This document shows positions 1-64,000 of a stretch of DNA of 64,000 nucleotides, in pieces. The translations under genes were made by a program, and so were the position numbers. The stretch covers positions 1 through 64,000 of the forward strand of contig CAJXCU010000003.1 of assembly GCA_913051935.1 (NCBI GenBank), written 5' to 3'. How positions within the stretch are numbered: the stretch's first letter is position 1; each line of letters starts with the position of its first letter. This DNA comes from an uncultured Flavobacteriales bacterium (GTDB taxonomy: Bacteria; Bacteroidota; Bacteroidia; Flavobacteriales_D; Crocinitomicaceae). The notes below the pieces were generated by a model, which was not told the DNA's origin, ran no database searches, and was given only the letters and a program-made list of their open reading frames with translations.

Positions 1-272
1 ATATTTCTCCATTCCTAGGTAGATTAGATGATATTTCTTCAAATGGGCTTGAGCTCATCAATCAAATCAGAGGGATTTACAATAATTATAATTTTGATAC
101 AGAAATACTTGCTGCATCAGTAAGACATCCTATGCACATTATTCATTGTGCCGAAATAGGCGCAGACATTATGACTGGTCCATTAAAGGCGATTAAAGCA
201 CTTGCAAGCCATCCATTAACTGACATTGGTTTAGAGAAGTTTCTGGCAGACCATGCAAAAGGAAATAAATAA
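1..272 (+). CDS. Transaldolase / fructose-6-phosphate aldolase family protein, C-terminal part
   Basis: The frame is open from base 3, enters from outside the window and stops at 270-272. About 89 residues are visible. The stretch with [13 protein letters not shown] and [13 protein letters not shown] is typical of the end of the small transaldolase/FSA family, which transfers or cleaves dihydroxyacetone units in sugar-phosphate metabolism in the cytosol. The Schiff-base lysine would lie upstream, so activity cannot be judged here. The stop codon overlaps the next ATG by one base (TAATG), which suggests translational coupling to the DUF4268 gene. Family call is firm; transaldolase versus FSA is open. 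Confidence 0.82.
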
Positions 273-736
273 TGTTTTCCAAGGAGGAAAAACGTGAGCT
301 GAATATCGAATTTTGGAATGGGTTCAAGCAATACATGAAAAGTTATAAATCATCAGGACTTCCTCGCCTAAATTGGCTTTCTTATCCCACAAATTTGAAA
401 CACACCTATCTACGCCTACATTGTGATGATAAATATTGTGCTTTATTTTACGATGTTCAATTTAAAGACAAAGAAATTAAAGCGCTTTTTTGGGAACAAT
501 TACAAGAGCTAAAGCCGCTATTTACGAAACAAGAAAGCTTTTCCTCTAAATGGCACCAGGATTTTGAGACGGAGGATGGACTTCATATTAGCCGAATTGA
601 ATGGGTTAGCCACGAATGGAGCTTGTCTAGAAAAAAAGATTGGAGAAAAATCTATCGATTCTTGAAGGATCGCTTAATCGAGTTTGATGCTGTCTATCAG
701 GAGTACAAGGAAATTCTTATTAATTTGATTAAATAA
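272..736 (+). CDS. DUF4268 domain-containing protein
   Basis: This 154-residue soluble protein has no signal peptide or membrane segment. It is rich in Trp, Lys and acidic residues, with FWNGFKQYMKS near the start, CALFYDVQFKDKE in the middle and WRKIYRFLKDRLIEFDAVY near the end. That pattern fits the DUF4268 family, which occurs alone or at the end of larger nuclease-like proteins; no function is established for the stand-alone form. It overlaps the upstream transaldolase-family gene by one base and is probably translated with it. The family name is given from memory of its pattern; the role is unknown. Confidence 0.7.
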   Translation: MFSKEEKRELNIEFWNGFKQYMKSYKSSGLPRLNWLSYPTNLKHTYLRLHCDDKYCALFYDVQFKDKEIKALFWEQLQELKPLFTKQESFSSKWHQDFETEDGLHISRIEWVSHEWSLSRKKDWRKIYRFLKDRLIEFDAVYQEYKEILINLIK

Positions 737-748
737 ATACATGTCGAT

Positions 749-1546
749 ATGACCAAAATTACCCCATTATTTTTATTGTTTTTTGGTTCTCTGGCTTTCG
801 GCCAAACCATTATTTACAGCACAGATTTTCAGAATGGAATTCCCAATGAATTTACGCTCATTGATAACGATTTAAATACACCGGCAACAACAGTTTCGGA
901 GTATACTGAAGCGTGGATTTGCATTGTTGATCCCGAAAACAATACGGACAGTGTGGCTGCCTCTACTTCCTATTTTAATTCACCGGATAGCGCCGATCGT
1001 TGGATGATTACTCCTCCCCTTGGTTTAGGGACGCTTGGAAATAAATTATATTGGGAGGCAAAATCACAAGATGCTTCATTTCCAGATGATTATTTTGTTT
1101 TGATTTCCACGACTGACAACTCACCTGAAAGTTTTGTGGATACCGTGGGTTATATACAAGGTGAAAACTTTGAATGGACTGAGCGTAACATAGACTTAAG
1201 CGCCTTGGGATATAACGAACAGTCAATTTATGTGGCATTTGTGCTCAGGACATATGATGGATTCAAACTTTATATTGACGATATTGAGGTGGTTAAGGAT
1301 GATTTTACTGGCCTTAACGAGCAAGACCAATTTTCTTTTAATTTATTTCCAGTTCCCGTATCAAAAACGATTCATATTTCAAGTCGGACCATATTTTCAA
1401 ATATAACCATCAGTGATTTGCAGGGCAAGGTATTGTATACAGGAATGGAAAAAGCTATTGATGTAAGTGATTATCCAAAGGGCACCTATTTTATAAGCGT
1501 GGATTCGGAAAAGGGCACCTCAGCGAAGATATTTCTGAAGCAATAG
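749..1546 (+). CDS. Secreted choice-of-anchor J protein with T9SS type A sorting domain
   Basis: The 265-residue product starts with a signal peptide (MTKITPLFLLFFGSLAFGQ). Residues about 20-185 resemble the choice-of-anchor J / cleaved-adhesin jelly-roll: DFQNGIPNEFTLID at the start, SPDSADRWMITPPL in the middle, and FKLYIDDIEV at the end. The last 75 residues (FNLFPVPVSKTIHIS ... GTYFISV ... KIFLKQ) form a type A C-terminal sorting domain, which directs export through the outer membrane by T9SS and is then cleaved. The jelly-roll is often a carbohydrate- or surface-binding module, but the ligand here is unknown. No enzyme domain is present. It lies 12 bases after the DUF4268 gene. Confidence 0.85.
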   Translation: MTKITPLFLLFFGSLAFGQTIIYSTDFQNGIPNEFTLIDNDLNTPATTVSEYTEAWICIVDPENNTDSVAASTSYFNSPDSADRWMITPPLGLGTLGNKLYWEAKSQDASFPDDYFVLISTTDNSPESFVDTVGYIQGENFEWTERNIDLSALGYNEQSIYVAFVLRTYDGFKLYIDDIEVVKDDFTGLNEQDQFSFNLFPVPVSKTIHISSRTIFSNITISDLQGKVLYTGMEKAIDVSDYPKGTYFISVDSEKGTSAKIFLKQ

Positions 1547-1658
1547 TTGCTCGTTCAAGGGATAAAGAAGAAAGTATAGGTCTGTTTTGGAGGTAAAGAG
1601 GGAAGTCGCGATTGGACGCATAGCATATGGTCATGGAAGCGTGGTATTTGGAAATGAA

Positions 1659-2606
1659 TTAAGTCCTTTTTCTCCTTGTTGCTAAAAGGCCTTCTATTTC
1701 CTTTTTTTGTTTCATGATCCACCTTTCTAGCTTAAGCTTATCAACTTCATTTTCATTCATCTGGCGGTGAGCTTTTGCAGCATATAGCTTAGATATTTTC
1801 ATCGATAATGACTGAACGTTTTCAGAAAAATAACTTTGTGAAAAGTGTTTCCATATTTCATTCACTGCTTGCTGATTTGGGTGTACCATGTCTTCTTTAA
1901 AGAATCTATAATCCCTAAGACTATCTTGTAGAATTTCGAATGACGGGTAGTAAGATATAGGATGAGCATTCATTAGCATTTCAATCAGTACAAATAGTCT
2001 AGCTTTGCTCTTGTTATTTTCAATGAGACCATCACGAGTATGTCTTACAGGACTTACTGTGAATACGATATTAAGTTTTGGGTTCCATTCGATCAACTCA
2101 TGTATGAATCCCGACCATTTCGAAAACATTTCCGTTGATGAAGAGGATTCTTTAATAAATAAATCTGCCTGCTGCTTGTGACAGTTAGCGACAAGACGTC
2201 CTGAAGATATGTGTCTGTATGCAATGGATGTACCAAACGTGATAAATAGCCAACTGTTACCCGAAAGTGCCTCTCGTATTGCTTGTCTTTTCTCTAATAT
2301 CAAATTTAGATGTGCCTCCTTCGTCGCAGACTGAAGTAGATGTGCTGAATCCCAATCAGAAACAAAGTCTGGTGTGTCTATGTAATGAATATCTTGTGAT
2401 TCTCTAATTGAATTTTGAAGACTCCTCAATATTGGTTCAGGATGGAACAGTGTGCCGAACGGATTACTCAGCGTCTTAAAACCGTGATTTTCGGATAATT
2501 GACCAATGTTGTTCGAAAAACAGCTTCCAATGAAGAGTAATGAACTTTCAAAATCTATTTTCGGTTCCGAATTAAATTTTGGGTATGGTAAATGAAAAGA
2601 AGCCAT
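1659..2606 (-). CDS. GSCFA domain-containing protein
   Basis: This 315-residue protein carries the family's naming motif as GSCFS at residues 27-31, within LLFIGSCFSNNIG. FGTLFHPEPI and DMVHPNQQAVNEIWKHF follow, the latter holding the D/H pair expected of an SGNH-hydrolase-like fold. The GSCFA family has been linked to polysaccharide or peptidoglycan-related acyl chemistry, but its substrate is not established. No signal peptide is seen. Its start codon overlaps the last base of recN, so it is probably the last gene of the bamD-recN operon. Confidence 0.85.
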   Translation of the reverse strand: MASFHLPYPKFNSEPKIDFESSLLFIGSCFSNNIGQLSENHGFKTLSNPFGTLFHPEPILRSLQNSIRESQDIHYIDTPDFVSDWDSAHLLQSATKEAHLNLILEKRQAIREALSGNSWLFITFGTSIAYRHISSGRLVANCHKQQADLFIKESSSSTEMFSKWSGFIHELIEWNPKLNIVFTVSPVRHTRDGLIENNKSKARLFVLIEMLMNAHPISYYPSFEILQDSLRDYRFFKEDMVHPNQQAVNEIWKHFSQSYFSENVQSLSMKISKLYAAKAHRQMNENEVDKLKLERWIMKQKKEIEGLLATRRKRT

Positions 2607-4246
2607 TATTTCATGAGTAGTTTTGCAGTTGCGAGTGCAGCGTTCGTTACGTCTTCACCACTCATTAATCTTGCGATTTCGTGCACGCGGTCTTCTTTTG
2701 ACAGTCGTCTCACATAGGTATTCGTCCTTTCTGCACCTTGCTTTTTCTCAACAACAAGGTGGGCTGAAGCCTTGGAGGCGACTTGTGGCAAATGTGAAAT
2801 CACCAAAAGCTGGGTCGTCATTCCCATTTTATGTAGTAGAACTCCTATTTTATCTGCCACATCTCCCGATACACCAGAATCAATTTCATCAAATAGAATA
2901 CTCGGCATTTTTTTTAGCTCTGAGATTTGCTTTAATAAGGCGAGCATTAATCTGGATAGTTCTCCCCCACTTGCTGCATTTTCAATTTCAATCATTTCAA
3001 AACCCTTGTTGGCAGAAAATAACATTGATAAATCTGAAATCCCCGTTCGTTTCAATTCTGTTTTGTTAATTTGAAAATCTAGTTTGGTATCTTTCAGCTT
3101 AAGTTTAATCAAGTCTGATTGTAAATTTTCAGTTATTTTTTCTCGTTTCTCAAGTCGCGAAGCATGCAATTTTTTTGCTGATTGAATCAATGTAGCCTCA
3201 AGTGTTTTATATTCTAATTCCATTTCACGAATCTCTTGAGCGAGTTCATGTAAATTATTTTCGTTTTGTGCTAAATGTTCTAGAAATAGAATAAGCTCCT
3301 TTTGATTTGATAAATTATGTTTTATTAGCAATCTATTGAATTCATCCCACTGTCTCGTTAAATGCTCTTTTTTATCCGTATCAACTTCAATGGAATCAAT
3401 ATAATAGGAAGCCTCTGAGGTTACCTGTCCCAACTCATCTTCCAAGGAACGCAATCGATCCAAGAGGTCTTTCAGTGATTGGTCTTTGGTTCCAAGTTTT
3501 TCAAGTCGATATATAAATGACTTTACTTGGGCATATGCTCCACCATCTTCAGTAAATTCAGAAACCTCTCCGAGAATATTTCGAATGTCCTCTGCATTGT
3601 CAAGCTTAAAAAGCTCTCCCTCTAATTCCTCATAATCAATATCATACAATTTTAGTCCGTCAATCTCATTTTTTAAAAAGGTATTATAATCGCGGTCTTG
3701 ATTTTGCTTTTTAAATTTATTCTTTAGCGATTCAAGCTGTTCAGAAAAGTCATTAAAATTGTCATAGAGATTTGAAAACTCTTTTGCCTTAGATTCATTT
3801 CCTGATAATAAATCGTATAATTCTAATTGCTTGACTTTTGATTTAAGCTCAAAGGTATTGTACTGAGAATGAATCATCAGTTTTGCTGCTGAAAAGGTTT
3901 TGAGCATGGCTAAAGCAACGGGAGAATCATTGATAAAAGCACGCGATTTCCCATCTCGAACAATTTCTCTTCTTACTAGAATAGTCTGATCATAATCCAG
4001 GTTGTTGGCTGAAAAAAATAGCTGGTCATTAGGTGACGCATTTAGTTGTGCTTCGACAATTGCTTTCTTACCGAAAGGACCTACATGGTTGGTATGGGCG
4101 CGTTCGCCAAGTAAAAGAGCAAAAGCATTTAAAAGAATGGATTTCCCAGAACCAGTCTCACCTGTAAGGACAGTAAATCCCGTGTTTAAATCGAGATCTA
4201 AATCTTCGATTAACGCAAAGTTTGAGATGCGTAATTTTTGAATCAT
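2606..4246 (-). CDS. recN: DNA repair protein RecN
   Basis: RecN is an SMC-like ATPase that acts early at DNA double-strand breaks in the nucleoid. The 546-residue product, of usual length, has a Walker A motif GETGSGKS at 29-36, a long coiled-coil middle (about 150-370), the ABC signature ASGGELSRL from 425 and Walker B ILFDEIDSGVSGDVADKIG from about 449. ISHLPQVAS follows as the H-loop region. It overlaps the GSCFA gene by one base and lies three bases after the DUF4835 gene, as part of the long minus-strand operon. Confidence 0.96.
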   Translation of the reverse strand: MIQKLRISNFALIEDLDLDLNTGFTVLTGETGSGKSILLNAFALLLGERAHTNHVGPFGKKAIVEAQLNASPNDQLFFSANNLDYDQTILVRREIVRDGKSRAFINDSPVALAMLKTFSAAKLMIHSQYNTFELKSKVKQLELYDLLSGNESKAKEFSNLYDNFNDFSEQLESLKNKFKKQNQDRDYNTFLKNEIDGLKLYDIDYEELEGELFKLDNAEDIRNILGEVSEFTEDGGAYAQVKSFIYRLEKLGTKDQSLKDLLDRLRSLEDELGQVTSEASYYIDSIEVDTDKKEHLTRQWDEFNRLLIKHNLSNQKELILFLEHLAQNENNLHELAQEIREMELEYKTLEATLIQSAKKLHASRLEKREKITENLQSDLIKLKLKDTKLDFQINKTELKRTGISDLSMLFSANKGFEMIEIENAASGGELSRLMLALLKQISELKKMPSILFDEIDSGVSGDVADKIGVLLHKMGMTTQLLVISHLPQVASKASAHLVVEKKQGAERTNTYVRRLSKEDRVHEIARLMSGEDVTNAALATAKLLMK

Positions 4247-4249
4247 GAG

Positions 4250-5155
4250 TCAATTTAATATTGACTGAAATCTTGAACTATTACCAGGGTCTAATCGTTT
4301 CAAGAGATTAACAAAATCGGTCTTTTGTTTTGTGTCTGATTCAGCAAGCAAGCTTTTCAGCTCATCAGTCTTACAAAACACAAAATTGATAATATTTACA
4401 GTATTAGGTCTTGTCTGAACAACAGGCTTAAGCTTTAGCATTGCTTTGTATATTTCCCTTATCCCTCTGTCCTTATCTTCATAAAGCTTATCTATCCCCA
4501 TTCTATGGTACCAATAATTACAATCCCGAAGTGGCTGAAATAATTGCTGAAGCACATTGTCTACCAGCCAATATCTATTTCGCTTCCCGGTTTCACTTGC
4601 TTTCCATCCTGCTGCGCCAGATGGCTGTGCATTAGCCACAATTTGCTGTGCCTCAGTAAAAAATGGGGTTCCGGCATTAGGGCTGAATGAATCATAATCC
4701 ATTCCAATAATAAACAAGGCATAAAAAGAGAGAATAGAAGAAAGATTGTCCCTAAAGGCATTTTTTGCATAGTACAAAGGAGTATTTCTCGAATAAGCGA
4801 AAACTACATTTTCGTCTAAAAAGTTAAAAACGAGAGAATTATAACTTGAATTAAAGGAAGGTCTGCTCATAAGCACCTGAATAGAACCGCTAAAGGTTCC
4901 CATTGTTGGAATGTTCTTTATCTGTAATTGAACGGAACAATTGATACGTTCTTCCATAGTAAACTTATCTTTGGTCCACTTCGTTCCATTCATAAAATCA
5001 AAAATGACCTCTTCAAGCTGTTTTAATGCCTGCTGCTCGGTTGTTGTTACTTCGAGCTTTGCGTCTGTAATAATCGAGACTTGACAATTGAGCTCTTGCG
5101 CATTTACCGAACGCAAATAAATCAAGAGAATAATAAAGAGGTATTTTTTAAGCAT
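4250..5155 (-). CDS. porD: DUF4835 family protein, PorD-like T9SS-associated protein
   Basis: The 301-residue product begins with a signal peptide ending near RSVNAQ, so it is exported. The body includes LNCQVSIITDAKLEVTTTEQQALKQLEEVIFDFMNGTKWT and a late RNRYWLVDNVLQQLFQPLRDCNYWYHR. This matches the DUF4835 family, which I recall as annotated PorD, a T9SS-associated protein, and as commonly placed between coaBC and recN in Flavobacteriales, as here. It overlaps the end of coaBC by 8 bases. The DUF4835 call is fairly firm; the PorD name rests on recall and synteny. Confidence 0.75.
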   Translation of the reverse strand: MLKKYLFIILLIYLRSVNAQELNCQVSIITDAKLEVTTTEQQALKQLEEVIFDFMNGTKWTKDKFTMEERINCSVQLQIKNIPTMGTFSGSIQVLMSRPSFNSSYNSLVFNFLDENVVFAYSRNTPLYYAKNAFRDNLSSILSFYALFIIGMDYDSFSPNAGTPFFTEAQQIVANAQPSGAAGWKASETGKRNRYWLVDNVLQQLFQPLRDCNYWYHRMGIDKLYEDKDRGIREIYKAMLKLKPVVQTRPNTVNIINFVFCKTDELKSLLAESDTKQKTDFVNLLKRLDPGNSSRFQSILN

Positions 5156-6344
5156 CTAGTTTTTCTATGGTATCAATAAGGTTTATTGCGATATCAAACT
5201 TATTTTGAAGCTTTAAATCAATAACAAGACCTTCTTTACCGAAGATAGTTACTTTATTCGTTTCACCACCAAAAGTAGCACCTTTGTCTTGGGTCGAATT
5301 TAGGACAATCAAATCCAAGTTCTTACGCTTTAATTTCAACAACGCGTTTTCTTGCTCATTATTTGTTTCTAGTGCAAATCCGATCACTCTTTGTTTATTC
5401 TCTCTATGAAAGGACGCCCATTTCAAGATGTCAGGGTTCTGAATAAGCTCGATAAACTCATCGGTGTTTTCCTTTTTAAGTTTTATTTTGGAAGCTTTAG
5501 CAGGCTTAAAATCTGCAACAGCTGCTGAGAAAATACCCACATCACACGTCTGCCAGCAACTTTGAACCGCATAAAGCATCTCTTCAGCTGTTTTCACATC
5601 CGTTCTTGTGAGTTTCGGATGGAACAGTTCCTCTTTGGTTGGTCCACAAATAAGCTCAACTTCGTAACCTCTCAAAAGTGCTGCCTTTGCCACAGCAAAG
5701 CCCATTTTTCCTGAGGAGTGATTTGATATATAACGTACGGGATCAATTGTCTCCTGAGTTGGTCCAGCTGTTACACAGACTTTCATTGATGCCTTGGATA
5801 TTGACTTCTTGAAATACTCATTTAAATGAATTTCAATGTGATCGGGTTCCGCCATTCTTCCTTTTCCCTCAAGGCCACTTGCCAATTCTCCCTCCTCTGC
5901 TGGAATGATCGAAACTCCGTCATTCATTAATGTATCAATATTCCGTAAAAAACTTGGATGTTTATACATATCCAAATCCATTGCTGGTGCAACGATGGTC
6001 TTTCCTTTCATTGAAAAATACGTTGCCAAGAGAAGATTGTCACACAAGCCATTTGCCATTTTACCGATGGTATTCATTGTAGCTGGCGCAATGAGAAAAA
6101 CATCGGCCCATTCCGCATATTCAACATGGTTATTCCAGGTACCTGATGCTTTATTCCAAAATTCTGTAGCTACCTCATTTTTAGAAAGTGTAGATACGAC
6201 TAAAGGGCTTATAAATGAAGAAGAGGCAGGAGTCATAATACACTTGACTTCTGCCTCTTGTCTCTTTAAACTACGTATGAGGTACGCAATTTTGTACGCT
6301 GCAATACCTCCGGTAATTCCGAGAAGAATGCGCTTTCCGTACAT
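5148..6344 (-). CDS. coaBC: Bifunctional phosphopantothenoylcysteine decarboxylase / phosphopantothenate-cysteine ligase
   Basis: CoaBC makes 4'-phosphopantetheine for coenzyme A in two steps: CTP-dependent ligation of cysteine to phosphopantothenate, then FMN-dependent decarboxylation. The N-terminal flavoprotein half shows GITGGIAAYK near residue 9, HVEYAEWADVFLIAPATMNTIGKMANGLCDNLL, and the Met-rich APAMDLDMY loop. The C-terminal ligase half starts near residue 187 with VTAGPTQETIDPVRYISNHSSGKMG and includes FSAAVADFKP and a late VIGFALE. Length (398) is normal. It starts one base after rpoZ ends and overlaps the next gene by 8 bases, so translation is probably coupled. Confidence 0.96.
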   Translation of the reverse strand: MYGKRILLGITGGIAAYKIAYLIRSLKRQEAEVKCIMTPASSSFISPLVVSTLSKNEVATEFWNKASGTWNNHVEYAEWADVFLIAPATMNTIGKMANGLCDNLLLATYFSMKGKTIVAPAMDLDMYKHPSFLRNIDTLMNDGVSIIPAEEGELASGLEGKGRMAEPDHIEIHLNEYFKKSISKASMKVCVTAGPTQETIDPVRYISNHSSGKMGFAVAKAALLRGYEVELICGPTKEELFHPKLTRTDVKTAEEMLYAVQSCWQTCDVGIFSAAVADFKPAKASKIKLKKENTDEFIELIQNPDILKWASFHRENKQRVIGFALETNNEQENALLKLKRKNLDLIVLNSTQDKGATFGGETNKVTIFGKEGLVIDLKLQNKFDIAINLIDTIEKLDA

Positions 6345-6674
6345 TTATTTTTCTTCTTGTTCTTCCGTATGTCTTACGTAAATTTTATCATCTAAAAGCT
6401 CTTGTGCCGCAATCGCTGTTGCTTTCGGAAGTCCTTCGTAGTGTTTTGAAATTTCTATTTGCTCTCTGTTTTCAAAAATTTCTTCAAGGTTATCAGTATT
6501 GCTCGCAAACTCCTGCAATTTAGAAGTCAACTCTTCTTTAATCTCAGAACTGATTTGATTTGATCTTTTTGACATTGCTACAATTGACTCATAGATATTA
6601 CCCGTCTTGTTTTCAAGATGAATGGTATCTCTAGTTACAGTTGTCTTTTCAGCAATTACGTTTTTGTAGCTCAT
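6345..6674 (-). CDS. rpoZ: DNA-directed RNA polymerase subunit omega (Bacteroidota type)
   Basis: This 109-residue protein is the small RNA polymerase subunit that helps fold and hold the beta-prime subunit. The core pattern NIYESIVAMSKRSNQISSEIKEELTSKLQEF fits the omega fold, in which a Ser/Arg pair precedes an Ile and a helix. The acidic tail (HTEEQEEK) is like that of other Bacteroidota omegas, which are divergent and often annotated only as hypothetical. Its position between bamD (11 bases upstream) and coaBC (adjoining) is the usual gene order in the phylum and supports the call. Confidence 0.85.
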   Translation of the reverse strand: MSYKNVIAEKTTVTRDTIHLENKTGNIYESIVAMSKRSNQISSEIKEELTSKLQEFASNTDNLEEIFENREQIEISKHYEGLPKATAIAAQELLDDKIYVRHTEEQEEK

Positions 6675-6685
6675 TCTATATGTAT

Positions 6686-7459
6686 TTAATTCAGCAATTT
6701 GTCCACCAATTGATTTAGACCTTTTATTTTGTCGGAATCAGGGAAATCGGCCTCAAATTTACGCATTCTTTCAATAGTTTCATCAATTCGAGTGCTTTTT
6801 TTACTTTCAACACTATTCACAGTGAGGTAATACGAGTTTCGAACCATTGCTGAAAACACTTCCTCTGCATGAATTGAAGCAGGGTATTTTTCCAAAAATA
6901 TTTCGGCAGCGGCAACGGCGGCCCTGTATCTCTCGGTTTGTGCGTACAGCATGACATGGTTAAACTCCTTGGTCTCTATTTTTTGTCTAAGCCTATCTAT
7001 GATTTGGTTACTTGAATCCATCAGTGCTGTTGTCGGATAGGTATCAACAAATACTTGAATGGCATTTATTGCATCTTCTGTTTCGGTTTGATCCAAAGAA
7101 ATTTCAGGAGAATTTTTAACCTTGCACATTGCAGCCAAGAACATGAGTTCCTCGTTTTTTACAGAGTATGGGAAGCGTTGTATATATGATGAGAAATAAT
7201 ATCCGGCCATATAATAATCTTCACTCTTGTAGTAACTTGTCCCAAGTCTATAGTAGGCTAGCTCGCCTTCACCGGATTTTGGTGAATGTTGATAAATCTG
7301 CTCATATAACACTATGGATTTAAGAAATTCTTCGTTGTCAAACAGCTGGTTAGCAAGTTCAAACTTTTTAACATAATCATCCCCCTTGATGACTTCGTTG
7401 TAATTAGAGCAGCTCACTAAAACCAAGCATAAACTACAAATAAGGAAAAATCTATACAT
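6686..7459 (-). CDS. bamD: Outer membrane protein assembly factor BamD
   Basis: BamD is the essential lipoprotein partner of BamA in inserting beta-barrel proteins into the outer membrane. The 257-residue product has a lipoprotein signal with the lipobox LVSC, then TPR repeats: KKFELANQLFDNEEFLKSIVLYEQIYQHSP, GELAYYRLGTSYYKSEDYYMAGYYFSSYIQRFPYS, and later ones to about residue 220. These match the YfiO/BamD fold. It starts one base after the M23 peptidase gene ends, in an operon of cell-envelope and core genes. Confidence 0.92.
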   Translation of the reverse strand: MYRFFLICSLCLVLVSCSNYNEVIKGDDYVKKFELANQLFDNEEFLKSIVLYEQIYQHSPKSGEGELAYYRLGTSYYKSEDYYMAGYYFSSYIQRFPYSVKNEELMFLAAMCKVKNSPEISLDQTETEDAINAIQVFVDTYPTTALMDSSNQIIDRLRQKIETKEFNHVMLYAQTERYRAAVAAAEIFLEKYPASIHAEEVFSAMVRNSYYLTVNSVESKKSTRIDETIERMRKFEADFPDSDKIKGLNQLVDKLLN

Positions 7460-7460
7460 A

Positions 7461-8402
7461 CTATCTAACCCTCAAGTTTTGGCCAATTTGAAGAATTGAG
7501 GTAGTTCTCAAGCCGTTTAATCTACATAACGAGGACACACTCGTTCTATTCCGTTCAGCAATTGCAGAAAGGGTGTCACCCGCCCTAACTTTATAATATT
7601 TTTTAGCAACGTATTCTTTCGTTCCATTTGGTTTTTGTCGCCATTGATCTGAAGGAGAAACACCAGGACGAAACATTGTCTTATGTAAAAATAAGTTGGT
7701 ATTTTTCAGAGCCTGTTTTTTAAAATCAATAAGTTCCTCAGGATTTATTGGAGAATCATAAAAGCGGACCTCAAAATGAAGGTGTGAACCAAAGGAATGT
7801 CCCGTATTGCCACCCAAGCCGATAACTTCTCCTGATTGCACTTTCTGACCGGAAAAAACAAGAAGCTTACTTAGATGCGCATAATATGTCTCTAGGCCAT
7901 TGTAGTGTCTTATAATTACCAAATTTCCGTAACCTCCAGAATTGTTTCTTGAATATCGAACAACTCCATCAAAAGCGCTCACAACAGTATCACCCGTGAC
8001 CAAATCTAAATCAATACCATTGTGGTATTTTCCATTTCTATATTTATATCGTGAGGTTACGGGCCCATCAATTGGTATTGTAAATGATCCATGCCCATCG
8101 TCCTCCAAACACAGCCAAATTGTATCGCTCAATTTGGTAAGGTTATTAGCGCGCGTATAACAATCGTTATCATCCCATTTCATGACAAAAGGACCTCCAA
8201 TATCTTTACGACTCATTATACTATGTAGTTCCTTATTTAGAATGCCATCAAATGTTGAGTCTGGCACTAATTCCCAGGATTGGTCCGAAAACATAACCAT
8301 TTTTCCTAGTTTGGAATCTACTGTATCAAGCGGTATTTGAGCGAAGTAATGCAGGGACACAAAACAAACTAAAAATATTTTCAGTACTCCGAACACTTTC
8401 AT
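7461..8402 (-). CDS. M23 family metallopeptidase with C-terminal LysM domain
   Basis: This exported enzyme probably cuts peptide bonds in peptidoglycan, or is a catalytically active cell-division factor of the same fold. The 313-residue product has a signal peptide ending near HYFAQ. The M23 domain (about 120-230) keeps the zinc ligands in HNGIDLDLVTGDTV and HLHFEVRF, with the catalytic His in YYAHLSKL. A LysM module for glycan binding ends the protein (YYKVRAGDTLSAIAERNRTSV ... LQIGQNLRVR). All metal ligands look intact. A TAnnTTTG-type box (8420-8427) just upstream suggests that transcription of the bamD operon can start here. Confidence 0.93.
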   Translation of the reverse strand: MKVFGVLKIFLVCFVSLHYFAQIPLDTVDSKLGKMVMFSDQSWELVPDSTFDGILNKELHSIMSRKDIGGPFVMKWDDNDCYTRANNLTKLSDTIWLCLEDDGHGSFTIPIDGPVTSRYKYRNGKYHNGIDLDLVTGDTVVSAFDGVVRYSRNNSGGYGNLVIIRHYNGLETYYAHLSKLLVFSGQKVQSGEVIGLGGNTGHSFGSHLHFEVRFYDSPINPEELIDFKKQALKNTNLFLHKTMFRPGVSPSDQWRQKPNGTKEYVAKKYYKVRAGDTLSAIAERNRTSVSSLCRLNGLRTTSILQIGQNLRVR

Positions 8403-8419
8403 TTATAATTTATAAGTGG

Positions 8420-8427
8420 CAAAATTA
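8420..8427 (-). promoter_or_regulatory. Candidate -7 box for the M23 peptidase / bamD operon
   Basis: Read on the minus strand the bases are TAATTTTG, an exact match to the Bacteroidota -7 pattern TAnnTTTG, 18 bases before the M23 start codon. No TTG -33 box is seen at the usual distance, so this is only a candidate. It sits in the one gap (8403-8444) that separates this operon from the upstream FKBP genes. Confidence 0.4.
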
Positions 8428-8444
8428 AGCATAATGCTTGAATA

Positions 8445-9386
8445 CTAATTTATCTCGAGGATTTTCAAATTATAAAAAACCGCTTCATTTGGACGTACAA
8501 GATCAAGGTATCCCTCTTTTCCAAACGCCATATTAGGGTCAAGAATAACAAATAAATGTTGTCCAATTCTGGCATTATTCAGGACTTCCCTTAATCCCTT
8601 TGGATAATTTCTTTGTCCGGGAGTATATGTTACCGGGAAATTTGAGGTGTACGTATTGAAAATGTTTGCTTTGGTCTCGGTGGAGGCAATCATATGAAAT
8701 TTCACTTTAGAAATCTTATCCGACTCAGAGGATTTCCCTGATCTTAATTCCCATATTTTAATACCGAGACTGTCCCTACTTGGTGAAACAATTCCATGAA
8801 GTTTAACAAATAGCCAATTTTCAGAGTCAGGAGGAATCAAAGTACCTAATCCTTTTTTTCCATAGGCTAAATATGCTGGAATCTTCACCTGGGCGAGATC
8901 TCCAACAGACATCAGGCTCAAAGCCTCATCCCATCCCTTGTTTTGCATATTGTATCCCAAAACAAAAGGCAAATAAGGCATTTTCATTCTATTGTTTCCA
9001 TCAATGATTTTACCGTCAGGTAAGCTTAGACGGTACTCAAGCATTAGAAGCTCTCCCATTTTTGGTATGCGTGCATTATTTTTGTTAATCCAATCAATGG
9101 TGATACCACTTTGTGTTTCATAGTGATCTGTGAAGCTGAATTCATCAGAAATTTCTTTTACATTCACATTGGTATCTTGAACAAATGAAACAACATTTGT
9201 ATCAATAAGTAATGAATCCGAATTAAAGTCCTTGACTTGAGGCTGAGCTTTAAATGACTCTTTCGAAACTGCGCTATTCGAAGTTGCTGGAGGAGAAATA
9301 ACTTCTTCACGCTCAATAAAATCACATGAGGTTAAGGAATAACAGTAAATGCTAAAAATGGAAATTAGTTTTAACGAACATTTCAT
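8445..9386 (-). CDS. FKBP-type peptidyl-prolyl isomerase lipoprotein, second of a tandem pair
   Basis: The 313-residue product has a lipoprotein signal (lipobox LTSC). One FKBP domain is clear (about 95-205): GELLMLEYRLSLPDGKIID ... PFVLGYNMQNKGWDEALSLMSVGDLAQVKIPAYLAYG ... GTLIPPDSENWLFVKL. A second, degenerate FKBP-like half follows (PKGLREVLNNARIGQHLFVILDPNMAFGKEGYLDLVRPNEAVFY). FKBPs speed cis-trans proline isomerisation, here at the outer membrane facing the periplasm. It overlaps gldI by 4 bases and may be a helper or paralogue of it. Whether the second half is active is doubtful. Confidence 0.85.
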   Translation of the reverse strand: MKCSLKLISIFSIYCYSLTSCDFIEREEVISPPATSNSAVSKESFKAQPQVKDFNSDSLLIDTNVVSFVQDTNVNVKEISDEFSFTDHYETQSGITIDWINKNNARIPKMGELLMLEYRLSLPDGKIIDGNNRMKMPYLPFVLGYNMQNKGWDEALSLMSVGDLAQVKIPAYLAYGKKGLGTLIPPDSENWLFVKLHGIVSPSRDSLGIKIWELRSGKSSESDKISKVKFHMIASTETKANIFNTYTSNFPVTYTPGQRNYPKGLREVLNNARIGQHLFVILDPNMAFGKEGYLDLVRPNEAVFYNLKILEIN

Positions 9387-9907
9387 TGATTGATACTTAA
9401 AAGTTCAACATCGATGAGCAATATGGCTTGGGGAGGGATCTGTTCTGAATCTCCAAGAAGCCCATGCGCAAGATAACTAGGTACAATAAGCCTTGCCTTT
9501 TCATTTTTTTTCATGAGCTGTAGTGCCTCATGAAGCCCGGATTCCTCATCGCTCATTCCAAGTATAAACTGATCGGCAATCGAGTCTGTCTCATAACAAA
9601 CATAACCATCCAGTAGCTGTATAGTAAGGTTTAAATTTACCCTATCTCCGATACTTGCATTCGGTCCAACCCCAACTCGATTTTCTGCGAGTTGATAGCG
9701 AAGTCCCGAACCGGTTTGCATCATTTTTAAATCTTTATGGTGCTCCAAATATATTTCAATGGCAAGTTCCTCTCTTTTATGTAGCTCCTGATTAAAATCT
9801 ACAGAGTGATCCAAAGACCAATCTTTGGATTCCTTTTCAACATTTTCATTTTCTTGAGTACAGGAAAAAAAAACCAAAAAAGATACGAAAAGACCAATAT
9901 GTTTCAT
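9383..9907 (-). CDS. gldI: Gliding motility-associated FKBP-type peptidyl-prolyl isomerase lipoprotein GldI
   Basis: This 174-residue lipoprotein (lipobox FFSC near residue 16) holds one FKBP domain: GDRVNLNLTIQLLDGYVCYETDS ... FILGMSDEESGLHEALQLMKKNEKARLIVPSYLAHGLLGD ... IPPQAILLIDVELLSI. Length and architecture fit GldI, an FKBP lipoprotein needed for gliding in Flavobacterium that probably helps fold envelope proteins. The upstream nrnA-type gene is its usual neighbour. The start codon overlaps the end of that gene (4 bases) and the stop overlaps the next FKBP gene, so the set is co-translated. A general FKBP role cannot be excluded. Confidence 0.8.
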   Translation of the reverse strand: MKHIGLFVSFLVFFSCTQENENVEKESKDWSLDHSVDFNQELHKREELAIEIYLEHHKDLKMMQTGSGLRYQLAENRVGVGPNASIGDRVNLNLTIQLLDGYVCYETDSIADQFILGMSDEESGLHEALQLMKKNEKARLIVPSYLAHGLLGDSEQIPPQAILLIDVELLSINQ

Positions 9908-10884
9908 ACCAAATCTTTTGAATAGAGAATGAGTTTTTTTATTGTCTCATCAAGAGTGTCATGGCTTATGCCTCCTGCAGCATACTTATGACCTCCTCCA
10001 TCAAAATACTTTTGAGCAAACTCATTGACAAAATATTTTCCCTTCGAACGAAAAGACATTTTTACCTTACCATCTTCATTTTCTTTCATAAAAACAGAAA
10101 TTGAAATACCTTTAACTGATAAAGGAATATTTACAAGACCTTCCGTATCTCCCTTCTGATAGTCATAACGATTTAGCTCTTCTTGAGAAAGCGATATATA
10201 TGCGATAGGTGTCCCCTCAATATGAATAAACTTATTTGAAATGGCATATGAACGAAGCTGAATACGTTCTTTCGTGTTTTGATCGAATACCTTTTCGTGA
10301 ATTATATGGGGCTCTACGCCTCTTTGTAAAAGCTCTTTTAAGACCTCATGGGTTTTTGCCGTAACACTCGGAAACCTAAACGAACCTGTATCCGTCATTA
10401 TGCCTAAATAAAGTGCCTCACAGGCCTCCTTATTTAGATATGAATCAATTCGACATTCATTCAGTACCTCAAAAACAAGCTGCGCTGTTGAGCATACCTC
10501 TGGTCGCGATATTGTAAGATCACAAAATTCAGTGGGATTAGGGTGATGATCAATCATGATCTTTGATACCGCCATATTTGAGACTATGGGCTCCATTGCC
10601 ACGCCAACGCGATAAGGATGATTGTAATCAAGACAAATCATCAAATCAAACTCAGCATTTGGAATATTAAAGTCCTCGAAATATGAATATGGCATGCCAT
10701 TTAAAAATGACATGAGATTTCCCGCAGGTGAATCTGGAAGAAGTATATGATTTTTCTTTCCATATGCAGTCAAAAACCATGAGAACGCTACTGCGCTACC
10801 TATGGCATCTCCATCAGGCGATTTATGTGTTGTAATTAATATATTCTCTGCATTATCAAGCAGTGGCTTAAAGGCATCCGTCAT
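9904..10884 (-). CDS. nrnA: DHH family phosphoesterase, NrnA-like (nanoRNase / pAp phosphatase)
   Basis: NrnA-type enzymes degrade very short RNAs and often dephosphorylate 3'-phosphoadenosine 5'-phosphate. The 326-residue product has the DHH motifs in order: ITTHKSPDGDAIGSAVA (about 17-33), CLDYNHPYRVG, MIDHHPNPTEFCDLT, and the DHHA1 end GGGHKYAAGGI. The manganese-binding residues appear intact. There is no signal peptide, so it acts in the cytosol. It ends 4 bases into gldI. The split between the two known activities cannot be read from sequence. Confidence 0.92.
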   Translation of the reverse strand: MTDAFKPLLDNAENILITTHKSPDGDAIGSAVAFSWFLTAYGKKNHILLPDSPAGNLMSFLNGMPYSYFEDFNIPNAEFDLMICLDYNHPYRVGVAMEPIVSNMAVSKIMIDHHPNPTEFCDLTISRPEVCSTAQLVFEVLNECRIDSYLNKEACEALYLGIMTDTGSFRFPSVTAKTHEVLKELLQRGVEPHIIHEKVFDQNTKERIQLRSYAISNKFIHIEGTPIAYISLSQEELNRYDYQKGDTEGLVNIPLSVKGISISVFMKENEDGKVKMSFRSKGKYFVNEFAQKYFDGGGHKYAAGGISHDTLDETIKKLILYSKDLV

Positions 10885-10893
10885 GCGCTAAAA

Positions 10894-12447
10894 TTACTCT
10901 TTCTTTTGCATTTGAGCATCTTCTTCCGGGTCAGGTGGAAAAAGTTTTGGTAGGCCCTCTTTACCTTGGAGTCGATCAACCATATCTTCCAATTGTGAAA
11001 TAGAAATACTTTTCGCAATTATTTTTTTGTCTTTATCCAAAAGAAAGACCTTAGGTGTACTGAATATATCATATGTATTTTGATAATTCAACGATTCTAA
11101 TGTTGTTACTTTATTCGGCTCTCCAGGATAAAGCTCTACAAGTTTTTCAGGTGCATCTTTAGCCTCGTTGTATAAACGGTCAGTCACAGCCGCGTTTATA
11201 AAGGTTAAGTCATTTTCTCGAATAAATTTTTTCCATTTGTTAAAATCTTCCCCGATTGCTTTCCCTACTGAGAATATTTCAACATTTCTTGCTTTGAACT
11301 TCTCTTTGTATAGGGTTTCTAATTTAGGTGTTGTCTTTTTACAATGGCCGCATTCGGGATCCCAAAAGTAAAGAATGGTATACTCTGAACCTAGGCTATA
11401 AAAGTCCACCCAATTCACATCAGTTGTATCTCGAAGCTTTAAATTAAAGGGAACAGAACCTATAGTCAGCCTCAGTTTATTTTTAAGATTGTCACACAAC
11501 TCCTCGAACTTATCCTCACCAACCCAAAATGCAGGTGAATTGCCTTCAAGATTCTCGGTGCAATAATATCTATTTAGCATTTCTAAATAAACCTTATCCA
11601 TACCCATGATCTTGCTTTTACCGAAAGACGAAGTAATCCATCCAACGCTATATTCGAACATTTTAGATTTAGGATTCAGTTGGTCACAAAAACGAAAGGC
11701 ATATTTTGTAACAGTATCCCAATGCTGGATCATCATTTTTTGTCCGAAAAAGTATTCTAGTTTATTGTGAAATATAGGATTGTTTGCCAAGGCGTCATCA
11801 TTTAAGTCTACATTGTCCCAGTAATGATCTCTGTAAAATAAAAATCTAAAATTCGAATCGATAATGTCTCCATTTTCATCCAATGGGGCTTCAGGGATTT
11901 CAACCTCCATTGACATTTTTACGATTTTCGCCACAAGCGTTTCTTTGTTTTTATTGATTAAATCTTCTTGATATTCGAGAACTCCAAAATTTACTGTTTT
12001 TATTTCCTCTGTTAATGCGGAATATTTAGGGTCCGTTTTTGATAGTTTTCCTCGCTCCTGCGCTAGTCTACCCATCCTTGCTTTTTGATTTCCGATAAAT
12101 CTTATGTATGGAATAAACAAATCGTTTTCAGCGGACTTTTTCACAATCAAATTACCTGCATAATCAGGACCTTCAGTTTCTATATCTACGTCCTCATTGT
12201 TGTATATAAACTCGAAGTATCTTTGACCAGGCAGAAGTAAACCAAGAATTCCACTAGCTTGCTTTCGTCCATCAAACTCAACAATACCATTTTTTATTTC
12301 GGCCGTATCAGCATAAAACTTTTTAGTGCCAAAGTATTTAATAAGGTGCACTGTAGTGTCCTTTTGATTATTTACCTTAAACCGTAAGTTTTGCCCGAAA
12401 GAAATTGAACTGATCAGCAGAAAAAGAAATATAAATCCAAATTTCAT
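10894..12447 (-). CDS. Exported thioredoxin-fold protein, TlpA/DUF5106-like
   Basis: The 517-residue product starts with a signal peptide (IFLFLLISSISFGQ). The N-terminal half (NNQKDTTVHLIKYFGTKKFYADTAEIKNGIVEFDG) resembles the DUF4369 type of bait domain. The C-terminal third is a thioredoxin fold with the active site WDPECGHCKKTTPKLETLY (CGHC) and the cis-Pro region STPKVFLLDKD. Such proteins reduce or rearrange disulfides in the periplasm, for example in cytochrome maturation. A charged tail follows the fold. It begins the operon with nrnA and gldI (9-base gap). The partner protein is unknown. Confidence 0.87.
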   Translation of the reverse strand: MKFGFIFLFLLISSISFGQNLRFKVNNQKDTTVHLIKYFGTKKFYADTAEIKNGIVEFDGRKQASGILGLLLPGQRYFEFIYNNEDVDIETEGPDYAGNLIVKKSAENDLFIPYIRFIGNQKARMGRLAQERGKLSKTDPKYSALTEEIKTVNFGVLEYQEDLINKNKETLVAKIVKMSMEVEIPEAPLDENGDIIDSNFRFLFYRDHYWDNVDLNDDALANNPIFHNKLEYFFGQKMMIQHWDTVTKYAFRFCDQLNPKSKMFEYSVGWITSSFGKSKIMGMDKVYLEMLNRYYCTENLEGNSPAFWVGEDKFEELCDNLKNKLRLTIGSVPFNLKLRDTTDVNWVDFYSLGSEYTILYFWDPECGHCKKTTPKLETLYKEKFKARNVEIFSVGKAIGEDFNKWKKFIRENDLTFINAAVTDRLYNEAKDAPEKLVELYPGEPNKVTTLESLNYQNTYDIFSTPKVFLLDKDKKIIAKSISISQLEDMVDRLQGKEGLPKLFPPDPEEDAQMQKKE

Positions 12448-12526
12448 TTTAGTTTTTTGAAGTTAATTTAGGTCATTTGAACAATCCCTACTCATTTTTT
12501 AAACCCTTTTAACAATTCTTTAACCA

Positions 12527-13705
12527 TTAGCTATGAAATTGACTTTTGATTCTTTGAACAGTGAAAAAGTTAACTGTGATTGTAAAAATAATAAACGCAA
12601 TAAGTAGAGTCAATATGCTCCATACGGAAATGGATTCATTAATAATAATCCCTGAACTGATTAATCTTTTATGAATTGCTGCATTTAAAAAATAAAAGCA
12701 AATGAATGAAATCAGAGCATTTATAGAAAATACAAGTATGAAATAGCGCAAAAAGTTGTTTTTCAATGCTTTAATCGAATGCCCTAAGCGAAGCATAAGA
12801 CGAATCTCAAAAGTTAATCCAGTGAGCATCAGTTGAAGGTACTGAATCATAATCACTGTAGAGAGTAATAAGGTTAGTATCGCTAGACTCATGATACAGG
12901 TTAGGATAATCGATATTGTACTCTTTAGTCTTGAAATAAAAAGTTGGTCCTCGCTACTTTCATATCCTTTGTCTTTTAGATATGACTCAAGCAAGCCGAG
13001 CTTATTATCGACAGCTTTAATTATAAGCTGACTTTGAAATTCCTCTTGTGTGTTTGCAAATTTAGAATTGGCCATTGTTAAAAAAGCATTAGGTACCAGG
13101 ATAGATGAAAAATCATTTGTAAACCCGACAATTCTCGCAGGGACGATAGATCTTTTCGATTTTGGTCCTAACTTTAAATTCATTTTGACATTTGAAATCA
13201 GCGATTCGGACAATTGAGGCAACTGGCTGGCTGATAAGAAGGTGTTTAACATCATTAAAAAATTTCGCGGCATTATAACTGGGACAAAATCATTTCCATC
13301 TTCCCATTTATATTCTACCGACGAAATATCTATCAAGTCATTTTCAACAGCCTGTAGAAATATATTTGAATTAAATGCCGGGATGATTGGATCATCAATT
13401 TCAACAATCACCTCAAATTGATTAGATTTAATCGGGCTGCATGCTGAGATGAATTTTTGTTGCTGAAGCTCATCTATTTCTAAGGCCGAAAAACCTGGAG
13501 ACCCAAGCCCTAAGTGGGCTGCTCTACTCACTTTCTTTTGAATAATCAAAGTATGCTCATCCAAAAGTTTTGATGACTCGTTGTATGATTTTCCTTTATG
13601 GTATAACTCCAAGCTAATGAGCAGTAATATCAAACCAACGAAAAATCCAGTGCATGCTATGATTAGTTTGAATTTGTTTCGATTGGAAAATAAGAGCTTT
13701 CGCAT
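12527..13705 (-). CDS. ABC transporter permease, FtsX-like
   Basis: The 392-residue membrane protein has a single helix at about 13-33, a large extracytoplasmic domain (about 34-260), and three helices near the C-terminus (about 265-290, 315-340 and 360-385). That is the MacB/FtsX topology used in mechanotransmission ABC systems. It starts one base after the ATPase gene, so the two surely form one complex. The cargo or target is unknown; LolCDE-like, MacB-like and FtsEX-like roles are all possible. I see no motif that decides between them. Confidence 0.82.
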   Translation of the reverse strand: MRKLLFSNRNKFKLIIACTGFFVGLILLLISLELYHKGKSYNESSKLLDEHTLIIQKKVSRAAHLGLGSPGFSALEIDELQQQKFISACSPIKSNQFEVIVEIDDPIIPAFNSNIFLQAVENDLIDISSVEYKWEDGNDFVPVIMPRNFLMMLNTFLSASQLPQLSESLISNVKMNLKLGPKSKRSIVPARIVGFTNDFSSILVPNAFLTMANSKFANTQEEFQSQLIIKAVDNKLGLLESYLKDKGYESSEDQLFISRLKSTISIILTCIMSLAILTLLLSTVIMIQYLQLMLTGLTFEIRLMLRLGHSIKALKNNFLRYFILVFSINALISFICFYFLNAAIHKRLISSGIIINESISVWSILTLLIAFIIFTITVNFFTVQRIKSQFHS

Positions 13706-13706
13706 G

Positions 13707-14342
13707 CTACAAATAAATTGATTTTAGGCCAAGTTGATCTTCGCCATCTAAAGAAGTTAAAATGATGCCTGCGTTTGCCTCTGATAAGCGTTTTTCTATC
13801 AGCCTAATACATTGGGATTTGTGCATTTTGTCCAAATGGGAGAAAGGCTCATCACATATCAAAAGCTCAAAAGGTTTACATAAAGCCCTTACAATAGCCA
13901 CCCTTTGCTTCTGGCCAAACGATAAGGTTTCAACTTTTTGCTTCCACTTCTCTCCCATGCCAAGGTCTTCTAGCATTTTTTTTCCTTCAGTTAAGGTATA
14001 TCCAGACTGAAATTTGGGGATGAGAGATATGTTCTCCTCCACACTTAGTTGGTCAATAAGCTGAAGATCTTGGAAAATTGAGGATACTTTTTCTCTTCTC
14101 ACTTTTACCCATTCATCAACGTTTAAATCATAAATAGCTTGGTTATTAATGAATATCTCACCTGTATAATCTCTCCTGTAGCCTAAAAGGAATGTCAGAA
14201 ACGATGTTTTACCACTGCCACTCTGCCCGCGAAGTTGATAGCGCATGCCGCCATAAATCGTAAAGTCTTGATTCCAAACATCACTTTTCAATGGTTTTTC
14301 AATAAAAATATTTGGGCAAACGTGTTTAAAATGGATTTTCAT
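13707..14342 (-). CDS. ABC transporter ATP-binding protein
   Basis: This 211-residue ATPase has Walker A GQSGSGKTSFL at about 39, Q-loop IFQDLQLID, signature LSFGQKQRVAI and Walker B LLICDEPFSHLD. The family is that of LolD/MacB/FtsE ATPases, which drive FtsX-like permeases from the inner face of the inner membrane. It lies between miaA (4-base overlap) and the permease gene (1-base gap), so it is expressed with both. The H-loop region is weak: LTSLDGEDQLG stands where a Ser/Thr-His pair is expected, so the switch histidine may be missing or shifted. Confidence 0.9.
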   Translation of the reverse strand: MKIHFKHVCPNIFIEKPLKSDVWNQDFTIYGGMRYQLRGQSGSGKTSFLTFLLGYRRDYTGEIFINNQAIYDLNVDEWVKVRREKVSSIFQDLQLIDQLSVEENISLIPKFQSGYTLTEGKKMLEDLGMGEKWKQKVETLSFGQKQRVAIVRALCKPFELLICDEPFSHLDKMHKSQCIRLIEKRLSEANAGIILTSLDGEDQLGLKSIYL

Positions 14343-15253
14343 TCAGCACCGTCCTGTAAATGTGTGAGTACTTGTTCTTTCAAAGATAAGCGGTCGTATG
14401 GGTTTAAACAAATAAGGTCTTTGTAGCCCCTCAACCACGTCTCCTGGCGTTTGGCATAATTTCTTGAGTTTTTCTGAATGAGACCAATTGTATCTTCATA
14501 GGAAGCGTTATTGTCAAAATAAGGAATCCATTCCTTATAGCCTACTGTATTTTGTATGAGCAGATTGTTTTTAAGAGGTAATTGGCGGACCTCCTCAAGC
14601 AGTCCATGTTCGAGCATTTCTTCTACACGTAGGTTTATTCGCGTATAAAGGTCTTGGCGTTTCCATGCGATACTAAACCTTTTGTAAGGATGACGAAATC
14701 CTTCTTTGGGGATTTTTCTAATCTCTTTCATGGTCTTTCCAGAAACTCTAATGATTTCAAGGCTCCTCAATATTCTCATTGGATTTTTTATATCGATGCG
14801 CTCGTACGTTTCAATATCTAAAATTTTCAATTCTTTGAGCAAAGGATCGATACCATGTCGCTTCCAAATATCATCGAGTTTTCCTCTAACCTTAGCATCG
14901 CTTGGTGACGGATGAAGCCCATCTATGAGCGCGTCAATAAACATCCCCGAACCTCCAGAAATAATAATTTGTTCAATTCCATGAGACATTAACGAATCAA
15001 TTTCTTTGCGGGCAGATTTCATAAACCCAGCACTGGTTAAGGATGATTCATGAATCGAATGCGTATTGATAAAGTAATGTTTTACTGCGCGTAATTCTTC
15101 ATTTGAAGGTTTAGCCGTCCCGATGGTGAGCTCTTTATAAAATTGCCTTGAATCAGCTGAAATAATGGGTGCATTTAATTCTTTGGCAAGAGATAATGCA
15201 AGCGAGGACTTACCTGAAGCTGTCGCACCTTGTATAATTATTAAGCTATTCAT
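14339..15253 (-). CDS. miaA: tRNA dimethylallyltransferase
   Basis: MiaA adds a dimethylallyl group to N6 of A37 in tRNAs that read UNN codons. The 304-residue product shows the P-loop GATASGKSSLAL near residue 9, DSRQFYKELTIGTAKPS, GGSGMFIDALIDGL, and the tRNA-gripping end NSRNYAKRQETWLRG. All expected motifs are present and the length is typical. It overlaps mltF-like by 8 bases and the ABC ATPase by 4 bases, which puts it in the middle of a four-gene operon. Confidence 0.97.
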   Translation of the reverse strand: MNSLIIIQGATASGKSSLALSLAKELNAPIISADSRQFYKELTIGTAKPSNEELRAVKHYFINTHSIHESSLTSAGFMKSARKEIDSLMSHGIEQIIISGGSGMFIDALIDGLHPSPSDAKVRGKLDDIWKRHGIDPLLKELKILDIETYERIDIKNPMRILRSLEIIRVSGKTMKEIRKIPKEGFRHPYKRFSIAWKRQDLYTRINLRVEEMLEHGLLEEVRQLPLKNNLLIQNTVGYKEWIPYFDNNASYEDTIGLIQKNSRNYAKRQETWLRGYKDLICLNPYDRLSLKEQVLTHLQDGAE

Positions 15254-16631
15254 TTTCTCGCCAAATCATATATCGCGAATATATAGATTTTACATAAGTT
15301 TTTGCGGGTCCCCTGTATGCACCGTATTTTACAGGGGGTTTGCGATAATAAAGTGGATCTGAAAGTAAATGAATCATGAGCTCCACATTGTCATCCCATA
15401 TTGTTGGATTGTATCCAAGTTTTTCTGCAAGTCTTACGGCATCTTCAATGTGTCCTTTCCCAGCATTGTAGGAGGCCAAAGTAAACTTTAGTCTTTGTTC
15501 GCGTGAATCTATATTCTTCCACGAATTATAAAGCTGATCAATGTAGCGCATACCACCTTCAATTTGTATTTCTGGAGGGGAATCTGGGTATACGTCAAAG
15601 CTAGGACCTGTATTTGGCATAAACTGCATCATTCCGTATGCGCCTCCAAAACCACGTGCATTCGGATTGTATCTGGATTCCTGATATGCAATAGATGCTA
15701 AAAACCTCCAATCCCAATTTCGCTTTAAAGCAGAAGTTTTAAAGAGTTCGTCATACTCGGAAAGCTGAATTTGAACTTTTTCGATTGTATCTTGCTGCCG
15801 AATAAAAAAGTCAGTCTCTTTCATGTAATCAAAATACTTTTTACGTAAGACCTTATATGCCTGGCTATACAAAAAATCCTCTAAGAAATAATCAAGCTTT
15901 TTCTTTAGCTTGACATCAGACTTTCGCAAACCAAAAGCAATATTTTGTCGAACTGAAAGTAATGTTGAAATATCAATATTTGTAACACATGACTGCTCAA
16001 TCCTTGCTGTATTCTCCATGGCAATCGTAAAGTCTATTTCACCATTGGATACTTTTTCTATTAAATCCTCGGCAATTGGATAATTAGGTAAGGTTTGTAG
16101 ATCAATATTGGCACCTATTTCATCCTGAAGGTGTAATATTCGCTTTACAAAAGCGGATTTATTCCTAATGTGTAATGATTTGTTTTTTAGCTCACTTATA
16201 TCTCTAATAATGCTATCAGGATCATTTCGCTGAACAAGTACTTGAAAAGAATGATTATACGGTAAGGAGAAAGCATGAAGCTCTTTATCATTCATGGTAA
16301 TTGGTTTATTACAAGCAATTATATCACCCTCAAATGAATTAAGTTTTTTTACAAAATCTTCGGGATTAGAAATCATTTCAACCTCCAATTTCACGCCGAT
16401 TGAGCGGGCAAAGGTATCAAGGATATCATATTCAAACCCCAAATATTTATCTTTGTATTTATAGAAAGAAACTGCGCCGTTTTCAGTAAGTATTTTTATT
16501 GTACCACGCTCCTGAATCGCATCAATATCGCGCAATGGTGGACGCTTTGGCTGTTCTCCCCCGTCATTACTTGACTTACAAGTCAACATAAAAAGAGAAA
16601 GTAATAAAATTGGTCCAATCGATTTACGCAT
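15246..16631 (-). CDS. mltF: MltF-like membrane-bound lytic murein transglycosylase
   Basis: This 461-residue lipoprotein (lipobox MLTC) has a solute-binding-protein type domain (about 45-275) starting at GTIKILTENGAVSFYKYKDKYLGFEYDI. A lytic transglycosylase domain of the SLT family follows, with IAYQESRYNPNARGFGGAYGMMQFMPNTG (catalytic Glu in QES) and TLASYNAGKGHIEDAV. MltF cleaves peptidoglycan glycan strands to 1,6-anhydro ends at the outer membrane, and the binding domain tunes activity. It is the first gene of the operon with miaA and the ABC pair. Motifs look complete. Confidence 0.92.
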   Translation of the reverse strand: MRKSIGPILLLSLFMLTCKSSNDGGEQPKRPPLRDIDAIQERGTIKILTENGAVSFYKYKDKYLGFEYDILDTFARSIGVKLEVEMISNPEDFVKKLNSFEGDIIACNKPITMNDKELHAFSLPYNHSFQVLVQRNDPDSIIRDISELKNKSLHIRNKSAFVKRILHLQDEIGANIDLQTLPNYPIAEDLIEKVSNGEIDFTIAMENTARIEQSCVTNIDISTLLSVRQNIAFGLRKSDVKLKKKLDYFLEDFLYSQAYKVLRKKYFDYMKETDFFIRQQDTIEKVQIQLSEYDELFKTSALKRNWDWRFLASIAYQESRYNPNARGFGGAYGMMQFMPNTGPSFDVYPDSPPEIQIEGGMRYIDQLYNSWKNIDSREQRLKFTLASYNAGKGHIEDAVRLAEKLGYNPTIWDDNVELMIHLLSDPLYYRKPPVKYGAYRGPAKTYVKSIYSRYMIWRENE

Positions 16632-16693
16632 GGCGACCTGAATTTGTGGGTTTACTCTTTACGCATAATGAGACCAAGGGTTTCAATGATTTA

Positions 16694-16701
16694 TAAATTT
16701 G
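16694..16701 (+). promoter_or_regulatory. Candidate -7 box for the Pur-alpha-like gene
   Basis: TAAATTTG matches the Bacteroidota -7 pattern TAnnTTTG exactly and lies 44 bases before the chosen ATG at 16746. No clear TTG box is seen upstream. It argues against the earlier in-frame start at 16644, which would place the box inside the gene. Confidence 0.4.
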
Positions 16702-16745
16702 ATATTTTGCATTATTTTTCGTTTATTTATATAAATCAGTATCAG

Positions 16746-16997
16746 ATGGGACATGATCAAAATGAGATTTATTCGAAAGTTGTTCGCGCCGGTAAAAGAA
16801 CTTACTTCTTTGATGTTAAAGCAACAAAGGGCAACGATTTATATTTGACACTTACCGAGAGTAAAAAAACCTTCAATGACGATGGCGAAGGCTCGTACCA
16901 AAAACACAAGATTTTTCTATACAAAGAGGATTTTGAAAAATTTAAGGATGGCTTGGATGATGTGTTAAATAAAATTGAAGAGTTAAAAAATCAATAA
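16746..16997 (+). CDS. PUR family DNA/RNA-binding protein (DUF3276)
   Basis: This 83-residue basic protein starts MGHDQNEIYSKVVRAGKRTYFFDVKATKGNDLYLTLTESK and continues with YQKHKIFLYKEDFEKF. This is the Bacteroidota DUF3276 family, a single Pur-alpha-like repeat shown in related proteins to bind single-stranded nucleic acid. An upstream ATG in the same frame (16644) would add 34 residues that do not look like the family, and a promoter-like box sits between, so 16746 is preferred. The cellular role is unknown. It precedes the tRNA gene. Confidence 0.88.
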   Translation: MGHDQNEIYSKVVRAGKRTYFFDVKATKGNDLYLTLTESKKTFNDDGEGSYQKHKIFLYKEDFEKFKDGLDDVLNKIEELKNQ

Positions 16998-17033
16998 ATT
17001 TCAAATTACTAACGATTTTCTAAAATTAGTATT

Positions 17034-17041
17034 TATATTTG
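17034..17041 (+). promoter_or_regulatory. Candidate promoter -7 box for tRNA-Val
   Basis: TATATTTG is an exact TAnnTTTG match that ends ten bases before the mature tRNA 5' end, the distance expected for a very short 5' leader. The -33 region is T-rich but has no clean TTG. Confidence 0.55.
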
Positions 17042-17051
17042 CCCTCGATTT

Positions 17052-17126
17052 GGGCGATTAACTCAGTTGGTTCAGAGTGCCTCCCTTACAAGGAGGAAGT
17101 CGGGGGTTCGAGTCCCTCATTGCCCA
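17052..17126 (+). tRNA. tRNA-Val (anticodon TAC)
   Basis: The 75 bases fold as a full cloverleaf. The acceptor stem pairs GGGCGAT with ATTGCCC (one G-T pair), followed by discriminator A at 17126. The anticodon stem CCTCC/GGAGG encloses the loop CTTACAA with anticodon TAC at 17087-17089. The T arm GGGGG-TTCGAGT-CCCTC holds the TTCGA loop, and the D arm holds AGTTGGT. The 3' CCA is not encoded. A hairpin terminator follows within ten bases, so it is a single-tRNA transcript. Confidence 0.97.
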
Positions 17127-17133
17127 CTAAAAG

Positions 17134-17161
17134 AAACCTACTCATTTGAGTAGGTTTTTTT
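17134..17161 (+). terminator. Rho-independent terminator after tRNA-Val
   Basis: AAACCTACTCA pairs with TGAGTAGGTTT across a two- to four-base loop, a perfect stem of ten or eleven pairs. It runs directly into a T tract. It starts eight bases after the tRNA. Confidence 0.92.
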
Positions 17162-17343
17162 ATTCCCCAAACCAAAACAATTTAATATTAGAAATCAATC
17201 ATTTTTTAGATGGTTTAAGGATTCGACTGGTCTATTGTAAATTAAGAAAACAATTAAGTCAAATGGACTAAAAATTTCGTTTAGAATCGGAAAAAGTAAT
17301 AACTTCACAGGCGAAAAGAGAAAATAATTCTGGTCATTTTTCT

Positions 17344-17655
17344 ATGGAAAAATTAAAAAAACGTTGGGGGATAAAATCGAATATCCAAATTTTACTGATT
17401 TGCATTGTTTTTGCCATTAACGGATCGTTCGCAGCTTGGGTAGCAATACCCGTCACCTCTCTCTTTGGATTAAACCCCAATGACATGAATCCAATTTTAT
17501 ATTGGCTATTCCGAATCCTTTTAATTTTTCCAATTTATCAGTTAACACTGCCTATCGTTGGATTCGTTTTTGGTCAATTTAAATTCTTTTGGAATTTTGA
17601 AAAGAAGTTTTTAAGTCGAATAGGTTTTGGCTTTCTTTTTAAGAAAAAACAATAA
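17344..17655 (+). CDS. Small membrane protein, DUF6787-like
   Basis: The 103-residue product has a basic start (MEKLKKRWGIKS), two hydrophobic helices (about 14-38 and 52-75) and a short third segment ending in PIVGFVFGQFKFFWNFEKKFLSRIG. This pattern fits a Bacteroidota family of about 100-residue membrane proteins recalled as DUF6787, some of which are mislabelled as diacylglyceryl transferases. No catalytic motif is visible and the function is unknown. It starts about 180 bases after the tRNA terminator and is followed after 12 bases by another small membrane protein. Confidence 0.72.
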   Translation: MEKLKKRWGIKSNIQILLICIVFAINGSFAAWVAIPVTSLFGLNPNDMNPILYWLFRILLIFPIYQLTLPIVGFVFGQFKFFWNFEKKFLSRIGFGFLFKKKQ

Positions 17656-17667
17656 ATAATTAGTAGA

Positions 17668-18069
17668 ATGAGCCAATTTTTAATTATCGAGGTTTTAATT
17701 TCTGGATTTATTATCGGTATTATATTTTTTCAAACAGCACTATCTGCACCTATCGTATTTAAATATTTGATGAAGGAACAGTCAAGTATTTACATAAGAA
17801 AAATTTTTCCAAAGATATTTGCGCTTATGTTCATTCTGGGATGCTTATCCACGAGCATCAATATATTTGGTAATGTACAGAGTGTAATAAATCTTTCAGT
17901 ATGCATAACAACCGCCTTACTCTCATTCACCTGCTATATTATGGTTCCCGCAACAAACAGGGCTACAGATTCAGGTAATACAAAGAGATTCAAGCTTCTT
18001 CATTCCCTGAGTGTTGGATTTACGCTGGTTGTATTAATTTCGAATTTAATGTGGCCATTCTTTATTTAA
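17668..18069 (+). CDS. DUF4149 family membrane protein
   Basis: The 133-residue product has four hydrophobic segments (about 6-26, 45-65, 75-95 and 112-132). The motif FFQTALSAPIVFKYLMKEQSSIYIRKIFPKIFALMF resembles the DUF4149 / TMEM205-like family, in which the first two helices carry a conserved Pro and a Phe-Pro pair. No biochemical role is known. It lies 12 bases after the DUF6787-like gene, so the two are likely co-transcribed. The gene converges on the acyl-CoA dehydrogenase. Confidence 0.7.
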   Translation: MSQFLIIEVLISGFIIGIIFFQTALSAPIVFKYLMKEQSSIYIRKIFPKIFALMFILGCLSTSINIFGNVQSVINLSVCITTALLSFTCYIMVPATNRATDSGNTKRFKLLHSLSVGFTLVVLISNLMWPFFI

Positions 18070-18098
18070 TGACATCAGCGAATGCCAAAATAAAACCA

Positions 18099-19265
18099 TT
18101 AAAGTGCGTCTATACCGGTGATATCCCTTCCGGTAATGAGTTCGTGGATTTCATTTGTTCCTTGATAGGTAATTAGTGTTTCTATATTGATCATATGTCG
18201 CATAATCGGGTAATCACTTGTGATACCCATTCCGCCAAGTACTTGTCTAGCCTCGCGCGCTACATCTTGTGCCATTTTTACATTACTCCTTTTTGCCATA
18301 GATATTTGCTGAAAACTCGCCTCCCCCTTATTCATCAATATGCCTAGCTGATAAGTTAAGCATTGCGATTTTGTGATTTCCGTAATCATGCCAGTAAGTT
18401 TTTTTTGAATAAGTTGCTTACTAGCTATTGGCTTTCCAAACTGTAATCTTTCAATTGAATATTGCAATGCGGTCTCATAGCACTCCATAGCAATACCTAT
18501 ACTTCCCCAAGCAACGGCGTAACGACCAATATTTAAGCATTCGTAGGCATCCTTAATTGAAGTGCTTTTTTGTAATAATTGTGCTTTTGAAATCACAGAA
18601 TCACTAAAAACCAGCTCTCCTGTTTTAGAGGCGCGGAAAGACCATTTTTCTTTTATTACCGTTGTCGTAAAATTTGTAATGTTATCTGTTTCAATAATCA
18701 ATCCTTGTACCTCACCAGATGGTCCTTTTGCCCAGACAATAGATATATCAGCAGCAGTGGCGTTACCAATCCACATTTTGCTACCATTAATTACGAGTTC
18801 ATCGCCTTGCTCTTTGAAATACGTATGCATTCCAGATGGATTTGATCCAAAGCTTGGCTCTGACAACCCAAAAGCTCCTAAAATTTCACCTGTGGCTAAT
18901 TTTGGGAGATACTTTTTCCGTTGCTCCTCAGAACCAAATTTGAAAATAGCATACATCACGAGAGAGGTTTGAATAGAGCTTATCACCCTAATCGAGCTAT
19001 CTCCACGCTCTAATTCTTGCATCATCAAACCAAATGAAATGAAGTCCGCACCAATCCCCCCGTATTCTTCCGGTAGAATCATTCCAAAGGCACCAATATT
19101 GGAAAGCTCTTCAATTAAATTTTGTGGTGTTTCCTCCTTCTGAAAATGATCTTCAATGATTGGTTTTACAAATTTATTAACCCAATCACGGGTCGCCATT
19201 TGTATTAGTTTTTGTTCCTCACTAAGATGAATCTGTAAATTGTAATAATCTGTATTTCCAGACAT
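18099..19265 (-). CDS. Acyl-CoA dehydrogenase, glutaryl-CoA dehydrogenase-like
   Basis: This FAD enzyme oxidises an acyl-CoA to the enoyl-CoA and passes electrons to ETF. From ATG 19265 the product has 388 residues. Motifs include EEYGGIGADFISFGLMMQELERGDSSIRVISSIQTSL, AFGLSEPSFGSNPSGM, KMWIGNATAADI and the C-terminal YQGTNEIHELITGRDITGI, whose Glu in NEIH is the likely catalytic base. The pattern is closest to glutaryl-CoA dehydrogenases, but substrate choice is uncertain. An in-frame ATG at 19355 would add 30 poorly conserved residues, and a promoter-like box at 19278-19285 lies inside that extension, so 19265 is chosen. Confidence 0.9.
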   Translation of the reverse strand: MSGNTDYYNLQIHLSEEQKLIQMATRDWVNKFVKPIIEDHFQKEETPQNLIEELSNIGAFGMILPEEYGGIGADFISFGLMMQELERGDSSIRVISSIQTSLVMYAIFKFGSEEQRKKYLPKLATGEILGAFGLSEPSFGSNPSGMHTYFKEQGDELVINGSKMWIGNATAADISIVWAKGPSGEVQGLIIETDNITNFTTTVIKEKWSFRASKTGELVFSDSVISKAQLLQKSTSIKDAYECLNIGRYAVAWGSIGIAMECYETALQYSIERLQFGKPIASKQLIQKKLTGMITEITKSQCLTYQLGILMNKGEASFQQISMAKRSNVKMAQDVAREARQVLGGMGITSDYPIMRHMINIETLITYQGTNEIHELITGRDITGIDAL

Positions 19266-19277
19266 GATTTTTTTTGC

Positions 19278-19285
19278 CAAATTTA
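19278..19285 (-). promoter_or_regulatory. Candidate -7 box for the acyl-CoA dehydrogenase gene
   Basis: On the minus strand this reads TAAATTTG, an exact TAnnTTTG match 12 bases before the ATG at 19265. A TTG lies 16 bases further upstream (19302-19304), slightly closer than usual. The predicted leader is very short. Confidence 0.45.
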
Positions 19286-19441
19286 AACATTTAAAAGGGT
19301 GCAATGGCGTCATTATACTACCCCTTTTTAGGTATTTTATCTTGTCGAATCGCATATTTGCGATTTGATCAGTTCATGTATGTTCCCGAACTGAAAGTTT
19401 CATTTCGAATTACTTCCTTTAGAAAACGCTATCTTTAATAA

Positions 19442-20188
19442 ATGAGTTTTGAATTTCTGAATTACGTTTGGATTGCAGCCGCCCTTCTTACTTTTTCCTC
19501 TTTGCTTTTTTTCAATATCAAAGCTCCGTATGGAAGACATTCAAATGATTCGTGGGGTAGAATGATTTCAAATAAATGGGGTTGGTTTTTGATGGAGCTT
19601 CCCGCCTTAATTGTTATGCCTGTTATTTCCATAATGGGGCCATCAGAAAAAAATGAGGTCAGTTATATACTGATTTCAATTTGGGTAATACATTACGCAA
19701 ATCGGACCTTGATTTTTCCTTTTCAGTTAAACACGAACAATAAAAAAATGCCTCTCATAATCGTATTTAGTGCGATTATATTCAATGCTATGAATGGTTT
19801 TCTAAATGGCTACGCTCTTGGCTATATGGATCTTGACTTAATTGATGCATCATCTTATCACGTCATCATCGGTTCACTAATTTTTGTTTCGGGTATGGCA
19901 ATCAACAGGTGGGCTGATAAAGCATTAATTAGATTGCGGGAAAATAAGCAAGGCTACCAAATACCGAGAGGTGGATTATTTGAATACATTTCATGCCCAA
20001 ATCACTTTGGAGAAATTGTTGAATGGATTGGTTTTGCATTAATTGCATGGAATCTTCCAGCGTTGACATTTGCAATTTGGACATTTTGTAATCTCAGTCC
20101 ACGTTCCCGAAATCATCATATCTGGTATCAACAACATTTTAAGGATTATCCGAAAAATAGAAGAGCCGTTATACCATATATCTTTTAA
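19442..20188 (+). CDS. Steroid 5-alpha-reductase-like membrane protein
   Basis: The 248-residue product has about six hydrophobic helices. The C-terminal region YQIPRGGLFEYISCPNHFGEIVEWIGFALIAWNLPALTFAIWTF ... HHIWYQQHFKDYPKNRRAVIPYIF is the signature of the 3-oxo-5-alpha-steroid 4-dehydrogenase family, with the NADPH-binding Asn-His-Glu set and RGGLFEY. In bacteria the substrates are largely unknown; long-chain enoyl or isoprenoid compounds are possible. It starts 176 bases from the divergent acyl-CoA dehydrogenase and is two bases ahead of an epimerase gene. Confidence 0.87.
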   Translation: MSFEFLNYVWIAAALLTFSSLLFFNIKAPYGRHSNDSWGRMISNKWGWFLMELPALIVMPVISIMGPSEKNEVSYILISIWVIHYANRTLIFPFQLNTNNKKMPLIIVFSAIIFNAMNGFLNGYALGYMDLDLIDASSYHVIIGSLIFVSGMAINRWADKALIRLRENKQGYQIPRGGLFEYISCPNHFGEIVEWIGFALIAWNLPALTFAIWTFCNLSPRSRNHHIWYQQHFKDYPKNRRAVIPYIF

Positions 20189-20190
20189 AA

Positions 20191-21201
20191 ATGATAAAAA
20201 ATATTCTTCTCACGGGCGCAAGTGGTGGCATTGGTTTCGAAGTATTTCAGCAGATTTTAGAAAGCAAACAATACAGCATAAGTGTTTTTATTCGTGAAAG
20301 CAAAAAGAATATTAAACACTTTGAGCCATATAGCCATCAGATTAACATTATTTATGGCGACATAACAAATGGTGAGGATTTAATAAAAATATGTGAGCCG
20401 TATGATGCGGTTATACATCTTGCTGCAATCATCCCTCCTATTGCGTATAAATGCCAGGCGAAAACATACAAAGTCAATGTTGTAGGAACCCAATTACTTC
20501 TGCGTCATATAGAATCGTATTGTCCAAATGCTTTTTTCATGTTTAGTTCCTCAGTAGCTATATATGGTGATCGGTTAAAGAATCATGAAATAAGGGTATC
20601 CGATCCGCTGCATGAGGACGATTCCGATTTTTATGTTCAATCCAAAATAAATGCAGAAAAACTTGTTGAGCAATCCAAACTGGAATGGACAATCTTTAGG
20701 TTAACTGCAATACTGGGCGTGAATAACCATAAAATAACTGGACTTATGTTTCACATGCCATTAGATACACCAATGGAGATTACAACGCCCTCAGACGCGG
20801 CGAGAGCTTTCGTAAATGGCCTTGAGAAAAAACCTCTGCTAGTAAAAAAGACTTTTAACCTCGGAGGTGGAGCAGCTTTTAGAACCACTTACAGAGAGTT
20901 ACTTGCTGAGAATTTTAAAATCAACGGTTTAGGTGAACTAAACTTTCCTGACAAGACTTTTGCAGAAAAAAACTTTCATTGTGGTTATATGATGGACAGC
21001 GACGATCTTGAACACATCCTTCATTTTAGAAAACATACACTTATTGATTATTATCGACTAAATAAAGAGGCGGTTCCGGTTATTCGGAAATATTTGACAA
21101 TTCCTTTTAAGGGCTTAATCAAGTTTTTTTTAAGACAAATGTCCGAACCTTTACGCGCATACAAAAGCAACGATTTGAAAGAACTTGAGCGGTTTTTTTA
21201 A
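20191..21201 (+). CDS. NAD-dependent epimerase/dehydratase family protein
   Basis: This 336-residue extended short-chain dehydrogenase has the nucleotide-binding GASGGIGFEVFQQ at about 9-21, an HLAAIIPP loop, SSSVAIYGD and the catalytic pair in YVQSKINAEKL. These are the expected elements of the NAD-dependent sugar-epimerase and steroid-dehydrogenase group. No signal peptide is seen. It begins two bases after the steroid-reductase-like gene, so a shared lipid or isoprenoid substrate is possible; that is inference from position only. Confidence 0.88.
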   Translation: MIKNILLTGASGGIGFEVFQQILESKQYSISVFIRESKKNIKHFEPYSHQINIIYGDITNGEDLIKICEPYDAVIHLAAIIPPIAYKCQAKTYKVNVVGTQLLLRHIESYCPNAFFMFSSSVAIYGDRLKNHEIRVSDPLHEDDSDFYVQSKINAEKLVEQSKLEWTIFRLTAILGVNNHKITGLMFHMPLDTPMEITTPSDAARAFVNGLEKKPLLVKKTFNLGGGAAFRTTYRELLAENFKINGLGELNFPDKTFAEKNFHCGYMMDSDDLEHILHFRKHTLIDYYRLNKEAVPVIRKYLTIPFKGLIKFFLRQMSEPLRAYKSNDLKELERFF

Positions 21202-21233
21202 TATGCTTACATTTATGACTCATTTAACACTCC

Positions 21234-21245
21234 GTTCCATGGAAC
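21234..21245. repeat. 12-bp perfect palindrome before the DEAD-box gene
   Basis: GTTCCATGGAAC is its own reverse complement and lies eight bases before the helicase ATG at 21253. It could be a short mRNA hairpin or a protein site. It may also be chance. Confidence 0.4.
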
Positions 21246-21252
21246 CTCTCTT

Positions 21253-22521
21253 ATGAAATTTGAAAATCTAAATTTAACTCCTTCCATACTTAAAGCTTTG
21301 GAAGAACAAAATTACACCAACCCTACCTCAATACAGCAAAAAGCAATACCTCTAATACTTCAACACAATGATGTATTGGGTAGTGCACAGACAGGTACAG
21401 GAAAAACAGCTGCTTTTGCCATTCCGATCATACAGCACTTATCAGAAAACAATAAACAATTAAGCGGTAGAAGGCGTATAAAATCACTGGTAGTGACCCC
21501 CACGCGGGAACTTGCAATTCAAATTTGCGAAAGCTTCTCGGCGTATGCAAAATATACACAAATAAAGAATACAGTTATTTTCGGTGGTGTTAAACAAGGA
21601 AGCCAAGTCAATGCAATCCATCGAGGGGTTGACATACTTGTTGCAACACCTGGTCGCCTATTGGATTTAATGAATCAAGGTTTTATATCTCTTAATGATA
21701 TTGAATATTTTGTTTTAGATGAAGCAGATAGAATGCTCGACATGGGTTTTATACATGATATCAAAAAAATAATTTCTAAGCTCCCCAAAAAAAGACAATC
21801 CTTATTCTTTTCTGCTACCATGCCTAAAAATATCGTTGAGTTATCCAGACAAATTTTACGAAACCCTAAAAAGATCGCAGTAAATCCAGTTTCTTCCACT
21901 GCCGAAACGATTCAACAATTTATTTATAAAACAAATAAATCAAACAAACCAGCACTGCTTCTGCATATTCTTAAAGACCCCAATATTGAGCAGGTATTAG
22001 TATTCTCACGCACTAAACATGGATCAGATCGAATTGTTAGAAACCTCCGGAAGAAAAATATTAATAGTGCAGCGATTCATGGCGACAAGTCACAAAACCA
22101 AAGACAACGCGCACTCAAAGAATTTAAACAAGGTAAAATAAATGTTCTTGTAGCCACTGATATTGCTGCGCGTGGGATTGATATTGATAAGCTTCAGCAT
22201 GTTATTAATTACGATATACCCAATGAATCTGAAACCTATGTTCATCGAATTGGAAGATGTGGACGGGCAGGCGAAGAAGGTGTTTCCATTTCAATTTGTG
22301 ATGCAGAAGAACTTGCTTACATCCGCGATATTGAAAAGCTTACGAAGCAGAAAATAGAGGTTATTAATGGCCATCCTTTTCCACAGACTGATAAACCGAT
22401 GACCGTATCCGAAAAAAAGATTTTCGAGAAAGAAAAACAGAGAAAAAAGCAAGAGTTTTTTGCCAATCGAAATAAGAAAAGAGGTGCACAAAATCCTGGT
22501 TTCCGACGAGGAAGGAGGTAA
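21253..22521 (+). CDS. rhlE: DEAD-box ATP-dependent RNA helicase, RhlE-like
   Basis: The 422-residue cytosolic helicase unwinds short RNA duplexes. All motifs are present in order: Q motif (PTSIQQKAIPLIL), AQTGTGKT, PTRELAIQI, GGVKQG, TPGRLLD, DEAD (VLDEADRMLDMGF), SAT (FFSATMP), VFSRTKHG, VATDIAARGIDID and HRIGRCGRAG. The C-terminal tail is short and basic (NRNKKRGAQNPGFRRGRR), as in RhlE-type proteins of cold-adapted or marine bacteria. The role in ribosome assembly is known for the family and inferred here. A GNAT gene follows five bases later. Confidence 0.93.
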   Translation: MKFENLNLTPSILKALEEQNYTNPTSIQQKAIPLILQHNDVLGSAQTGTGKTAAFAIPIIQHLSENNKQLSGRRRIKSLVVTPTRELAIQICESFSAYAKYTQIKNTVIFGGVKQGSQVNAIHRGVDILVATPGRLLDLMNQGFISLNDIEYFVLDEADRMLDMGFIHDIKKIISKLPKKRQSLFFSATMPKNIVELSRQILRNPKKIAVNPVSSTAETIQQFIYKTNKSNKPALLLHILKDPNIEQVLVFSRTKHGSDRIVRNLRKKNINSAAIHGDKSQNQRQRALKEFKQGKINVLVATDIAARGIDIDKLQHVINYDIPNESETYVHRIGRCGRAGEEGVSISICDAEELAYIRDIEKLTKQKIEVINGHPFPQTDKPMTVSEKKIFEKEKQRKKQEFFANRNKKRGAQNPGFRRGRR

Positions 22522-22526
22522 ATAAA

Positions 22527-22991
22527 ATGATTGTGATTAAGAGGATAGAAAATAACGTAATGGAAAATTCGCAAGAAATACGCCGAGTTTTTCAGATTTC
22601 ATACAAAATTGAAGCAGAACTACTTGGTGCTAAAAAATTCCCACCCTTACAAAGGCCAATAGCACAATTTAAAGAAAGCTTAAATGATTTTTTTGGATAT
22701 TATATCGAGGATAACTTATTGGCTGTAATTGAAATGAAAAAAGAAGAAACCTCAATGCATATTCAGAGTCTCGTAGTTGACCCTGACTATTTCCGAAAAG
22801 GGATTGCGAATGGTCTAATCGAATTTGTATTTAATTATTACAACATTAACCGTTTTACCGTTGAGACAGGAAAAGATAATGCACCAGCACGACAGCTATA
22901 TGAGAACTTTGGTTTTAGACTTGTAAAAACATATATGGCTGCAGAACAAATCCGAAAAGTTCGATACCAGAAGGAAGCGTTAAAAGGTTGA
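22527..22991 (+). CDS. GNAT family N-acetyltransferase
   Basis: This 154-residue protein has the acetyl-CoA-binding pattern of GNAT enzymes: HIQSLVVDPDYFRKGIANGLIEFVF (motif A, with R-x-x-G-x-G/A) and FTVETGKDNAPARQLYENFGFRLVKTY (motif B). It transfers an acetyl group from acetyl-CoA to an amine of an unknown substrate. An N-terminal stretch of about 30 residues is predicted to be helical. It is five bases after the helicase gene, so it may modify a ribosomal or RNA-processing factor, but this is a guess from position. Confidence 0.87.
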   Translation: MIVIKRIENNVMENSQEIRRVFQISYKIEAELLGAKKFPPLQRPIAQFKESLNDFFGYYIEDNLLAVIEMKKEETSMHIQSLVVDPDYFRKGIANGLIEFVFNYYNINRFTVETGKDNAPARQLYENFGFRLVKTYMAAEQIRKVRYQKEALKG

Positions 22992-23081
22992 TTTTTTTTT
23001 ACCACTACCACAAAAAAGGTATTTTAAGGCTTAATAATAAAAAAAATGCCGACCTATTTTCTTATTCGATTTCAACTTTGT

Positions 23082-23089
23082 TAGGTTTG
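23082..23089 (+). promoter_or_regulatory. Candidate -7 box for the DUF6607 gene
   Basis: TAGGTTTG is an exact TAnnTTTG match 15 bases before ATG 23105. It supports that start over the upstream in-frame start at 22988. No TTG is seen at the -33 distance. Confidence 0.45.
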
Positions 23090-23104
23090 CTAAAACCAAA
23101 AAAA

Positions 23105-24016
23105 ATGATTCAAATAAACAGACTATTTCTTCTTATTTTCATAACAGTGGTAGGTTCAGCTTTTGCCCAACCGTCCAAAAAAGAATTAGACCGTAGTTCA
23201 ATAAAAAAAATGTGTGGATGTTTTGAGGTAGAATTCAAATTTTCAGAGACGTTTAACTACTCCAGCGACAGTATGTATATACCTTCTCCTAATAAAATTG
23301 CAGGCGCTTTAGAGTACGCTCAACTCGTAGAGGAAGATGATGATCGTGTCGTTATCCAGCATCTTCTATTAGTTGGTGATGAGTCGAGCCCATACATTAT
23401 AAAGCACTGGAGACAAGATTGGCTTTTCGAAAACCGGGAATTTTACAATTATGAAGGCGATAATAGATGGGATTTCATCAAGAAAAAGGTAGAGGAGGTT
23501 GCTGGTACTTGGACACAAAAAGTATATCAGGTTGATGACAGTCCGAGGTATGAAGGTGAAGGTTCTTGGGTATATGTTGATGGTAAAACTTATTGGGAAA
23601 GTGAGACGAATGCACCACTTCCAAGGAGAGAGTACACCCAACGAAGTGACTATAATATTACCTACAGAAGAAATAAACATATAATTGTCGAAGAGGGATG
23701 GGTGCACGACCAAGACAATGATAAAATAATTCGTGAGAAGCGCAAAGATAGCTTTGTTCTTGCTGAGGAAAAAGGAATCAATACTTATCGAAGGGTTGAT
23801 GATAAAAGATGTGAAGGTGCCATGAAGTGGTGGGAAGAAAATAAAGATTACTGGTCACTCGTACGAGCATCTTGGGCCGATATTTACGGCAAAAATAAAA
23901 ACCTAAAACTAGCTGAGAAGGTCGATGGTAAAAGACTTTACGAAAAGTTATTCTTCATGCCGAACACAACGGATGAAAAAACCATCGTGGATATTATCAA
24001 ATCATTCGTAAAGTAA
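23105..24016 (+). CDS. Exported DUF6607 family protein
   Basis: From ATG 23105 the product has 303 residues with a clean signal peptide (MIQINRLFLLIFITVVGSAFAQ). The mature part begins with the family-like KKMCGCFEVEFKFSETF and has many Trp, Arg and acidic residues, such as IIKHWRQDWLFENREFYNYEGDNRW and SETNAPLPRREYTQRSDYN. This fits a family recalled as DUF6607, found in marine Bacteroidota and gammaproteobacteria near iron or haem genes. Function is unknown. Here it converges on the haem-uptake operon with a 4-base gap, which fits such a link but does not prove it. Confidence 0.75.
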   Translation: MIQINRLFLLIFITVVGSAFAQPSKKELDRSSIKKMCGCFEVEFKFSETFNYSSDSMYIPSPNKIAGALEYAQLVEEDDDRVVIQHLLLVGDESSPYIIKHWRQDWLFENREFYNYEGDNRWDFIKKKVEEVAGTWTQKVYQVDDSPRYEGEGSWVYVDGKTYWESETNAPLPRREYTQRSDYNITYRRNKHIIVEEGWVHDQDNDKIIREKRKDSFVLAEEKGINTYRRVDDKRCEGAMKWWEENKDYWSLVRASWADIYGKNKNLKLAEKVDGKRLYEKLFFMPNTTDEKTIVDIIKSFVK

Positions 24017-24020
24017 TCCT

Positions 24021-26216
24021 CTAATAACAATCCATTTTTATTTGTCCATTGTCTTTGTAAAAGTCAATTTCTTCTAGATTATTTTTTTTGCAAATCACGC
24101 CTATTTCGTCAAGAACCCCCTGTCCCATTTTTATGGAACCGCAAATCATTATTGAAGCACCGTTGCTTAATGCCTCAATAATTTTATCCGGGCTTTCTGA
24201 AATTAGCCGCTGAACATAATCCTTTTTATTTTCGGAAAAAACGGTATATACGTTCTTAATTCTACCAGAAGATTTAAGATCTGAAAGTTGCGGCTCATAA
24301 AGCTGAAAATCTTCGGCAGATTTTCCACCCCAAAATAAATCAATTACAGCATTTGATTTGTTTTCGAATGCCATTCCAATAAATGGTGCGATCCCCGTTC
24401 CATTAGAAACAAGAATTAAGCTACGATAATCCTCTGGAGTATGAAATTTCTTATTGGTCACAATTCTAGCTTGGATTTTATCACTTTCACTTAATTCAGA
24501 AAGCTGTTGAGAACAAACGCCGAAAAAATGCTTCTTGATGTATAGAATAATTTCTCCTTCCGAGCCAACACCAATGGAATACAATCGCTCCTGTTCACCT
24601 TCGACAGGTCTTATGGCGAGTAAATCTCCCGAAACAAATTCAGTTTTTGGGTCTCCTCTAAGACTCAATCTAAAGGTATGCTTTGGGTGTAATGCAGCAT
24701 CTGTAATAGATAATACTTCAAATTGTTGATATGTATTAGTGTTCTCAGTCGTTTCGGAATAATTTGAAAGCTTGTTGTCGATGCACCATCGTTGTTTCCA
24801 TGAATTAAAATCTGATTTGGATTGCTGATTTACAAGTCCAATACCGGTTTTCTTAGTCGCATTGGTATGCTTCTTTAATGCTTCCTCCACGTCAATAGCA
24901 AACTGGCAAAAATCTGGATAATTTCGAGAGCCGAAACCTAGAACCGAAAAATCAAATGCGGCACTCTGCTTAGCTTTATGGAGTTTTTTTAAGAACTTAT
25001 TTGCATTCGCTGGTGCTTCTCCTAAGCCATAAGTAGAGGTAACGACAAGAAGATGGTGCTCATGTTGTTGTGATTTATAGTTGTTGAGATAGTCTAAAAA
25101 TACTGACTTTCCATTCAAAATAAGGAGGTCATAAATGGACCGCGCAAAGCGCATTGTATTTCCATTTTCGGAGCCGACCAAAATAATAAATTCACTCTCA
25201 CTATTTTCGGAGGTACTTAGTTTTTTATGTTTGAGTCTTTTTAGGCTAATCTGTAAACCGGAGAAAATGAAAAATAAAATACTACAGCAGGCCATACAAA
25301 GTATGACAGACCACGAAATACTTCCCTTACCTGTATGCACAGCATAACTCCAAACTCTAAACTTCTGCTGAAAACCAAAATTAAATGTACTGATGACCTC
25401 ACCCGTGAATTGGTTTATAACTACATCGCTATCCTTGGTTTTAATTTGGAAATGATCTCCATCTTCAGGAAATGGTGAAAATGGGAACACCAAGGATTCT
25501 AGCTCAGCCAATGAGACATTCTTAAAAAGAGACACGTCAGAAGCCTTTACAGGACTAAATTGATTTAAATCATTTTGGACTGCCGAATGCACAGGGGCTT
25601 GCTCTCCTGGAACGATCTCGAAACGTTCTAGGCTCAGGTAAACCCCAGATAATGCAATTAAAACGATTGCCAGCACAAAAAATCTTGAAAGCTGAGCATG
25701 CCAATAGGTATAAAAATCCTCTTTACTAATCTTTTTGAAAATATTTACAAAGCTTCCCTGACGCCTAACCAGTAAAGCCAAGCCAGTAACAGCAATAAAG
25801 AATAAAAGCAGCGAAGAAATACCAACAACGATTCGACCTGTTTTCTTTAATAATAGTGAACGGTGAAATATTCGGGTGAGACTATACAGGCGTGATTCTT
25901 TTTTGGGTGGTGACACCTGGTCCGCGGTAATGGGATTAACATAAATTGTTTCTGCCTTACCGTCATTCGTAAGCAGTGAAACCTGAGCAAGACCTTGCTT
26001 CATTTCGATTGAATAAGTTTCCTTGTACTTACTCTCTAATGAATCACATAGTTGGGATACTGAAAATGAATCTAAATCACCAAACTGGTTATTTCTGTTT
26101 TCTTGTTCAATAGATGAGAATGACAATATCGCTCCACTTACAGAAGCTCCTATTAGAAAAAAAACACTAATGCAGGCCAAGAAAAAATGACTGAACCTCC
26201 AAACAGAAAGGATCAT
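24021..26216 (-). CDS. PepSY membrane / flavodoxin / NADPH reductase fusion protein
   Basis: This 731-residue protein joins a PepSY-type membrane half to a cytosolic electron-transfer half. Helices lie at about 9-33, 128-150, 178-196 and 300-322, and His 118, 173 and 294 sit at helix ends. A flavodoxin domain starts at 344 (ILVGSENGNTMRFARSIYDLL), followed by an FAD domain (RLYSIGVGSEGEI) and an NADPH domain (LVSNGTGIAPFIGMA ... MICGSIKMGQGV). It should pass electrons from NADPH through FAD and FMN across the inner membrane, probably to reduce haem or ferric iron in the periplasm. It is the last gene of the haem operon and overlaps the DUF2271 gene by 4 bases. Confidence 0.9.
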   Translation of the reverse strand: MILSVWRFSHFFLACISVFFLIGASVSGAILSFSSIEQENRNNQFGDLDSFSVSQLCDSLESKYKETYSIEMKQGLAQVSLLTNDGKAETIYVNPITADQVSPPKKESRLYSLTRIFHRSLLLKKTGRIVVGISSLLLFFIAVTGLALLVRRQGSFVNIFKKISKEDFYTYWHAQLSRFFVLAIVLIALSGVYLSLERFEIVPGEQAPVHSAVQNDLNQFSPVKASDVSLFKNVSLAELESLVFPFSPFPEDGDHFQIKTKDSDVVINQFTGEVISTFNFGFQQKFRVWSYAVHTGKGSISWSVILCMACCSILFFIFSGLQISLKRLKHKKLSTSENSESEFIILVGSENGNTMRFARSIYDLLILNGKSVFLDYLNNYKSQQHEHHLLVVTSTYGLGEAPANANKFLKKLHKAKQSAAFDFSVLGFGSRNYPDFCQFAIDVEEALKKHTNATKKTGIGLVNQQSKSDFNSWKQRWCIDNKLSNYSETTENTNTYQQFEVLSITDAALHPKHTFRLSLRGDPKTEFVSGDLLAIRPVEGEQERLYSIGVGSEGEIILYIKKHFFGVCSQQLSELSESDKIQARIVTNKKFHTPEDYRSLILVSNGTGIAPFIGMAFENKSNAVIDLFWGGKSAEDFQLYEPQLSDLKSSGRIKNVYTVFSENKKDYVQRLISESPDKIIEALSNGASIMICGSIKMGQGVLDEIGVICKKNNLEEIDFYKDNGQIKMDCY

Positions 26217-26701
26217 TGAACCGCTATAAATCTTACATATCTCACGTAACCCTTCCCTTCAAGTTTTTTAGAGAGGTTAGACTTGTTCAAACGTATTTCA
26301 AGGTCTTTTTCATGATATTCTTGATTCTCGACGGCACTTTCAAACCTAAGACGGTACCCCCTATTAATTTTATCCTTGTCAAGATTCAAAATACACATTG
26401 CCCTTTCTCCTCCACCTACTGTGGCACCTGTGATACCATCTAACTTCGTCCTTTTTTTTCCATAAAATTTCCACCAAGAACTCATTTCATAGTACCACTC
26501 AGTGTCATCACCCAAAACATATAATGTTTTTTCATAATCGCCCTTAGGATTTATTAATGATACAATTACATAAGCGCCTTCGCCTTTGTAATTCTTGATT
26601 TGAATCATACACTTATACTGCACCTCAGTTGAAGGCATATCACTTGCTGTGAGAACGGATATAAATATTGCCAAGCTGAAATAGATAAATAACTTTTTCA
26701 T
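26213..26701 (-). CDS. Exported DUF2271 domain-containing protein
   Basis: The 162-residue product has a signal peptide (KKLFIYFSLAIFISVLTAS). The mature part has IKNYKGEGAYVIVSLINPKGDYEKTLYVLGDDTEWYYEMSSWWKFYGKK and GITGATVGGGERAMCIL, the usual DUF2271 pattern. DUF2271 proteins are periplasmic, have no known activity, and often sit next to PepSY flavoproteins, as here (4-base overlap). The GITGAT segment recalls the flavinylation-type motif S/T-G-A-T/S used by FMN transferases, so covalent FMN is possible; that is an inference. Confidence 0.82.
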   Translation of the reverse strand: MKKLFIYFSLAIFISVLTASDMPSTEVQYKCMIQIKNYKGEGAYVIVSLINPKGDYEKTLYVLGDDTEWYYEMSSWWKFYGKKRTKLDGITGATVGGGERAMCILNLDKDKINRGYRLRFESAVENQEYHEKDLEIRLNKSNLSKKLEGKGYVRYVRFIAVQ

Positions 26702-26702
26702 T

Positions 26703-27974
26703 TTATGGAATTAAAATTTTCAAATCTTTCGTGTTCTTATTCATTAGCTCATTTTCCATGGCTAATTCGTATGCATTTTCACCGAACCCAGTTCGTATAT
26801 TCTTATCTGCACCCGCCGCCAACATACTGCTAATAAAATTAATATTTTCTCCGCTCATAGCAGCCAAATGCAATGCGGTCATACCATCATTATTTTTGGC
26901 ATTGATATCTACACCATGCTTTAAGAGCAACTCTATAAGGTCCTTATCCTCGTGCTCAACAGCTATATGAAGTAAATTAGACCCCTCACTATCAGTTATG
27001 CTAAAATCGGCTTTATTCAATTCGCACAAGGTCAATGCCTGAAGATTTTTTCTTTGCACTGCGATTGTCAAAGGAGTCATTCCTTCATGATCCTTTTGGT
27101 TTATGGAAACACCGTTTTCAATAAGATAACTCAAAAGTGAAGTATCTTTATTTGATTTAAACAGTTGGTGTAGTAAATTTTGATCTTGTTTGTTCCTTGC
27201 TTTGATGTCAAGACCTAGAGATTCTAAATATTTATAGAGGGGGAGCTTATTTGGTTTTCGGCGCATGCCCTTGGCGGCATAAAAAAGTGCAGCATCATTG
27301 TTAACCCTTGGATCCATATCTAAATCTAAAAGATGCGTCATCATAAACATATTTCCAGATTTAGAAGCATATACAAAAGCATTGTTCCCCATACTATCTG
27401 TTGTAGCTATGCTCAATCCTTTATTTGTAAAATACGCGATTTGTTGCTCATTTTCAATAAATGAAGATAGCAACAGCAATGGATTGGCTCCATCATTATT
27501 GAACTCCTCTGACAGTTTACTTCCCTGTTGAATACACAAGTCGTAAATTTCCGTGTTTAGCTGTCCGGTAACGGCGCAGAAGTTTACTAGGCTGTAACCG
27601 TGGCTATCGATAATATCCGTTCTTGCCCCTTTCTCCAAAAGATACTTCATAAGTGCTAACTTGTTTTTATAAGCAGCCCAGAATATATAGGTCCGTCCAT
27701 CGTGTGTAAGTTTATTTACACCATTACCTTTCTGCGTCAAAAGGTATTTAATGATTTCATCATCTGTATCCTCTAAAATAGACCAACCGATTGCGTCAAA
27801 GTCATAACGGTCCAACTCAGATGGATTATGCCCTTCTGCAATATCAAATTTTACTTTTTCGAGCGTCGGTTTTTCCTTCCAGTAGGACCTTGATAAAAAT
27901 ATATTTTCAGCCTGCCCTAAAAAAGTATGAGCTAGCATAGTGACGGTAATCAAAACGGCTATTTTTTTTATCAT
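26703..27974 (-). CDS. Exported ankyrin-repeat protein
   Basis: The 423-residue product starts with a signal peptide (MIKKIAVLITVTMLAHTFLGQ), so it should act in the periplasm. From about residue 60 it is almost wholly ankyrin repeats of about 33 residues, such as DGRTYIFWAAYKNKLALMKYLLEKGARTDIID and GMTALHLAAMSGENINFISSMLAAGADKNIRT. Ankyrin repeats bind partner proteins. It overlaps the HmuY lipoprotein gene by 4 bases and is one base from the DUF2271 gene, so it is likely a scaffold or stabiliser for the haem-uptake parts. No ligand is known. Confidence 0.88.
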   Translation of the reverse strand: MIKKIAVLITVTMLAHTFLGQAENIFLSRSYWKEKPTLEKVKFDIAEGHNPSELDRYDFDAIGWSILEDTDDEIIKYLLTQKGNGVNKLTHDGRTYIFWAAYKNKLALMKYLLEKGARTDIIDSHGYSLVNFCAVTGQLNTEIYDLCIQQGSKLSEEFNNDGANPLLLLSSFIENEQQIAYFTNKGLSIATTDSMGNNAFVYASKSGNMFMMTHLLDLDMDPRVNNDAALFYAAKGMRRKPNKLPLYKYLESLGLDIKARNKQDQNLLHQLFKSNKDTSLLSYLIENGVSINQKDHEGMTPLTIAVQRKNLQALTLCELNKADFSITDSEGSNLLHIAVEHEDKDLIELLLKHGVDINAKNNDGMTALHLAAMSGENINFISSMLAAGADKNIRTGFGENAYELAMENELMNKNTKDLKILIP

Positions 27975-28942
27975 AAATCTTGTAATTCAAATTTAGGAGC
28001 TCCCTTTTGGCCTTGGTCGTTGTAAAAATCAATGAACCGAAGTTTAAAAAACATCTCATTACTTGTTTCGATGACATAGCTTAGATTATCTACAATGGTA
28101 AACTGACTCAAATCAAAATCATAGGATTTCCAATCGTATCCAATCGTATTGATATCTGATGAAAAGTCATAAACTCCTGCAATTTCATAAGTAATCTCGT
28201 CAAACGGAATTGCTTCCTCCTGTGCGCAGACCGTATTATAACGATTCAGCAATACACCAGTCACCAAGTAAGGCAGCGTTGGGTTTTGAAAAACATGCGT
28301 GTATTGCGTAAACAATAGGTCCCATTCATTTTTGTTAGGCTCAATATCAATAACTGAATTGGTGTTGAACGAATACGATTTAAAATTAATATCTGGATCT
28401 TTATTGATTGTAATGGTTTCATCTTCTGAACCATCAAGATTGGCTGAGCGCAAAGAAAAGGTTTCATCTTCATTAAATTCTAACATAATTTTTTTGAATC
28501 CCAAGGGGACACCTGCTTCATTATATCCTCGGTCAATAAGGTAAACGTGGTTAAGGTTGCGGTAGTCTCCAATCGCGGAACTATCGAGTAAGCCAGTTTG
28601 TAGATCCCAGTTCCATACTGCATCATCTGTATTATTAACTGATGCAAAATCAACCTCTCCTAAATCAGCTGCTGCTGCGGCAAGAGAGCTGTTCAAAAGC
28701 ACATGCCACCCCCCTGCTTCACATTCAAATGACAAATCCCAATCCGTTTTTTGATTCGTGCTTACAACACTATTAGATGCTAAATCATAGTATACTTGAA
28801 GGCCATAGGTAGTCCCTAGCTCAACTTGACCTTCAATTATATCTCCTTGAACATGTGGAAGAACGGGAGACTCCTCTTTAAGACAACCACTGAGCAAAAC
28901 AACAACAGCGGAAAAAAAGCAAATATGCTTTATCGCATTCAT
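27971..28942 (-). CDS. hmuY: HmuY family haem-binding lipoprotein
   Basis: This 323-residue lipoprotein (lipobox LSGC) fits the HmuY family of haemophores, which take haem from host or environmental proteins and hand it to a TonB-dependent receptor. Family-like elements are TDWDLSFECEAGGWHVLLNSS, a central EWDLLFTQY, VTGVLLNRYNTV and NTIGYDWKSYDFD. The last two recur in the secreted paralogue at 30962-32209 as VTGVLSNVGYSV and NTIGYDWKSFNME. It overlaps the receptor gene by 4 bases. Whether it binds haem by two His or two Met residues cannot be told by eye. Confidence 0.85.
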   Translation of the reverse strand: MNAIKHICFFSAVVVLLSGCLKEESPVLPHVQGDIIEGQVELGTTYGLQVYYDLASNSVVSTNQKTDWDLSFECEAGGWHVLLNSSLAAAAADLGEVDFASVNNTDDAVWNWDLQTGLLDSSAIGDYRNLNHVYLIDRGYNEAGVPLGFKKIMLEFNEDETFSLRSANLDGSEDETITINKDPDINFKSYSFNTNSVIDIEPNKNEWDLLFTQYTHVFQNPTLPYLVTGVLLNRYNTVCAQEEAIPFDEITYEIAGVYDFSSDINTIGYDWKSYDFDLSQFTIVDNLSYVIETSNEMFFKLRFIDFYNDQGQKGAPKFELQDL

Positions 28943-30960
28943 ATTTTAAACTTTAAGGCACAAAATACGCTCCTTCCCCAGTTCATGGAAATCGAACCGC
29001 TATTGTCCGAGTGGACTCCACCTGTACCATATGTACTCACAACATCTTGGACATTTAAAATGTTTTTAACACCAAGTGTGAATATAATTTTATTATTCAC
29101 AAATTTTTTGGTCATATTAAAGTCCATTTGATTGTATGCCTCGATTAATGACTCTGATATCTCGTCTCCACTAATGAAGAAACCATTTCGTTTACCATTA
29201 TACTTAAAGAATAAAGATAAACTGTAATTATGTTTACTACTGTTGTAGGTCGTGTTGAAACGACATTCGGGACTAAAATTGTATGACGGAACATCGTCGT
29301 AACTTCTTGCTAAATTATTAAAACGGCCAATATATGAAATGCCTGCATTTAAAGATAGGCCTTTGTATTTTATCCCGGCATTGACTTGGTTTCCAAAGGT
29401 GCTGTATTCACCAATATTTATATAGGTATACTGTTGTGGATCAGTTGGTGAGATAGCAAGGGTTATCAAATTATCAAGATCGTTATAGAACAAACCAATA
29501 TCCACATTTAAATTCAACCTAGATCGTTTTTTACTATATGAAATATCAGCTGTGAAATTATCAGAGTATTCAGCATTTAAGTCTTGGTTACCAACGATAT
29601 TATGATTTATATCTACAAAATCAAAATACAATTCTTTTAAGGAAGGTGCCCTAAAGCCTTTTGCATATGAAGCTCGAAAGACGAATGATTTTAGGCTATA
29701 TTTTAAATTCACTGAAGGTACAATAGGTGCATTGTATTGAGAATTATAAGCAACTCTTACCGCAGGCCGTATGACTAGGTCTTCAAAAAGTGTAATTTCA
29801 GAGCTTCCAAACATAGCAAAATCCATCTGTTCTTTATCTATGCCTTCAATTCTCTTTCCTGATGCGGTTTCTAAAGAAACATCATATCCTAGTTGGAAAT
29901 TATAAAAGCGATTCAGATGGTTTGTATTCCAAGTACCACGACTCATTAAAAGGTCAAATTTTGTCGTATCCTGTGAGCCTTCCGTTTGACTCAACTCTTG
30001 TTCTAATGTAGTAAGGTCCTTTACGAAAGTGTTTTTAATGCGCTTAAAATCATTATATGCGGCCTTTACATTTAATGCACTTCGGTTCTTAAAGGTATAC
30101 CTGAGATCAAATCCGCCATCGACTCGCCAAGAATTATAGTAATCATCAAATGCAATCTCTTCATAAGGAGGTCTTGGCAATCCCCTATTTGTAATCTTCT
30201 CATTGAAATATGATAAATATGGGGAAAAAGAAAAATTACTTTTTGTATAATGATAACTTAGTCGTGAAAAATATTGTTCTTTTGGTTTCCACTGCTTGTA
30301 ACGAAATGAATCGGCTGGTCTAGATTTGGGGAATTCAAAGAAATCATCATTGGCATTCCAACCATCGAAAAAATTTCTGCCTAAAGATAATATAACACCG
30401 CTATTTCCCTCTTTGATCGAAACTGAACCATCCACATTGTATTGACCAATATTTTCATAGTACGAATTTAAAGTTGATGATACTCCGTCTTTTTTACTTT
30501 TTTTTGAAATAAGATTGACTGTGCCTGCAAGCGCATCAGTTCCATAATTAACTGACAAAGGACCTTCAATAATTTCAATTTGCTCAATGGTATTTAGATT
30601 GATTTGGCTTATGTCGATATTTCCGTTCAAACGGCCAATGACAGGAATGCCGTCGATAAGTATTTTTATGTTTTGCCCAGAAATCCCTTGAAGCGACATA
30701 CTGCTACCTAGCACATTGTCTTGTGCAACACGAATGTTATTTTGGTTGACAAGGACATCTTTCAATGTCACAGCTGCCATAGCATCAATCGTTTTTCGAT
30801 CGATTACTTTTATTTTGTGAACCGCTTTTTCTTTTGTTGTTTTTTTGTATTGTGCAGTAACAACAACTGTCTCAAGTTCTTGCTCCTTTTCAACAGTATT
30901 CTGAGCGCCAGCATAAAAACTGACGCACAGAACAACTGAAATCCAAAAGTTGCGAACCAT
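28939..30960 (-). CDS. hmuR: TonB-dependent haem receptor, HmuR-like
   Basis: The 673-residue outer-membrane protein has a signal peptide ending near YAGAQ, a plug domain (about 45-155: VTLKDVLVNQNNIRVAQ ... IEIIEGPLSVNYGTDALAGTVNLI) and a beta-barrel. The haem-receptor hallmark is present: FRAP at 436-439, His 453 and NQDL (for NPDL) at 458-461. It imports haem or a haem-like ligand using TonB energy. It lies between the two HmuY-like genes, one base after the upstream one and overlapping the downstream one by 4. Substrate is inferred from these motifs and neighbours. Confidence 0.92.
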   Translation of the reverse strand: MVRNFWISVVLCVSFYAGAQNTVEKEQELETVVVTAQYKKTTKEKAVHKIKVIDRKTIDAMAAVTLKDVLVNQNNIRVAQDNVLGSSMSLQGISGQNIKILIDGIPVIGRLNGNIDISQINLNTIEQIEIIEGPLSVNYGTDALAGTVNLISKKSKKDGVSSTLNSYYENIGQYNVDGSVSIKEGNSGVILSLGRNFFDGWNANDDFFEFPKSRPADSFRYKQWKPKEQYFSRLSYHYTKSNFSFSPYLSYFNEKITNRGLPRPPYEEIAFDDYYNSWRVDGGFDLRYTFKNRSALNVKAAYNDFKRIKNTFVKDLTTLEQELSQTEGSQDTTKFDLLMSRGTWNTNHLNRFYNFQLGYDVSLETASGKRIEGIDKEQMDFAMFGSSEITLFEDLVIRPAVRVAYNSQYNAPIVPSVNLKYSLKSFVFRASYAKGFRAPSLKELYFDFVDINHNIVGNQDLNAEYSDNFTADISYSKKRSRLNLNVDIGLFYNDLDNLITLAISPTDPQQYTYINIGEYSTFGNQVNAGIKYKGLSLNAGISYIGRFNNLARSYDDVPSYNFSPECRFNTTYNSSKHNYSLSLFFKYNGKRNGFFISGDEISESLIEAYNQMDFNMTKKFVNNKIIFTLGVKNILNVQDVVSTYGTGGVHSDNSGSISMNWGRSVFCALKFKI

Positions 30961-30961
30961 C

Positions 30962-32209
30962 CTAATTCAAAATCAGTTTTTGCCTTAGGATTTGAGTGCC
31001 GTAATTGTAGCATACAATATAAGCACCTGAGGCAAGATGCTCAAGATTGAGCTTCTTGTTTCGCAACCCACCGTCCTCTAATGAAAAATCATAGACCACA
31101 AGACCATTCATATCGAGTACAGTACCTTTTCCATGCAATTCATCTGAAGAAATCTCATAGATTAGGTTGACCACTCTTTGCTTGGAAGGGTTCGGATATA
31201 ACGTAAATGTATGTGAAGCAGTAAGTCCGTCAATACCCAGTGAGCTTATAGACTCAGTGTTGAATTCAATATCTCCTGACGAACTACCGGAAAAACCGGT
31301 GAAGTTTATTTTCCAAATTTCACCCGTTGCATCTTTTCGAACAAAATAACTCAAATCTTCCTGTAAATCATATAAATAGGTCTCCATGTTAAAGGACTTC
31401 CAATCATAACCAATGGTGTTTATTTCTTCCTCAAAAGTTTCTTCGGTGTAATCTGCATCAGCTACCGGTACACCTTCTGCTTTGGCAACTGAATAACCGA
31501 CGTTAGATAAAACACCAGTCACACCATAATTCATTCCAGGATATAGCTCGGTCACGTATTTTGTGAATACGAGGTCCCAGCTTTCTGAAAGTGGTTCTCG
31601 GTCGATTACTTCATCGTTTGTTATTGAATAATATGCAAAATTTTTACCGCTAAAATCCGACTTGACAACACTCGATTCTACTTCATTCGAACCATCAATA
31701 TCTGCAAATCTAAAACTGTAGGTTCCACTGGCCAGTTGTATAAGCTGGAACTTCTTCGTTGAACCATCTGCCCATTTCAATACATGTAAAGAATCTCCCG
31801 TAATATAGTGGGTGATCATGCTGTATATTCCCCATCCTAAATCAAAAGCTTCGTTTTCATCTGCGTTTTGATCAAACGCACCCAAACTCCATGATTCATC
31901 TGAATTTATTTGAGAAGTCCAAGACGACATGCCTGACGTATCTAACGTTGACCAGTCATTGATGTCCCCATTCGGATAAGTGAATAGTTCCATTCCATAA
32001 CCTCCGTTGATACGAACTGCTGACCCCATTCCACTTACACTGAAGGCAATATCCCAATTGGTATTGTCCACATTGGCCACCTCACCATTTGCAAGGCTGT
32101 AGAAAGATTGATTGCTGTAACCGGCTCCCAAACTAATCGTTTGACTATTTTGAGCGAAAATCACGGTAGATATTACAAATCCGCTGATTAAGAGTATTAT
32201 TTTATTCAT
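30962..32209 (-). CDS. HmuY-like protein with T9SS sorting domain
   Basis: From ATG 32209 the product has 415 residues with a signal peptide (MNKIILLISGFVISTVIFAQ). The body is HmuY-like (NTNWDIAFSVSG, ESWDLVFTKYV, VTGVLSNVGYS, NTIGYDWKSFNME) and is paralogous to the lipoprotein at 27971-28942. The last 85 residues form a type A T9SS sorting domain (TFTLYPNPSKQRVVNLIY ... GAYIVCYNYGTQILRQKLILN). It should be secreted or surface-bound as a haemophore. It is the first gene of the haem operon, next to a good promoter. An in-frame ATG at 32239 is rejected because it lies upstream of the -7 box. Confidence 0.88.
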   Translation of the reverse strand: MNKIILLISGFVISTVIFAQNSQTISLGAGYSNQSFYSLANGEVANVDNTNWDIAFSVSGMGSAVRINGGYGMELFTYPNGDINDWSTLDTSGMSSWTSQINSDESWSLGAFDQNADENEAFDLGWGIYSMITHYITGDSLHVLKWADGSTKKFQLIQLASGTYSFRFADIDGSNEVESSVVKSDFSGKNFAYYSITNDEVIDREPLSESWDLVFTKYVTELYPGMNYGVTGVLSNVGYSVAKAEGVPVADADYTEETFEEEINTIGYDWKSFNMETYLYDLQEDLSYFVRKDATGEIWKINFTGFSGSSSGDIEFNTESISSLGIDGLTASHTFTLYPNPSKQRVVNLIYEISSDELHGKGTVLDMNGLVVYDFSLEDGGLRNKKLNLEHLASGAYIVCYNYGTQILRQKLILN

Positions 32210-32223
32210 GTTGTTTTTTTTGA

Positions 32224-32255
32224 CAAAATTACGTCCCAAATGCCCATCGTGTCAA
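32224..32255 (-). promoter_or_regulatory. Promoter of the haem-uptake operon
   Basis: On the minus strand TTG (32253-32255) and TAATTTTG (32224-32231) are 21 bases apart, an almost ideal Bacteroidota promoter. Transcription would start near 32218-32219, about ten bases before ATG 32209. Inverted repeats cover and adjoin the -33 box. Confidence 0.7.
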
Positions 32256-32273
32256 TACCCTAAAGAGGGTATT
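32254..32273. repeat. Inverted repeat overlapping the -33 box of the haem operon
   Basis: AATACCC (32254-32260) is repeated in inverse as GGGTATT (32267-32273) around a 6-base spacer. It covers the TTG box, so a bound protein would block the promoter. It overlaps the next palindrome by three bases. Confidence 0.55.
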
Positions 32274-32289
32274 TAGAATTAGTCTAAAT
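32271..32289. promoter_or_regulatory. Candidate metal-responsive operator, ATTTAGA-N5-TCTAAAT
   Basis: A perfect 7-5-7 inverted repeat lies between the haem operon and the divergent beta-mannosidase gene, just upstream of the -33 box. Its size and AT-rich arms resemble sites of Fur- or DtxR-type iron regulators. The regulator is inferred from the genes controlled. Confidence 0.5.
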
Positions 32290-32312
32290 AATAACATATC
32301 CAAATCCCTTAC

Positions 32313-32320
32313 TATATTTG
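32313..32320 (+). promoter_or_regulatory. Candidate -7 box for the beta-mannosidase gene
   Basis: TATATTTG matches TAnnTTTG exactly and ends only four bases before ATG 32325. If used, the mRNA would start at or within a base or two of the ATG. No TTG is found at the usual upstream distance. Confidence 0.4.
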
Positions 32321-32324
32321 AGGT

Positions 32325-34904
32325 ATGGTCAAGTCCTTTCTCGCTTTATACTTATTGTTCACGGTAAAGATACTTCTATCACAAAATCCACAAACCGTTC
32401 AAGCCATTGACACAGGTTGGCAATTCAAAGGGCTTAATGATCACTCCTGGCTTCCTGCAAAAGTTCCTGGCACCGTCCATACAGACCTGCTAGCCAATGG
32501 TGTTATTAAAGATCCATACTATCGATTAAATGAGAAAAAGATCCAATGGATTGACAAAAAAGATTGGCTTTATCAAACCTCATTTAATCTTGATGAAGAA
32601 TCCTTCAACAGGGAAAATCACGAATTGAATTTTGAAGGCCTAGATACTTATGCCACTATTTATCTTAACGACAGCCAGATATTAAAGTGTAATAATATGC
32701 ACCGCACGTACACGGTAAATGTCAAACCTTACCTTATCGAAGGTAAAAACGTTTTACGTATTTTATTAGAATCCCCTATTAGAAAAGGTTTAGCGCTATA
32801 TGATTCTTTGGACTATATCTTACCCGTTTCTGCAAACGATCAAGCTGAAACTGGTGAGGTGCCCGGGGGTAAACGCATCAACGTTCATACAAGAAAGGCA
32901 GCCTATCACTATGGTTGGGATTGGGGACCTAGATTGGTGACTTCTGGAATATGGCGTCCCATTAAATTATACTCATGGGATGATGTTAGAATCTCTGATT
33001 TTAGCATAAATACAAGGCTAAATGGAGATGTAGCAACTGTAATGGCTCAAGTTGAAATCGAGTCTAGTGTTAAAAACATCAATACACTACTTGAGTTAAA
33101 ACTTGACGAAAAAACAATTAGCACTTCTAAGCTCCGTATTCAAAAAGGAAAACAGAATTTCAGTATTCCGATTAAAATAGATAATCCTCAACTTTGGTGG
33201 CCCAATGGTCTTGGTGAACAGCACCTTTATAGCATTACAGTAAACCTAAAGCGTAAAGAAATCGTGAGCAGGGTGTCACAGAATTTTGGCATTCGACATA
33301 TTTCCCTGATTGCAGACAGTTCATTAGACCAACCCAATTTTTATTTTACGGTCAACGGTATTCCAACATTTGCCAAAGGAGTAAATTATATTCCACAGGA
33401 TCTATTTCTTCCGAGTGTTAAACGTACGGATTATGAAAGAATTTTAGGTGCAGCAGCAGATGCAAATATGAATATGATTCGCGTCTGGGGAGGAGGTGTA
33501 TATGAAGACAACTATTTTTATGAGCTTTGTGACTCTCTAGGCCTAATGGTCTGGCAGGATTTCATGTTTGCTTGTGCTATGTATCCCGGTAAAACTGAAT
33601 TTCTAGAGAATATAAAACAAGAGGCCATTGATAACGTCAAGCGTCTTAGTAAGCATCCCTCAATCGCATTATGGTGCGGAAACAATGAGGTCCTAGCGGC
33701 ATGGAAAAGGTGGGGATGGGAACAAACGTCAATCAAAGAGCAATCTGCTGAAATCGCCCAAAAAATATGGCAAAGCTACGATACCTTATTTCATAAAATT
33801 CTACCTTCGGTGGTGAGTCAGTACCATAACCAGGTAGATTATTGGGCATCTTCTCCAAGTGCCTCCGAGGGCCTCCCTGAGGAATATACCCATGGAGATA
33901 CACATTATTGGGGTGTTTGGTGGGGAAAAGAACCTTTTCAAAATTTCAATACAAAGATTTCAAGTTTTATGAGTGAATATGGTTTCCAATCATTTCCCGA
34001 ATACTCAAGCTTTAAAAACTATGCCGAGAAAGAGGACAGAAGTATCTATTCAGAAGTAATGAAAGCACATCAGCGCTCTAGTATAGGAAATGCAACCATA
34101 GAGGAATATATGAATCGATCCTTCCGCAAGCCTATCGATTTTGAAGCGCAATTGTACATGAGTCAGCTTTTACAGGCGGATGGGATTCAGATGGGCATTG
34201 AGGCACATAGAAGAAATAAAGATAAATGCATGGGGTCTTTGTATTGGCAGCTAAACGATTGTTGGCCTGGGGCTTCTTGGTCAAGTATTGATTATTATGG
34301 AAAATGGAAAGCACTGCACTACAAAGTGAAAGAAAGCTTTGCTCCCGTAATAATAAGCTATGAATTTGTACAAGACAATCTCCACATCACTCTGGTTTCT
34401 GATTTAAATACGCCATATCGTGGGGAATTGAAAATCACGCTTTCAGAATTCAAGGGGATAGAAAAAATCATAAGTTGGAATCAAAAGGTAAACCTAGCTG
34501 CAAATGAATCAAAGATTGTTTTGACTATTCCTAAAGAAGGGCTTCCCAATGCTGAGGATCAACTTTACACCTATCTTCAATTAACATTGACCGATAAAAA
34601 TGGAATTCGTGCCTTAAAAAACATCTATTTCAGGCCTTTCAAAGACCTTGTACTCCCCCGCCCCAAACTTAGCTTTGAAGCAGAATGTCACAAGGATAAT
34701 ACTTTATATGTAACTGTTAAGAGTGTTAATTATGCAAAAGGAGTTTATGTTACATGCGACAGCAAGCATAACTTTTCGGATAACTTCTTCGATCTGCCTA
34801 TCAATGGAAAAAAAATAGTTTCTATTCAGCTACACCCATTATCAGATTTCGAAGAAATTGTCAATTCAATTCAGGTCAGAAGTCTTTGGAATAGTATGCG
34901 CTAG
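32325..34904 (+). CDS. Glycoside hydrolase family 2 beta-mannosidase
   Basis: This exported 859-residue enzyme (signal peptide ending near ILLSQ) removes terminal beta-mannose from mannans or N-glycan cores. The GH2 layout is visible: sugar-binding domain (DTGWQFKGLNDHSWLPAKVPGTVHTDLL), immunoglobulin-like domain, and catalytic barrel with MIRVWGGGVYEDNYFYELCDSLGLMVWQDF. The acid/base Glu is in WCGNNEVLAAW and the nucleophile Glu in FMSEYGFQSFPEY. WQLNDCWPGASWSSIDYYGKWKALHY is also typical of beta-mannosidases. No lipobox is seen. It is divergent from the haem operon. Confidence 0.95.
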   Translation: MVKSFLALYLLFTVKILLSQNPQTVQAIDTGWQFKGLNDHSWLPAKVPGTVHTDLLANGVIKDPYYRLNEKKIQWIDKKDWLYQTSFNLDEESFNRENHELNFEGLDTYATIYLNDSQILKCNNMHRTYTVNVKPYLIEGKNVLRILLESPIRKGLALYDSLDYILPVSANDQAETGEVPGGKRINVHTRKAAYHYGWDWGPRLVTSGIWRPIKLYSWDDVRISDFSINTRLNGDVATVMAQVEIESSVKNINTLLELKLDEKTISTSKLRIQKGKQNFSIPIKIDNPQLWWPNGLGEQHLYSITVNLKRKEIVSRVSQNFGIRHISLIADSSLDQPNFYFTVNGIPTFAKGVNYIPQDLFLPSVKRTDYERILGAAADANMNMIRVWGGGVYEDNYFYELCDSLGLMVWQDFMFACAMYPGKTEFLENIKQEAIDNVKRLSKHPSIALWCGNNEVLAAWKRWGWEQTSIKEQSAEIAQKIWQSYDTLFHKILPSVVSQYHNQVDYWASSPSASEGLPEEYTHGDTHYWGVWWGKEPFQNFNTKISSFMSEYGFQSFPEYSSFKNYAEKEDRSIYSEVMKAHQRSSIGNATIEEYMNRSFRKPIDFEAQLYMSQLLQADGIQMGIEAHRRNKDKCMGSLYWQLNDCWPGASWSSIDYYGKWKALHYKVKESFAPVIISYEFVQDNLHITLVSDLNTPYRGELKITLSEFKGIEKIISWNQKVNLAANESKIVLTIPKEGLPNAEDQLYTYLQLTLTDKNGIRALKNIYFRPFKDLVLPRPKLSFEAECHKDNTLYVTVKSVNYAKGVYVTCDSKHNFSDNFFDLPINGKKIVSIQLHPLSDFEEIVNSIQVRSLWNSMR

Positions 34905-34976
34905 TTATTATTTTTAACGCAACATTTTACTTAAATATTAACCTATTTTCAATTTTTTTTTCAAAAATAAATAGTC

Positions 34977-35675
34977 ATGAATAAATACCTTATTTACCTC
35001 TTCACAATCACTTCGTTTCTTACACCGAACATTTCAAATGCCCAGCAAACAAATGATCAAATCGGAGCTTGGTATATGTATTTCTACAATACTACTTTTA
35101 AGGAAAGTCCATGGGGCATTCAAGGAGATCTACAATATCGAAATTGGAATCTGGGCGGAGACCTCGAACAGCTGCTGATTCGCAGTGGAATTACCTACCA
35201 ACCTAAAAAGGCACAAATCAAATTCACGCTAGGTTATGGAAATATAACTACCGGTAAGATTGGATCAAGTAATGCCACATCAGGAGAACATCGTATTTAT
35301 CAGGAGGCATTATACCCCGTGAAATTCGGCAACCGAATCCACACCAATCATCGTTTTCGATATGAGCAACGCCTTGTTGAGGGACAAGATTTAAGAACAC
35401 GCTATCGTTACAATCTATTCATAAATGTTCCTTTGAACAAAAAGAACTTAGAGAAAAAGGCCATCTATCTTGCCCTTTACAATGAAATATTTATCAATGG
35501 TCAAAGAGAAATTAACGAAGGTAATTCCGTTGAAATATTTGACCGAAACAGGGCTTATGCGGCTATTGGATATGTCATCAAAAGTGGGCTTAACGTTCAG
35601 TTGGGTGTCATGAACCAAACTACAGATAATCAAGGAAAAAACCAGGTCCAAATTAGCTTGCATCATAGGTTTTAA
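34977..35675 (+). CDS. DUF2490 domain-containing outer-membrane protein
   Basis: The 232-residue product has a signal peptide ending near NISNAQ. The mature protein is rich in alternating aromatic and polar residues: GAWYMYFYNTTFKESPWGIQGDLQYRNWNLGGDLEQLLIRSGITY, HTNHRFRYEQRLVEG, YNLFINVPL and a C-terminal VQISLHHRF ending in Phe. This fits the DUF2490 family, which is predicted to form a small outer-membrane beta-barrel of unknown function. It lies 72 bases after the beta-mannosidase gene and may share its transcript. Confidence 0.85.
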   Translation: MNKYLIYLFTITSFLTPNISNAQQTNDQIGAWYMYFYNTTFKESPWGIQGDLQYRNWNLGGDLEQLLIRSGITYQPKKAQIKFTLGYGNITTGKIGSSNATSGEHRIYQEALYPVKFGNRIHTNHRFRYEQRLVEGQDLRTRYRYNLFINVPLNKKNLEKKAIYLALYNEIFINGQREINEGNSVEIFDRNRAYAAIGYVIKSGLNVQLGVMNQTTDNQGKNQVQISLHHRF

Positions 35676-35721
35676 AACATTACAAGAAGCTTAGGGCCAA
35701 AACAGTAATTTCAACTCAACC

Positions 35722-35753
35722 TTGGAGAAAAATAATATGAGTATTTACTTTTG
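35722..35753 (+). promoter_or_regulatory. Promoter of the secreted CCxC gene
   Basis: TTG (35722-35724) and TACTTTTG (35746-35753) are 21 bases apart, an ideal Bacteroidota promoter. Transcription would start near 35758, giving a leader of about 45 bases to ATG 35803. This rules against an upstream TTG start codon at 35722. Confidence 0.7.
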
Positions 35754-35802
35754 GAACAACTATTGCTTTAAACTAACTTTATTCATCTTTAAGACTCGAA
35801 AT

Positions 35803-37002
35803 ATGAAATCCCTCCTATTACTTTTAATACTTCTTTATTCGGCTTCGCAGGTCCAAGGTCAGAAAAATCCGATTTCGACTGACTATTCATGGAAATGGTT
35901 TGACATTTATTACGAAGGAGACAGCTTACTTAAGTCCGAACTGATTGCTTTTTATGAACGGTTATACAATGTTGAAAATGAAAAAAATATTGAAGAGCTA
36001 TTCTACCAGCAGGCAGATTTAGCAGATGAGCTATCTTATTCGATTGATTTGAGCCGCAGCTATAATGGTGGTTCAGAGGAGGACGAGTTAAGTGAAGTAG
36101 AGAAAGAAGAATATGCCTATTATATTTATCAAACCAACATGGAGGATGCCATCGTGTTTCTTAACGAGATTGGCATTCCAGGATTTGACTTTGGATGCGC
36201 CGCTGAGTGCACAGAATTCGATGTAACTGTTGATTATTCAATAATAATTGATGCTGCCAAAAAAACCACATCCACTTATGATGATATCGGTATCAATATC
36301 ATTACAGATGTATGGGGCATTCATCGAGATTATGTGCCTAGTTTTCAAAGTGTTGAATGCTGCTCTTGTCCTGGTTTTAATGCGTTAGGTTCGGGTGAGC
36401 AATACTCTCTTTTAATGCGTATAAAAAAATACCAAGACAAGACAAATCTATTTTCAGATGAATTGCAAATGATTAAAAATACGATGGCCAATTATATTGT
36501 TTGGAATGATGGGTTTAGAATGGAGCAAGAGGCTGTTTGCCAAGAATTCGAGCTTATACGGCCATTGATTGACTTTTCTCAGGAAGCAATGGTGGAGCTA
36601 TATAAAAACGAACATTTTTATAAATATAAACTAAACTACACCATTTTGGATGGGCAGTTTTTCGTGAATAAAGAACGAATTCCTCCTGGATGTATCGCCC
36701 AACTAAAAACAGATTTAAATGGCGATAACTCCCAAGCCTCAATCTACTTAGAAAGAAATAGCCTGAGAGGTTGTATGGATGCAAATATTGCATTTCCGGG
36801 AGGTAACGAAGAAAAAGTAAGTTACATCATAGATGATCACCTAGTTGAGGATTCTTATTTACTCACAGTTACTGAGTTACTAGATGGAAGTATGGGATCA
36901 AGTCAAAGTCGCATTATTGTACAATTTGTTAATAAGAGTTATACCTTAAAGGACGGCAGTAAAATCAATGTTTTAAGTCTAGATAAAATTGGTGAATGGT
37001 AG
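35803..37002 (+). CDS. Secreted protein of unrecognised family with CCxC and ALGSG motifs (long form)
   Basis: I do not recognise this family. The 399-residue product has a signal peptide (MKSLLLLLILLYSASQVQGQ). Residues about 50-260 are clearly homologous to the protein at 42149-43000: both have IIxDxWG, then CCSC here (186-189), ALGSG (194-198), NLFSDELQMIKN and EFELIRPLI. A further pair, Cys 132 and Cys 136, is found only here, as is a C-terminal extension of about 140 residues (ILDGQFFVNKERIPPGC ... NKSYTLKDGSKINVL) that looks beta-rich. The CCxC could hold a metal or disulfides. Its stop overlaps the Crp/Fnr gene by 7 bases. Confidence 0.8.
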   Translation: MKSLLLLLILLYSASQVQGQKNPISTDYSWKWFDIYYEGDSLLKSELIAFYERLYNVENEKNIEELFYQQADLADELSYSIDLSRSYNGGSEEDELSEVEKEEYAYYIYQTNMEDAIVFLNEIGIPGFDFGCAAECTEFDVTVDYSIIIDAAKKTTSTYDDIGINIITDVWGIHRDYVPSFQSVECCSCPGFNALGSGEQYSLLMRIKKYQDKTNLFSDELQMIKNTMANYIVWNDGFRMEQEAVCQEFELIRPLIDFSQEAMVELYKNEHFYKYKLNYTILDGQFFVNKERIPPGCIAQLKTDLNGDNSQASIYLERNSLRGCMDANIAFPGGNEEKVSYIIDDHLVEDSYLLTVTELLDGSMGSSQSRIIVQFVNKSYTLKDGSKINVLSLDKIGEW

Positions 37003-37586
37003 ACATTGACAAACTTCGACATATTTATAAGTTTAGCAAAGAACTTAGCCTTGAAGATGCTAGTGTACTCATTAAATCAGCGAGATCAAAGAGTTTCAAA
37101 AAGAAAGAACTCATTATTGATGAAGGCGCTCTAAAAACGGATGTTTACTTTCTCCGAAGTGGGCTTGTAAGAACCTATTGTATCAATGAAAAAGGCGATG
37201 AGATTACTTTCGGGCTTATCTCAGAGAACCAGATTCTTGCCAATATTGATGTCATTTTATTCGATCAACCTTCTCGATTTTATTATGAGTGTATAGAGGA
37301 TACCAAAACCTTTTCTATTGATTTCAATACAGTTCAAAACATCATTGAAAGCAATCCAAAATTAGAACGAAATAGAAAGTTTTTTGCGAGGAATGCGATG
37401 AAGAGGATGCTACAACGAATAGAAACCTTTGTATTAATGAATGCTGAGGAAAGATACAAGGACTTTATTAAAAAAAATCCAACACTAAGTAATAGGGTGC
37501 CCGATAAATATTTAGCAAACGTGCTCGGCATTACTCCTGTATCCTTAAGCCGAATAAGGGCGCGGATTGTGCATAAGAAAAAATAA
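36996..37586 (+). CDS. Crp/Fnr family transcriptional regulator
   Basis: The 196-residue protein has a cyclic-nucleotide-binding-type beta-barrel (LIIDEGALKTDVYFLRSGLVRTYCINEKGDEITFGLISENQI) and a C-terminal winged helix (NRVPDKYLANVLGITPVSLSRIRARI). It should bind DNA as a dimer. The usual cAMP-binding Arg/Ser pair is not evident, and no Cys cluster for iron-sulfur is seen, so the signal is unknown. It overlaps the CCxC gene by 7 bases, so both are made together; it may control that gene or the nearby reductase. Confidence 0.9.
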   Translation: MVDIDKLRHIYKFSKELSLEDASVLIKSARSKSFKKKELIIDEGALKTDVYFLRSGLVRTYCINEKGDEITFGLISENQILANIDVILFDQPSRFYYECIEDTKTFSIDFNTVQNIIESNPKLERNRKFFARNAMKRMLQRIETFVLMNAEERYKDFIKKNPTLSNRVPDKYLANVLGITPVSLSRIRARIVHKKK

Positions 37587-37702
37587 ATTCATCTGCATTG
37601 CTGTATGGCTATAAACCGAAATACGTTGACATAGATTAAAGGTGAAAATCACATTTTTCTTTTAATTTGGTGTAATATTTCCGAAAAACTCTAAAAAATA
37701 TA

Positions 37703-38446
37703 ATGAACCGACTATTTGCTATCTCGTTGTTATTAAACTCGTTTCTAATTCATGCCCAAGACCCTTGGGGTTGTACGCATCATGATCTATTAGAAAGTCA
37801 GAAGGTATATAATTGGAGGTTTAATGGAGCTAAAATGCTATCCAAACCTCTTGTTTCATCTCCTGCAATTAAAATCATTCCTGAAGGTGAAACAGTAACC
37901 GTTTTAGAGTCATTAAATGCTTATGCAGAACATTATACTTGCATTGAGGATACCTTATTACGAGATCCGCTCATTGTTATCGAAAGTCCTTTTATTAAGG
38001 TTAAATATCTTGAAGATACTGGTTACGTATTAGAACATTACTTTAATCGGTCGAAACCACTTGATCTTAACAAGCTCATTAATTCAGGCAATTTACTTCA
38101 TAATAGCAAACTGGTTTGGCCTGGAGATTATTCTTCGGGAGAGGCTTCAGTGGGTGTATATGATAATGGCGTGATACGTAAAACATATTTTGGTGGAAAA
38201 GTATCTCGAGAAGAATCATTTCTAATCCCTCAGGTTACGAGTAAAACTCATTTTTATTTAATCGCACTTCAGTTACTGGCTAAATACGGGAGTAATGAAA
38301 ACGAAGGGGTACACTTCGAAACGGATGGGAGTTATTTTTCTTGGATACTATCTGATCCTTCTGGAGAAAACCCTGGAGATGAATCTATTCATATTTCAAT
38401 GTCACCATTTGGAATGGTTTATTCACATGAAGAAACAGGTTGCTAA
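37703..38446 (+). CDS. Secreted protein of unknown function
   Basis: I do not recognise this gene. The 247-residue product has a signal peptide (MNRLFAISLLLNSFLIHAQ). The mature part includes PAIKIIPEGETVTVLESLN and PFIKVKYLEDTGYVLEHYF, a spacing that could fit a divergent SH3-like domain. A later part has VGVYDNGVIRKTYFGGKVSREESFLIPQV and GSYFSWILSDPSGENPGDESIHISMSPFGMVY, which look beta-stranded. Six Cys or so could form disulfides. There is no T9SS tail, lipobox or membrane helix, so it is probably periplasmic. It converges on nrdA. Confidence 0.72.
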   Translation: MNRLFAISLLLNSFLIHAQDPWGCTHHDLLESQKVYNWRFNGAKMLSKPLVSSPAIKIIPEGETVTVLESLNAYAEHYTCIEDTLLRDPLIVIESPFIKVKYLEDTGYVLEHYFNRSKPLDLNKLINSGNLLHNSKLVWPGDYSSGEASVGVYDNGVIRKTYFGGKVSREESFLIPQVTSKTHFYLIALQLLAKYGSNENEGVHFETDGSYFSWILSDPSGENPGDESIHISMSPFGMVYSHEETGC

Positions 38447-38495
38447 GATCAATGTATTCATAAACCAAAAGCGCTACTCTATTTAACACTTGGGT

Positions 38496-38524
38496 AAAAA
38501 AAATGGCCGCCCAGTAGGACAGCC
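38496..38524 (-). terminator. Rho-independent terminator of the nrdBA operon
   Basis: On the minus strand GGCTGTCC pairs with GGGCGGCC around loop TACT (eight pairs, two of them G-T). The stem is followed by A and then eight T. It is 31 bases after the nrdA stop, in a GC-rich patch. Confidence 0.82.
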
Positions 38525-38554
38525 AGATTCTATTTCTTCTAGGCGTTTCTTTTG

Positions 38555-40345
38555 CTATGCTTCGCAAGAGACACAATCCTTTTTCTGCTTGAATTTCTGC
38601 GCAGCATTCATACTATGTTGATAGTAAAGAGACTTTAAGCCCATTTTCCATGCCGTAATATATAGTTTATTGATATCCTTTATAGGCATATCGGGATGAA
38701 CAATGATGTTTAGCGATTGTCCTTGGTCTACATATTCTTGTCTGTTTCCAGCCTGATACACGATGTCCATTTGATCGATTTCAGAATAAGTTTTAAAGAC
38801 ATCCTTCTCTTCATCGGTTAAGAAGTCTAAATGCTGAACAGAGCCATCCCTATTTCGGATCGAGTGCCATACATCGGTTGTATTCTTTCCTTTTTCTTCA
38901 AGTAACTCCATTAGGAATGGATTCTTGATGGTGGTTTTAATCTTCGCAATGTCTTTCACATAAATATTAGACCATATTGGTTCGATTCCTTGCGAAACTT
39001 GACCAAGAATGAACGCCGATGATGTAGTGGGTGCAATCGCATTCAATGTAGCATTGCGCCTTCCGTAACCTTTCATAACTTTTGGCTCCCCAAATCTATC
39101 TGCTAATTCCTCAGAGGCCTTGTAAGATTTCTCTTTAATTAGCTTGAAAATTTCTGTATTCAAATCATAAGAACCTTGGCTATTGAAAGCCAAATTCTTA
39201 GATTGAAGCAGAGAATGCCAACCTAGGACCCCAAGCCCTAAGGCTCTATTTTCTTTGGCGAAATTGTATGCACGCTCCATGAACAAGAAAGTTTGACGGT
39301 CTTCACGATCATCGGAGTCACGATAAACATCTAGCTTATCTAGAAACTCTGTAATGACCGCATCGAGGAAATGAACCATGGTTTCAACAGCATCCGTATC
39401 CTTCCACTTGTCATAATGCAAAACGTTAAGTGACGATAGTACACAAACAAAAGACCAATTTTCATTTGAAGGCAGCATAATTTCGGTACATAAATTACTG
39501 GCCAATATTTTTAGGTCTTTCTCTTTATATACCTCGGGAGCGCCGTTGTTTGCCTTATCATTGAAAAATATGTATGGGTATCCAATCTCTCCACGTCGCT
39601 GAATGACTTTTGCCCAGATTGCTCTTTTCTTAGGATCACCAGCTATCATTTCTTCCATCCATGCATCTGAAACTGTTACACCATGCGTAAGTTCTTGTAT
39701 AGGATTACCTTCTGTTCCAATATCTAAAAACTCATGTATATCATTGTGCTCTACTGGAAGATAGGGTGAGAAACGTCCGCGTCTAACTGAACCCTGACTC
39801 ACAACATCAACCATTGTTTCAAACAACTGCATGATATGAACGGCTCCAGAAGCCTTTCCGTTATTTTTAACCGGAGCACCTCTGTGACGAATATTACCAA
39901 AGAAGCCAGAGGTCCCGCCTCCTAACTTGGACATCATACCAACTTCCGATTGGGTGTACAGTATATTCCCCATATCATCAGAAACGTTTGAACCAAAACA
40001 GCTGATTGGCAGACCACGCTCCTTACCGAAATTCGACCACACTGGGGAAGCCAAAGAGAAAAAACCTTCAGACATGTAATGATAGAACTTATTGGCATAT
40101 CCTTCAATACCAAGAATGTTTTCTGCCCGCTCTGCTATTTCTCTAATGCGCTGTTCCGGTGATACACCTGGAACCAAGTACCCTGCTTCTAGGAATTTTC
40201 GACTATGGTCTGTTAACCATGCAAATGACTCTTTCTTATTTTGAGCATCTAAGGTCTCACGTCTTGCTTTTAATAGAACCTCTGCATCAAGATCTTTCTG
40301 TCCTTTCTGCATTTTATCTTCTGTATTTTGTATTTTTTTTTCCAT
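38555..40345 (-). CDS. nrdA: Class I ribonucleotide reductase large subunit NrdA, without ATP-cone
   Basis: NrdA reduces ribonucleoside diphosphates to deoxy forms. The 596-residue product keeps all key residues: Cys 116 (LPISCFGSN), the Asn-x-Cys-x-Glu set at 284-288 (NLCTEI, Cys 286 as radical site), Cys 301 (FVCVLSS) and the C-terminal CVSC (591-594) for re-reduction. Specificity-loop region KLGGGTSGFFGNIR is present. The N-terminus lacks the usual activity-regulating ATP-cone; the length is shorter than the E. coli enzyme for this reason. That module is on NrdB instead. It starts one base after nrdB and ends before a hairpin terminator. Confidence 0.95.
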   Translation of the reverse strand: MEKKIQNTEDKMQKGQKDLDAEVLLKARRETLDAQNKKESFAWLTDHSRKFLEAGYLVPGVSPEQRIREIAERAENILGIEGYANKFYHYMSEGFFSLASPVWSNFGKERGLPISCFGSNVSDDMGNILYTQSEVGMMSKLGGGTSGFFGNIRHRGAPVKNNGKASGAVHIMQLFETMVDVVSQGSVRRGRFSPYLPVEHNDIHEFLDIGTEGNPIQELTHGVTVSDAWMEEMIAGDPKKRAIWAKVIQRRGEIGYPYIFFNDKANNGAPEVYKEKDLKILASNLCTEIMLPSNENWSFVCVLSSLNVLHYDKWKDTDAVETMVHFLDAVITEFLDKLDVYRDSDDREDRQTFLFMERAYNFAKENRALGLGVLGWHSLLQSKNLAFNSQGSYDLNTEIFKLIKEKSYKASEELADRFGEPKVMKGYGRRNATLNAIAPTTSSAFILGQVSQGIEPIWSNIYVKDIAKIKTTIKNPFLMELLEEKGKNTTDVWHSIRNRDGSVQHLDFLTDEEKDVFKTYSEIDQMDIVYQAGNRQEYVDQGQSLNIIVHPDMPIKDINKLYITAWKMGLKSLYYQHSMNAAQKFKQKKDCVSCEA

Positions 40346-40346
40346 A

Positions 40347-41618
40347 TTAAAAAAGGTCGTCTGCGGTTATACTTTGAGTTCTTTTACTGTAATTGATTGA
40401 TCTTTTGACAAAAAAGTCACCATGCTTGGTTCCAATAATCTCATCATTAAACCACTCCGTATCCTTTAATATTTCTTCATCAGTTTCAAAAACTTTTTCT
40501 ACCCCTATGCTCTCCAAAGAACGATTGAACCGGTCTTTAATGAACTCATTGATTTGAGTTTTCGGTAAAAATTCCAATTCACCTTGCTCGAAAATCCAGT
40601 CAATAATTCCGCTCTCAGCTTTAAACGCTTTTCGACACATATCTTGAATACGCTCTTCATAATCCGTATCAAACCAATCTGGATTTTCTGATTTGATAAT
40701 TTTAATCAAGTCAATACCAAAATCGCCATGGATTTGCTCTTCTTTTGATGTGGCCTCGACTACATTTGAAACTCCTTTCAACATATTTCGATGTTTGTTA
40801 AAAGCCATGATGATCAAGAACTGCGAAAACAATGAAACATGCTCGATAAACAAAGAGAACAATAAAACCGACTCGGAATACTCTCGGGCATCTTCACTTT
40901 TGGAGGCAGCAAGGGCGGTTTCTAAATATTGAACCCTTCTCATAATGACAGGTTTCTTTTTGAGTGTTTGAAACTCTTTGTTCAAACCAAGTATTTCTAA
41001 AAGGTGAGAATACGCATCGGCGTGGCGCACTTCACTTTCACCGAAGGTTGCTCCGACAGAACCAACTTCTGGTTTTGGAATCTTTTGGTAGATATCACCC
41101 CAAAAACTTTTGACTGCCACCTCAATCTGTGAGATAGCGAGCATCGTGTTCTTGATTGCACTTCGTTCCTTTTCAGTTAATTTGGTTTTAAAATCTTGAA
41201 TATCACTAGTGAAGTTGAATTCAGAGTGAATCCAATATGAATGACGAATTGCAGACACATATTCATAAAGATCTGGATACTCGTACGGCTTTAAGTTTAT
41301 TCTCTTTTCAAAGAGATTTGGTTTACGTTTCTGTGCTTGTTCATTACGATATAAAATGTAACATTTAGCAACATCCAAAAACTGACTCTGCATCAACCTT
41401 TGCTCGACAACATCTTGTATTTCTTCAATACTCGGGATGTAATTTACAATTCTACCATTTCGTTCAGAAAGAACATCAAACACTTCTAATGATATATTGG
41501 TTGCATCCTCCCTGGTTCCGTTACTGGAGGACTGCATTGCATTGTATACAGCTTCAGTAATCTTATTTAAATCAAATATTTCTTTTGTGTAATCTCTTTT
41601 ACGTACTTCTTTAAACAT
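40347..41618 (-). CDS. nrdB: Class I ribonucleotide reductase small subunit NrdB with N-terminal ATP-cone
   Basis: The 423-residue radical-generating subunit starts with an ATP-cone (about 5-95: VRKRDYTKEIFDLNKITEAVYNAM ... RLMQSQFLDVAKCYILYRNEQ), a module that normally sits on NrdA. The ferritin-like domain follows, with metal ligands in SQIEVAV, in GESEVRHADAY (Glu 196, His 199) and in SKEEQIH. Tyr 203 is at the place of the radical Tyr of E. coli. This layout matches the NrdBi / class Id type known from Leeuwenhoekiella blandensis, which uses a manganese pair and is switched off by dATP through the small subunit. A good ribosome site (AAGGAGAG) precedes the ATG. The metal is inferred. Confidence 0.95.
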   Translation of the reverse strand: MFKEVRKRDYTKEIFDLNKITEAVYNAMQSSSNGTREDATNISLEVFDVLSERNGRIVNYIPSIEEIQDVVEQRLMQSQFLDVAKCYILYRNEQAQKRKPNLFEKRINLKPYEYPDLYEYVSAIRHSYWIHSEFNFTSDIQDFKTKLTEKERSAIKNTMLAISQIEVAVKSFWGDIYQKIPKPEVGSVGATFGESEVRHADAYSHLLEILGLNKEFQTLKKKPVIMRRVQYLETALAASKSEDAREYSESVLLFSLFIEHVSLFSQFLIIMAFNKHRNMLKGVSNVVEATSKEEQIHGDFGIDLIKIIKSENPDWFDTDYEERIQDMCRKAFKAESGIIDWIFEQGELEFLPKTQINEFIKDRFNRSLESIGVEKVFETDEEILKDTEWFNDEIIGTKHGDFFVKRSINYSKRTQSITADDLF

Positions 41619-42148
41619 ATCTCTCCTTAACTTATTTAACTCTTCAAATATTATTTCACGACAAACGTGTTAACGAATCTACTTCTAATTTTATGCTGTT
41701 TGAAAAAAAGATTTAAGTTGTTTTAAACATCAAAAGTTGATAACTTAATAACCACTATCAGAATCAATGAGATACGCTTGAAAACCTAATTTTTTACATA
41801 AGATAAATACTATTTATTACCAGATTTCTAATTTCTTTGGTATAAATTTTGTTAAGAGAAGTCACTGATGAATTAAACAAAACTCATTTATTTTGTTAAA
41901 CCCCTGTCTTTACAGGATATTATTCAAAATCAATCACTTGTTTAAATAGATTATCTGAATAGGGTAATTGAAAATAATAGAAACACATCGAAGCGAATCT
42001 TCATGCAAATTAGGTCGATTGCAAGTGCTCACATTTTCTACATACTAAAAACGAGATAAATCTTATAAAAAAACCGTAAATTTCCTTTGTACTAATAGTG
42101 TTTAAATCTGCAAATGCATCAATTACAATGCGCAATAAAAATTAAATT
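41619..42148. other. 530-bp intergenic region between nrdB and the short CCxC gene
   Basis: This divergent gap should hold both promoters, but I find no exact TAnnTTTG box with a TTG partner on either strand and no clear NrdR-box pair. A small hairpin (CCTGT-CTTT-ACAGG, 41903-41916) and a 4-bp inverted repeat (CACG-ACAAA-CGTG, near 41658) are visible. The DNA is very AT-rich. No open frame of useful length is present. Confidence 0.5.
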
Positions 42149-43000
42149 ATGAAATCAATCATCACACTTTTGTTCATAATCCTTTCAGTTAGCTCACATA
42201 CACAAATCAATACAAACGAGAACACCGAACCTGAAAAGATTTTAAATATGTATTACCCCGGTAACAAAACCCTACACAATAGGGTGATTAATTTTTATGA
42301 TTCTCTAATGAGTTGTGCCGACACCTCCACTGTGGATTGGCTATTCAAAGAACAAGGAGAGTTGAGTATGCTTTTGAGTGAAGGCTTTGAAATAAATGAA
42401 AAAGAAGGTTCGCAGAATTTTAACAATGCCATCGATGAAGCCTACACCGAACTTAGCAATACCATGAAAGGTTTTGAATTTCATATGAATACACATTCAG
42501 ATGCAGAAATTGACGGTCAATATGAAAACAACAGTCAAAATCTTTTGGATGTATTTCCAAATATGCAGACGATTCTTGACCACGCACACAATTGTTCTTG
42601 GCGGGTAATGCCAATCCTTGAAAGTGGATTCGGGATTATTTTTGATGCATGGGGAACCGTGAAGCACGATTATACGAGATACTGCTATGACATTTGCTGC
42701 GATTGCGCTCGAGAGAGTGCTCTAGGCTCAGGTCTGCATAGCAAACTTCTTACATCCATCGCAATATTTAAGGCCTATTCAAACTTATTCTCAGAAGCAC
42801 TTGAAGAAATAAAAAATGGTCTCAAATACGACGTACTCTACACCCGCGCGTTCAGTAGCCCAAAAAATGCAATACTCGTAGAATTTGAAATCATCGGACC
42901 TCTATTAGGACTTAACGAGGAAGAGCTACTTATTTATGAACAAAAAAGAATCTACCTCGAGGAAACCTCTGAGACCGCGCTTCATAACTACGGTCGTTAA
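42149..43000 (+). CDS. Secreted protein of unrecognised family with CCxC and ALGSG motifs (short form)
   Basis: I do not recognise this family. The 283-residue product has a signal peptide (MKSIITLLFIILSVSSHTQ). It is a shorter paralogue of the 35803-37002 product: shared points are a Leu-Phe pair near residue 65, GFGIIFDAWGTVKHDY, CCDC at 183-186 (preceded by Cys 179), ALGSG at 191-195, YSNLFSEALEEIKNGL and EFEIIGPLLGL. It ends soon after, with no extra C-terminal part. The helical pattern suggests a small helical bundle with the Cys cluster in a loop. Its end overlaps the ubiA gene of the opposite strand by 4 bases. Confidence 0.78.
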   Translation: MKSIITLLFIILSVSSHTQINTNENTEPEKILNMYYPGNKTLHNRVINFYDSLMSCADTSTVDWLFKEQGELSMLLSEGFEINEKEGSQNFNNAIDEAYTELSNTMKGFEFHMNTHSDAEIDGQYENNSQNLLDVFPNMQTILDHAHNCSWRVMPILESGFGIIFDAWGTVKHDYTRYCYDICCDCARESALGSGLHSKLLTSIAIFKAYSNLFSEALEEIKNGLKYDVLYTRAFSSPKNAILVEFEIIGPLLGLNEEELLIYEQKRIYLEETSETALHNYGR

Positions 43001-43905
43001 TACCAAAAAATAGATCCAATCGCCAAAACAATAAGCGCCTTGTATATCTTATTGATTCGGTCAAATTGAGTTGGTGTTTTTGAGGCTCTTAAAATAAAAG
43101 TGGATATAAATATTGTTGCGAAACTAGCTCCAAAATAATAAGAGATATCTTGTGCCAAAATTTTGGGAAACAATACAATAATCATAATCATTGAAGCGAT
43201 CATAAAAGAAAGTATAATATACTTGCAGTTGCGAATCCCGAAAATGATGGGAATGCTTTTTTCGCCTACGATTAAATCTCCTTTCAAAGAAACCATTCTT
43301 TTAACCACCTCTCGTGTCACCGTTAAAGCAAAAATGTATCCAACGAATAAACCTATCGTGAGATTTGTGGTCATATAGTAAATACTAATACTGACAAAGG
43401 GAGAAACCGTAAGTAAAGTGGCGCCAAGCTCACCTGTCAAGGGTTTTTTACGAAGCTTATGTGAATAAAACCAGAGTCCGAAGGAAAAAACAACATTGAA
43501 AATAAAGACCTTCCAGCCTGAAAAAGAAGACAAGCCCAATCCCAATAACAAAAGAAAGACATAGCTATTAAAACAAAAGGATTTACTAACTACCCTACCA
43601 AAGATGGTTTGCTCCGGATGGTTAATCATGTCTTTTTCAAAGTCATAAAACCCGTTAATAATATACCCAGCCATAATCAAACAAGATATACCTAAAACAT
43701 TCATATGCAAGTAAATATCTTTTAATATATAAATATTTGATACACCTGAATTAAGCATGTAAATTGCACTCAAATAAAGTGCACATGTGAGCACGAAAAC
43801 ATTGTACCAACGGACCAATGAAAGCATGGCTAGTGCTTTGACTACAAAACGTTCTCTTTTAGAACTAAAAGAGGGCTTTTCTGTATTAAAATCTGTGGAT
43901 GACAT
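42997..43905 (-). CDS. ubiA: UbiA family prenyltransferase (geranylgeranylglycerol-phosphate geranylgeranyltransferase-like)
   Basis: The 302-residue inner-membrane enzyme has about eight helices and both Asp-rich motifs of the UbiA family: NGFYDFEKDMINHP (N-x3-D-x3-D) and LKGDLIVGEKSIPIIFG. It transfers a prenyl chain from its diphosphate to an acceptor. In Bacteroidota the gene at the end of the mevalonate cluster is commonly annotated as geranylgeranylglycerol-phosphate geranylgeranyltransferase; the acceptor here is not known, and quinone or ether-lipid substrates are both possible. It overlaps the mevalonate kinase gene by 20 bases and is the last gene of the operon. Confidence 0.87.
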   Translation of the reverse strand: MSSTDFNTEKPSFSSKRERFVVKALAMLSLVRWYNVFVLTCALYLSAIYMLNSGVSNIYILKDIYLHMNVLGISCLIMAGYIINGFYDFEKDMINHPEQTIFGRVVSKSFCFNSYVFLLLLGLGLSSFSGWKVFIFNVVFSFGLWFYSHKLRKKPLTGELGATLLTVSPFVSISIYYMTTNLTIGLFVGYIFALTVTREVVKRMVSLKGDLIVGEKSIPIIFGIRNCKYIILSFMIASMIMIIVLFPKILAQDISYYFGASFATIFISTFILRASKTPTQFDRINKIYKALIVLAIGSIFWY

Positions 43906-44824
43906 TTAATGGATACCCCTGAAGTTTAGACTTCGCTTTTTCAATGTCCTCAGTAAAACCAAGGATAAATCCACCACCACCCGAACCGCACAGCTTTAGG
44001 TAGTAGGCGTTAGAATCAATTCCCTCTTGCCATAGCTTATGGTACACTTTAGGAATCATGGGCTTGAAATGCTCCAAAAGAATTTTGGATAACCCTTTCA
44101 TGTTCGTCAAAAGTGGCTTTGATTTCTTGTTTAGGAAGGCATCGATGCACGCATCGTTGTATTTCTTAAATTGTCCTTTTAACATTTTTCGAAAACCTTC
44201 TTCTTTACAACGCTCCATAAAGTGTTGTACAAGCGGCTGTGTTTTTCCTGTAGTACCTGTATTCATCAAGAAAATCGCTCCTTTACCTGTCGAGGTATCT
44301 GGGAGACCAACTGTTCCTACTTCACTCTTTGATTTGATTAGTACAGGTAAATTTAAATAACAAATCAAAGGATCTAGACCAGAGCTTTTACCGTGATAGT
44401 ATGATTCTAGCGTTCCAAATATCTTTTTAAGCTCAATAAATTTCTCATTGCTCATATTGGCATCTGATGTAATTTTATCCACGCTATAATTATCATATAT
44501 TGCCGCAACAATTGCACCAGAGCTACCTACACCGAAACCTTGTGGAATACTCGAATCAAAGTGCATCCCTTTATCTAAATCTTTACGAAATTTATTCAAA
44601 TTCAAAGCACACGGTAGCTTACCCTTTGCTTCAAGGCCTTTCAAGTGTAAAAAGAATTTTTCTAACTTTCGATTGGAGTCTATTGAGTTTCCTTCCGGAT
44701 TAGTACTAAAGAGTAGCTTACCGTTATAATCATTATACGGAATAGATAGGCCCATTGAATCGTGGATGATTCCGTATTCTCCGAAAAGGAGAATTTTACT
44801 GTAGTACAAGGATTCTTTAAGCAT
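43886..44824 (-). CDS. mvk: Mevalonate kinase
   Basis: This GHMP kinase phosphorylates mevalonate with ATP. From ATG 44824 the product has 312 residues. Motif 1 is KILLFGEYGII (about 10-20), motif 2 is the phosphate loop PQGFGVGSSGAIVAAIYD, and motif 3 is LKLCGSGGGGFILGF. The YYHGKSSGLDPLICY segment holds the catalytic Asp region of mevalonate kinases. The nine extra residues from the upstream ATG at 44851 do not fit the family. It overlaps the decarboxylase gene by 8 bases. Confidence 0.92.
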   Translation of the reverse strand: MLKESLYYSKILLFGEYGIIHDSMGLSIPYNDYNGKLLFSTNPEGNSIDSNRKLEKFFLHLKGLEAKGKLPCALNLNKFRKDLDKGMHFDSSIPQGFGVGSSGAIVAAIYDNYSVDKITSDANMSNEKFIELKKIFGTLESYYHGKSSGLDPLICYLNLPVLIKSKSEVGTVGLPDTSTGKGAIFLMNTGTTGKTQPLVQHFMERCKEEGFRKMLKGQFKKYNDACIDAFLNKKSKPLLTNMKGLSKILLEHFKPMIPKVYHKLWQEGIDSNAYYLKLCGSGGGGFILGFTEDIEKAKSKLQGYPLNVIHRF

Positions 44825-45896
44825 AATGCTCCATTTTAAGTAGCGGCCCATTTCCTACTTCGTCACAAATATACTGCTCATTTTCACAGTAAGCAATTAA
44901 TTCATCCTTGATGAAGTCCAAGGCCGGCTGTTTATATTCAGCAGGATAAAGCAAATGAACATTTGCTCCTGCATCTAAAGTAATCGTAAAAGGTATGTTG
45001 TCTGAATCACGCTTTTCCCAAACCTTATGAATGATGTTCAAAGTATTAGGTTTGAAAAGCATAAAGTATGGATCAGAGGTCATCATCATCGCATGAAGCG
45101 TTAGCGCTTCCTTCTCTACTAACCGATTAAAGTCCAAAATGTTCCCAGATTTGAGGATTTTCTGTAACTTAAGCATATGATTCCTTGCTTGCTCAAAACG
45201 ATTTGCAGCAAAGGGATGATCATTCATGAGATCATGACCAAGGGTTGAGCTCACCTTCTTCTCGCCCCTGTCAACCAATAGTATGGTATCCTGATACGTT
45301 TTGAAAACATCGTGTACATCATCATAAGGAACCGCAAAGTCATTGCTACTTCCTGCGTAATCAGCATGCGCACCCCAAATACCCATCGGACCATATATAG
45401 AGCGGCATGCACTCCCCGACCCTAGCCGGCTTAAAAAAGAAGCCTTCTTGTAAAAGTCAGCATCAGAAAGGCTTGCTGCTTCGCGTTCAATACTCAAGAC
45501 GCATAACGCCAAGGCACTAAATCCTGAAGCTGAAGAGGCGATACCACTGCTGTGTGGAAAGGTATTTTCAGTTTCAATTTTGAATGCATAATGATTTACA
45601 TAAGGGCAATAGCTTTCTATACGCCCGAAGAAGGTCTCAATCTTTTTTAAGAAAGATGGTTGCTCCTGTCCACCAACGAAGACTTTAAGGCTGCGTTTGT
45701 CTGCTTTTGAAAAAGACAGCTTGGTTGAGGTGTAGCAATTCCTGAGAGTAAAGCTAATAGATGCGTTGGCAGGAAGTTGCACAGGTTTCTTTCCCCAATA
45801 CTTGACTAGCGCAATGTTTGAGGGACTTTCCCAAGTTACTGTGCCTGATTGAGGGACTGATAACATAGTACCCGCAGTATATTCATCTTGAATCAT
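44817..45896 (-). CDS. mvaD: Diphosphomevalonate decarboxylase
   Basis: MvaD makes isopentenyl diphosphate from mevalonate diphosphate, using ATP. The 359-residue product has the family start SPSNIALVKYWGKKPVQLPANASISFTL, the ATP loop HSSGIASSASGFSALALCVLSIE, RLGSGSACRSIYGPMGIWG, and the catalytic Asp in FTITLDAGANVHLLY. All expected motifs are intact and the length is normal for Bacteroidota. It lies 81 bases after the GYDIA kinase gene and overlaps mevalonate kinase by 8. Confidence 0.95.
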   Translation of the reverse strand: MIQDEYTAGTMLSVPQSGTVTWESPSNIALVKYWGKKPVQLPANASISFTLRNCYTSTKLSFSKADKRSLKVFVGGQEQPSFLKKIETFFGRIESYCPYVNHYAFKIETENTFPHSSGIASSASGFSALALCVLSIEREAASLSDADFYKKASFLSRLGSGSACRSIYGPMGIWGAHADYAGSSNDFAVPYDDVHDVFKTYQDTILLVDRGEKKVSSTLGHDLMNDHPFAANRFEQARNHMLKLQKILKSGNILDFNRLVEKEALTLHAMMMTSDPYFMLFKPNTLNIIHKVWEKRDSDNIPFTITLDAGANVHLLYPAEYKQPALDFIKDELIAYCENEQYICDEVGNGPLLKMEHYA

Positions 45897-45977
45897 CGCT
45901 TAAATGTAAGGTTTAAGAAAGGTGTGTAAAAAATGTTGCGAAATAATTATCAACAAGGTTTTCATGAAATCTTTGGG

Positions 45978-46883
45978 CTACAAAATGAAAGAGTCAAATT
46001 CGTGGATCACAGAGAACCCTTTTTCTGCAAAATACGCGCGGTCTTTGGCATTTCCTGTAGCTAGAATAAAATCCCCACCCCAGGCACCTAATGACTTAAC
46101 AGCACCTTTATAATCTGAGAAGTAGCGTTGCCTTACCGTTGGATAGCCCAAAACGCAACTCATTATTTCTTCGTGTTTGGTAATCGCCTCATTGAAAACA
46201 TCAAGCGACGTTGCATGCATCATTGTTCGGGTTAAAGCTGAAATTTCCTCTACAATTGTAGCCAAATCAATACTAGATTTTCTACCTTGGTATTTATTGA
46301 CCTCACTACTACTTTTTTGTTTGGCATTTAAATAAACGAAAAATAAAGATGAACAAAAGTCCGGTTTCCAATCTATTTGATTTACTTCCACTAGACCATC
46401 ATCCAATTGATAGGTGATCGCCGAGTCTGTCATTCCGCAAGCTACATCATAGCCACTTCCATTGCTCACCTTAAAATGCAATTGCATGGGGTCAATATCA
46501 AAACATTGTGCCACACAACACAGTAAAGTAGAACTCGAGCCAAGCCCCCAGTCAGTTGGAAACTCCAAAGCCGTTGTCACCTCACCCTTAAGTCTATTCA
46601 ACTTATTAGATAGCACTGCTGCAGCTAATAATATTTCTTTAAGTGTTTTCGCTTTGCGGTGATCAGAACTATCTTCAATAATCAATTCAGCACCGTGGAA
46701 ATGTGCCTCAAACCAAGTTTCACCCTTCATATCTAGACTTCGCCAATGCAGTATGTCTTGATCGAGTTCTTTGTAATGCATGACCTGCCCTATCTGGGTA
46801 GGAATCGCCAATGACAAACTGCCATCAAGAATGGTGTATTCACCACTTACTAAAAGCTTTCCGTTTGCCCGAAAGGTTTTCAC
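45978..46883 (-). CDS. GYDIA family GHMP kinase, candidate phosphomevalonate kinase
   Basis: This GHMP-fold kinase shows motif 1 (GKLLVSGEYTILDGSLSLAIPT), the loop LGSSSTLLCCVAQ, and GSGYDVACG, the variant of the GYDIA signature. A GTG start at 46883 is chosen: it overlaps the hmgR stop as GTGA, and V(M)KTFRANGKLLVSGEY then matches the usual family start. An ATG at 46931 would reach 52 bases into hmgR. The product has 301 residues. In the pathway the step without a gene here is phosphomevalonate kinase, so this protein is the likely enzyme; that is inference. Confidence 0.85.
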   Translation of the reverse strand: MKTFRANGKLLVSGEYTILDGSLSLAIPTQIGQVMHYKELDQDILHWRSLDMKGETWFEAHFHGAELIIEDSSDHRKAKTLKEILLAAAVLSNKLNRLKGEVTTALEFPTDWGLGSSSTLLCCVAQCFDIDPMQLHFKVSNGSGYDVACGMTDSAITYQLDDGLVEVNQIDWKPDFCSSLFFVYLNAKQKSSSEVNKYQGRKSSIDLATIVEEISALTRTMMHATSLDVFNEAITKHEEIMSCVLGYPTVRQRYFSDYKGAVKSLGAWGGDFILATGNAKDRAYFAEKGFSVIHEFDSFIL

Positions 46884-48229
46884 TTGTTTTGGTTTTGAAG
46901 CTCTTCTTGAGTTATGCCACGTAATGTGCAAAAATAATCTACCACGGCTTTATGAGAAACCACCTTGTCTGCAAAGTGGTCTTTTATGACTTTACGCTCG
47001 TCTGCTGTTCCACCCAATTGATTGATGATGTTCAGCAAATGCATCTTCATGTGTCCTTTTTGAATCCCTGTTGTTACCAAAGAGCGAACTGCGCCAAAAT
47101 TCTGCGCCAAGCCAACACAAGCAATGATTTTCATAAGCTGCGCTGCGTTCGGCTTACCAAGTAATTGGTGTGCAAACTTTACCATTGGATGCAATGCTGT
47201 TAAACCACCTATGGTTCCCAATGCCATCGGTACCTCAATCCAAAAACGAAAGTTTCCGTCTGTAATGTCAACATGTGTTAGGCTGCTGTAGCTACCATCC
47301 TTTGCCGCATAAGTATGTCCACAAGACTCAATGGCCCTGAAGTCATTTCCTGTGGCAATCACAACAGCATCTATACCGTTAAAGATTCCTTTATTGTGGG
47401 TTGTTGCTCTATATGGCTCAATTTTAGCCACATGAATGGCTTGCTCAAACTTTTTAGCAAACTCCGCAGGAGAGAGATCTGTTCCTTCCGTAAGGCTTTC
47501 AATTGGGCAAGATACTTCAGCACGAACCAAACATTCAGGTGTATAGTTACTTAAGATGCACATGATAACCATCAATTTTTTATCTGACTCAGGTAAATCG
47601 CTGTTTTCAAGTTCACTCTGTAATATTTTTGAGAACTCCTCCAATATACTGTTGATGAAGTTTGCCCCCATAGCTTCACATGTTTCGAACTTTGCCATGA
47701 GCTGATAATAATTTGGCTCATCATCTGTCTTGTTGACGAGCTGTATATCAAGGATTCCTCCTCCACGCTTGCGCATGTTTTCAGTAAGGTCATTAGTTTG
47801 TTCAATAAACTTATGCTTAATAGACTCAAAGAAATCTAGTAATATATCGTAATTCCCATACCACGCGAAATGAACGTGGCCCACTTTAGTTGTAGAAATT
47901 ACTTCGGCCTTAAATCCACCCCGGTTCATCCAAAATGTGGCATTCTTGGCAGCTGCAGCAACAACAGAGCTCTCTTCTATTGCCATTGGCACACAAAAAA
48001 TCTCATCGTTGATTAAAAAGTTCGGGGCAATACCAAAAGGAATATAAAAATTAGAGATTGTATTCTCAATAAATTCATCGTGAATCTTCTGCACCTTGGC
48101 ATCATTGTGCCAATAGCTTTTAAGGAGCCCAACACATTCTTCATCTCCATCCAGGTACTCATTGGCAATCCATTCAATTTTAGCCTCCTTAGAAAGCTTT
48201 GAAAATCCTTTTACTGATTTCTTAGTCAT
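46880..48229 (-). CDS. hmgR: Hydroxymethylglutaryl-CoA reductase, class II type
   Basis: HMG-CoA reductase makes mevalonate, the first committed compound of this isoprenoid route. The 449-residue product shows CEAMGANFINSILEEF (family DAMGAN motif), HNKGIFNGIDAVVIATGNDFRAIESCGHTYAAKDG, LGTIGGLTALHPMVKFAHQLLG and a His near the C-terminus. There is no membrane domain, which fits the class II bacterial form. It is the first gene of the mevalonate operon and has a good promoter. Cofactor choice (NADH or NADPH) is not decided. Confidence 0.95.
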   Translation of the reverse strand: MTKKSVKGFSKLSKEAKIEWIANEYLDGDEECVGLLKSYWHNDAKVQKIHDEFIENTISNFYIPFGIAPNFLINDEIFCVPMAIEESSVVAAAAKNATFWMNRGGFKAEVISTTKVGHVHFAWYGNYDILLDFFESIKHKFIEQTNDLTENMRKRGGGILDIQLVNKTDDEPNYYQLMAKFETCEAMGANFINSILEEFSKILQSELENSDLPESDKKLMVIMCILSNYTPECLVRAEVSCPIESLTEGTDLSPAEFAKKFEQAIHVAKIEPYRATTHNKGIFNGIDAVVIATGNDFRAIESCGHTYAAKDGSYSSLTHVDITDGNFRFWIEVPMALGTIGGLTALHPMVKFAHQLLGKPNAAQLMKIIACVGLAQNFGAVRSLVTTGIQKGHMKMHLLNIINQLGGTADERKVIKDHFADKVVSHKAVVDYFCTLRGITQEELQNQNK

Positions 48230-48247
48230 GTTCTTCTGTTTGTCCTA

Positions 48248-48280
48248 CAAAGTTAGCAGTTCTATGCTTGTGAAATGCAA
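48248..48280 (-). promoter_or_regulatory. Promoter of the mevalonate operon
   Basis: On the minus strand TTG (48278-48280) and TAACTTTG (48248-48255) are 22 bases apart. Transcription would start about 12-14 bases before the hmgR ATG at 48229. Both boxes match the Bacteroidota consensus. Confidence 0.65.
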
Positions 48281-48334
48281 TAGCATTATTGAGTTTTAAA
48301 CAGGTTTTTCGAATACATGTTCACTTTTGTTAAA

Positions 48335-48351
48335 ACGTAAAAAATTTACGT
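48335..48351. repeat. Perfect inverted repeat ACGTAAA-AAA-TTTACGT
   Basis: A 7-3-7 palindrome lies between hmgR and the zinc-ribbon gene, 22 bases before the ATG of the latter. It could be an operator for that gene. Its distance from the hmgR promoter (55 bases) makes a role there less likely. Confidence 0.45.
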
Positions 48352-48373
48352 CCTATACATTTATATTTACTAT

Positions 48374-49198
48374 ATGAAAAGAAAGACAATCAATCTTGAA
48401 AAATTCCTTGAACTTTATACGCCCTTTTCAGAAATAGGCGGATGGTGCACTGAAAAACACGAGCGCAAGCACAATCTTTATGACTATTTCAGGAAGATTG
48501 ATTCTATCTCAATTCAATCAAAGAAAGATGGATTGGCTCGGTTAATCAATGGAAATAATTCTTTTACTGTTTTCAAAGTCCCACGCCTGCAACGTGGAAA
48601 AATTTTTGGTTTACGAGGAAAGTGGTTACTGATGTGCGGAGTTGGCGGATTCAGAGGTGGTAGATGTCTTGAGATATTTAAACTAAGAAGCAAACCTTCT
48701 GATGAATTATTTGATAAAATGAGTCGTCTTTATGGTTATTGTCCAAATGCTAATTTTTATGAAGAACAGGAAAATCTCTATGAGCAGAAGGAAATAGAGC
48801 GTTCGAGAAAAAACGAAAACAGACCTAGAGTATATATTCTTGCTTTCATTAGTCAATATACACCTATAAAAGCGACTTGCAAGGAATGTAACTTAGAAAC
48901 AACATTTTCAGGATATTGGTCATACAGGACAAAAGAAAGACACCATAATGTTGATCAATACCAATGTCAAAACTGTGGAGAATTGTCCTTTTCTGAAGAA
49001 GAACAGAACGGTATTTCAGTAGCATGTATTCAACCCTGTAAATGTGGTGGTCAACGCAGACGAGACAAGAATATCTTTTGCCCAGGTTGCGGCTACCGTA
49101 AACGAAAAAACAATAGAGCAGAATCCTTTACAACGATATCCCAAGTGGAATTAGATATTCTTAAAACGAAGCATGACTCAATACTTGAGAATGATTGA
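48374..49198 (+). CDS. Zinc-ribbon protein of unknown function
   Basis: I do not recognise this gene. The 274-residue soluble protein has a basic N-terminal part with a Gly-rich stretch (FGLRGKWLLMCGVGGFRGGRCLEIFKL, 78-104). Two probable zinc sites follow: C169-x2-C172 with C198-x2-C201, and C222-x-C224 with C236-x2-C239. Such double ribbons often bind DNA, RNA or other proteins. Its many Lys and Arg residues fit nucleic-acid binding. It stands alone, opposite hmgR, with an inverted repeat before it and the first 178-bp repeat after it, in a block that looks like accessory DNA. Confidence 0.75.
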   Translation: MKRKTINLEKFLELYTPFSEIGGWCTEKHERKHNLYDYFRKIDSISIQSKKDGLARLINGNNSFTVFKVPRLQRGKIFGLRGKWLLMCGVGGFRGGRCLEIFKLRSKPSDELFDKMSRLYGYCPNANFYEEQENLYEQKEIERSRKNENRPRVYILAFISQYTPIKATCKECNLETTFSGYWSYRTKERHHNVDQYQCQNCGELSFSEEEQNGISVACIQPCKCGGQRRRDKNIFCPGCGYRKRKNNRAESFTTISQVELDILKTKHDSILEND

Positions 49199-49277
49199 GA
49201 ACTGAGTTATTCAATAGTTTATGTGATCATAAAAATTCCAATTTCTACTTATCAATATGTAATTTTTTTTACAATTT

Positions 49278-49455
49278 TTGCGTTAGCAATATAGAATATC
49301 ATTAAGAGTTCCGTGAAAGTCACGGATGCCAACCGATCCTTCGCAGGGCACGGTGGAAAAAACGATGAGAGGCTCGCACCTAAAAACAAACAGCGAATCC
49401 CATTTATATTTCTCTTGATGATGAATTGTTTAACCTTTTAAAACATTTTATTTTG
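49278..49455 (+). repeat. 178-bp direct repeat, copy 1 (structured leader-like element)
   Basis: This block is repeated at 50210-50387 with three differences (49288, 49290, 49449), giving 175 of 178 identical bases and 158 identical in a row. It is GC-richer than its surroundings. The RNA would fold as TCCGTGA-AAG-TCACGGA (49310-49326), a second hairpin with arms CC(A)ACCG and CGGTGG around an inner TCCT/AGGG stem (49329-49356), and a short GAG/CTC hairpin (49367-49375). The copy ends at a TTG that is the likely start codon of the next gene. No RNA family could be assigned. Confidence 0.9.
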
Positions 49456-50205
49456 AATAAACTAATATTACATATACCACACGCTTCAAAATACATACCT
49501 GATTTGAACCTTTACATTGCCGACCAAAAAACATTAAAACACGAGGTGCTTAAATTAACGGATTGGCATACCGATGATTTGTTCTTATTTGAAGATGCCC
49601 TCACTGTAAAAGCAAACTTTTCTCGGGTCTTTTGTGATGTTGAACGATTCTCTGAAGACTCACAAGAGGTGATGGCGAAATTTGGCATGGGCGTTTTATA
49701 TGAAAAAAGTGATGAAGGCCTAAGCATAAGAAATATAAACCCAGTGATTCGAGAAGCGATACTACAGAACTATTATTGGCCACATCACGAGAAGCTTAAT
49801 CAGGCTATAGATCAGCAGTTGAAAAAAAACGGCAAGGCAACTATTGTAGATTGCCATTCTTTTCCTAACAAGCCATTTCAGAGAGATCTTGATCAGAACC
49901 CAAATAGACCTGATTTTAATATTGGAACAGACTCCTTTCACACGCCTCTAGAACTTATTTCATTATCCGAGACCTTCTTTAATGAAAGAGGTTATTCAGT
50001 TGGAATCGATTGGCCTTACAAAGGCACCATTGTACCTCTAGTTCATTATAAAAAAAACAAAAATGTTCGATCAATTATGCTCGAGGTAAATCGATCTTTA
50101 TACCTTGATAAAAACACGAATTTACGGTCTATTTTATATCCAAAAACAAAAGATATTATTCAAGAATATTTGAGATTACTAAAAGAAAATTGTAATCTTT
50201 TATAA
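49453..50205 (+). CDS. N-formylglutamate amidohydrolase family protein
   Basis: The 250-residue product reads MNKLILHIPHASKYIP if started at TTG 49453, the usual family start. Other motifs are LTDWHTDDLFLFEDALTVKANFSRVFCDVERFSED, TIVDCHSFPNKPF (metal and catalytic residues) and SIMLEVNRSLYLD. The family includes N-formylglutamate deformylase of histidine breakdown, but many members have other amide substrates. A TTG at 49426 in frame would add nine residues from the repeat. No ATG is available near the start. The first bases of the gene are the last of repeat copy 1. The CtlX-type gene downstream suggests amino-acid catabolism. Confidence 0.87.
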   Translation: MNKLILHIPHASKYIPDLNLYIADQKTLKHEVLKLTDWHTDDLFLFEDALTVKANFSRVFCDVERFSEDSQEVMAKFGMGVLYEKSDEGLSIRNINPVIREAILQNYYWPHHEKLNQAIDQQLKKNGKATIVDCHSFPNKPFQRDLDQNPNRPDFNIGTDSFHTPLELISLSETFFNERGYSVGIDWPYKGTIVPLVHYKKNKNVRSIMLEVNRSLYLDKNTNLRSILYPKTKDIIQEYLRLLKENCNLL

Positions 50206-50209
50206 CTTC

Positions 50210-50387
50210 TTGCGTTAGCCAAATAGAATATCATTAAGAGTTCCGTGAAAGTCACGGATGCCAACCGATCCTTCGCAGGGCACGGTGGAAAAAACGATGA
50301 GAGGCTCGCACCTAAAAACAAACAGCGAATCCCATTTATATTTCTCTTGATGATGAATTGTTTAACCTTTTAAAACATTTCATTTTG
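50210..50387 (+). repeat. 178-bp direct repeat, copy 2 (structured leader-like element)
   Basis: This is the partner of 49278-49455, exactly 932 bases downstream in the same orientation. It starts four bases after the amidohydrolase stop codon and ends at TTG 50385-50387, the likely start of the next gene. The three hairpins of copy 1 are unchanged. Beyond both ends the two copies share no sequence, so the edges are sharp. Confidence 0.9.
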
Positions 50388-51083
50388 GAAAATCAATTTA
50401 AAGAACGCTTCAGAAAGCTTAATCCCTTGGAGCTCGTTGCCACTTTTAACAAAAACCTAAATCGAAGTTGGGACATCGATGAACGACGTCAATTTCTCGA
50501 AACGTTGCGCAAAGAATTTGAAAAACGGAATATCTGCATCGAAAACATTACGTCTCCCTTTGCCATTCGATCTAATGGATTTATTATGAACAAGCAATCC
50601 GAAGCGGTGTATGTAGCCAAAAAAGTAATTCCTAAAAAAGACCTCACTCGCCAAATACCGATAACCCTACTACTGGATTCTGAATACGAACAGCACGAAT
50701 GCGTGTATCTCAATCCCAAATTGGTTCTTATTGATGAACCGATTATCGATATGAGAAAATACCTTGAGCATGGCTGTTCCCCTATTCTATTTGCCGTTCA
50801 ACATGACAAGGTACAAACGGTATTTAATGTAACAGGGATCAGGGACATGTACCTCATTGGTTTCAAATTCAGCAACCAAATCAAGTCTGTGAATTTAATT
50901 AATGGAAGAAAGGAACATGTGCTTCAGCTCGCAATTCCAAGCAAAACACTGCTCTTTTTACCTCAAAAGCTCATTCTTGAGTTCAACACCTTTTTACTTG
51001 CCAAAAGACAAAGCATCGAAAAGTTCTTAAACGACATTCACAGCATTCAATTATTACCCACTTATAAAACCCCAAAATCATGA
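50385..51083 (+). CDS. Protein of unknown function downstream of repeat copy 2
   Basis: I do not recognise this gene. Started at TTG 50385 the product has 232 residues, soluble, mixed helix and strand: MENQFKERFRKLNPLELVATFNKNLNRSWDIDERRQFLETLRKEFEKRN, then SPFAIRSNGFIMNKQSEAVYVAKKVI and VYLNPKLVLIDEPIIDMRKYLEHGCSPILFAVQHDKV. There is no signal peptide or known catalytic motif. The in-frame TTG at 50358 lies within the repeat and would add nine residues identical to those before the amidohydrolase. It overlaps the next gene by 4 bases (ATGA). Confidence 0.68.
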   Translation: MENQFKERFRKLNPLELVATFNKNLNRSWDIDERRQFLETLRKEFEKRNICIENITSPFAIRSNGFIMNKQSEAVYVAKKVIPKKDLTRQIPITLLLDSEYEQHECVYLNPKLVLIDEPIIDMRKYLEHGCSPILFAVQHDKVQTVFNVTGIRDMYLIGFKFSNQIKSVNLINGRKEHVLQLAIPSKTLLFLPQKLILEFNTFLLAKRQSIEKFLNDIHSIQLLPTYKTPKS

Positions 51084-52150
51084 AAAACTTGAGAAAAATC
51101 AATCTTAGCATTAGCTGTTTCTTACTATTAATCACTTACAGTATCTCTCAAAATGAAATCGATCCTGACAATACGCTCGAAGAAAAGACCCACTTCACCA
51201 TACTTGAAAAAGAAGGTAAGACTCAATATTTCGGACAAGTCTATAAAAATAAGAGAAAAGGAATAGGTACCGAATTTTTGAACAATGGCCAAACGCAAAC
51301 AGGCTATTTCGAAAACGACCAATTCCTTGGTGAATATATTGTCAGTCCACCGTGGCATATGGTTGATATTGATTACAACTTCATCAATGACGTTGAATTT
51401 GAAAAAATATCTGTAGATGTCAACATCAAAAACAAGATATCTAAAGACGAATTCCTTTACATTTCACCATTGTGTAGCGAAATCAACGGTATTCAATTTT
51501 ATGCAGGAATACAGACTCAGTGTGGTGGTTATCAAAACTCCTTACACAACGAGGAAAAATCTGAGTATTATGAAATCGGTAAGGCCCTTATCTTTTCAAG
51601 GTGGGAAACAAGAGACATCAAAGGATTTCAAAAGGCGCCCAATGGGGTATGCGAAAGCAGTGGGTATGAAGGTGATTTTATCAGTGTTCGTAACTCCTTT
51701 GAATGGGATACTGGCACCTATACATTAAGCCTAATAAATACACACGAAACCATACAACTGAATGGAGAATTACACACTTTCGTTGAGCTACAGGCCTATG
51801 ATCACCAGAATGATAAAACAGTGAGCTGTGGCAAACTTGCATTTCCCGGGGAGCGCCTTGTTTTAGATAAGAGAAACTTTATGTTCGTTGAGTTATATAG
51901 TGAATTAACAAAAATTTCGGATACCCCAAAAGGCACGGTGAGCATGGGTAATTTCAACTACCAAGCACCAGGTAAAGGAGCTTCCTCCAGAGTATTAATT
52001 GAAGAGGCTTTTGCCCTCTATAATAAAAATAAACCTCAATGGGCAAGGGCAAGTCTGGAAAACCAGCTGTTTAAGTTTCAATTTGGTCTACCTTATGCGA
52101 GAAGATATCATTGGGAGTACGAAAATCTATATGTCGAAACTTTAAAATAA
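51080..52150 (+). CDS. Secreted MORN-like repeat protein of unknown function
   Basis: The 356-residue product has a signal peptide (KNLRKINLSISCFLLLITYSISQ). Residues about 50-85 hold two MORN-like units (YFGQVYKNKRKGIGTEFLNNGQTQTGYFENDQFLGEY), a motif found in proteins that touch membranes or act as scaffolds. The rest is unrecognised, with several Cys (CSEINGIQFYAGIQTQCGGYQNS, CESSGYEG) and a C-terminal GKGASSRVLIEEAFALYNKNKPQWARASL. There is no T9SS tail. It overlaps the upstream orphan by 4 bases, so the two are co-translated. Confidence 0.72.
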   Translation: MKNLRKINLSISCFLLLITYSISQNEIDPDNTLEEKTHFTILEKEGKTQYFGQVYKNKRKGIGTEFLNNGQTQTGYFENDQFLGEYIVSPPWHMVDIDYNFINDVEFEKISVDVNIKNKISKDEFLYISPLCSEINGIQFYAGIQTQCGGYQNSLHNEEKSEYYEIGKALIFSRWETRDIKGFQKAPNGVCESSGYEGDFISVRNSFEWDTGTYTLSLINTHETIQLNGELHTFVELQAYDHQNDKTVSCGKLAFPGERLVLDKRNFMFVELYSELTKISDTPKGTVSMGNFNYQAPGKGASSRVLIEEAFALYNKNKPQWARASLENQLFKFQFGLPYARRYHWEYENLYVETLK

Positions 52151-52154
52151 GACC

Positions 52155-52436
52155 ATGAACTGGAAAACACATTACCAACAAATCAAGAAGAACTTCAAGC
52201 AATCTAAGAAAATTCAAGAAGGGCTTTGCTTAACCCCTTCTAGAGCTACTCTCGAACAAATCATACAGCGCCACGTAGAGTGGCGATTTCCTGGTACTAA
52301 AAGTAATGGACAAAGAGAAGCCTCAGAATGGGACTTGATTTACTTTAAGAGAGAACCGATGTGCAACATTGTTTGGGCCGAATGTTTGCTTATGGATGAA
52401 TTTCACTTTCGCGTAATGATTCGTTTGATTGGATAA
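52155..52436 (+). CDS. Small protein of unknown function
   Basis: I do not recognise this 93-residue protein. It is basic at the start (MNWKTHYQQIKKNFKQSKKIQEGLCLTPSRATLEQIIQRHVEWRFPG) and more mixed at the end (EWDLIYFKREPMCNIVWAECLLMDEFHFRVMIRLIG). It has no signal peptide or membrane helix. It begins four bases after the MORN-like gene and ends 27 bases before the CtlX-type gene, so it is probably part of the same transcript. Codon use and spacing support a real gene. Confidence 0.62.
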   Translation: MNWKTHYQQIKKNFKQSKKIQEGLCLTPSRATLEQIIQRHVEWRFPGTKSNGQREASEWDLIYFKREPMCNIVWAECLLMDEFHFRVMIRLIG

Positions 52437-52463
52437 GAGTCTTTTATAACTTTAGCATCCGTA

Positions 52464-53408
52464 ATGAAACAATCCACCTCAACCCTACTTATGGTCAAAC
52501 CGCACGGATTTGATCACAACCCAGAGACGGCTAAAGACAATCATTTTCAGACAGGCGGCACAGGGCTTTCGAGCGCTCAGATTACACGAGCGGCCCTCAA
52601 CGAATTTGAAGCCTTAATAAAGAAAATAAGTGCGCATGGTATTGAGGTAATCGTTTATGATGAACTAGCGACGAAAGCAACACCAGATGCGGTTTTCCCA
52701 AACAACTGGTTTTCTACACATAGTGATGGTACAGTTTATCTATATCCGATGTTTGCGCCAAACAGAAGGAAGGAACGTAGGCAAGAGGTTTTGAGCCTAC
52801 TTACACAAGAATATGGCTTTACTATTGATAGAATAAAAGACTGGTCCAAATACGAAGATGTAGGTTTGTTTTTGGAAGGAACGGGGAGTATGATTCTAGA
52901 CCGTCCCAATAAAATAATCTATGCCGCTTTGTCTGAACGCACTAGTGAAGAACTGCTCCGTCGGTACGCCAAAGAAATCGGTTATGCGCTAGTTTTGTTC
53001 ACAAGTCATCATAGGCAGAATCAAAAGAAAGTACTAATTTACCACACCAATGTCATGCTCTGTATTGCGAGAGACTTCAGCGTGGTTTGTTTGAAGTGTA
53101 TCACAGATCCTGCGGAAAGAAAAGTGGTGAAAGAAAGTCTCAAAAGAAGCAAAAAAACAATTATTGAACTGAACCTTGAGCAGGTTGATCATTTTGCAGG
53201 CAATATGCTTGAAGCACAAAATGAGAATAACGAATCCTTTTTGATCATGTCCACAAGAGCCTATCATTCTCTGACGACAAAACAAGTTGCTCAAATAGAG
53301 CAATATTCAAGAATCATCCATTCGCCACTCACCACCATCGAAAATTACGGCGGAGGAAGCGCCCGATGCATGCTGGCCGAAATCTTTCTACCGCAACAAG
53401 AAAAATAA
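52464..53408 (+). CDS. ctlX: Amidinotransferase-fold hydrolase, CtlX-type
   Basis: The 314-residue product fits the CtlX (citrulline utilisation) branch of the arginine-deiminase/amidinotransferase superfamily. Motifs are LLMVKPHGFDHNPETAKDNHFQ, DAVFPNNWFSTHSDGTVYLYPMFAPNRRKERR, LEGTGSMILDR, IYHTNVMLCIA (catalytic His region) and the C-terminal GGGSARCMLAEIFLP with the nucleophile Cys. It should hydrolyse a guanidino or ureido compound such as arginine or citrulline derivatives in the cytosol. The exact substrate is unproven. The nearby amidohydrolase-family gene fits a shared role in amino-acid use. Confidence 0.9.
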   Translation: MKQSTSTLLMVKPHGFDHNPETAKDNHFQTGGTGLSSAQITRAALNEFEALIKKISAHGIEVIVYDELATKATPDAVFPNNWFSTHSDGTVYLYPMFAPNRRKERRQEVLSLLTQEYGFTIDRIKDWSKYEDVGLFLEGTGSMILDRPNKIIYAALSERTSEELLRRYAKEIGYALVLFTSHHRQNQKKVLIYHTNVMLCIARDFSVVCLKCITDPAERKVVKESLKRSKKTIIELNLEQVDHFAGNMLEAQNENNESFLIMSTRAYHSLTTKQVAQIEQYSRIIHSPLTTIENYGGGSARCMLAEIFLPQQEK

Positions 53409-53484
53409 TATTGCATTTTTTTGTATCTTATGTAACGTAATCAACCTGCATTCATTATAAAGCGCATAAACCATTAAACGAGTA

Positions 53485-54264
53485 ATGATGATTAATAAAA
53501 TGATCCAACCCATAGTCGGTCTTCTTTTTCTTGTCGGAATGATTTTAAAATTCGCACATCTCCCTGGTGCCGGTATCACGATCTTTGTGAGCTTATCATG
53601 CGCTATCCTTTTACTGATGATGATGCTCATACAGGTCAGAGGAGCATCACTATTATCTCAGCTCTATAAGCTTACGATTGTTAGTGGTGCTATCTATATT
53701 GCAGCCGTTATGTTCAAGGTGATGCATTGGCCAGGAGCGAGCATGATTTTGGTGGTATCCATGCCTACCCTCGGGCTAATACTAGTATTATCGGCGCTTA
53801 AGACCAATAAATGGTATTACGCGCTTCTTTCCCTATTGTTTTCGGTCACACTGATTATGGCGCTGTTTAAAATCATGTATTGGCCAAGACCTCCTTACTT
53901 GTTGTACGGTTCTTACTTCGGATTTCTTGCCCTTCTGTCTAGCGTATGTCTTTACAGAGGACAATCCGTGAGCAATAGTGATTCATCACTCAGCAAGCAG
54001 TATAGACTACTCGGAGGTATTGCTCTACTTTCATTGGCAATAACTTTCAAAATCAAGTATTACCCGGAATTATTCGGAATCGGGATTTACCCTATGCGCG
54101 TACTTGAGACATTTAGTTTTGCTGGAATTGTGGCTGTCATATACAAACTATTGAGCAATAAGCCCTATTCGGCTTCACTAGAAAAAGACTATCAGTTCCT
54201 CAAAACTACGCAAGGTATCTTTCTAATCATGCTGGTGATGATGGTTTTGGTAAAGGCCAACTAA
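53485..54264 (+). CDS. Membrane protein with four GldL-like FKxxHWPG motifs
   Basis: The 259-residue protein is almost all membrane helices (about eight). Four repeats of one motif stand at helix ends: LKFAHLPGAG (21-30), FKVMHWPGAS (77-86), FKIMYWPRPP (128-137) and FKIKYYPELF (188-197). The same short motif marks the N-terminal helices of GldL, the inner-membrane motor subunit of gliding and T9SS. This protein lacks the GldL C-terminal cytosolic domain and is not GldL itself. It is probably an inner-membrane protein built by repeat duplication. Function unknown. Confidence 0.75.
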   Translation: MMINKMIQPIVGLLFLVGMILKFAHLPGAGITIFVSLSCAILLLMMMLIQVRGASLLSQLYKLTIVSGAIYIAAVMFKVMHWPGASMILVVSMPTLGLILVLSALKTNKWYYALLSLLFSVTLIMALFKIMYWPRPPYLLYGSYFGFLALLSSVCLYRGQSVSNSDSSLSKQYRLLGGIALLSLAITFKIKYYPELFGIGIYPMRVLETFSFAGIVAVIYKLLSNKPYSASLEKDYQFLKTTQGIFLIMLVMMVLVKAN

Positions 54265-54313
54265 GTATGAAAGAGGGTAGTAAAAATTTAAATAAATCTG
54301 TAGTTTGGTAATT

Positions 54314-54964
54314 ATGAACACAAAAACTGCTCTTGTGATTGGCGCAACTGGTGCGACAGGTACTTCTCTTGTGAAACAGCTACTCGAAAATGGACATTAT
54401 AGTTTTGTACATGTTTTTGCAAGAAAAGAGGCCGTTGTATCTCACCCAAAATTAATATGGAATGTTGTTGATTTTGATGCGCTTGAAATGTGGAAAGACC
54501 AAATCCGAGGAGATGTTTTGTTTTCTGCCATGGGAACAACACTGAAGATTGCGGGAAGTAAGGAGGCACAATATAGAATTGATTATACCTATCAGCATGA
54601 TATTGCTAAAGCAGCAGCAGAAAACGGGGTCCCTTCCCTCCTTCTTGTAAGTTCGACAGGTTCAAGCAGCAAATCGCCTTTTTTTTATGCGAAAATCAAA
54701 GGCCAATTAGAGGATGCTGTGGGTAAAATGAATTTTAAACAAATCCATATCTTTCAACCCCCTTTTTTGGACCGAGGATCTTTCTTAAGGAGTAACGAAA
54801 AATCAGGTATCAAGTTTATGAATATGGTTAATAGACTTGGAGTTATGAAGTCTCAAATGCCCATGCCCGTTGAATTTTTGGCTAAACAGATGATTCGTAT
54901 TTCTCTGCGGGAAATCGATGTCAAAATAAAGACCTACAACCCAAAACAAATCTGGAAGTTGTAG
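54314..54964 (+). CDS. NAD(P)H-binding oxidoreductase-like protein
   Basis: The 216-residue product starts TKTALVIGATGATGTSLVKQLLE, the nucleotide-binding loop of atypical short-chain dehydrogenases of the HTATIP2/NmrA type. VLFSAMGTTLKIAGSKEAQYRIDYTYQHDIAKAAAENGVPSLLLVSSTGSSSKSPFFYAKIKGQLEDAV follows, with a Tyr-x3-Lys-like pair (YAKIKG). The substrate is unknown; many relatives act as redox sensors. ATG 54314 is used; a TTG three codons earlier is unlikely. It ends 25 bases from the convergent TPR gene. Confidence 0.87.
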   Translation: MNTKTALVIGATGATGTSLVKQLLENGHYSFVHVFARKEAVVSHPKLIWNVVDFDALEMWKDQIRGDVLFSAMGTTLKIAGSKEAQYRIDYTYQHDIAKAAAENGVPSLLLVSSTGSSSKSPFFYAKIKGQLEDAVGKMNFKQIHIFQPPFLDRGSFLRSNEKSGIKFMNMVNRLGVMKSQMPMPVEFLAKQMIRISLREIDVKIKTYNPKQIWKL

Positions 54965-54965
54965 C

Positions 54966-55001
54966 TATATGTAAAGTTTCTAATCAATTTAATTACATAT
55001 A
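54966..55001. repeat. 9-bp inverted repeat between convergent genes
   Basis: TATATGTAA (54966-54974) and TTACATATA (54993-55001) pair perfectly around 18 bases, straddling the stop of the TPR gene. It lies where a two-way terminator would be expected, but there is no T tract after the stem. Confidence 0.35.
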
Positions 55002-55582
55002 CCCTCAATCGCCTTCGGATGGACAAATGCGCCAAGATATTTGGCCTCCATCAAATCTGAACAACCGTCAATACCCAATAAGTAATTTGCAATTCCCCTG
55101 TTCAAAAACGCATTCCCGAAATCTGGATCTATCTTGATGGCGGATGTAAAATCGTCTATTGCCTTTTGATATTCGCCCGCATCATAATAATCTAAGCCTC
55201 TGTTATAATAAATCAAATCGTTTTTTGGTTCTGCTTTAAGTACTAGGTCATAATCATTTCTTGCCTCGCGATACATTTTCAAACGACCATATGCAGCGCC
55301 TCTATTGGTATAGGCATCGAGATATTCAGCATTAATCATAATTGCATTTGAGTAATCAATGATGGCTTTTGAATATTTCTCTAAATCAAAATAGGCATTG
55401 CCTCGATTGTAATATACCTCGCAGCTGTCATTTTCTACCTTAAGTGCTTTGGTAAATTGCTTTATGGCCTTGCGGCATTTACCATTCTCTAGATGATTGA
55501 TGCCTATATTTTGAATTGAATCTTGTGAAAAAGCGGACATTCCTATCAGCAGTGCAGAAAAAACGGACAATAATAACTTCAT
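54989..55582 (-). CDS. Exported TPR-repeat protein
   Basis: The 197-residue product has a signal peptide (LLSVFSALLIGMSAFSQ) and four to five TPR units (KAIKQFTKALKVENDSCEVYYNRGNAYFDLEKYSKAIIDYSNAIMINAEYLDAYTNRGAAYGRLKMYREARNDYDLVLKAEP). TPR repeats form a helical groove for protein partners. A short tail with a Cys pair follows (GIDGCSDLMEAKYLGAFVHPKAIEGICN). It is probably periplasmic. Partner and role are unknown. It begins 31 bases after the small orphan gene and probably shares its promoter. Confidence 0.88.
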   Translation of the reverse strand: MKLLLSVFSALLIGMSAFSQDSIQNIGINHLENGKCRKAIKQFTKALKVENDSCEVYYNRGNAYFDLEKYSKAIIDYSNAIMINAEYLDAYTNRGAAYGRLKMYREARNDYDLVLKAEPKNDLIYYNRGLDYYDAGEYQKAIDDFTSAIKIDPDFGNAFLNRGIANYLLGIDGCSDLMEAKYLGAFVHPKAIEGICN

Positions 55583-55613
55583 AATTTTCTAGATTAAATA
55601 CAACTTTAAATGA

Positions 55614-55919
55614 CTAAGCCAAATGCAAATACTCTACCTTCATCACTTCTCCTTTATAGCCCCAAGCGAGCTTGCCCGGCTCATTGATTTCGTAATACTT
55701 GGTTTGAAACAAGCCATCGACAAATTTTGGATGGTTTTCAGAGAACTGAATCACAATTTTCTCTCGTTGGTAGAAACCATCATTGAGCATGTGCTCGTAA
55801 ATAAAAGCTTTTCTACCGTCAACTAAAACGCAGAGCCCAACTTCTGTAGGTTTAACTTTGGTTTCAAAATCAGTTACATGTACAACAGGAATTAATCTTT
55901 TAGATAACGGGGTTTTCAT
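55614..55919 (-). CDS. Small protein of unknown function
   Basis: I do not recognise this 101-residue soluble protein (PLSKRLIPVVHVTDFETKVKPTEVGLCVLVDGRKAFIYEHMLNDGFYQREKIVIQFSENHPKFVDGLFQTKYYEINEPGKLAWGYKGEVMKVEYLHLA). The pattern of alternating strands suggests a small beta-barrel or wedge. It has no signal peptide. A TAnnTTTG box (55942-55949) lies 22 bases upstream. It may form a transcript with the TPR gene downstream. Confidence 0.65.
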   Translation of the reverse strand: MKTPLSKRLIPVVHVTDFETKVKPTEVGLCVLVDGRKAFIYEHMLNDGFYQREKIVIQFSENHPKFVDGLFQTKYYEINEPGKLAWGYKGEVMKVEYLHLA

Positions 55920-55941
55920 AGCTTTAAAATTTAATTTTAAA

Positions 55942-55949
55942 CAAATTTA
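55942..55949 (-). promoter_or_regulatory. Candidate -7 box for the 101-aa orphan gene
   Basis: On the minus strand TAAATTTG is an exact TAnnTTTG match, 22 bases before the ATG at 55919. A TTG lies 24 bases further upstream (55974-55976), slightly far for a -33 box. Confidence 0.45.
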
Positions 55950-55997
55950 CATGGCTATGTCGTAATCTTTTTACAAAGTTATGTACTGTTGTTCGGA

Positions 55998-56744
55998 ATG
56001 CCTTATTTTAGCCATAAAACAAACGCCATTAAAGTCAGTATCGTTTTGCCGTTCAAAAATGCTTCTCGTTTCCTTAATGAATGCATTGATTCCATACGCA
56101 TTCAAAAACATACAGATTGGCAGTTGATTGCGGTAGATGATCACTCATGTGATAATTCAAAAGCCATTATTGAAAGCTATCAAGACAAGCGTATAAACAT
56201 TATCAAAAATAAAGGAAAAGGAATATTAAAAGCACTGCAAACAGCACATACACACATTGAAGGAGATTATGTAACGCGTATGGATGCAGATGACATCATG
56301 CCAGCAAATAAACTATACACTCTACTCAAAACACTCCAGAATGAGCATAACGGAGTGATCGCTACAGGAAATGTAAAATACTTCGGAGAACAGGAAATAT
56401 CTGAGGGTTATCAACGTTACGAAGCTTGGCTAAATAAAACGACAGATCAACAGACCTTTTTCAAAAACATTTACCGAGAATGCGTAGTCGCCTCGCCGAA
56501 TTGGATGATCCGAAAAAAAGATTTCGACAACATGCAAGGATTTGACAAGCTGACCTATCCGGAGGATTACGACATGGTCTTTCATTGGCGAAAGGCAGGT
56601 TTCCTCATTAAATCATGTCATCAGCTCACCCATTTATGGAGGGAACACCCAAACCGAACGAGTCGGAATTCTAAAGTTTATCAACAAGAAAGCTTTTTTA
56701 GATTGAAGCTTGGTTACTTTTTGGAGGAGTTCAATAAAAAATAA
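55998..56744 (+). CDS. Family 2 glycosyltransferase
   Basis: The 248-residue product has the GT-A fold start VSIVLPFKNASRFLNECIDSIRIQKHTDWQLIAVDDHSCDNS, the DxD metal motif in YVTRMDADDIMPANKL and the acceptor-side FDKLTYPEDYDMVFHWRKAGF. It transfers a sugar from a nucleotide donor; in this family to surface glycans or lipids. No membrane helix is visible. ATG 55998 is preferred to the TTG at 55989. Donor and acceptor are unknown. It is not in a glycan gene cluster here. Confidence 0.92.
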   Translation: MPYFSHKTNAIKVSIVLPFKNASRFLNECIDSIRIQKHTDWQLIAVDDHSCDNSKAIIESYQDKRINIIKNKGKGILKALQTAHTHIEGDYVTRMDADDIMPANKLYTLLKTLQNEHNGVIATGNVKYFGEQEISEGYQRYEAWLNKTTDQQTFFKNIYRECVVASPNWMIRKKDFDNMQGFDKLTYPEDYDMVFHWRKAGFLIKSCHQLTHLWREHPNRTSRNSKVYQQESFFRLKLGYFLEEFNKK

Positions 56745-56789
56745 CTTTTCCTAATTGGTACTAAAAAAAAAGGAATACTCATCGCAAAA

Positions 56790-57008
56790 ATGCTACAAAA
56801 GAGGAGGGTTGAATTTCGTTGGTTTGCGCAAGCCCCTCATTTAATTGGGCAGAAAAAAAACAATGTGGCCTTAGAAAATATTTCTGTACTTCCGCCCGGA
56901 GGAGTTTGTATCCTATCCATCTACCCCGAAAAAAAAGAGAGACAGAGATTAAAAAACTTCGTTGAAAAGCGTGGGTATTACATTGGTAAAACCGCACACT
57001 TCTTTTGA
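56790..57008 (+). CDS. Small basic protein, possible gene
   Basis: This 72-residue frame begins MLQKRRVEFRWFAQAPHLIGQKKNNVALENISVLPPGGVCILSIYPEKKERQRLKNFVEKRGYYIGKTAHFF. The composition is like a real small basic protein and it follows a glycosyltransferase gene by 45 bases. A frame of the same size overlaps on the minus strand but looks less protein-like. I know no family for it. It could be a spurious frame; codon or homology evidence would decide. Confidence 0.45.
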   Translation: MLQKRRVEFRWFAQAPHLIGQKKNNVALENISVLPPGGVCILSIYPEKKERQRLKNFVEKRGYYIGKTAHFF

Positions 57009-57033
57009 GAGTGATACACTCAAATAATTAACT

Positions 57034-57804
57034 TTAATAGGGCTCTACTTCAAGAGCTTTGAACATTCGGCGTGCTACTTCTCTGGAGTATGCGTTATAG
57101 TGCCACCATTCTGTAGGTAGCTGACGGAATTTTTGGCTTGCCATTACCTTACGCAGAAGCAAACGATTATCGTGTTGTTCCTTGGTAAGCTTTCCTGATT
57201 TAAGATATTTTGCCTCTTTATTAGGAAAAGCAATGTCTCGAAAATCGTCATATCCGGCACCCATATCCAATGCAATTCCCTCAGCATTACATATCGTAAG
57301 ATCTACTGCACAACCCATATTGTGTAAGCTAAGGTTCGCCGGGTTGGATACATATTTACCCCTTATTGCAGGCGGTACAGTATCAAGCGCCTCCCACATC
57401 ATTTTTTGAACACTCACAGGGCGTGCTGCGTCATACACTAAAAGATGTAAAGACGTATCCAGGGCAGATAAATATATTTGGCAATAATTTAGACGCCGAG
57501 CTACATCAGGTTGTAAGTAAGCTCTTTTCATACGTTCATAGAGTGGGAAGCCCATAAAATTATCTTCGCTTGCGTACTTGAGATCCACATAAATGTCTGT
57601 ATTGTAAGAACGAATATCAACAAGCCCTTCAAAAATTTCAGGACCCAAGGATTCTACAACAGGTATTTCAGCCTTTACATCATTACTCTTCTCTGATTGA
57701 CCTGATAGCGGCGCTTCGACAATATTTTCTGACGAATTCGTTGTTCCATCAGGTTCAGTGCAAGAAAACAAAACCAAAAGAAATATTATTTGATAGGTTT
57801 TCAT
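57034..57804 (-). CDS. M15 family D-Ala-D-Ala dipeptidase-like lipoprotein (VanX/DdpX type)
   Basis: This 256-residue protein starts with a lipoprotein signal (lipobox LFSC). The M15 zinc site is visible as SLHNMGCAVDLTI (S-x-H-x2-G-x-A-x-D) and the later EWWHYNAYS. Members cut D-Ala-D-Ala dipeptides or peptidoglycan stem peptides in the periplasm. VDIRSYNTDIYVDLKYASEDNFMGFPLY is the usual start of VanX-type enzymes. It overlaps the dapA gene by 4 bases, so lysine/cell-wall biosynthesis and wall turnover are linked. Confidence 0.92.
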   Translation of the reverse strand: MKTYQIIFLLVLFSCTEPDGTTNSSENIVEAPLSGQSEKSNDVKAEIPVVESLGPEIFEGLVDIRSYNTDIYVDLKYASEDNFMGFPLYERMKRAYLQPDVARRLNYCQIYLSALDTSLHLLVYDAARPVSVQKMMWEALDTVPPAIRGKYVSNPANLSLHNMGCAVDLTICNAEGIALDMGAGYDDFRDIAFPNKEAKYLKSGKLTKEQHDNRLLLRKVMASQKFRQLPTEWWHYNAYSREVARRMFKALEVEPY

Positions 57805-58662
57805 GGTAGTAGCGTTTTCATTTCTGCAAATAATTTGGCCTTAAGTTCATCAGAAACAGGTATTAGAGGCAAACGCATGTGGTTTTCACAAATCTTCCTG
57901 TAGGCAAGGGCCTCTTTAATTCCTCCAGGATTTCCTTCAGCAAATAACAAACGAATCATTTCAAAGAGTTCAAAATGCTCTTTTTTAGCATGGTACATCT
58001 CATTATTGAGTGTGCGATTTACCATACTGCTAAAACGCTCAGGCAATGCGTTGGCGACAACCGAAATAACACCTTCGACACCCATCGAAATTAATGGCAT
58101 CGTAATCGCATCATCTCCTGAGAGGACTGTAAAATCTTCAGGTTTATTTTTGAGGATTTCCATTATTTGATCAAAGTCCCCTGATGCCTCCTTCATAGCG
58201 ACAATATTTGATATCTTCGAAAGCTCAAGGGTTGTTTCAGCGGTAATATTTGAGCTGGTTCTCCCTGGTACGTTGTATAAGATAATCGGTAAATGAGAAG
58301 CACGCGAGATTGCTTCATAGTGAGCAATGATTCCGGCTTGTAGAGGCTTATTATAATATGGAGACACAGATAATAACCCATCAACCCCGTTTGGAAGTAG
58401 CTTTATTTTTTCACAAATTTCTGCAGTATTATTTCCACCAAGACCATAAACCACAGGAAGCTGTCTTTGATTAACTTCCATAACATGGTTTAATACTTTC
58501 ATTTTTTCATCTTGACTCAATACCGGCGATTCTCCGGTAGTCCCTTGCACCACTAGAAAATCTGTACCCCCAGAAATTTGAAGCTTAACAAGTCTAGTTA
58601 ATGCTTCGAAATCGATTGATCCGTCTGCGAAAAATGGTGTTACAAGGGCTACGCCTGTCCCT

Positions 58663-58679
<17 letters not shown>
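57801..58679 (-). CDS. dapA: 4-Hydroxy-tetrahydrodipicolinate synthase
   Basis: DapA condenses pyruvate with aspartate semialdehyde in the diaminopimelate/lysine route. The 292-residue product starts MNHKFKGTGVALVTPFFADGSIDFEAL and has the family motifs VQGTTGESPVLSQDEK, GLGGNNTAE, ILYNVPGRTSSNI (with the active-site Tyr) and AMKEASGDFDQI (Schiff-base Lys). All catalytic residues are present. ATG 58679 is chosen; an ATG two codons earlier (58685) is also possible. The start lies inside the upstream DUF6913-like gene. Confidence 0.95.
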
Positions 58680-61162
<2,483 letters not shown>

Positions 61163-61172
61163 CTAAAGGTAC

Positions 61173-62060
61173 TTATTTCTGCGCTTTTAGCATACGCCAT
61201 TTACCTTGTAAATCCTTTCTTTTTTCAACATTTTTAAAACCCAATTCAAGCAGGAGGTTACGAGTATTTTCAAGCTGCAAATAATGGCACTCAAAATAAA
61301 GTACACCACATGTTGATAAAAAGGGCAATATTCCTTCTGCAATTTTGCGGTAAAATAGCAAGGGTTCATCATTTGGTACAAACAATGCCATTTCAGGTTC
61401 ATGCTTTAGCACAACTGCGTCCATTGAATCTTTCTCGCAATAAGGGATATAGGGAGGATTTGAAACAACGATATCTAAAAGACCTAATTTTGTCTGATTT
61501 TTCAATGCAGAAGTGAATTGCTCATCCTCTAAAACATTAACACATTTATACTCTACAGGTAGTTTAAGCGCCAAAGCATTTTCTTCAGATAGCTCAATTG
61601 CCTCCTTTGAGAGTTCATAGCCCCAGACTTGTGCTTCTTGAAAAGCCTGACTTAGCGAAAGTGAAATGCAGCCACTCCCACTGCAGATATCTAAAATTTT
61701 TAAGGGTAAGCCCTTGTTATCCTCAACAATCCAGTTGACAAGTTCTTCGGTTTCAGGTCTTGGAATCAAAGCTCGTCCATCAGACTTCAGCTCTAAACCA
61801 TAAAATTCAACCTCACCCAAAATATGCTGAAAAGGCTCCTTATTTTGAAGACGCTCAACAATTCGCTCAATAATTTTTGATTCTTGAAGGCTAAATTGGT
61901 GGTCGCCCATTGCAATTTGCTCAATTGGAGAAATGCTTAAAAAATGAGTTAAAATTTGTCTCCAAATCTGTTGAATCTCTGACATTGAAAAATCAGATGC
62001 GAGCGCCTCCTTAAAAAGATCTTTTTGGTCTTTAAAATCGCTGCTTTTCTCACCTATCAT
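61173..62060 (-). CDS. prmC: Release factor glutamine methyltransferase PrmC
   Basis: PrmC methylates the Gln of the GGQ motif in release factors RF1 and RF2. The 295-residue product shows the helical N-terminal domain, EPFQHILGEVEFYGLELKSDGRALIPRPETEELVNW, the SAM-binding DICSGSGCISLSLSQAF and the catalytic NPPY in IVVSNPPYIPYCEKD. The length is typical. It overlaps the SnoaL-like gene by 4 bases and is followed by ligA. Confidence 0.95.
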   Translation of the reverse strand: MIGEKSSDFKDQKDLFKEALASDFSMSEIQQIWRQILTHFLSISPIEQIAMGDHQFSLQESKIIERIVERLQNKEPFQHILGEVEFYGLELKSDGRALIPRPETEELVNWIVEDNKGLPLKILDICSGSGCISLSLSQAFQEAQVWGYELSKEAIELSEENALALKLPVEYKCVNVLEDEQFTSALKNQTKLGLLDIVVSNPPYIPYCEKDSMDAVVLKHEPEMALFVPNDEPLLFYRKIAEGILPFLSTCGVLYFECHYLQLENTRNLLLELGFKNVEKRKDLQGKWRMLKAQK

Positions 62061-62509
62061 TTCTTTTTTCGCAATGTTATAAATTCTTGAATCTTCTCGT
62101 TTTCAATAAGGACATGTAAGTTGTAATAGGCAATTTTCCAATCCGCCCCTACCTTGACGCAAATACCGGTTCCCCGGCAATCTTCCATCCAGGTTTCTAG
62201 GTCCTCATCAAACCAAGCAGTATTTCCATCTTTAGAATAGTTCCATTTCCGATTAGAGGGTTTAAAATCCCATGCTGCTTCTTTATCAAAATAAGGTTTG
62301 CAAAACATCTGAAAATCATTCTTATTCCAACGCTCCTCTGGGGCTGTACCTAAAAAGATAAACTCAGAGGATGTGACATTAAAATATGCAGAGAATGCAG
62401 CCGAAGCTGCATCCTGATGCCATTTATTTATAAGTTGATCTAGCGTCTCGTTTTGAGAAAACCCTAAAAAAGCAAAAGCCCAAATTGAAAGCGCTAACAA
62501 TAGGCGCAT
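62057..62509 (-). CDS. Exported SnoaL-like (nuclear transport factor 2 fold) protein
   Basis: From ATG 62509 the product has 150 residues, with a signal peptide (MRLLLALSIWAFAFLGFSQ). The mature part (LDQLINKWHQDAASAAFSAYFNVTSSEFIFLGTAPEERWNKNDFQMFCKPYF ... AWDFKPSNRKWNYSKDGNTAWFDEDLETWMEDCRGTGICVKVGADWKIAYYNLHVLI) is a SnoaL_3 / DUF4440-type NTF2 fold. The ligand or enzyme activity is unknown. A longer frame from 62572 would run into the S8 gene. It is two bases from that gene's stop and overlaps prmC. Confidence 0.87.
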   Translation of the reverse strand: MRLLLALSIWAFAFLGFSQNETLDQLINKWHQDAASAAFSAYFNVTSSEFIFLGTAPEERWNKNDFQMFCKPYFDKEAAWDFKPSNRKWNYSKDGNTAWFDEDLETWMEDCRGTGICVKVGADWKIAYYNLHVLIENEKIQEFITLRKKK

Positions 62510-62510
62510 C

Positions 62511-63902
62511 TTATTTCTTTTTTGCCAACTTTTTGCAAGCCTTTGCTGCCTTGTATAGATTGACAACACCACCTGTTACTGATTTATCAGCAAAACCCTC
62601 TACCTTCGGGTACTTTGTCGATGTGCTGTACATTATTTCTTTAATTTCTTTCATTGAAAGCGCCGGAAAATATGATTTTAGCATAGCTGCAGCTCCTGCC
62701 ACCATGGGAGCAGCCATAGATGTACCTTGAAGGTTCATGTATTCACTTTGCGGCACGGTATTGTAGATTTCAAATCCTGGTGCAAATACATCTACGCCTC
62801 TCGCACCGAAATTAGAAAATGAAGCGACCATTTCAGGACCTTCATTTTTTGTAGAGGCACCGATTGTAACAAAATGATCTAGAGGCGACTCTTGAAAGCT
62901 ATACATGGACGTTGGATAGTTTGGCTCAACATCGATGTCTTTCGCGTCATTTCCTGCCGCATGAATAAGTAAGACACCATTATCGTCAGCATATTTGAAT
63001 GCTTCGTAAACCTCTTTTTGATGCGGCGAATATGCCTTACCGAATGACATGTTAATGACCTCTGCGCCATTATCTACACAATAACGAACAGAAAGTGCGA
63101 TATCCTTGTCAAATTCATCTCCGTTAGGAACTGCTCTTAAAACCATAATCCTTACATTTTCAGCAACGCCATCTCCCCCAAGCTCATTCCCACGAATTGC
63201 CCCTATAATTCCAGATACATGAGTACCATGTAAAGCATCTGGGCCTTCCACATCTGCATTTCCATATTTTACATCAGTAAAGTCATCTGGATCGTCACCA
63301 ATAAGACTACGGTCATCAAAATCAACATTGAGATTATAATCCATTTGAGCTTTAATGTAATTCTGTGCATTCTCAGGAAGCTTATCTAGCATTCCCATGT
63401 ATTGCTCAAACTGCGCACGCCCAGCCTCTACCTCTTCTTTAACTTGAAGGTATAGCTTGAATTCCTCATCATTTGCAACCGAGCTCGAGTCAACATCCGC
63501 AAACTTCCGTGAAAGCGATGCTAAAATTCTTGTCTTCTCTAACCTTGCCTCATTTAAATGTTCGCCTTTTTCATTTCCTAGAAAGTTCCAACCATGAACA
63601 TCATCTATATAGCCATTTCCATCATCATCTAAACCATTACCGGGGATCTCGCCCTCATTTATCCAAATTTTCCCTTTGAGATCCTCATGCTCAATATCGA
63701 CACCGGAGTCGATCACACCAACAATTACAGTTTTGGATTCATTTTTCTTTAAATACTTGTATGCTTTTTCGGTAAACATACCTTGACCATCTTGGTTATA
63801 CCAGTTTAAAGTCCCTTCAATAGGCTGGGCAATAGACAGAGCTGCGCATACAATGGACAGAACAGATAGGCTTTGTTTCAAATTCATCATCTTAATTTTC
63901 AT
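62511..63902 (-). CDS. Exported S8 family (subtilisin-like) serine peptidase
   Basis: The product (463 residues from ATG 63902) has a signal peptide around NLKQSLSVLSIVCAALSIAQ. The catalytic triad is clear: Asp in IVGVIDSGVDIEHEDLKG, His in DALHGTHVSGIIGAI and Ser in LQGTSMAAPMVAGAAAM, with oxyanion Asn in IHAAGNDAKD. An insert of about 100 residues (NFLGNEKGEHLNEARLEKTRI to DDPDDFTD) lies between Asp and His, as in a Bacteroidota subgroup. No T9SS tail is seen. It probably acts in the periplasm. Other possible starts are 63890 and 63887. It begins the operon that runs to the M15 gene. Confidence 0.92.
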   Translation of the reverse strand: MKIKMMNLKQSLSVLSIVCAALSIAQPIEGTLNWYNQDGQGMFTEKAYKYLKKNESKTVIVGVIDSGVDIEHEDLKGKIWINEGEIPGNGLDDDGNGYIDDVHGWNFLGNEKGEHLNEARLEKTRILASLSRKFADVDSSSVANDEEFKLYLQVKEEVEAGRAQFEQYMGMLDKLPENAQNYIKAQMDYNLNVDFDDRSLIGDDPDDFTDVKYGNADVEGPDALHGTHVSGIIGAIRGNELGGDGVAENVRIMVLRAVPNGDEFDKDIALSVRYCVDNGAEVINMSFGKAYSPHQKEVYEAFKYADDNGVLLIHAAGNDAKDIDVEPNYPTSMYSFQESPLDHFVTIGASTKNEGPEMVASFSNFGARGVDVFAPGFEIYNTVPQSEYMNLQGTSMAAPMVAGAAAMLKSYFPALSMKEIKEIMYSTSTKYPKVEGFADKSVTGGVVNLYKAAKACKKLAKKK

Positions 63903-64000
63903 TGGTTTATATTGATTTCGTTGTTTGACTGATTTAGATATTTTCAATTAGCGAAAATAATCCATAATTTAGTTTTAGCAACAATTATACCATGAAATAT
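63903..64000. other. Upstream region of the S8 peptidase gene, window end
   Basis: The last 98 bases are AT-rich and hold no open frame. On the minus strand TATAATTG (near 63985-63992) is one base off the TAnnTTTG pattern, but no TTG box can be judged because the window ends. Confidence 0.3.

Follow-up and report, generated by a model that had tools for sequence, protein, structure and literature searches.

Paired SAM-I/IV riboswitch leaders, probably acting as translational OFF switches and apparently homogenised by gene conversion, in an uncultured Flavobacteriales bacterium

The window, by which we mean the whole stretch of 64,000 nucleotides analysed here, contains two near-identical blocks of 178 bp at positions 49278-49455 and 50210-50387. 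The copies are identical at all but 3 of 178 positions, and weaker similarity continues beyond them (49266-49460 versus 50198-50392, 95% over 195 nt). Each block is closed by a TTG, at 49453 and at 50385, which opens a reading frame; both the near identity and the terminal TTGs had been pointed out in a first-pass annotation of the sequence. A third copy of the 178-bp block was not found anywhere in the 2.36-Mb genome.

The reading frame opened by the first block (49453..50205, plus strand, TTG start) encodes a member of the N-formylglutamate amidohydrolase (FGase) family (PF05013; 151 bits, E 5.9e-44). Against the model for HutG N-formylglutamate deformylase (TIGR02017) this protein scores 54 bits, far below the equivalog cut-off of 278.75, so it is assigned to the PF05013 family only, and a HutG role in histidine catabolism was rejected. 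The earlier suggestion that the leaders control an amino-acid catabolism set is abandoned on the same grounds, and also because the neighboring genes belong to unnamed families. A second, stronger FGase-family gene is present elsewhere in the genome (G000:C10:4352-5014), away from any SAM-I/IV leader. Upstream of the first block lies an unnamed protein with zinc-ribbon-type cysteine pairs (48374-49198), located between the HMG-CoA reductase gene and the first leader and not seen at the equivalent place in the related genomes G017 or G026. The HMG-CoA reductase is part of a mevalonate-pathway-like cluster on the minus strand (43886-48229); related species have this cluster in syntenic position ahead of the leaders.

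The second block opens an orphan gene (50385..51083, plus strand, TTG start), for which no Pfam, NCBIfam or PADLOC match was found; the original description of the two genes as an amidohydrolase-family gene and an orphan was sound. The C-terminal half of the orphan is a domain related to a family of 119-residue proteins, the MKKQVIVW family (MKKQVIVWLKNG...). The hhalign probability of this relationship is low (32%, E 0.0005), and the two are bridged by intermediates in G324 and G206 detected with BLAST. In two families of the order, genes for the 119-residue family also lie immediately downstream of SAM-I/IV leaders. Relatives of the orphan occur in 8 of 100 related genomes; all seven strong ones have a leader, and the weak one, in G003, is without a leader. 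A similarity of the C-terminal domain to DUF192, spotted by eye, was rejected (hhalign 0.1% versus one DUF192 protein; Pfam and PDB sequence searches negative), and the structure model of the orphan is too poor for use (pLDDT 41).

Two further genes on the plus strand probably belong to the same operon, and both recur in SAM-I/IV operons. The first (51080..52150) encodes a MORN-like, DUF3472-like protein with a signal peptide, modeled with a pLDDT of 84.8. Its best Foldseek match among solved structures (8pn3, E 8e-8, TM 0.47) is a protein crystallised with glycopeptides. The second (52155..52436) encodes a 93-aa protein of an unnamed family. An anti-phage defence role for the operon proteins was considered and rejected, there being no PADLOC match.

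In order to identify structured RNAs, we scanned the window against all Rfam families at curated thresholds. Three matches were obtained, one tRNA and two SAM-I/IV riboswitch aptamers (RF01725), one in each block. The aptamers lie at 49294..49397 and 50226..50329 on the plus strand, and both match the model over its full length (1-99) with 44.4 bits, above the gathering score of 41.1. The first-pass annotation had offered a 5' regulatory RNA such as a riboswitch as one reading and had asked for an Rfam search; that reading is borne out, although it could match the blocks to no known riboswitch. The three hairpins that it saw unchanged in both copies are real; in the aptamer they are the P2, P3 and P5 hairpins.

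The blocks resemble the SAM-I/IV riboswitch (Weinberg et al. 2010, PMC2864571) in having P1, P2, P3, P5 and a pseudoknot of the P3 loop, in their marine origin, and in scoring over the curated cut-off. In the RF01725 alignment P2 is without an internal loop and the P5 hairpin follows P1, as is expected of this class. The P3 loop (UUCGC, 49340..49344 in copy 1) can pair with GCGAA at 49393-49397, forming a PK-2-type pseudoknot. The SAM-I riboswitch (RF00162) has the SAM-binding core in common with the blocks, but it carries a kink-turn in P2, PK-1, and P4 where the blocks have P5/PK-2; a search with RF00162 at a limit of E 10 leaves the blocks unmatched. The SAM-IV riboswitch likewise has P5 and PK-2 after P1, whereas its PK-1 and split P2 (PMC6890682) were not found in the blocks. 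In SAM-I, the residues near SAM are 6-8, 11-12, 44-47, 57-59 and 87 (PMC6890682), and on a residue map drawn by hand from that work the blocks keep the same core motifs at the clan positions near SAM, so that the conserved SAM-binding core is present. Among 77 RF01725 leaders collected for comparison together with their neighboring genes, the core motifs CCAACCGA and GGTGG are kept in 76.

Upstream of each aptamer we observed a promoter-like element resembling the ECF-sigma type. In copy 1 (49258..49285, plus strand) it consists of TGTAAT (49258-49263), 17 nt and CGTTA (49281-49285); in copy 2 (50191..50217, plus strand) TGTAAT (50191-50196) is followed after 16 nt by CGTTA (50213-50217), and the element overlaps the end of the FGase gene. 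GTAAY or GTACC is found upstream in 34 of 35 leaders of the genus, compared with a mean of 6.8 in shuffled sequences, and CGTTA often follows, which points to an ECF-sigma-type promoter. On its 5' side the repeat begins at the -10 part of this element, and therefore each gene seems to own both a promoter and a switch.

We propose that the two 178-bp blocks each serve as the leader of a single transcription unit. Such a leader would combine the promoter-like element, the SAM-I/IV aptamer, the start codon and, between the latter two, an expression platform. The 5' strand of P1 with J1/2 (AUCAUUAAGAG; 49298..49308 in copy 1, 50230..50240 in copy 2, plus strand) is common to P1 and to an alternative helix, whose other strand is the downstream element CUCUUGAUGAU (49412..49422 and 50344..50354, plus strand). 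These strands can form 11 base pairs, including one G-U pair. In the absence of SAM they would pair with each other, and the start-codon region would be freer (ON). On binding of SAM, P1 would form and set the downstream element free, and the end of that element (GAUGAA...) would then pair around the start codon and block translation (OFF). The corresponding start-codon hairpins, both on the plus strand, lie at 49420..49455 in copy 1, where the hairpin is weak (-4.9 kcal/mol) and shares bases with the alternative-helix partner, and at 50352..50387 in copy 2 (-8.4 kcal/mol). Copy 1 would govern the FGase-family enzyme, and copy 2 the orphan gene and probably its operon.

Comparison of leaders supports these pairings; base changes that preserve pairs, which the first-pass annotation had wanted to see, were found. 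In other subtypes the two strands covary (GUAUUUCG with CGAAAUAC, and GUAUUCCGAA with UUCGGAAUAC). We further compared, in an alignment-free manner, the duplex energy of strands within their own leader with that of strands from swapped leaders, using 20,000 permutations; as the leaders are related by descent, the permutation counts given here are not strict probabilities. For the alternative helix in 35 non-redundant leaders the mean energy was -9.55 kcal/mol within leaders and -6.33 kcal/mol between them (0/20000 permutations). For the pairing of the element's end with the start-codon region in 27 leaders the values were -7.25 and -4.41 (0/20000), and they changed little without one outlier and the starts of lowest certainty (-6.97 versus -4.25, 0/20000). 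The P3-loop pseudoknot behaved in the same manner in 34 leaders, own loop and tail pairing better than swapped ones (0/20000), while being weak in several of them.

Folding calculations agree in part. The whole leader is more stable than shuffled sequences (z = -2.5), and the minimum-energy fold of the free, unliganded leader is the one with the alternative helix. In whole-leader folding the gain in accessibility of the start region is small (0.32 to 0.39 in copy 1, 0.24 to 0.34 in copy 2). When the alternative helix is formed, the start codon as such is paired more, its partner being the leader's 5' end. Because of this small change and the poor start hairpin of copy 1, the model rests on comparison and not on thermodynamics. 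The alternative helix is absent from some leaders of the order, including metK leaders in G371 and G256. A literature search confined largely to work outside subscription journals found no prior description of a start-codon platform for SAM-I/IV, and such a platform may already be described in the SAM-I/IV crystal-structure paper.

The riboswitch could instead act on transcription, by termination or through Rho, and not on the start codon. The majority of SAM-I riboswitches elsewhere do so, and the weak start hairpin of copy 1 would be in keeping with it. However, no intrinsic terminator or terminator-like site was found in 49200-50450, and across the family the start codon pairs better within leaders than between them; we consider transcriptional action rather unlikely. 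The comparison of leaders thus favors translational control with OFF polarity.

Of 100 close relatives, 23 have an RF01725 match above the cut-off; a sample of 399 genomes from the order gave such matches in 70. Many SAM-I/IV leaders in G322, G371, G382, G396 and G401 are located near contig ends, a placement to be expected where short-read assemblies are broken by several near-identical copies. The genes downstream of the leaders fall into three groups. The first is metK, encoding SAM synthetase, which is found behind leaders in some genomes and speaks for SAM being what the class binds. The second is the FGase gene, present behind leaders in G000 (the genome of the window), G017, G027, G033, G197, G316, G348 and G354, which span at least four genera of the family; the block thus does recur before related genes, as the first-pass annotation had suggested checking. 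In G348, which belongs to a different genus, the order leader-FGase-leader is seen again, with the leaders 1048 bp apart. The third group comprises families unnamed in Pfam or NCBIfam, to which the orphan of the window belongs.

This gene content raises the possibility that the aptamer is SAM-I/IV-like with a changed ligand, for example another adenosyl compound, and serves a pathway unrelated to SAM. In the genus of the window the downstream genes are FGase and unnamed families and not genes of sulfur metabolism, and ligand changes are known in other riboswitch classes. The methionine synthase gene (metH) of the same genome is preceded by a canonical SAM-I riboswitch (G000:C14:37874-37975, 89.6 bits), the only RF00162 match in the genome at a limit of E 10, so SAM-I/IV sensing is not used there for the obvious gene. 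On the other hand, the positions near SAM keep the core motifs, and these are common to the metK-associated leaders; a changed ligand therefore appears improbable, and SAM is the likely ligand in this organism, judging from the conserved core. The metH gene itself, named from its sequence, consists of two open reading frames of 326 and 891 aa, and SAM-I stands before a two-frame metH in the relatives G006 and G052 as well.

The history of the leader pair can be traced in related genomes. G017, G027 and G033 have the order leader-FGase-leader-orphan with the leaders about 931 bp apart, and the paired copies in them are separated by 22, 23 and 11 differences, respectively, versus 3 in the window. 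The occurrence of the same order with diverged copies in these three other assemblies, one of them in 7 contigs, led us to reject an assembly artefact. G017 and G027 have copy-1-specific states in common, and hence the duplication predates these species; the two copies were, on this evidence, already adjacent in an ancestor common to at least four species. Both copies of the window carry a base insertion (49363) that no other leader has. The orphan starts with TTG in the window only, other orphan genes having ATG, and TTG is typical of FGase leaders. We infer that the near identity in the window results from gene conversion that extended into the start codon of the orphan. Of the two explanations first offered, recent duplication or gene conversion, the second agrees with the number of differences, the insertion and the TTG, while the first fails because the arrangement predates the species. 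The copies in G033 appear to have undergone a milder homogenisation.

In G026 the FGase gene is absent, and a single leader combines the upstream flank of the first leader of G017 with the body of a second leader. This is what recombination between two leaders would leave, although the single leader may also be the ancestral state. The leaders seem to serve as homology for gain and loss of the FGase gene; this much holds of the first-pass annotation's description of them as exchangeable, which otherwise does not follow. Its other proposal, a small mobile element or insertion cassette with its own leader, recently duplicated, could draw on the near identity, the sharp edges and the presence or absence of FGase between leaders, but it is highly improbable. 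The genome holds just two copies; phage records gave no match, and a core pattern had no exact counterpart in viral contigs; three other species have diverged orthologous copies in the same doubled order; and the edges coincide with functional ends (the start codon at the 3' side, the promoter-like element conserved between species at the 5' side) and not with target-site duplications. We regard as quite probable the account in which an old pair of SAM-I/IV leaders, acting as translational OFF switches, was homogenised by gene conversion.

The SAM-I/IV class was already known, and the new part is the unnamed genes under its control. Compared with the described riboswitch, the locus has two near-identical leaders in tandem with one gene each, FGase and unnamed families downstream instead of SAM synthesis, and a start-codon expression platform proposed from covariation. 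As far as checked, the recurrent FGase, the unnamed families behind the class, the covariation-supported platform and the conversion between leaders are new. A riboswitch in front of uncharacterised families and FGase in marine bacteria makes low SAM a testable cue to their function. The platform offers a concrete, covariation-supported model for translational control by such a switch in Bacteroidota, in which Shine-Dalgarno sites are often lacking, and the leader pair is a clear case of apparent gene conversion between riboswitch leaders reaching a start codon. More broadly, and only tentatively, SAM-I/IV might in these marine Flavobacteriales have become the shared switch of a low-SAM response whose gene set varies: unnamed small and secreted proteins (the orphan/MKKQVIVW family, the FPYV family, MORN/DUF3472-like proteins, families of 90-130 aa) and FGase. 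The leaders would provide the homology for gene gain, loss and conversion.

Other arrangements of SAM-I/IV leaders were observed in the order. A 6.3 kb contig of a genome assigned to another family (G091:C76) carries a near-identical leader and orphan beside a homologue of the window's 48374-49198 gene, which reflects either a transfer or a mis-binned contig. In G048:C10, G049:C9 and G155:C15, a single short intergenic region holds back-to-back leaders for two divergent genes. Finally, two SAM-I/IV aptamers that are 54% identical follow each other before one gene (G324:C41:15692 and 15977), possibly constituting a tandem riboswitch.
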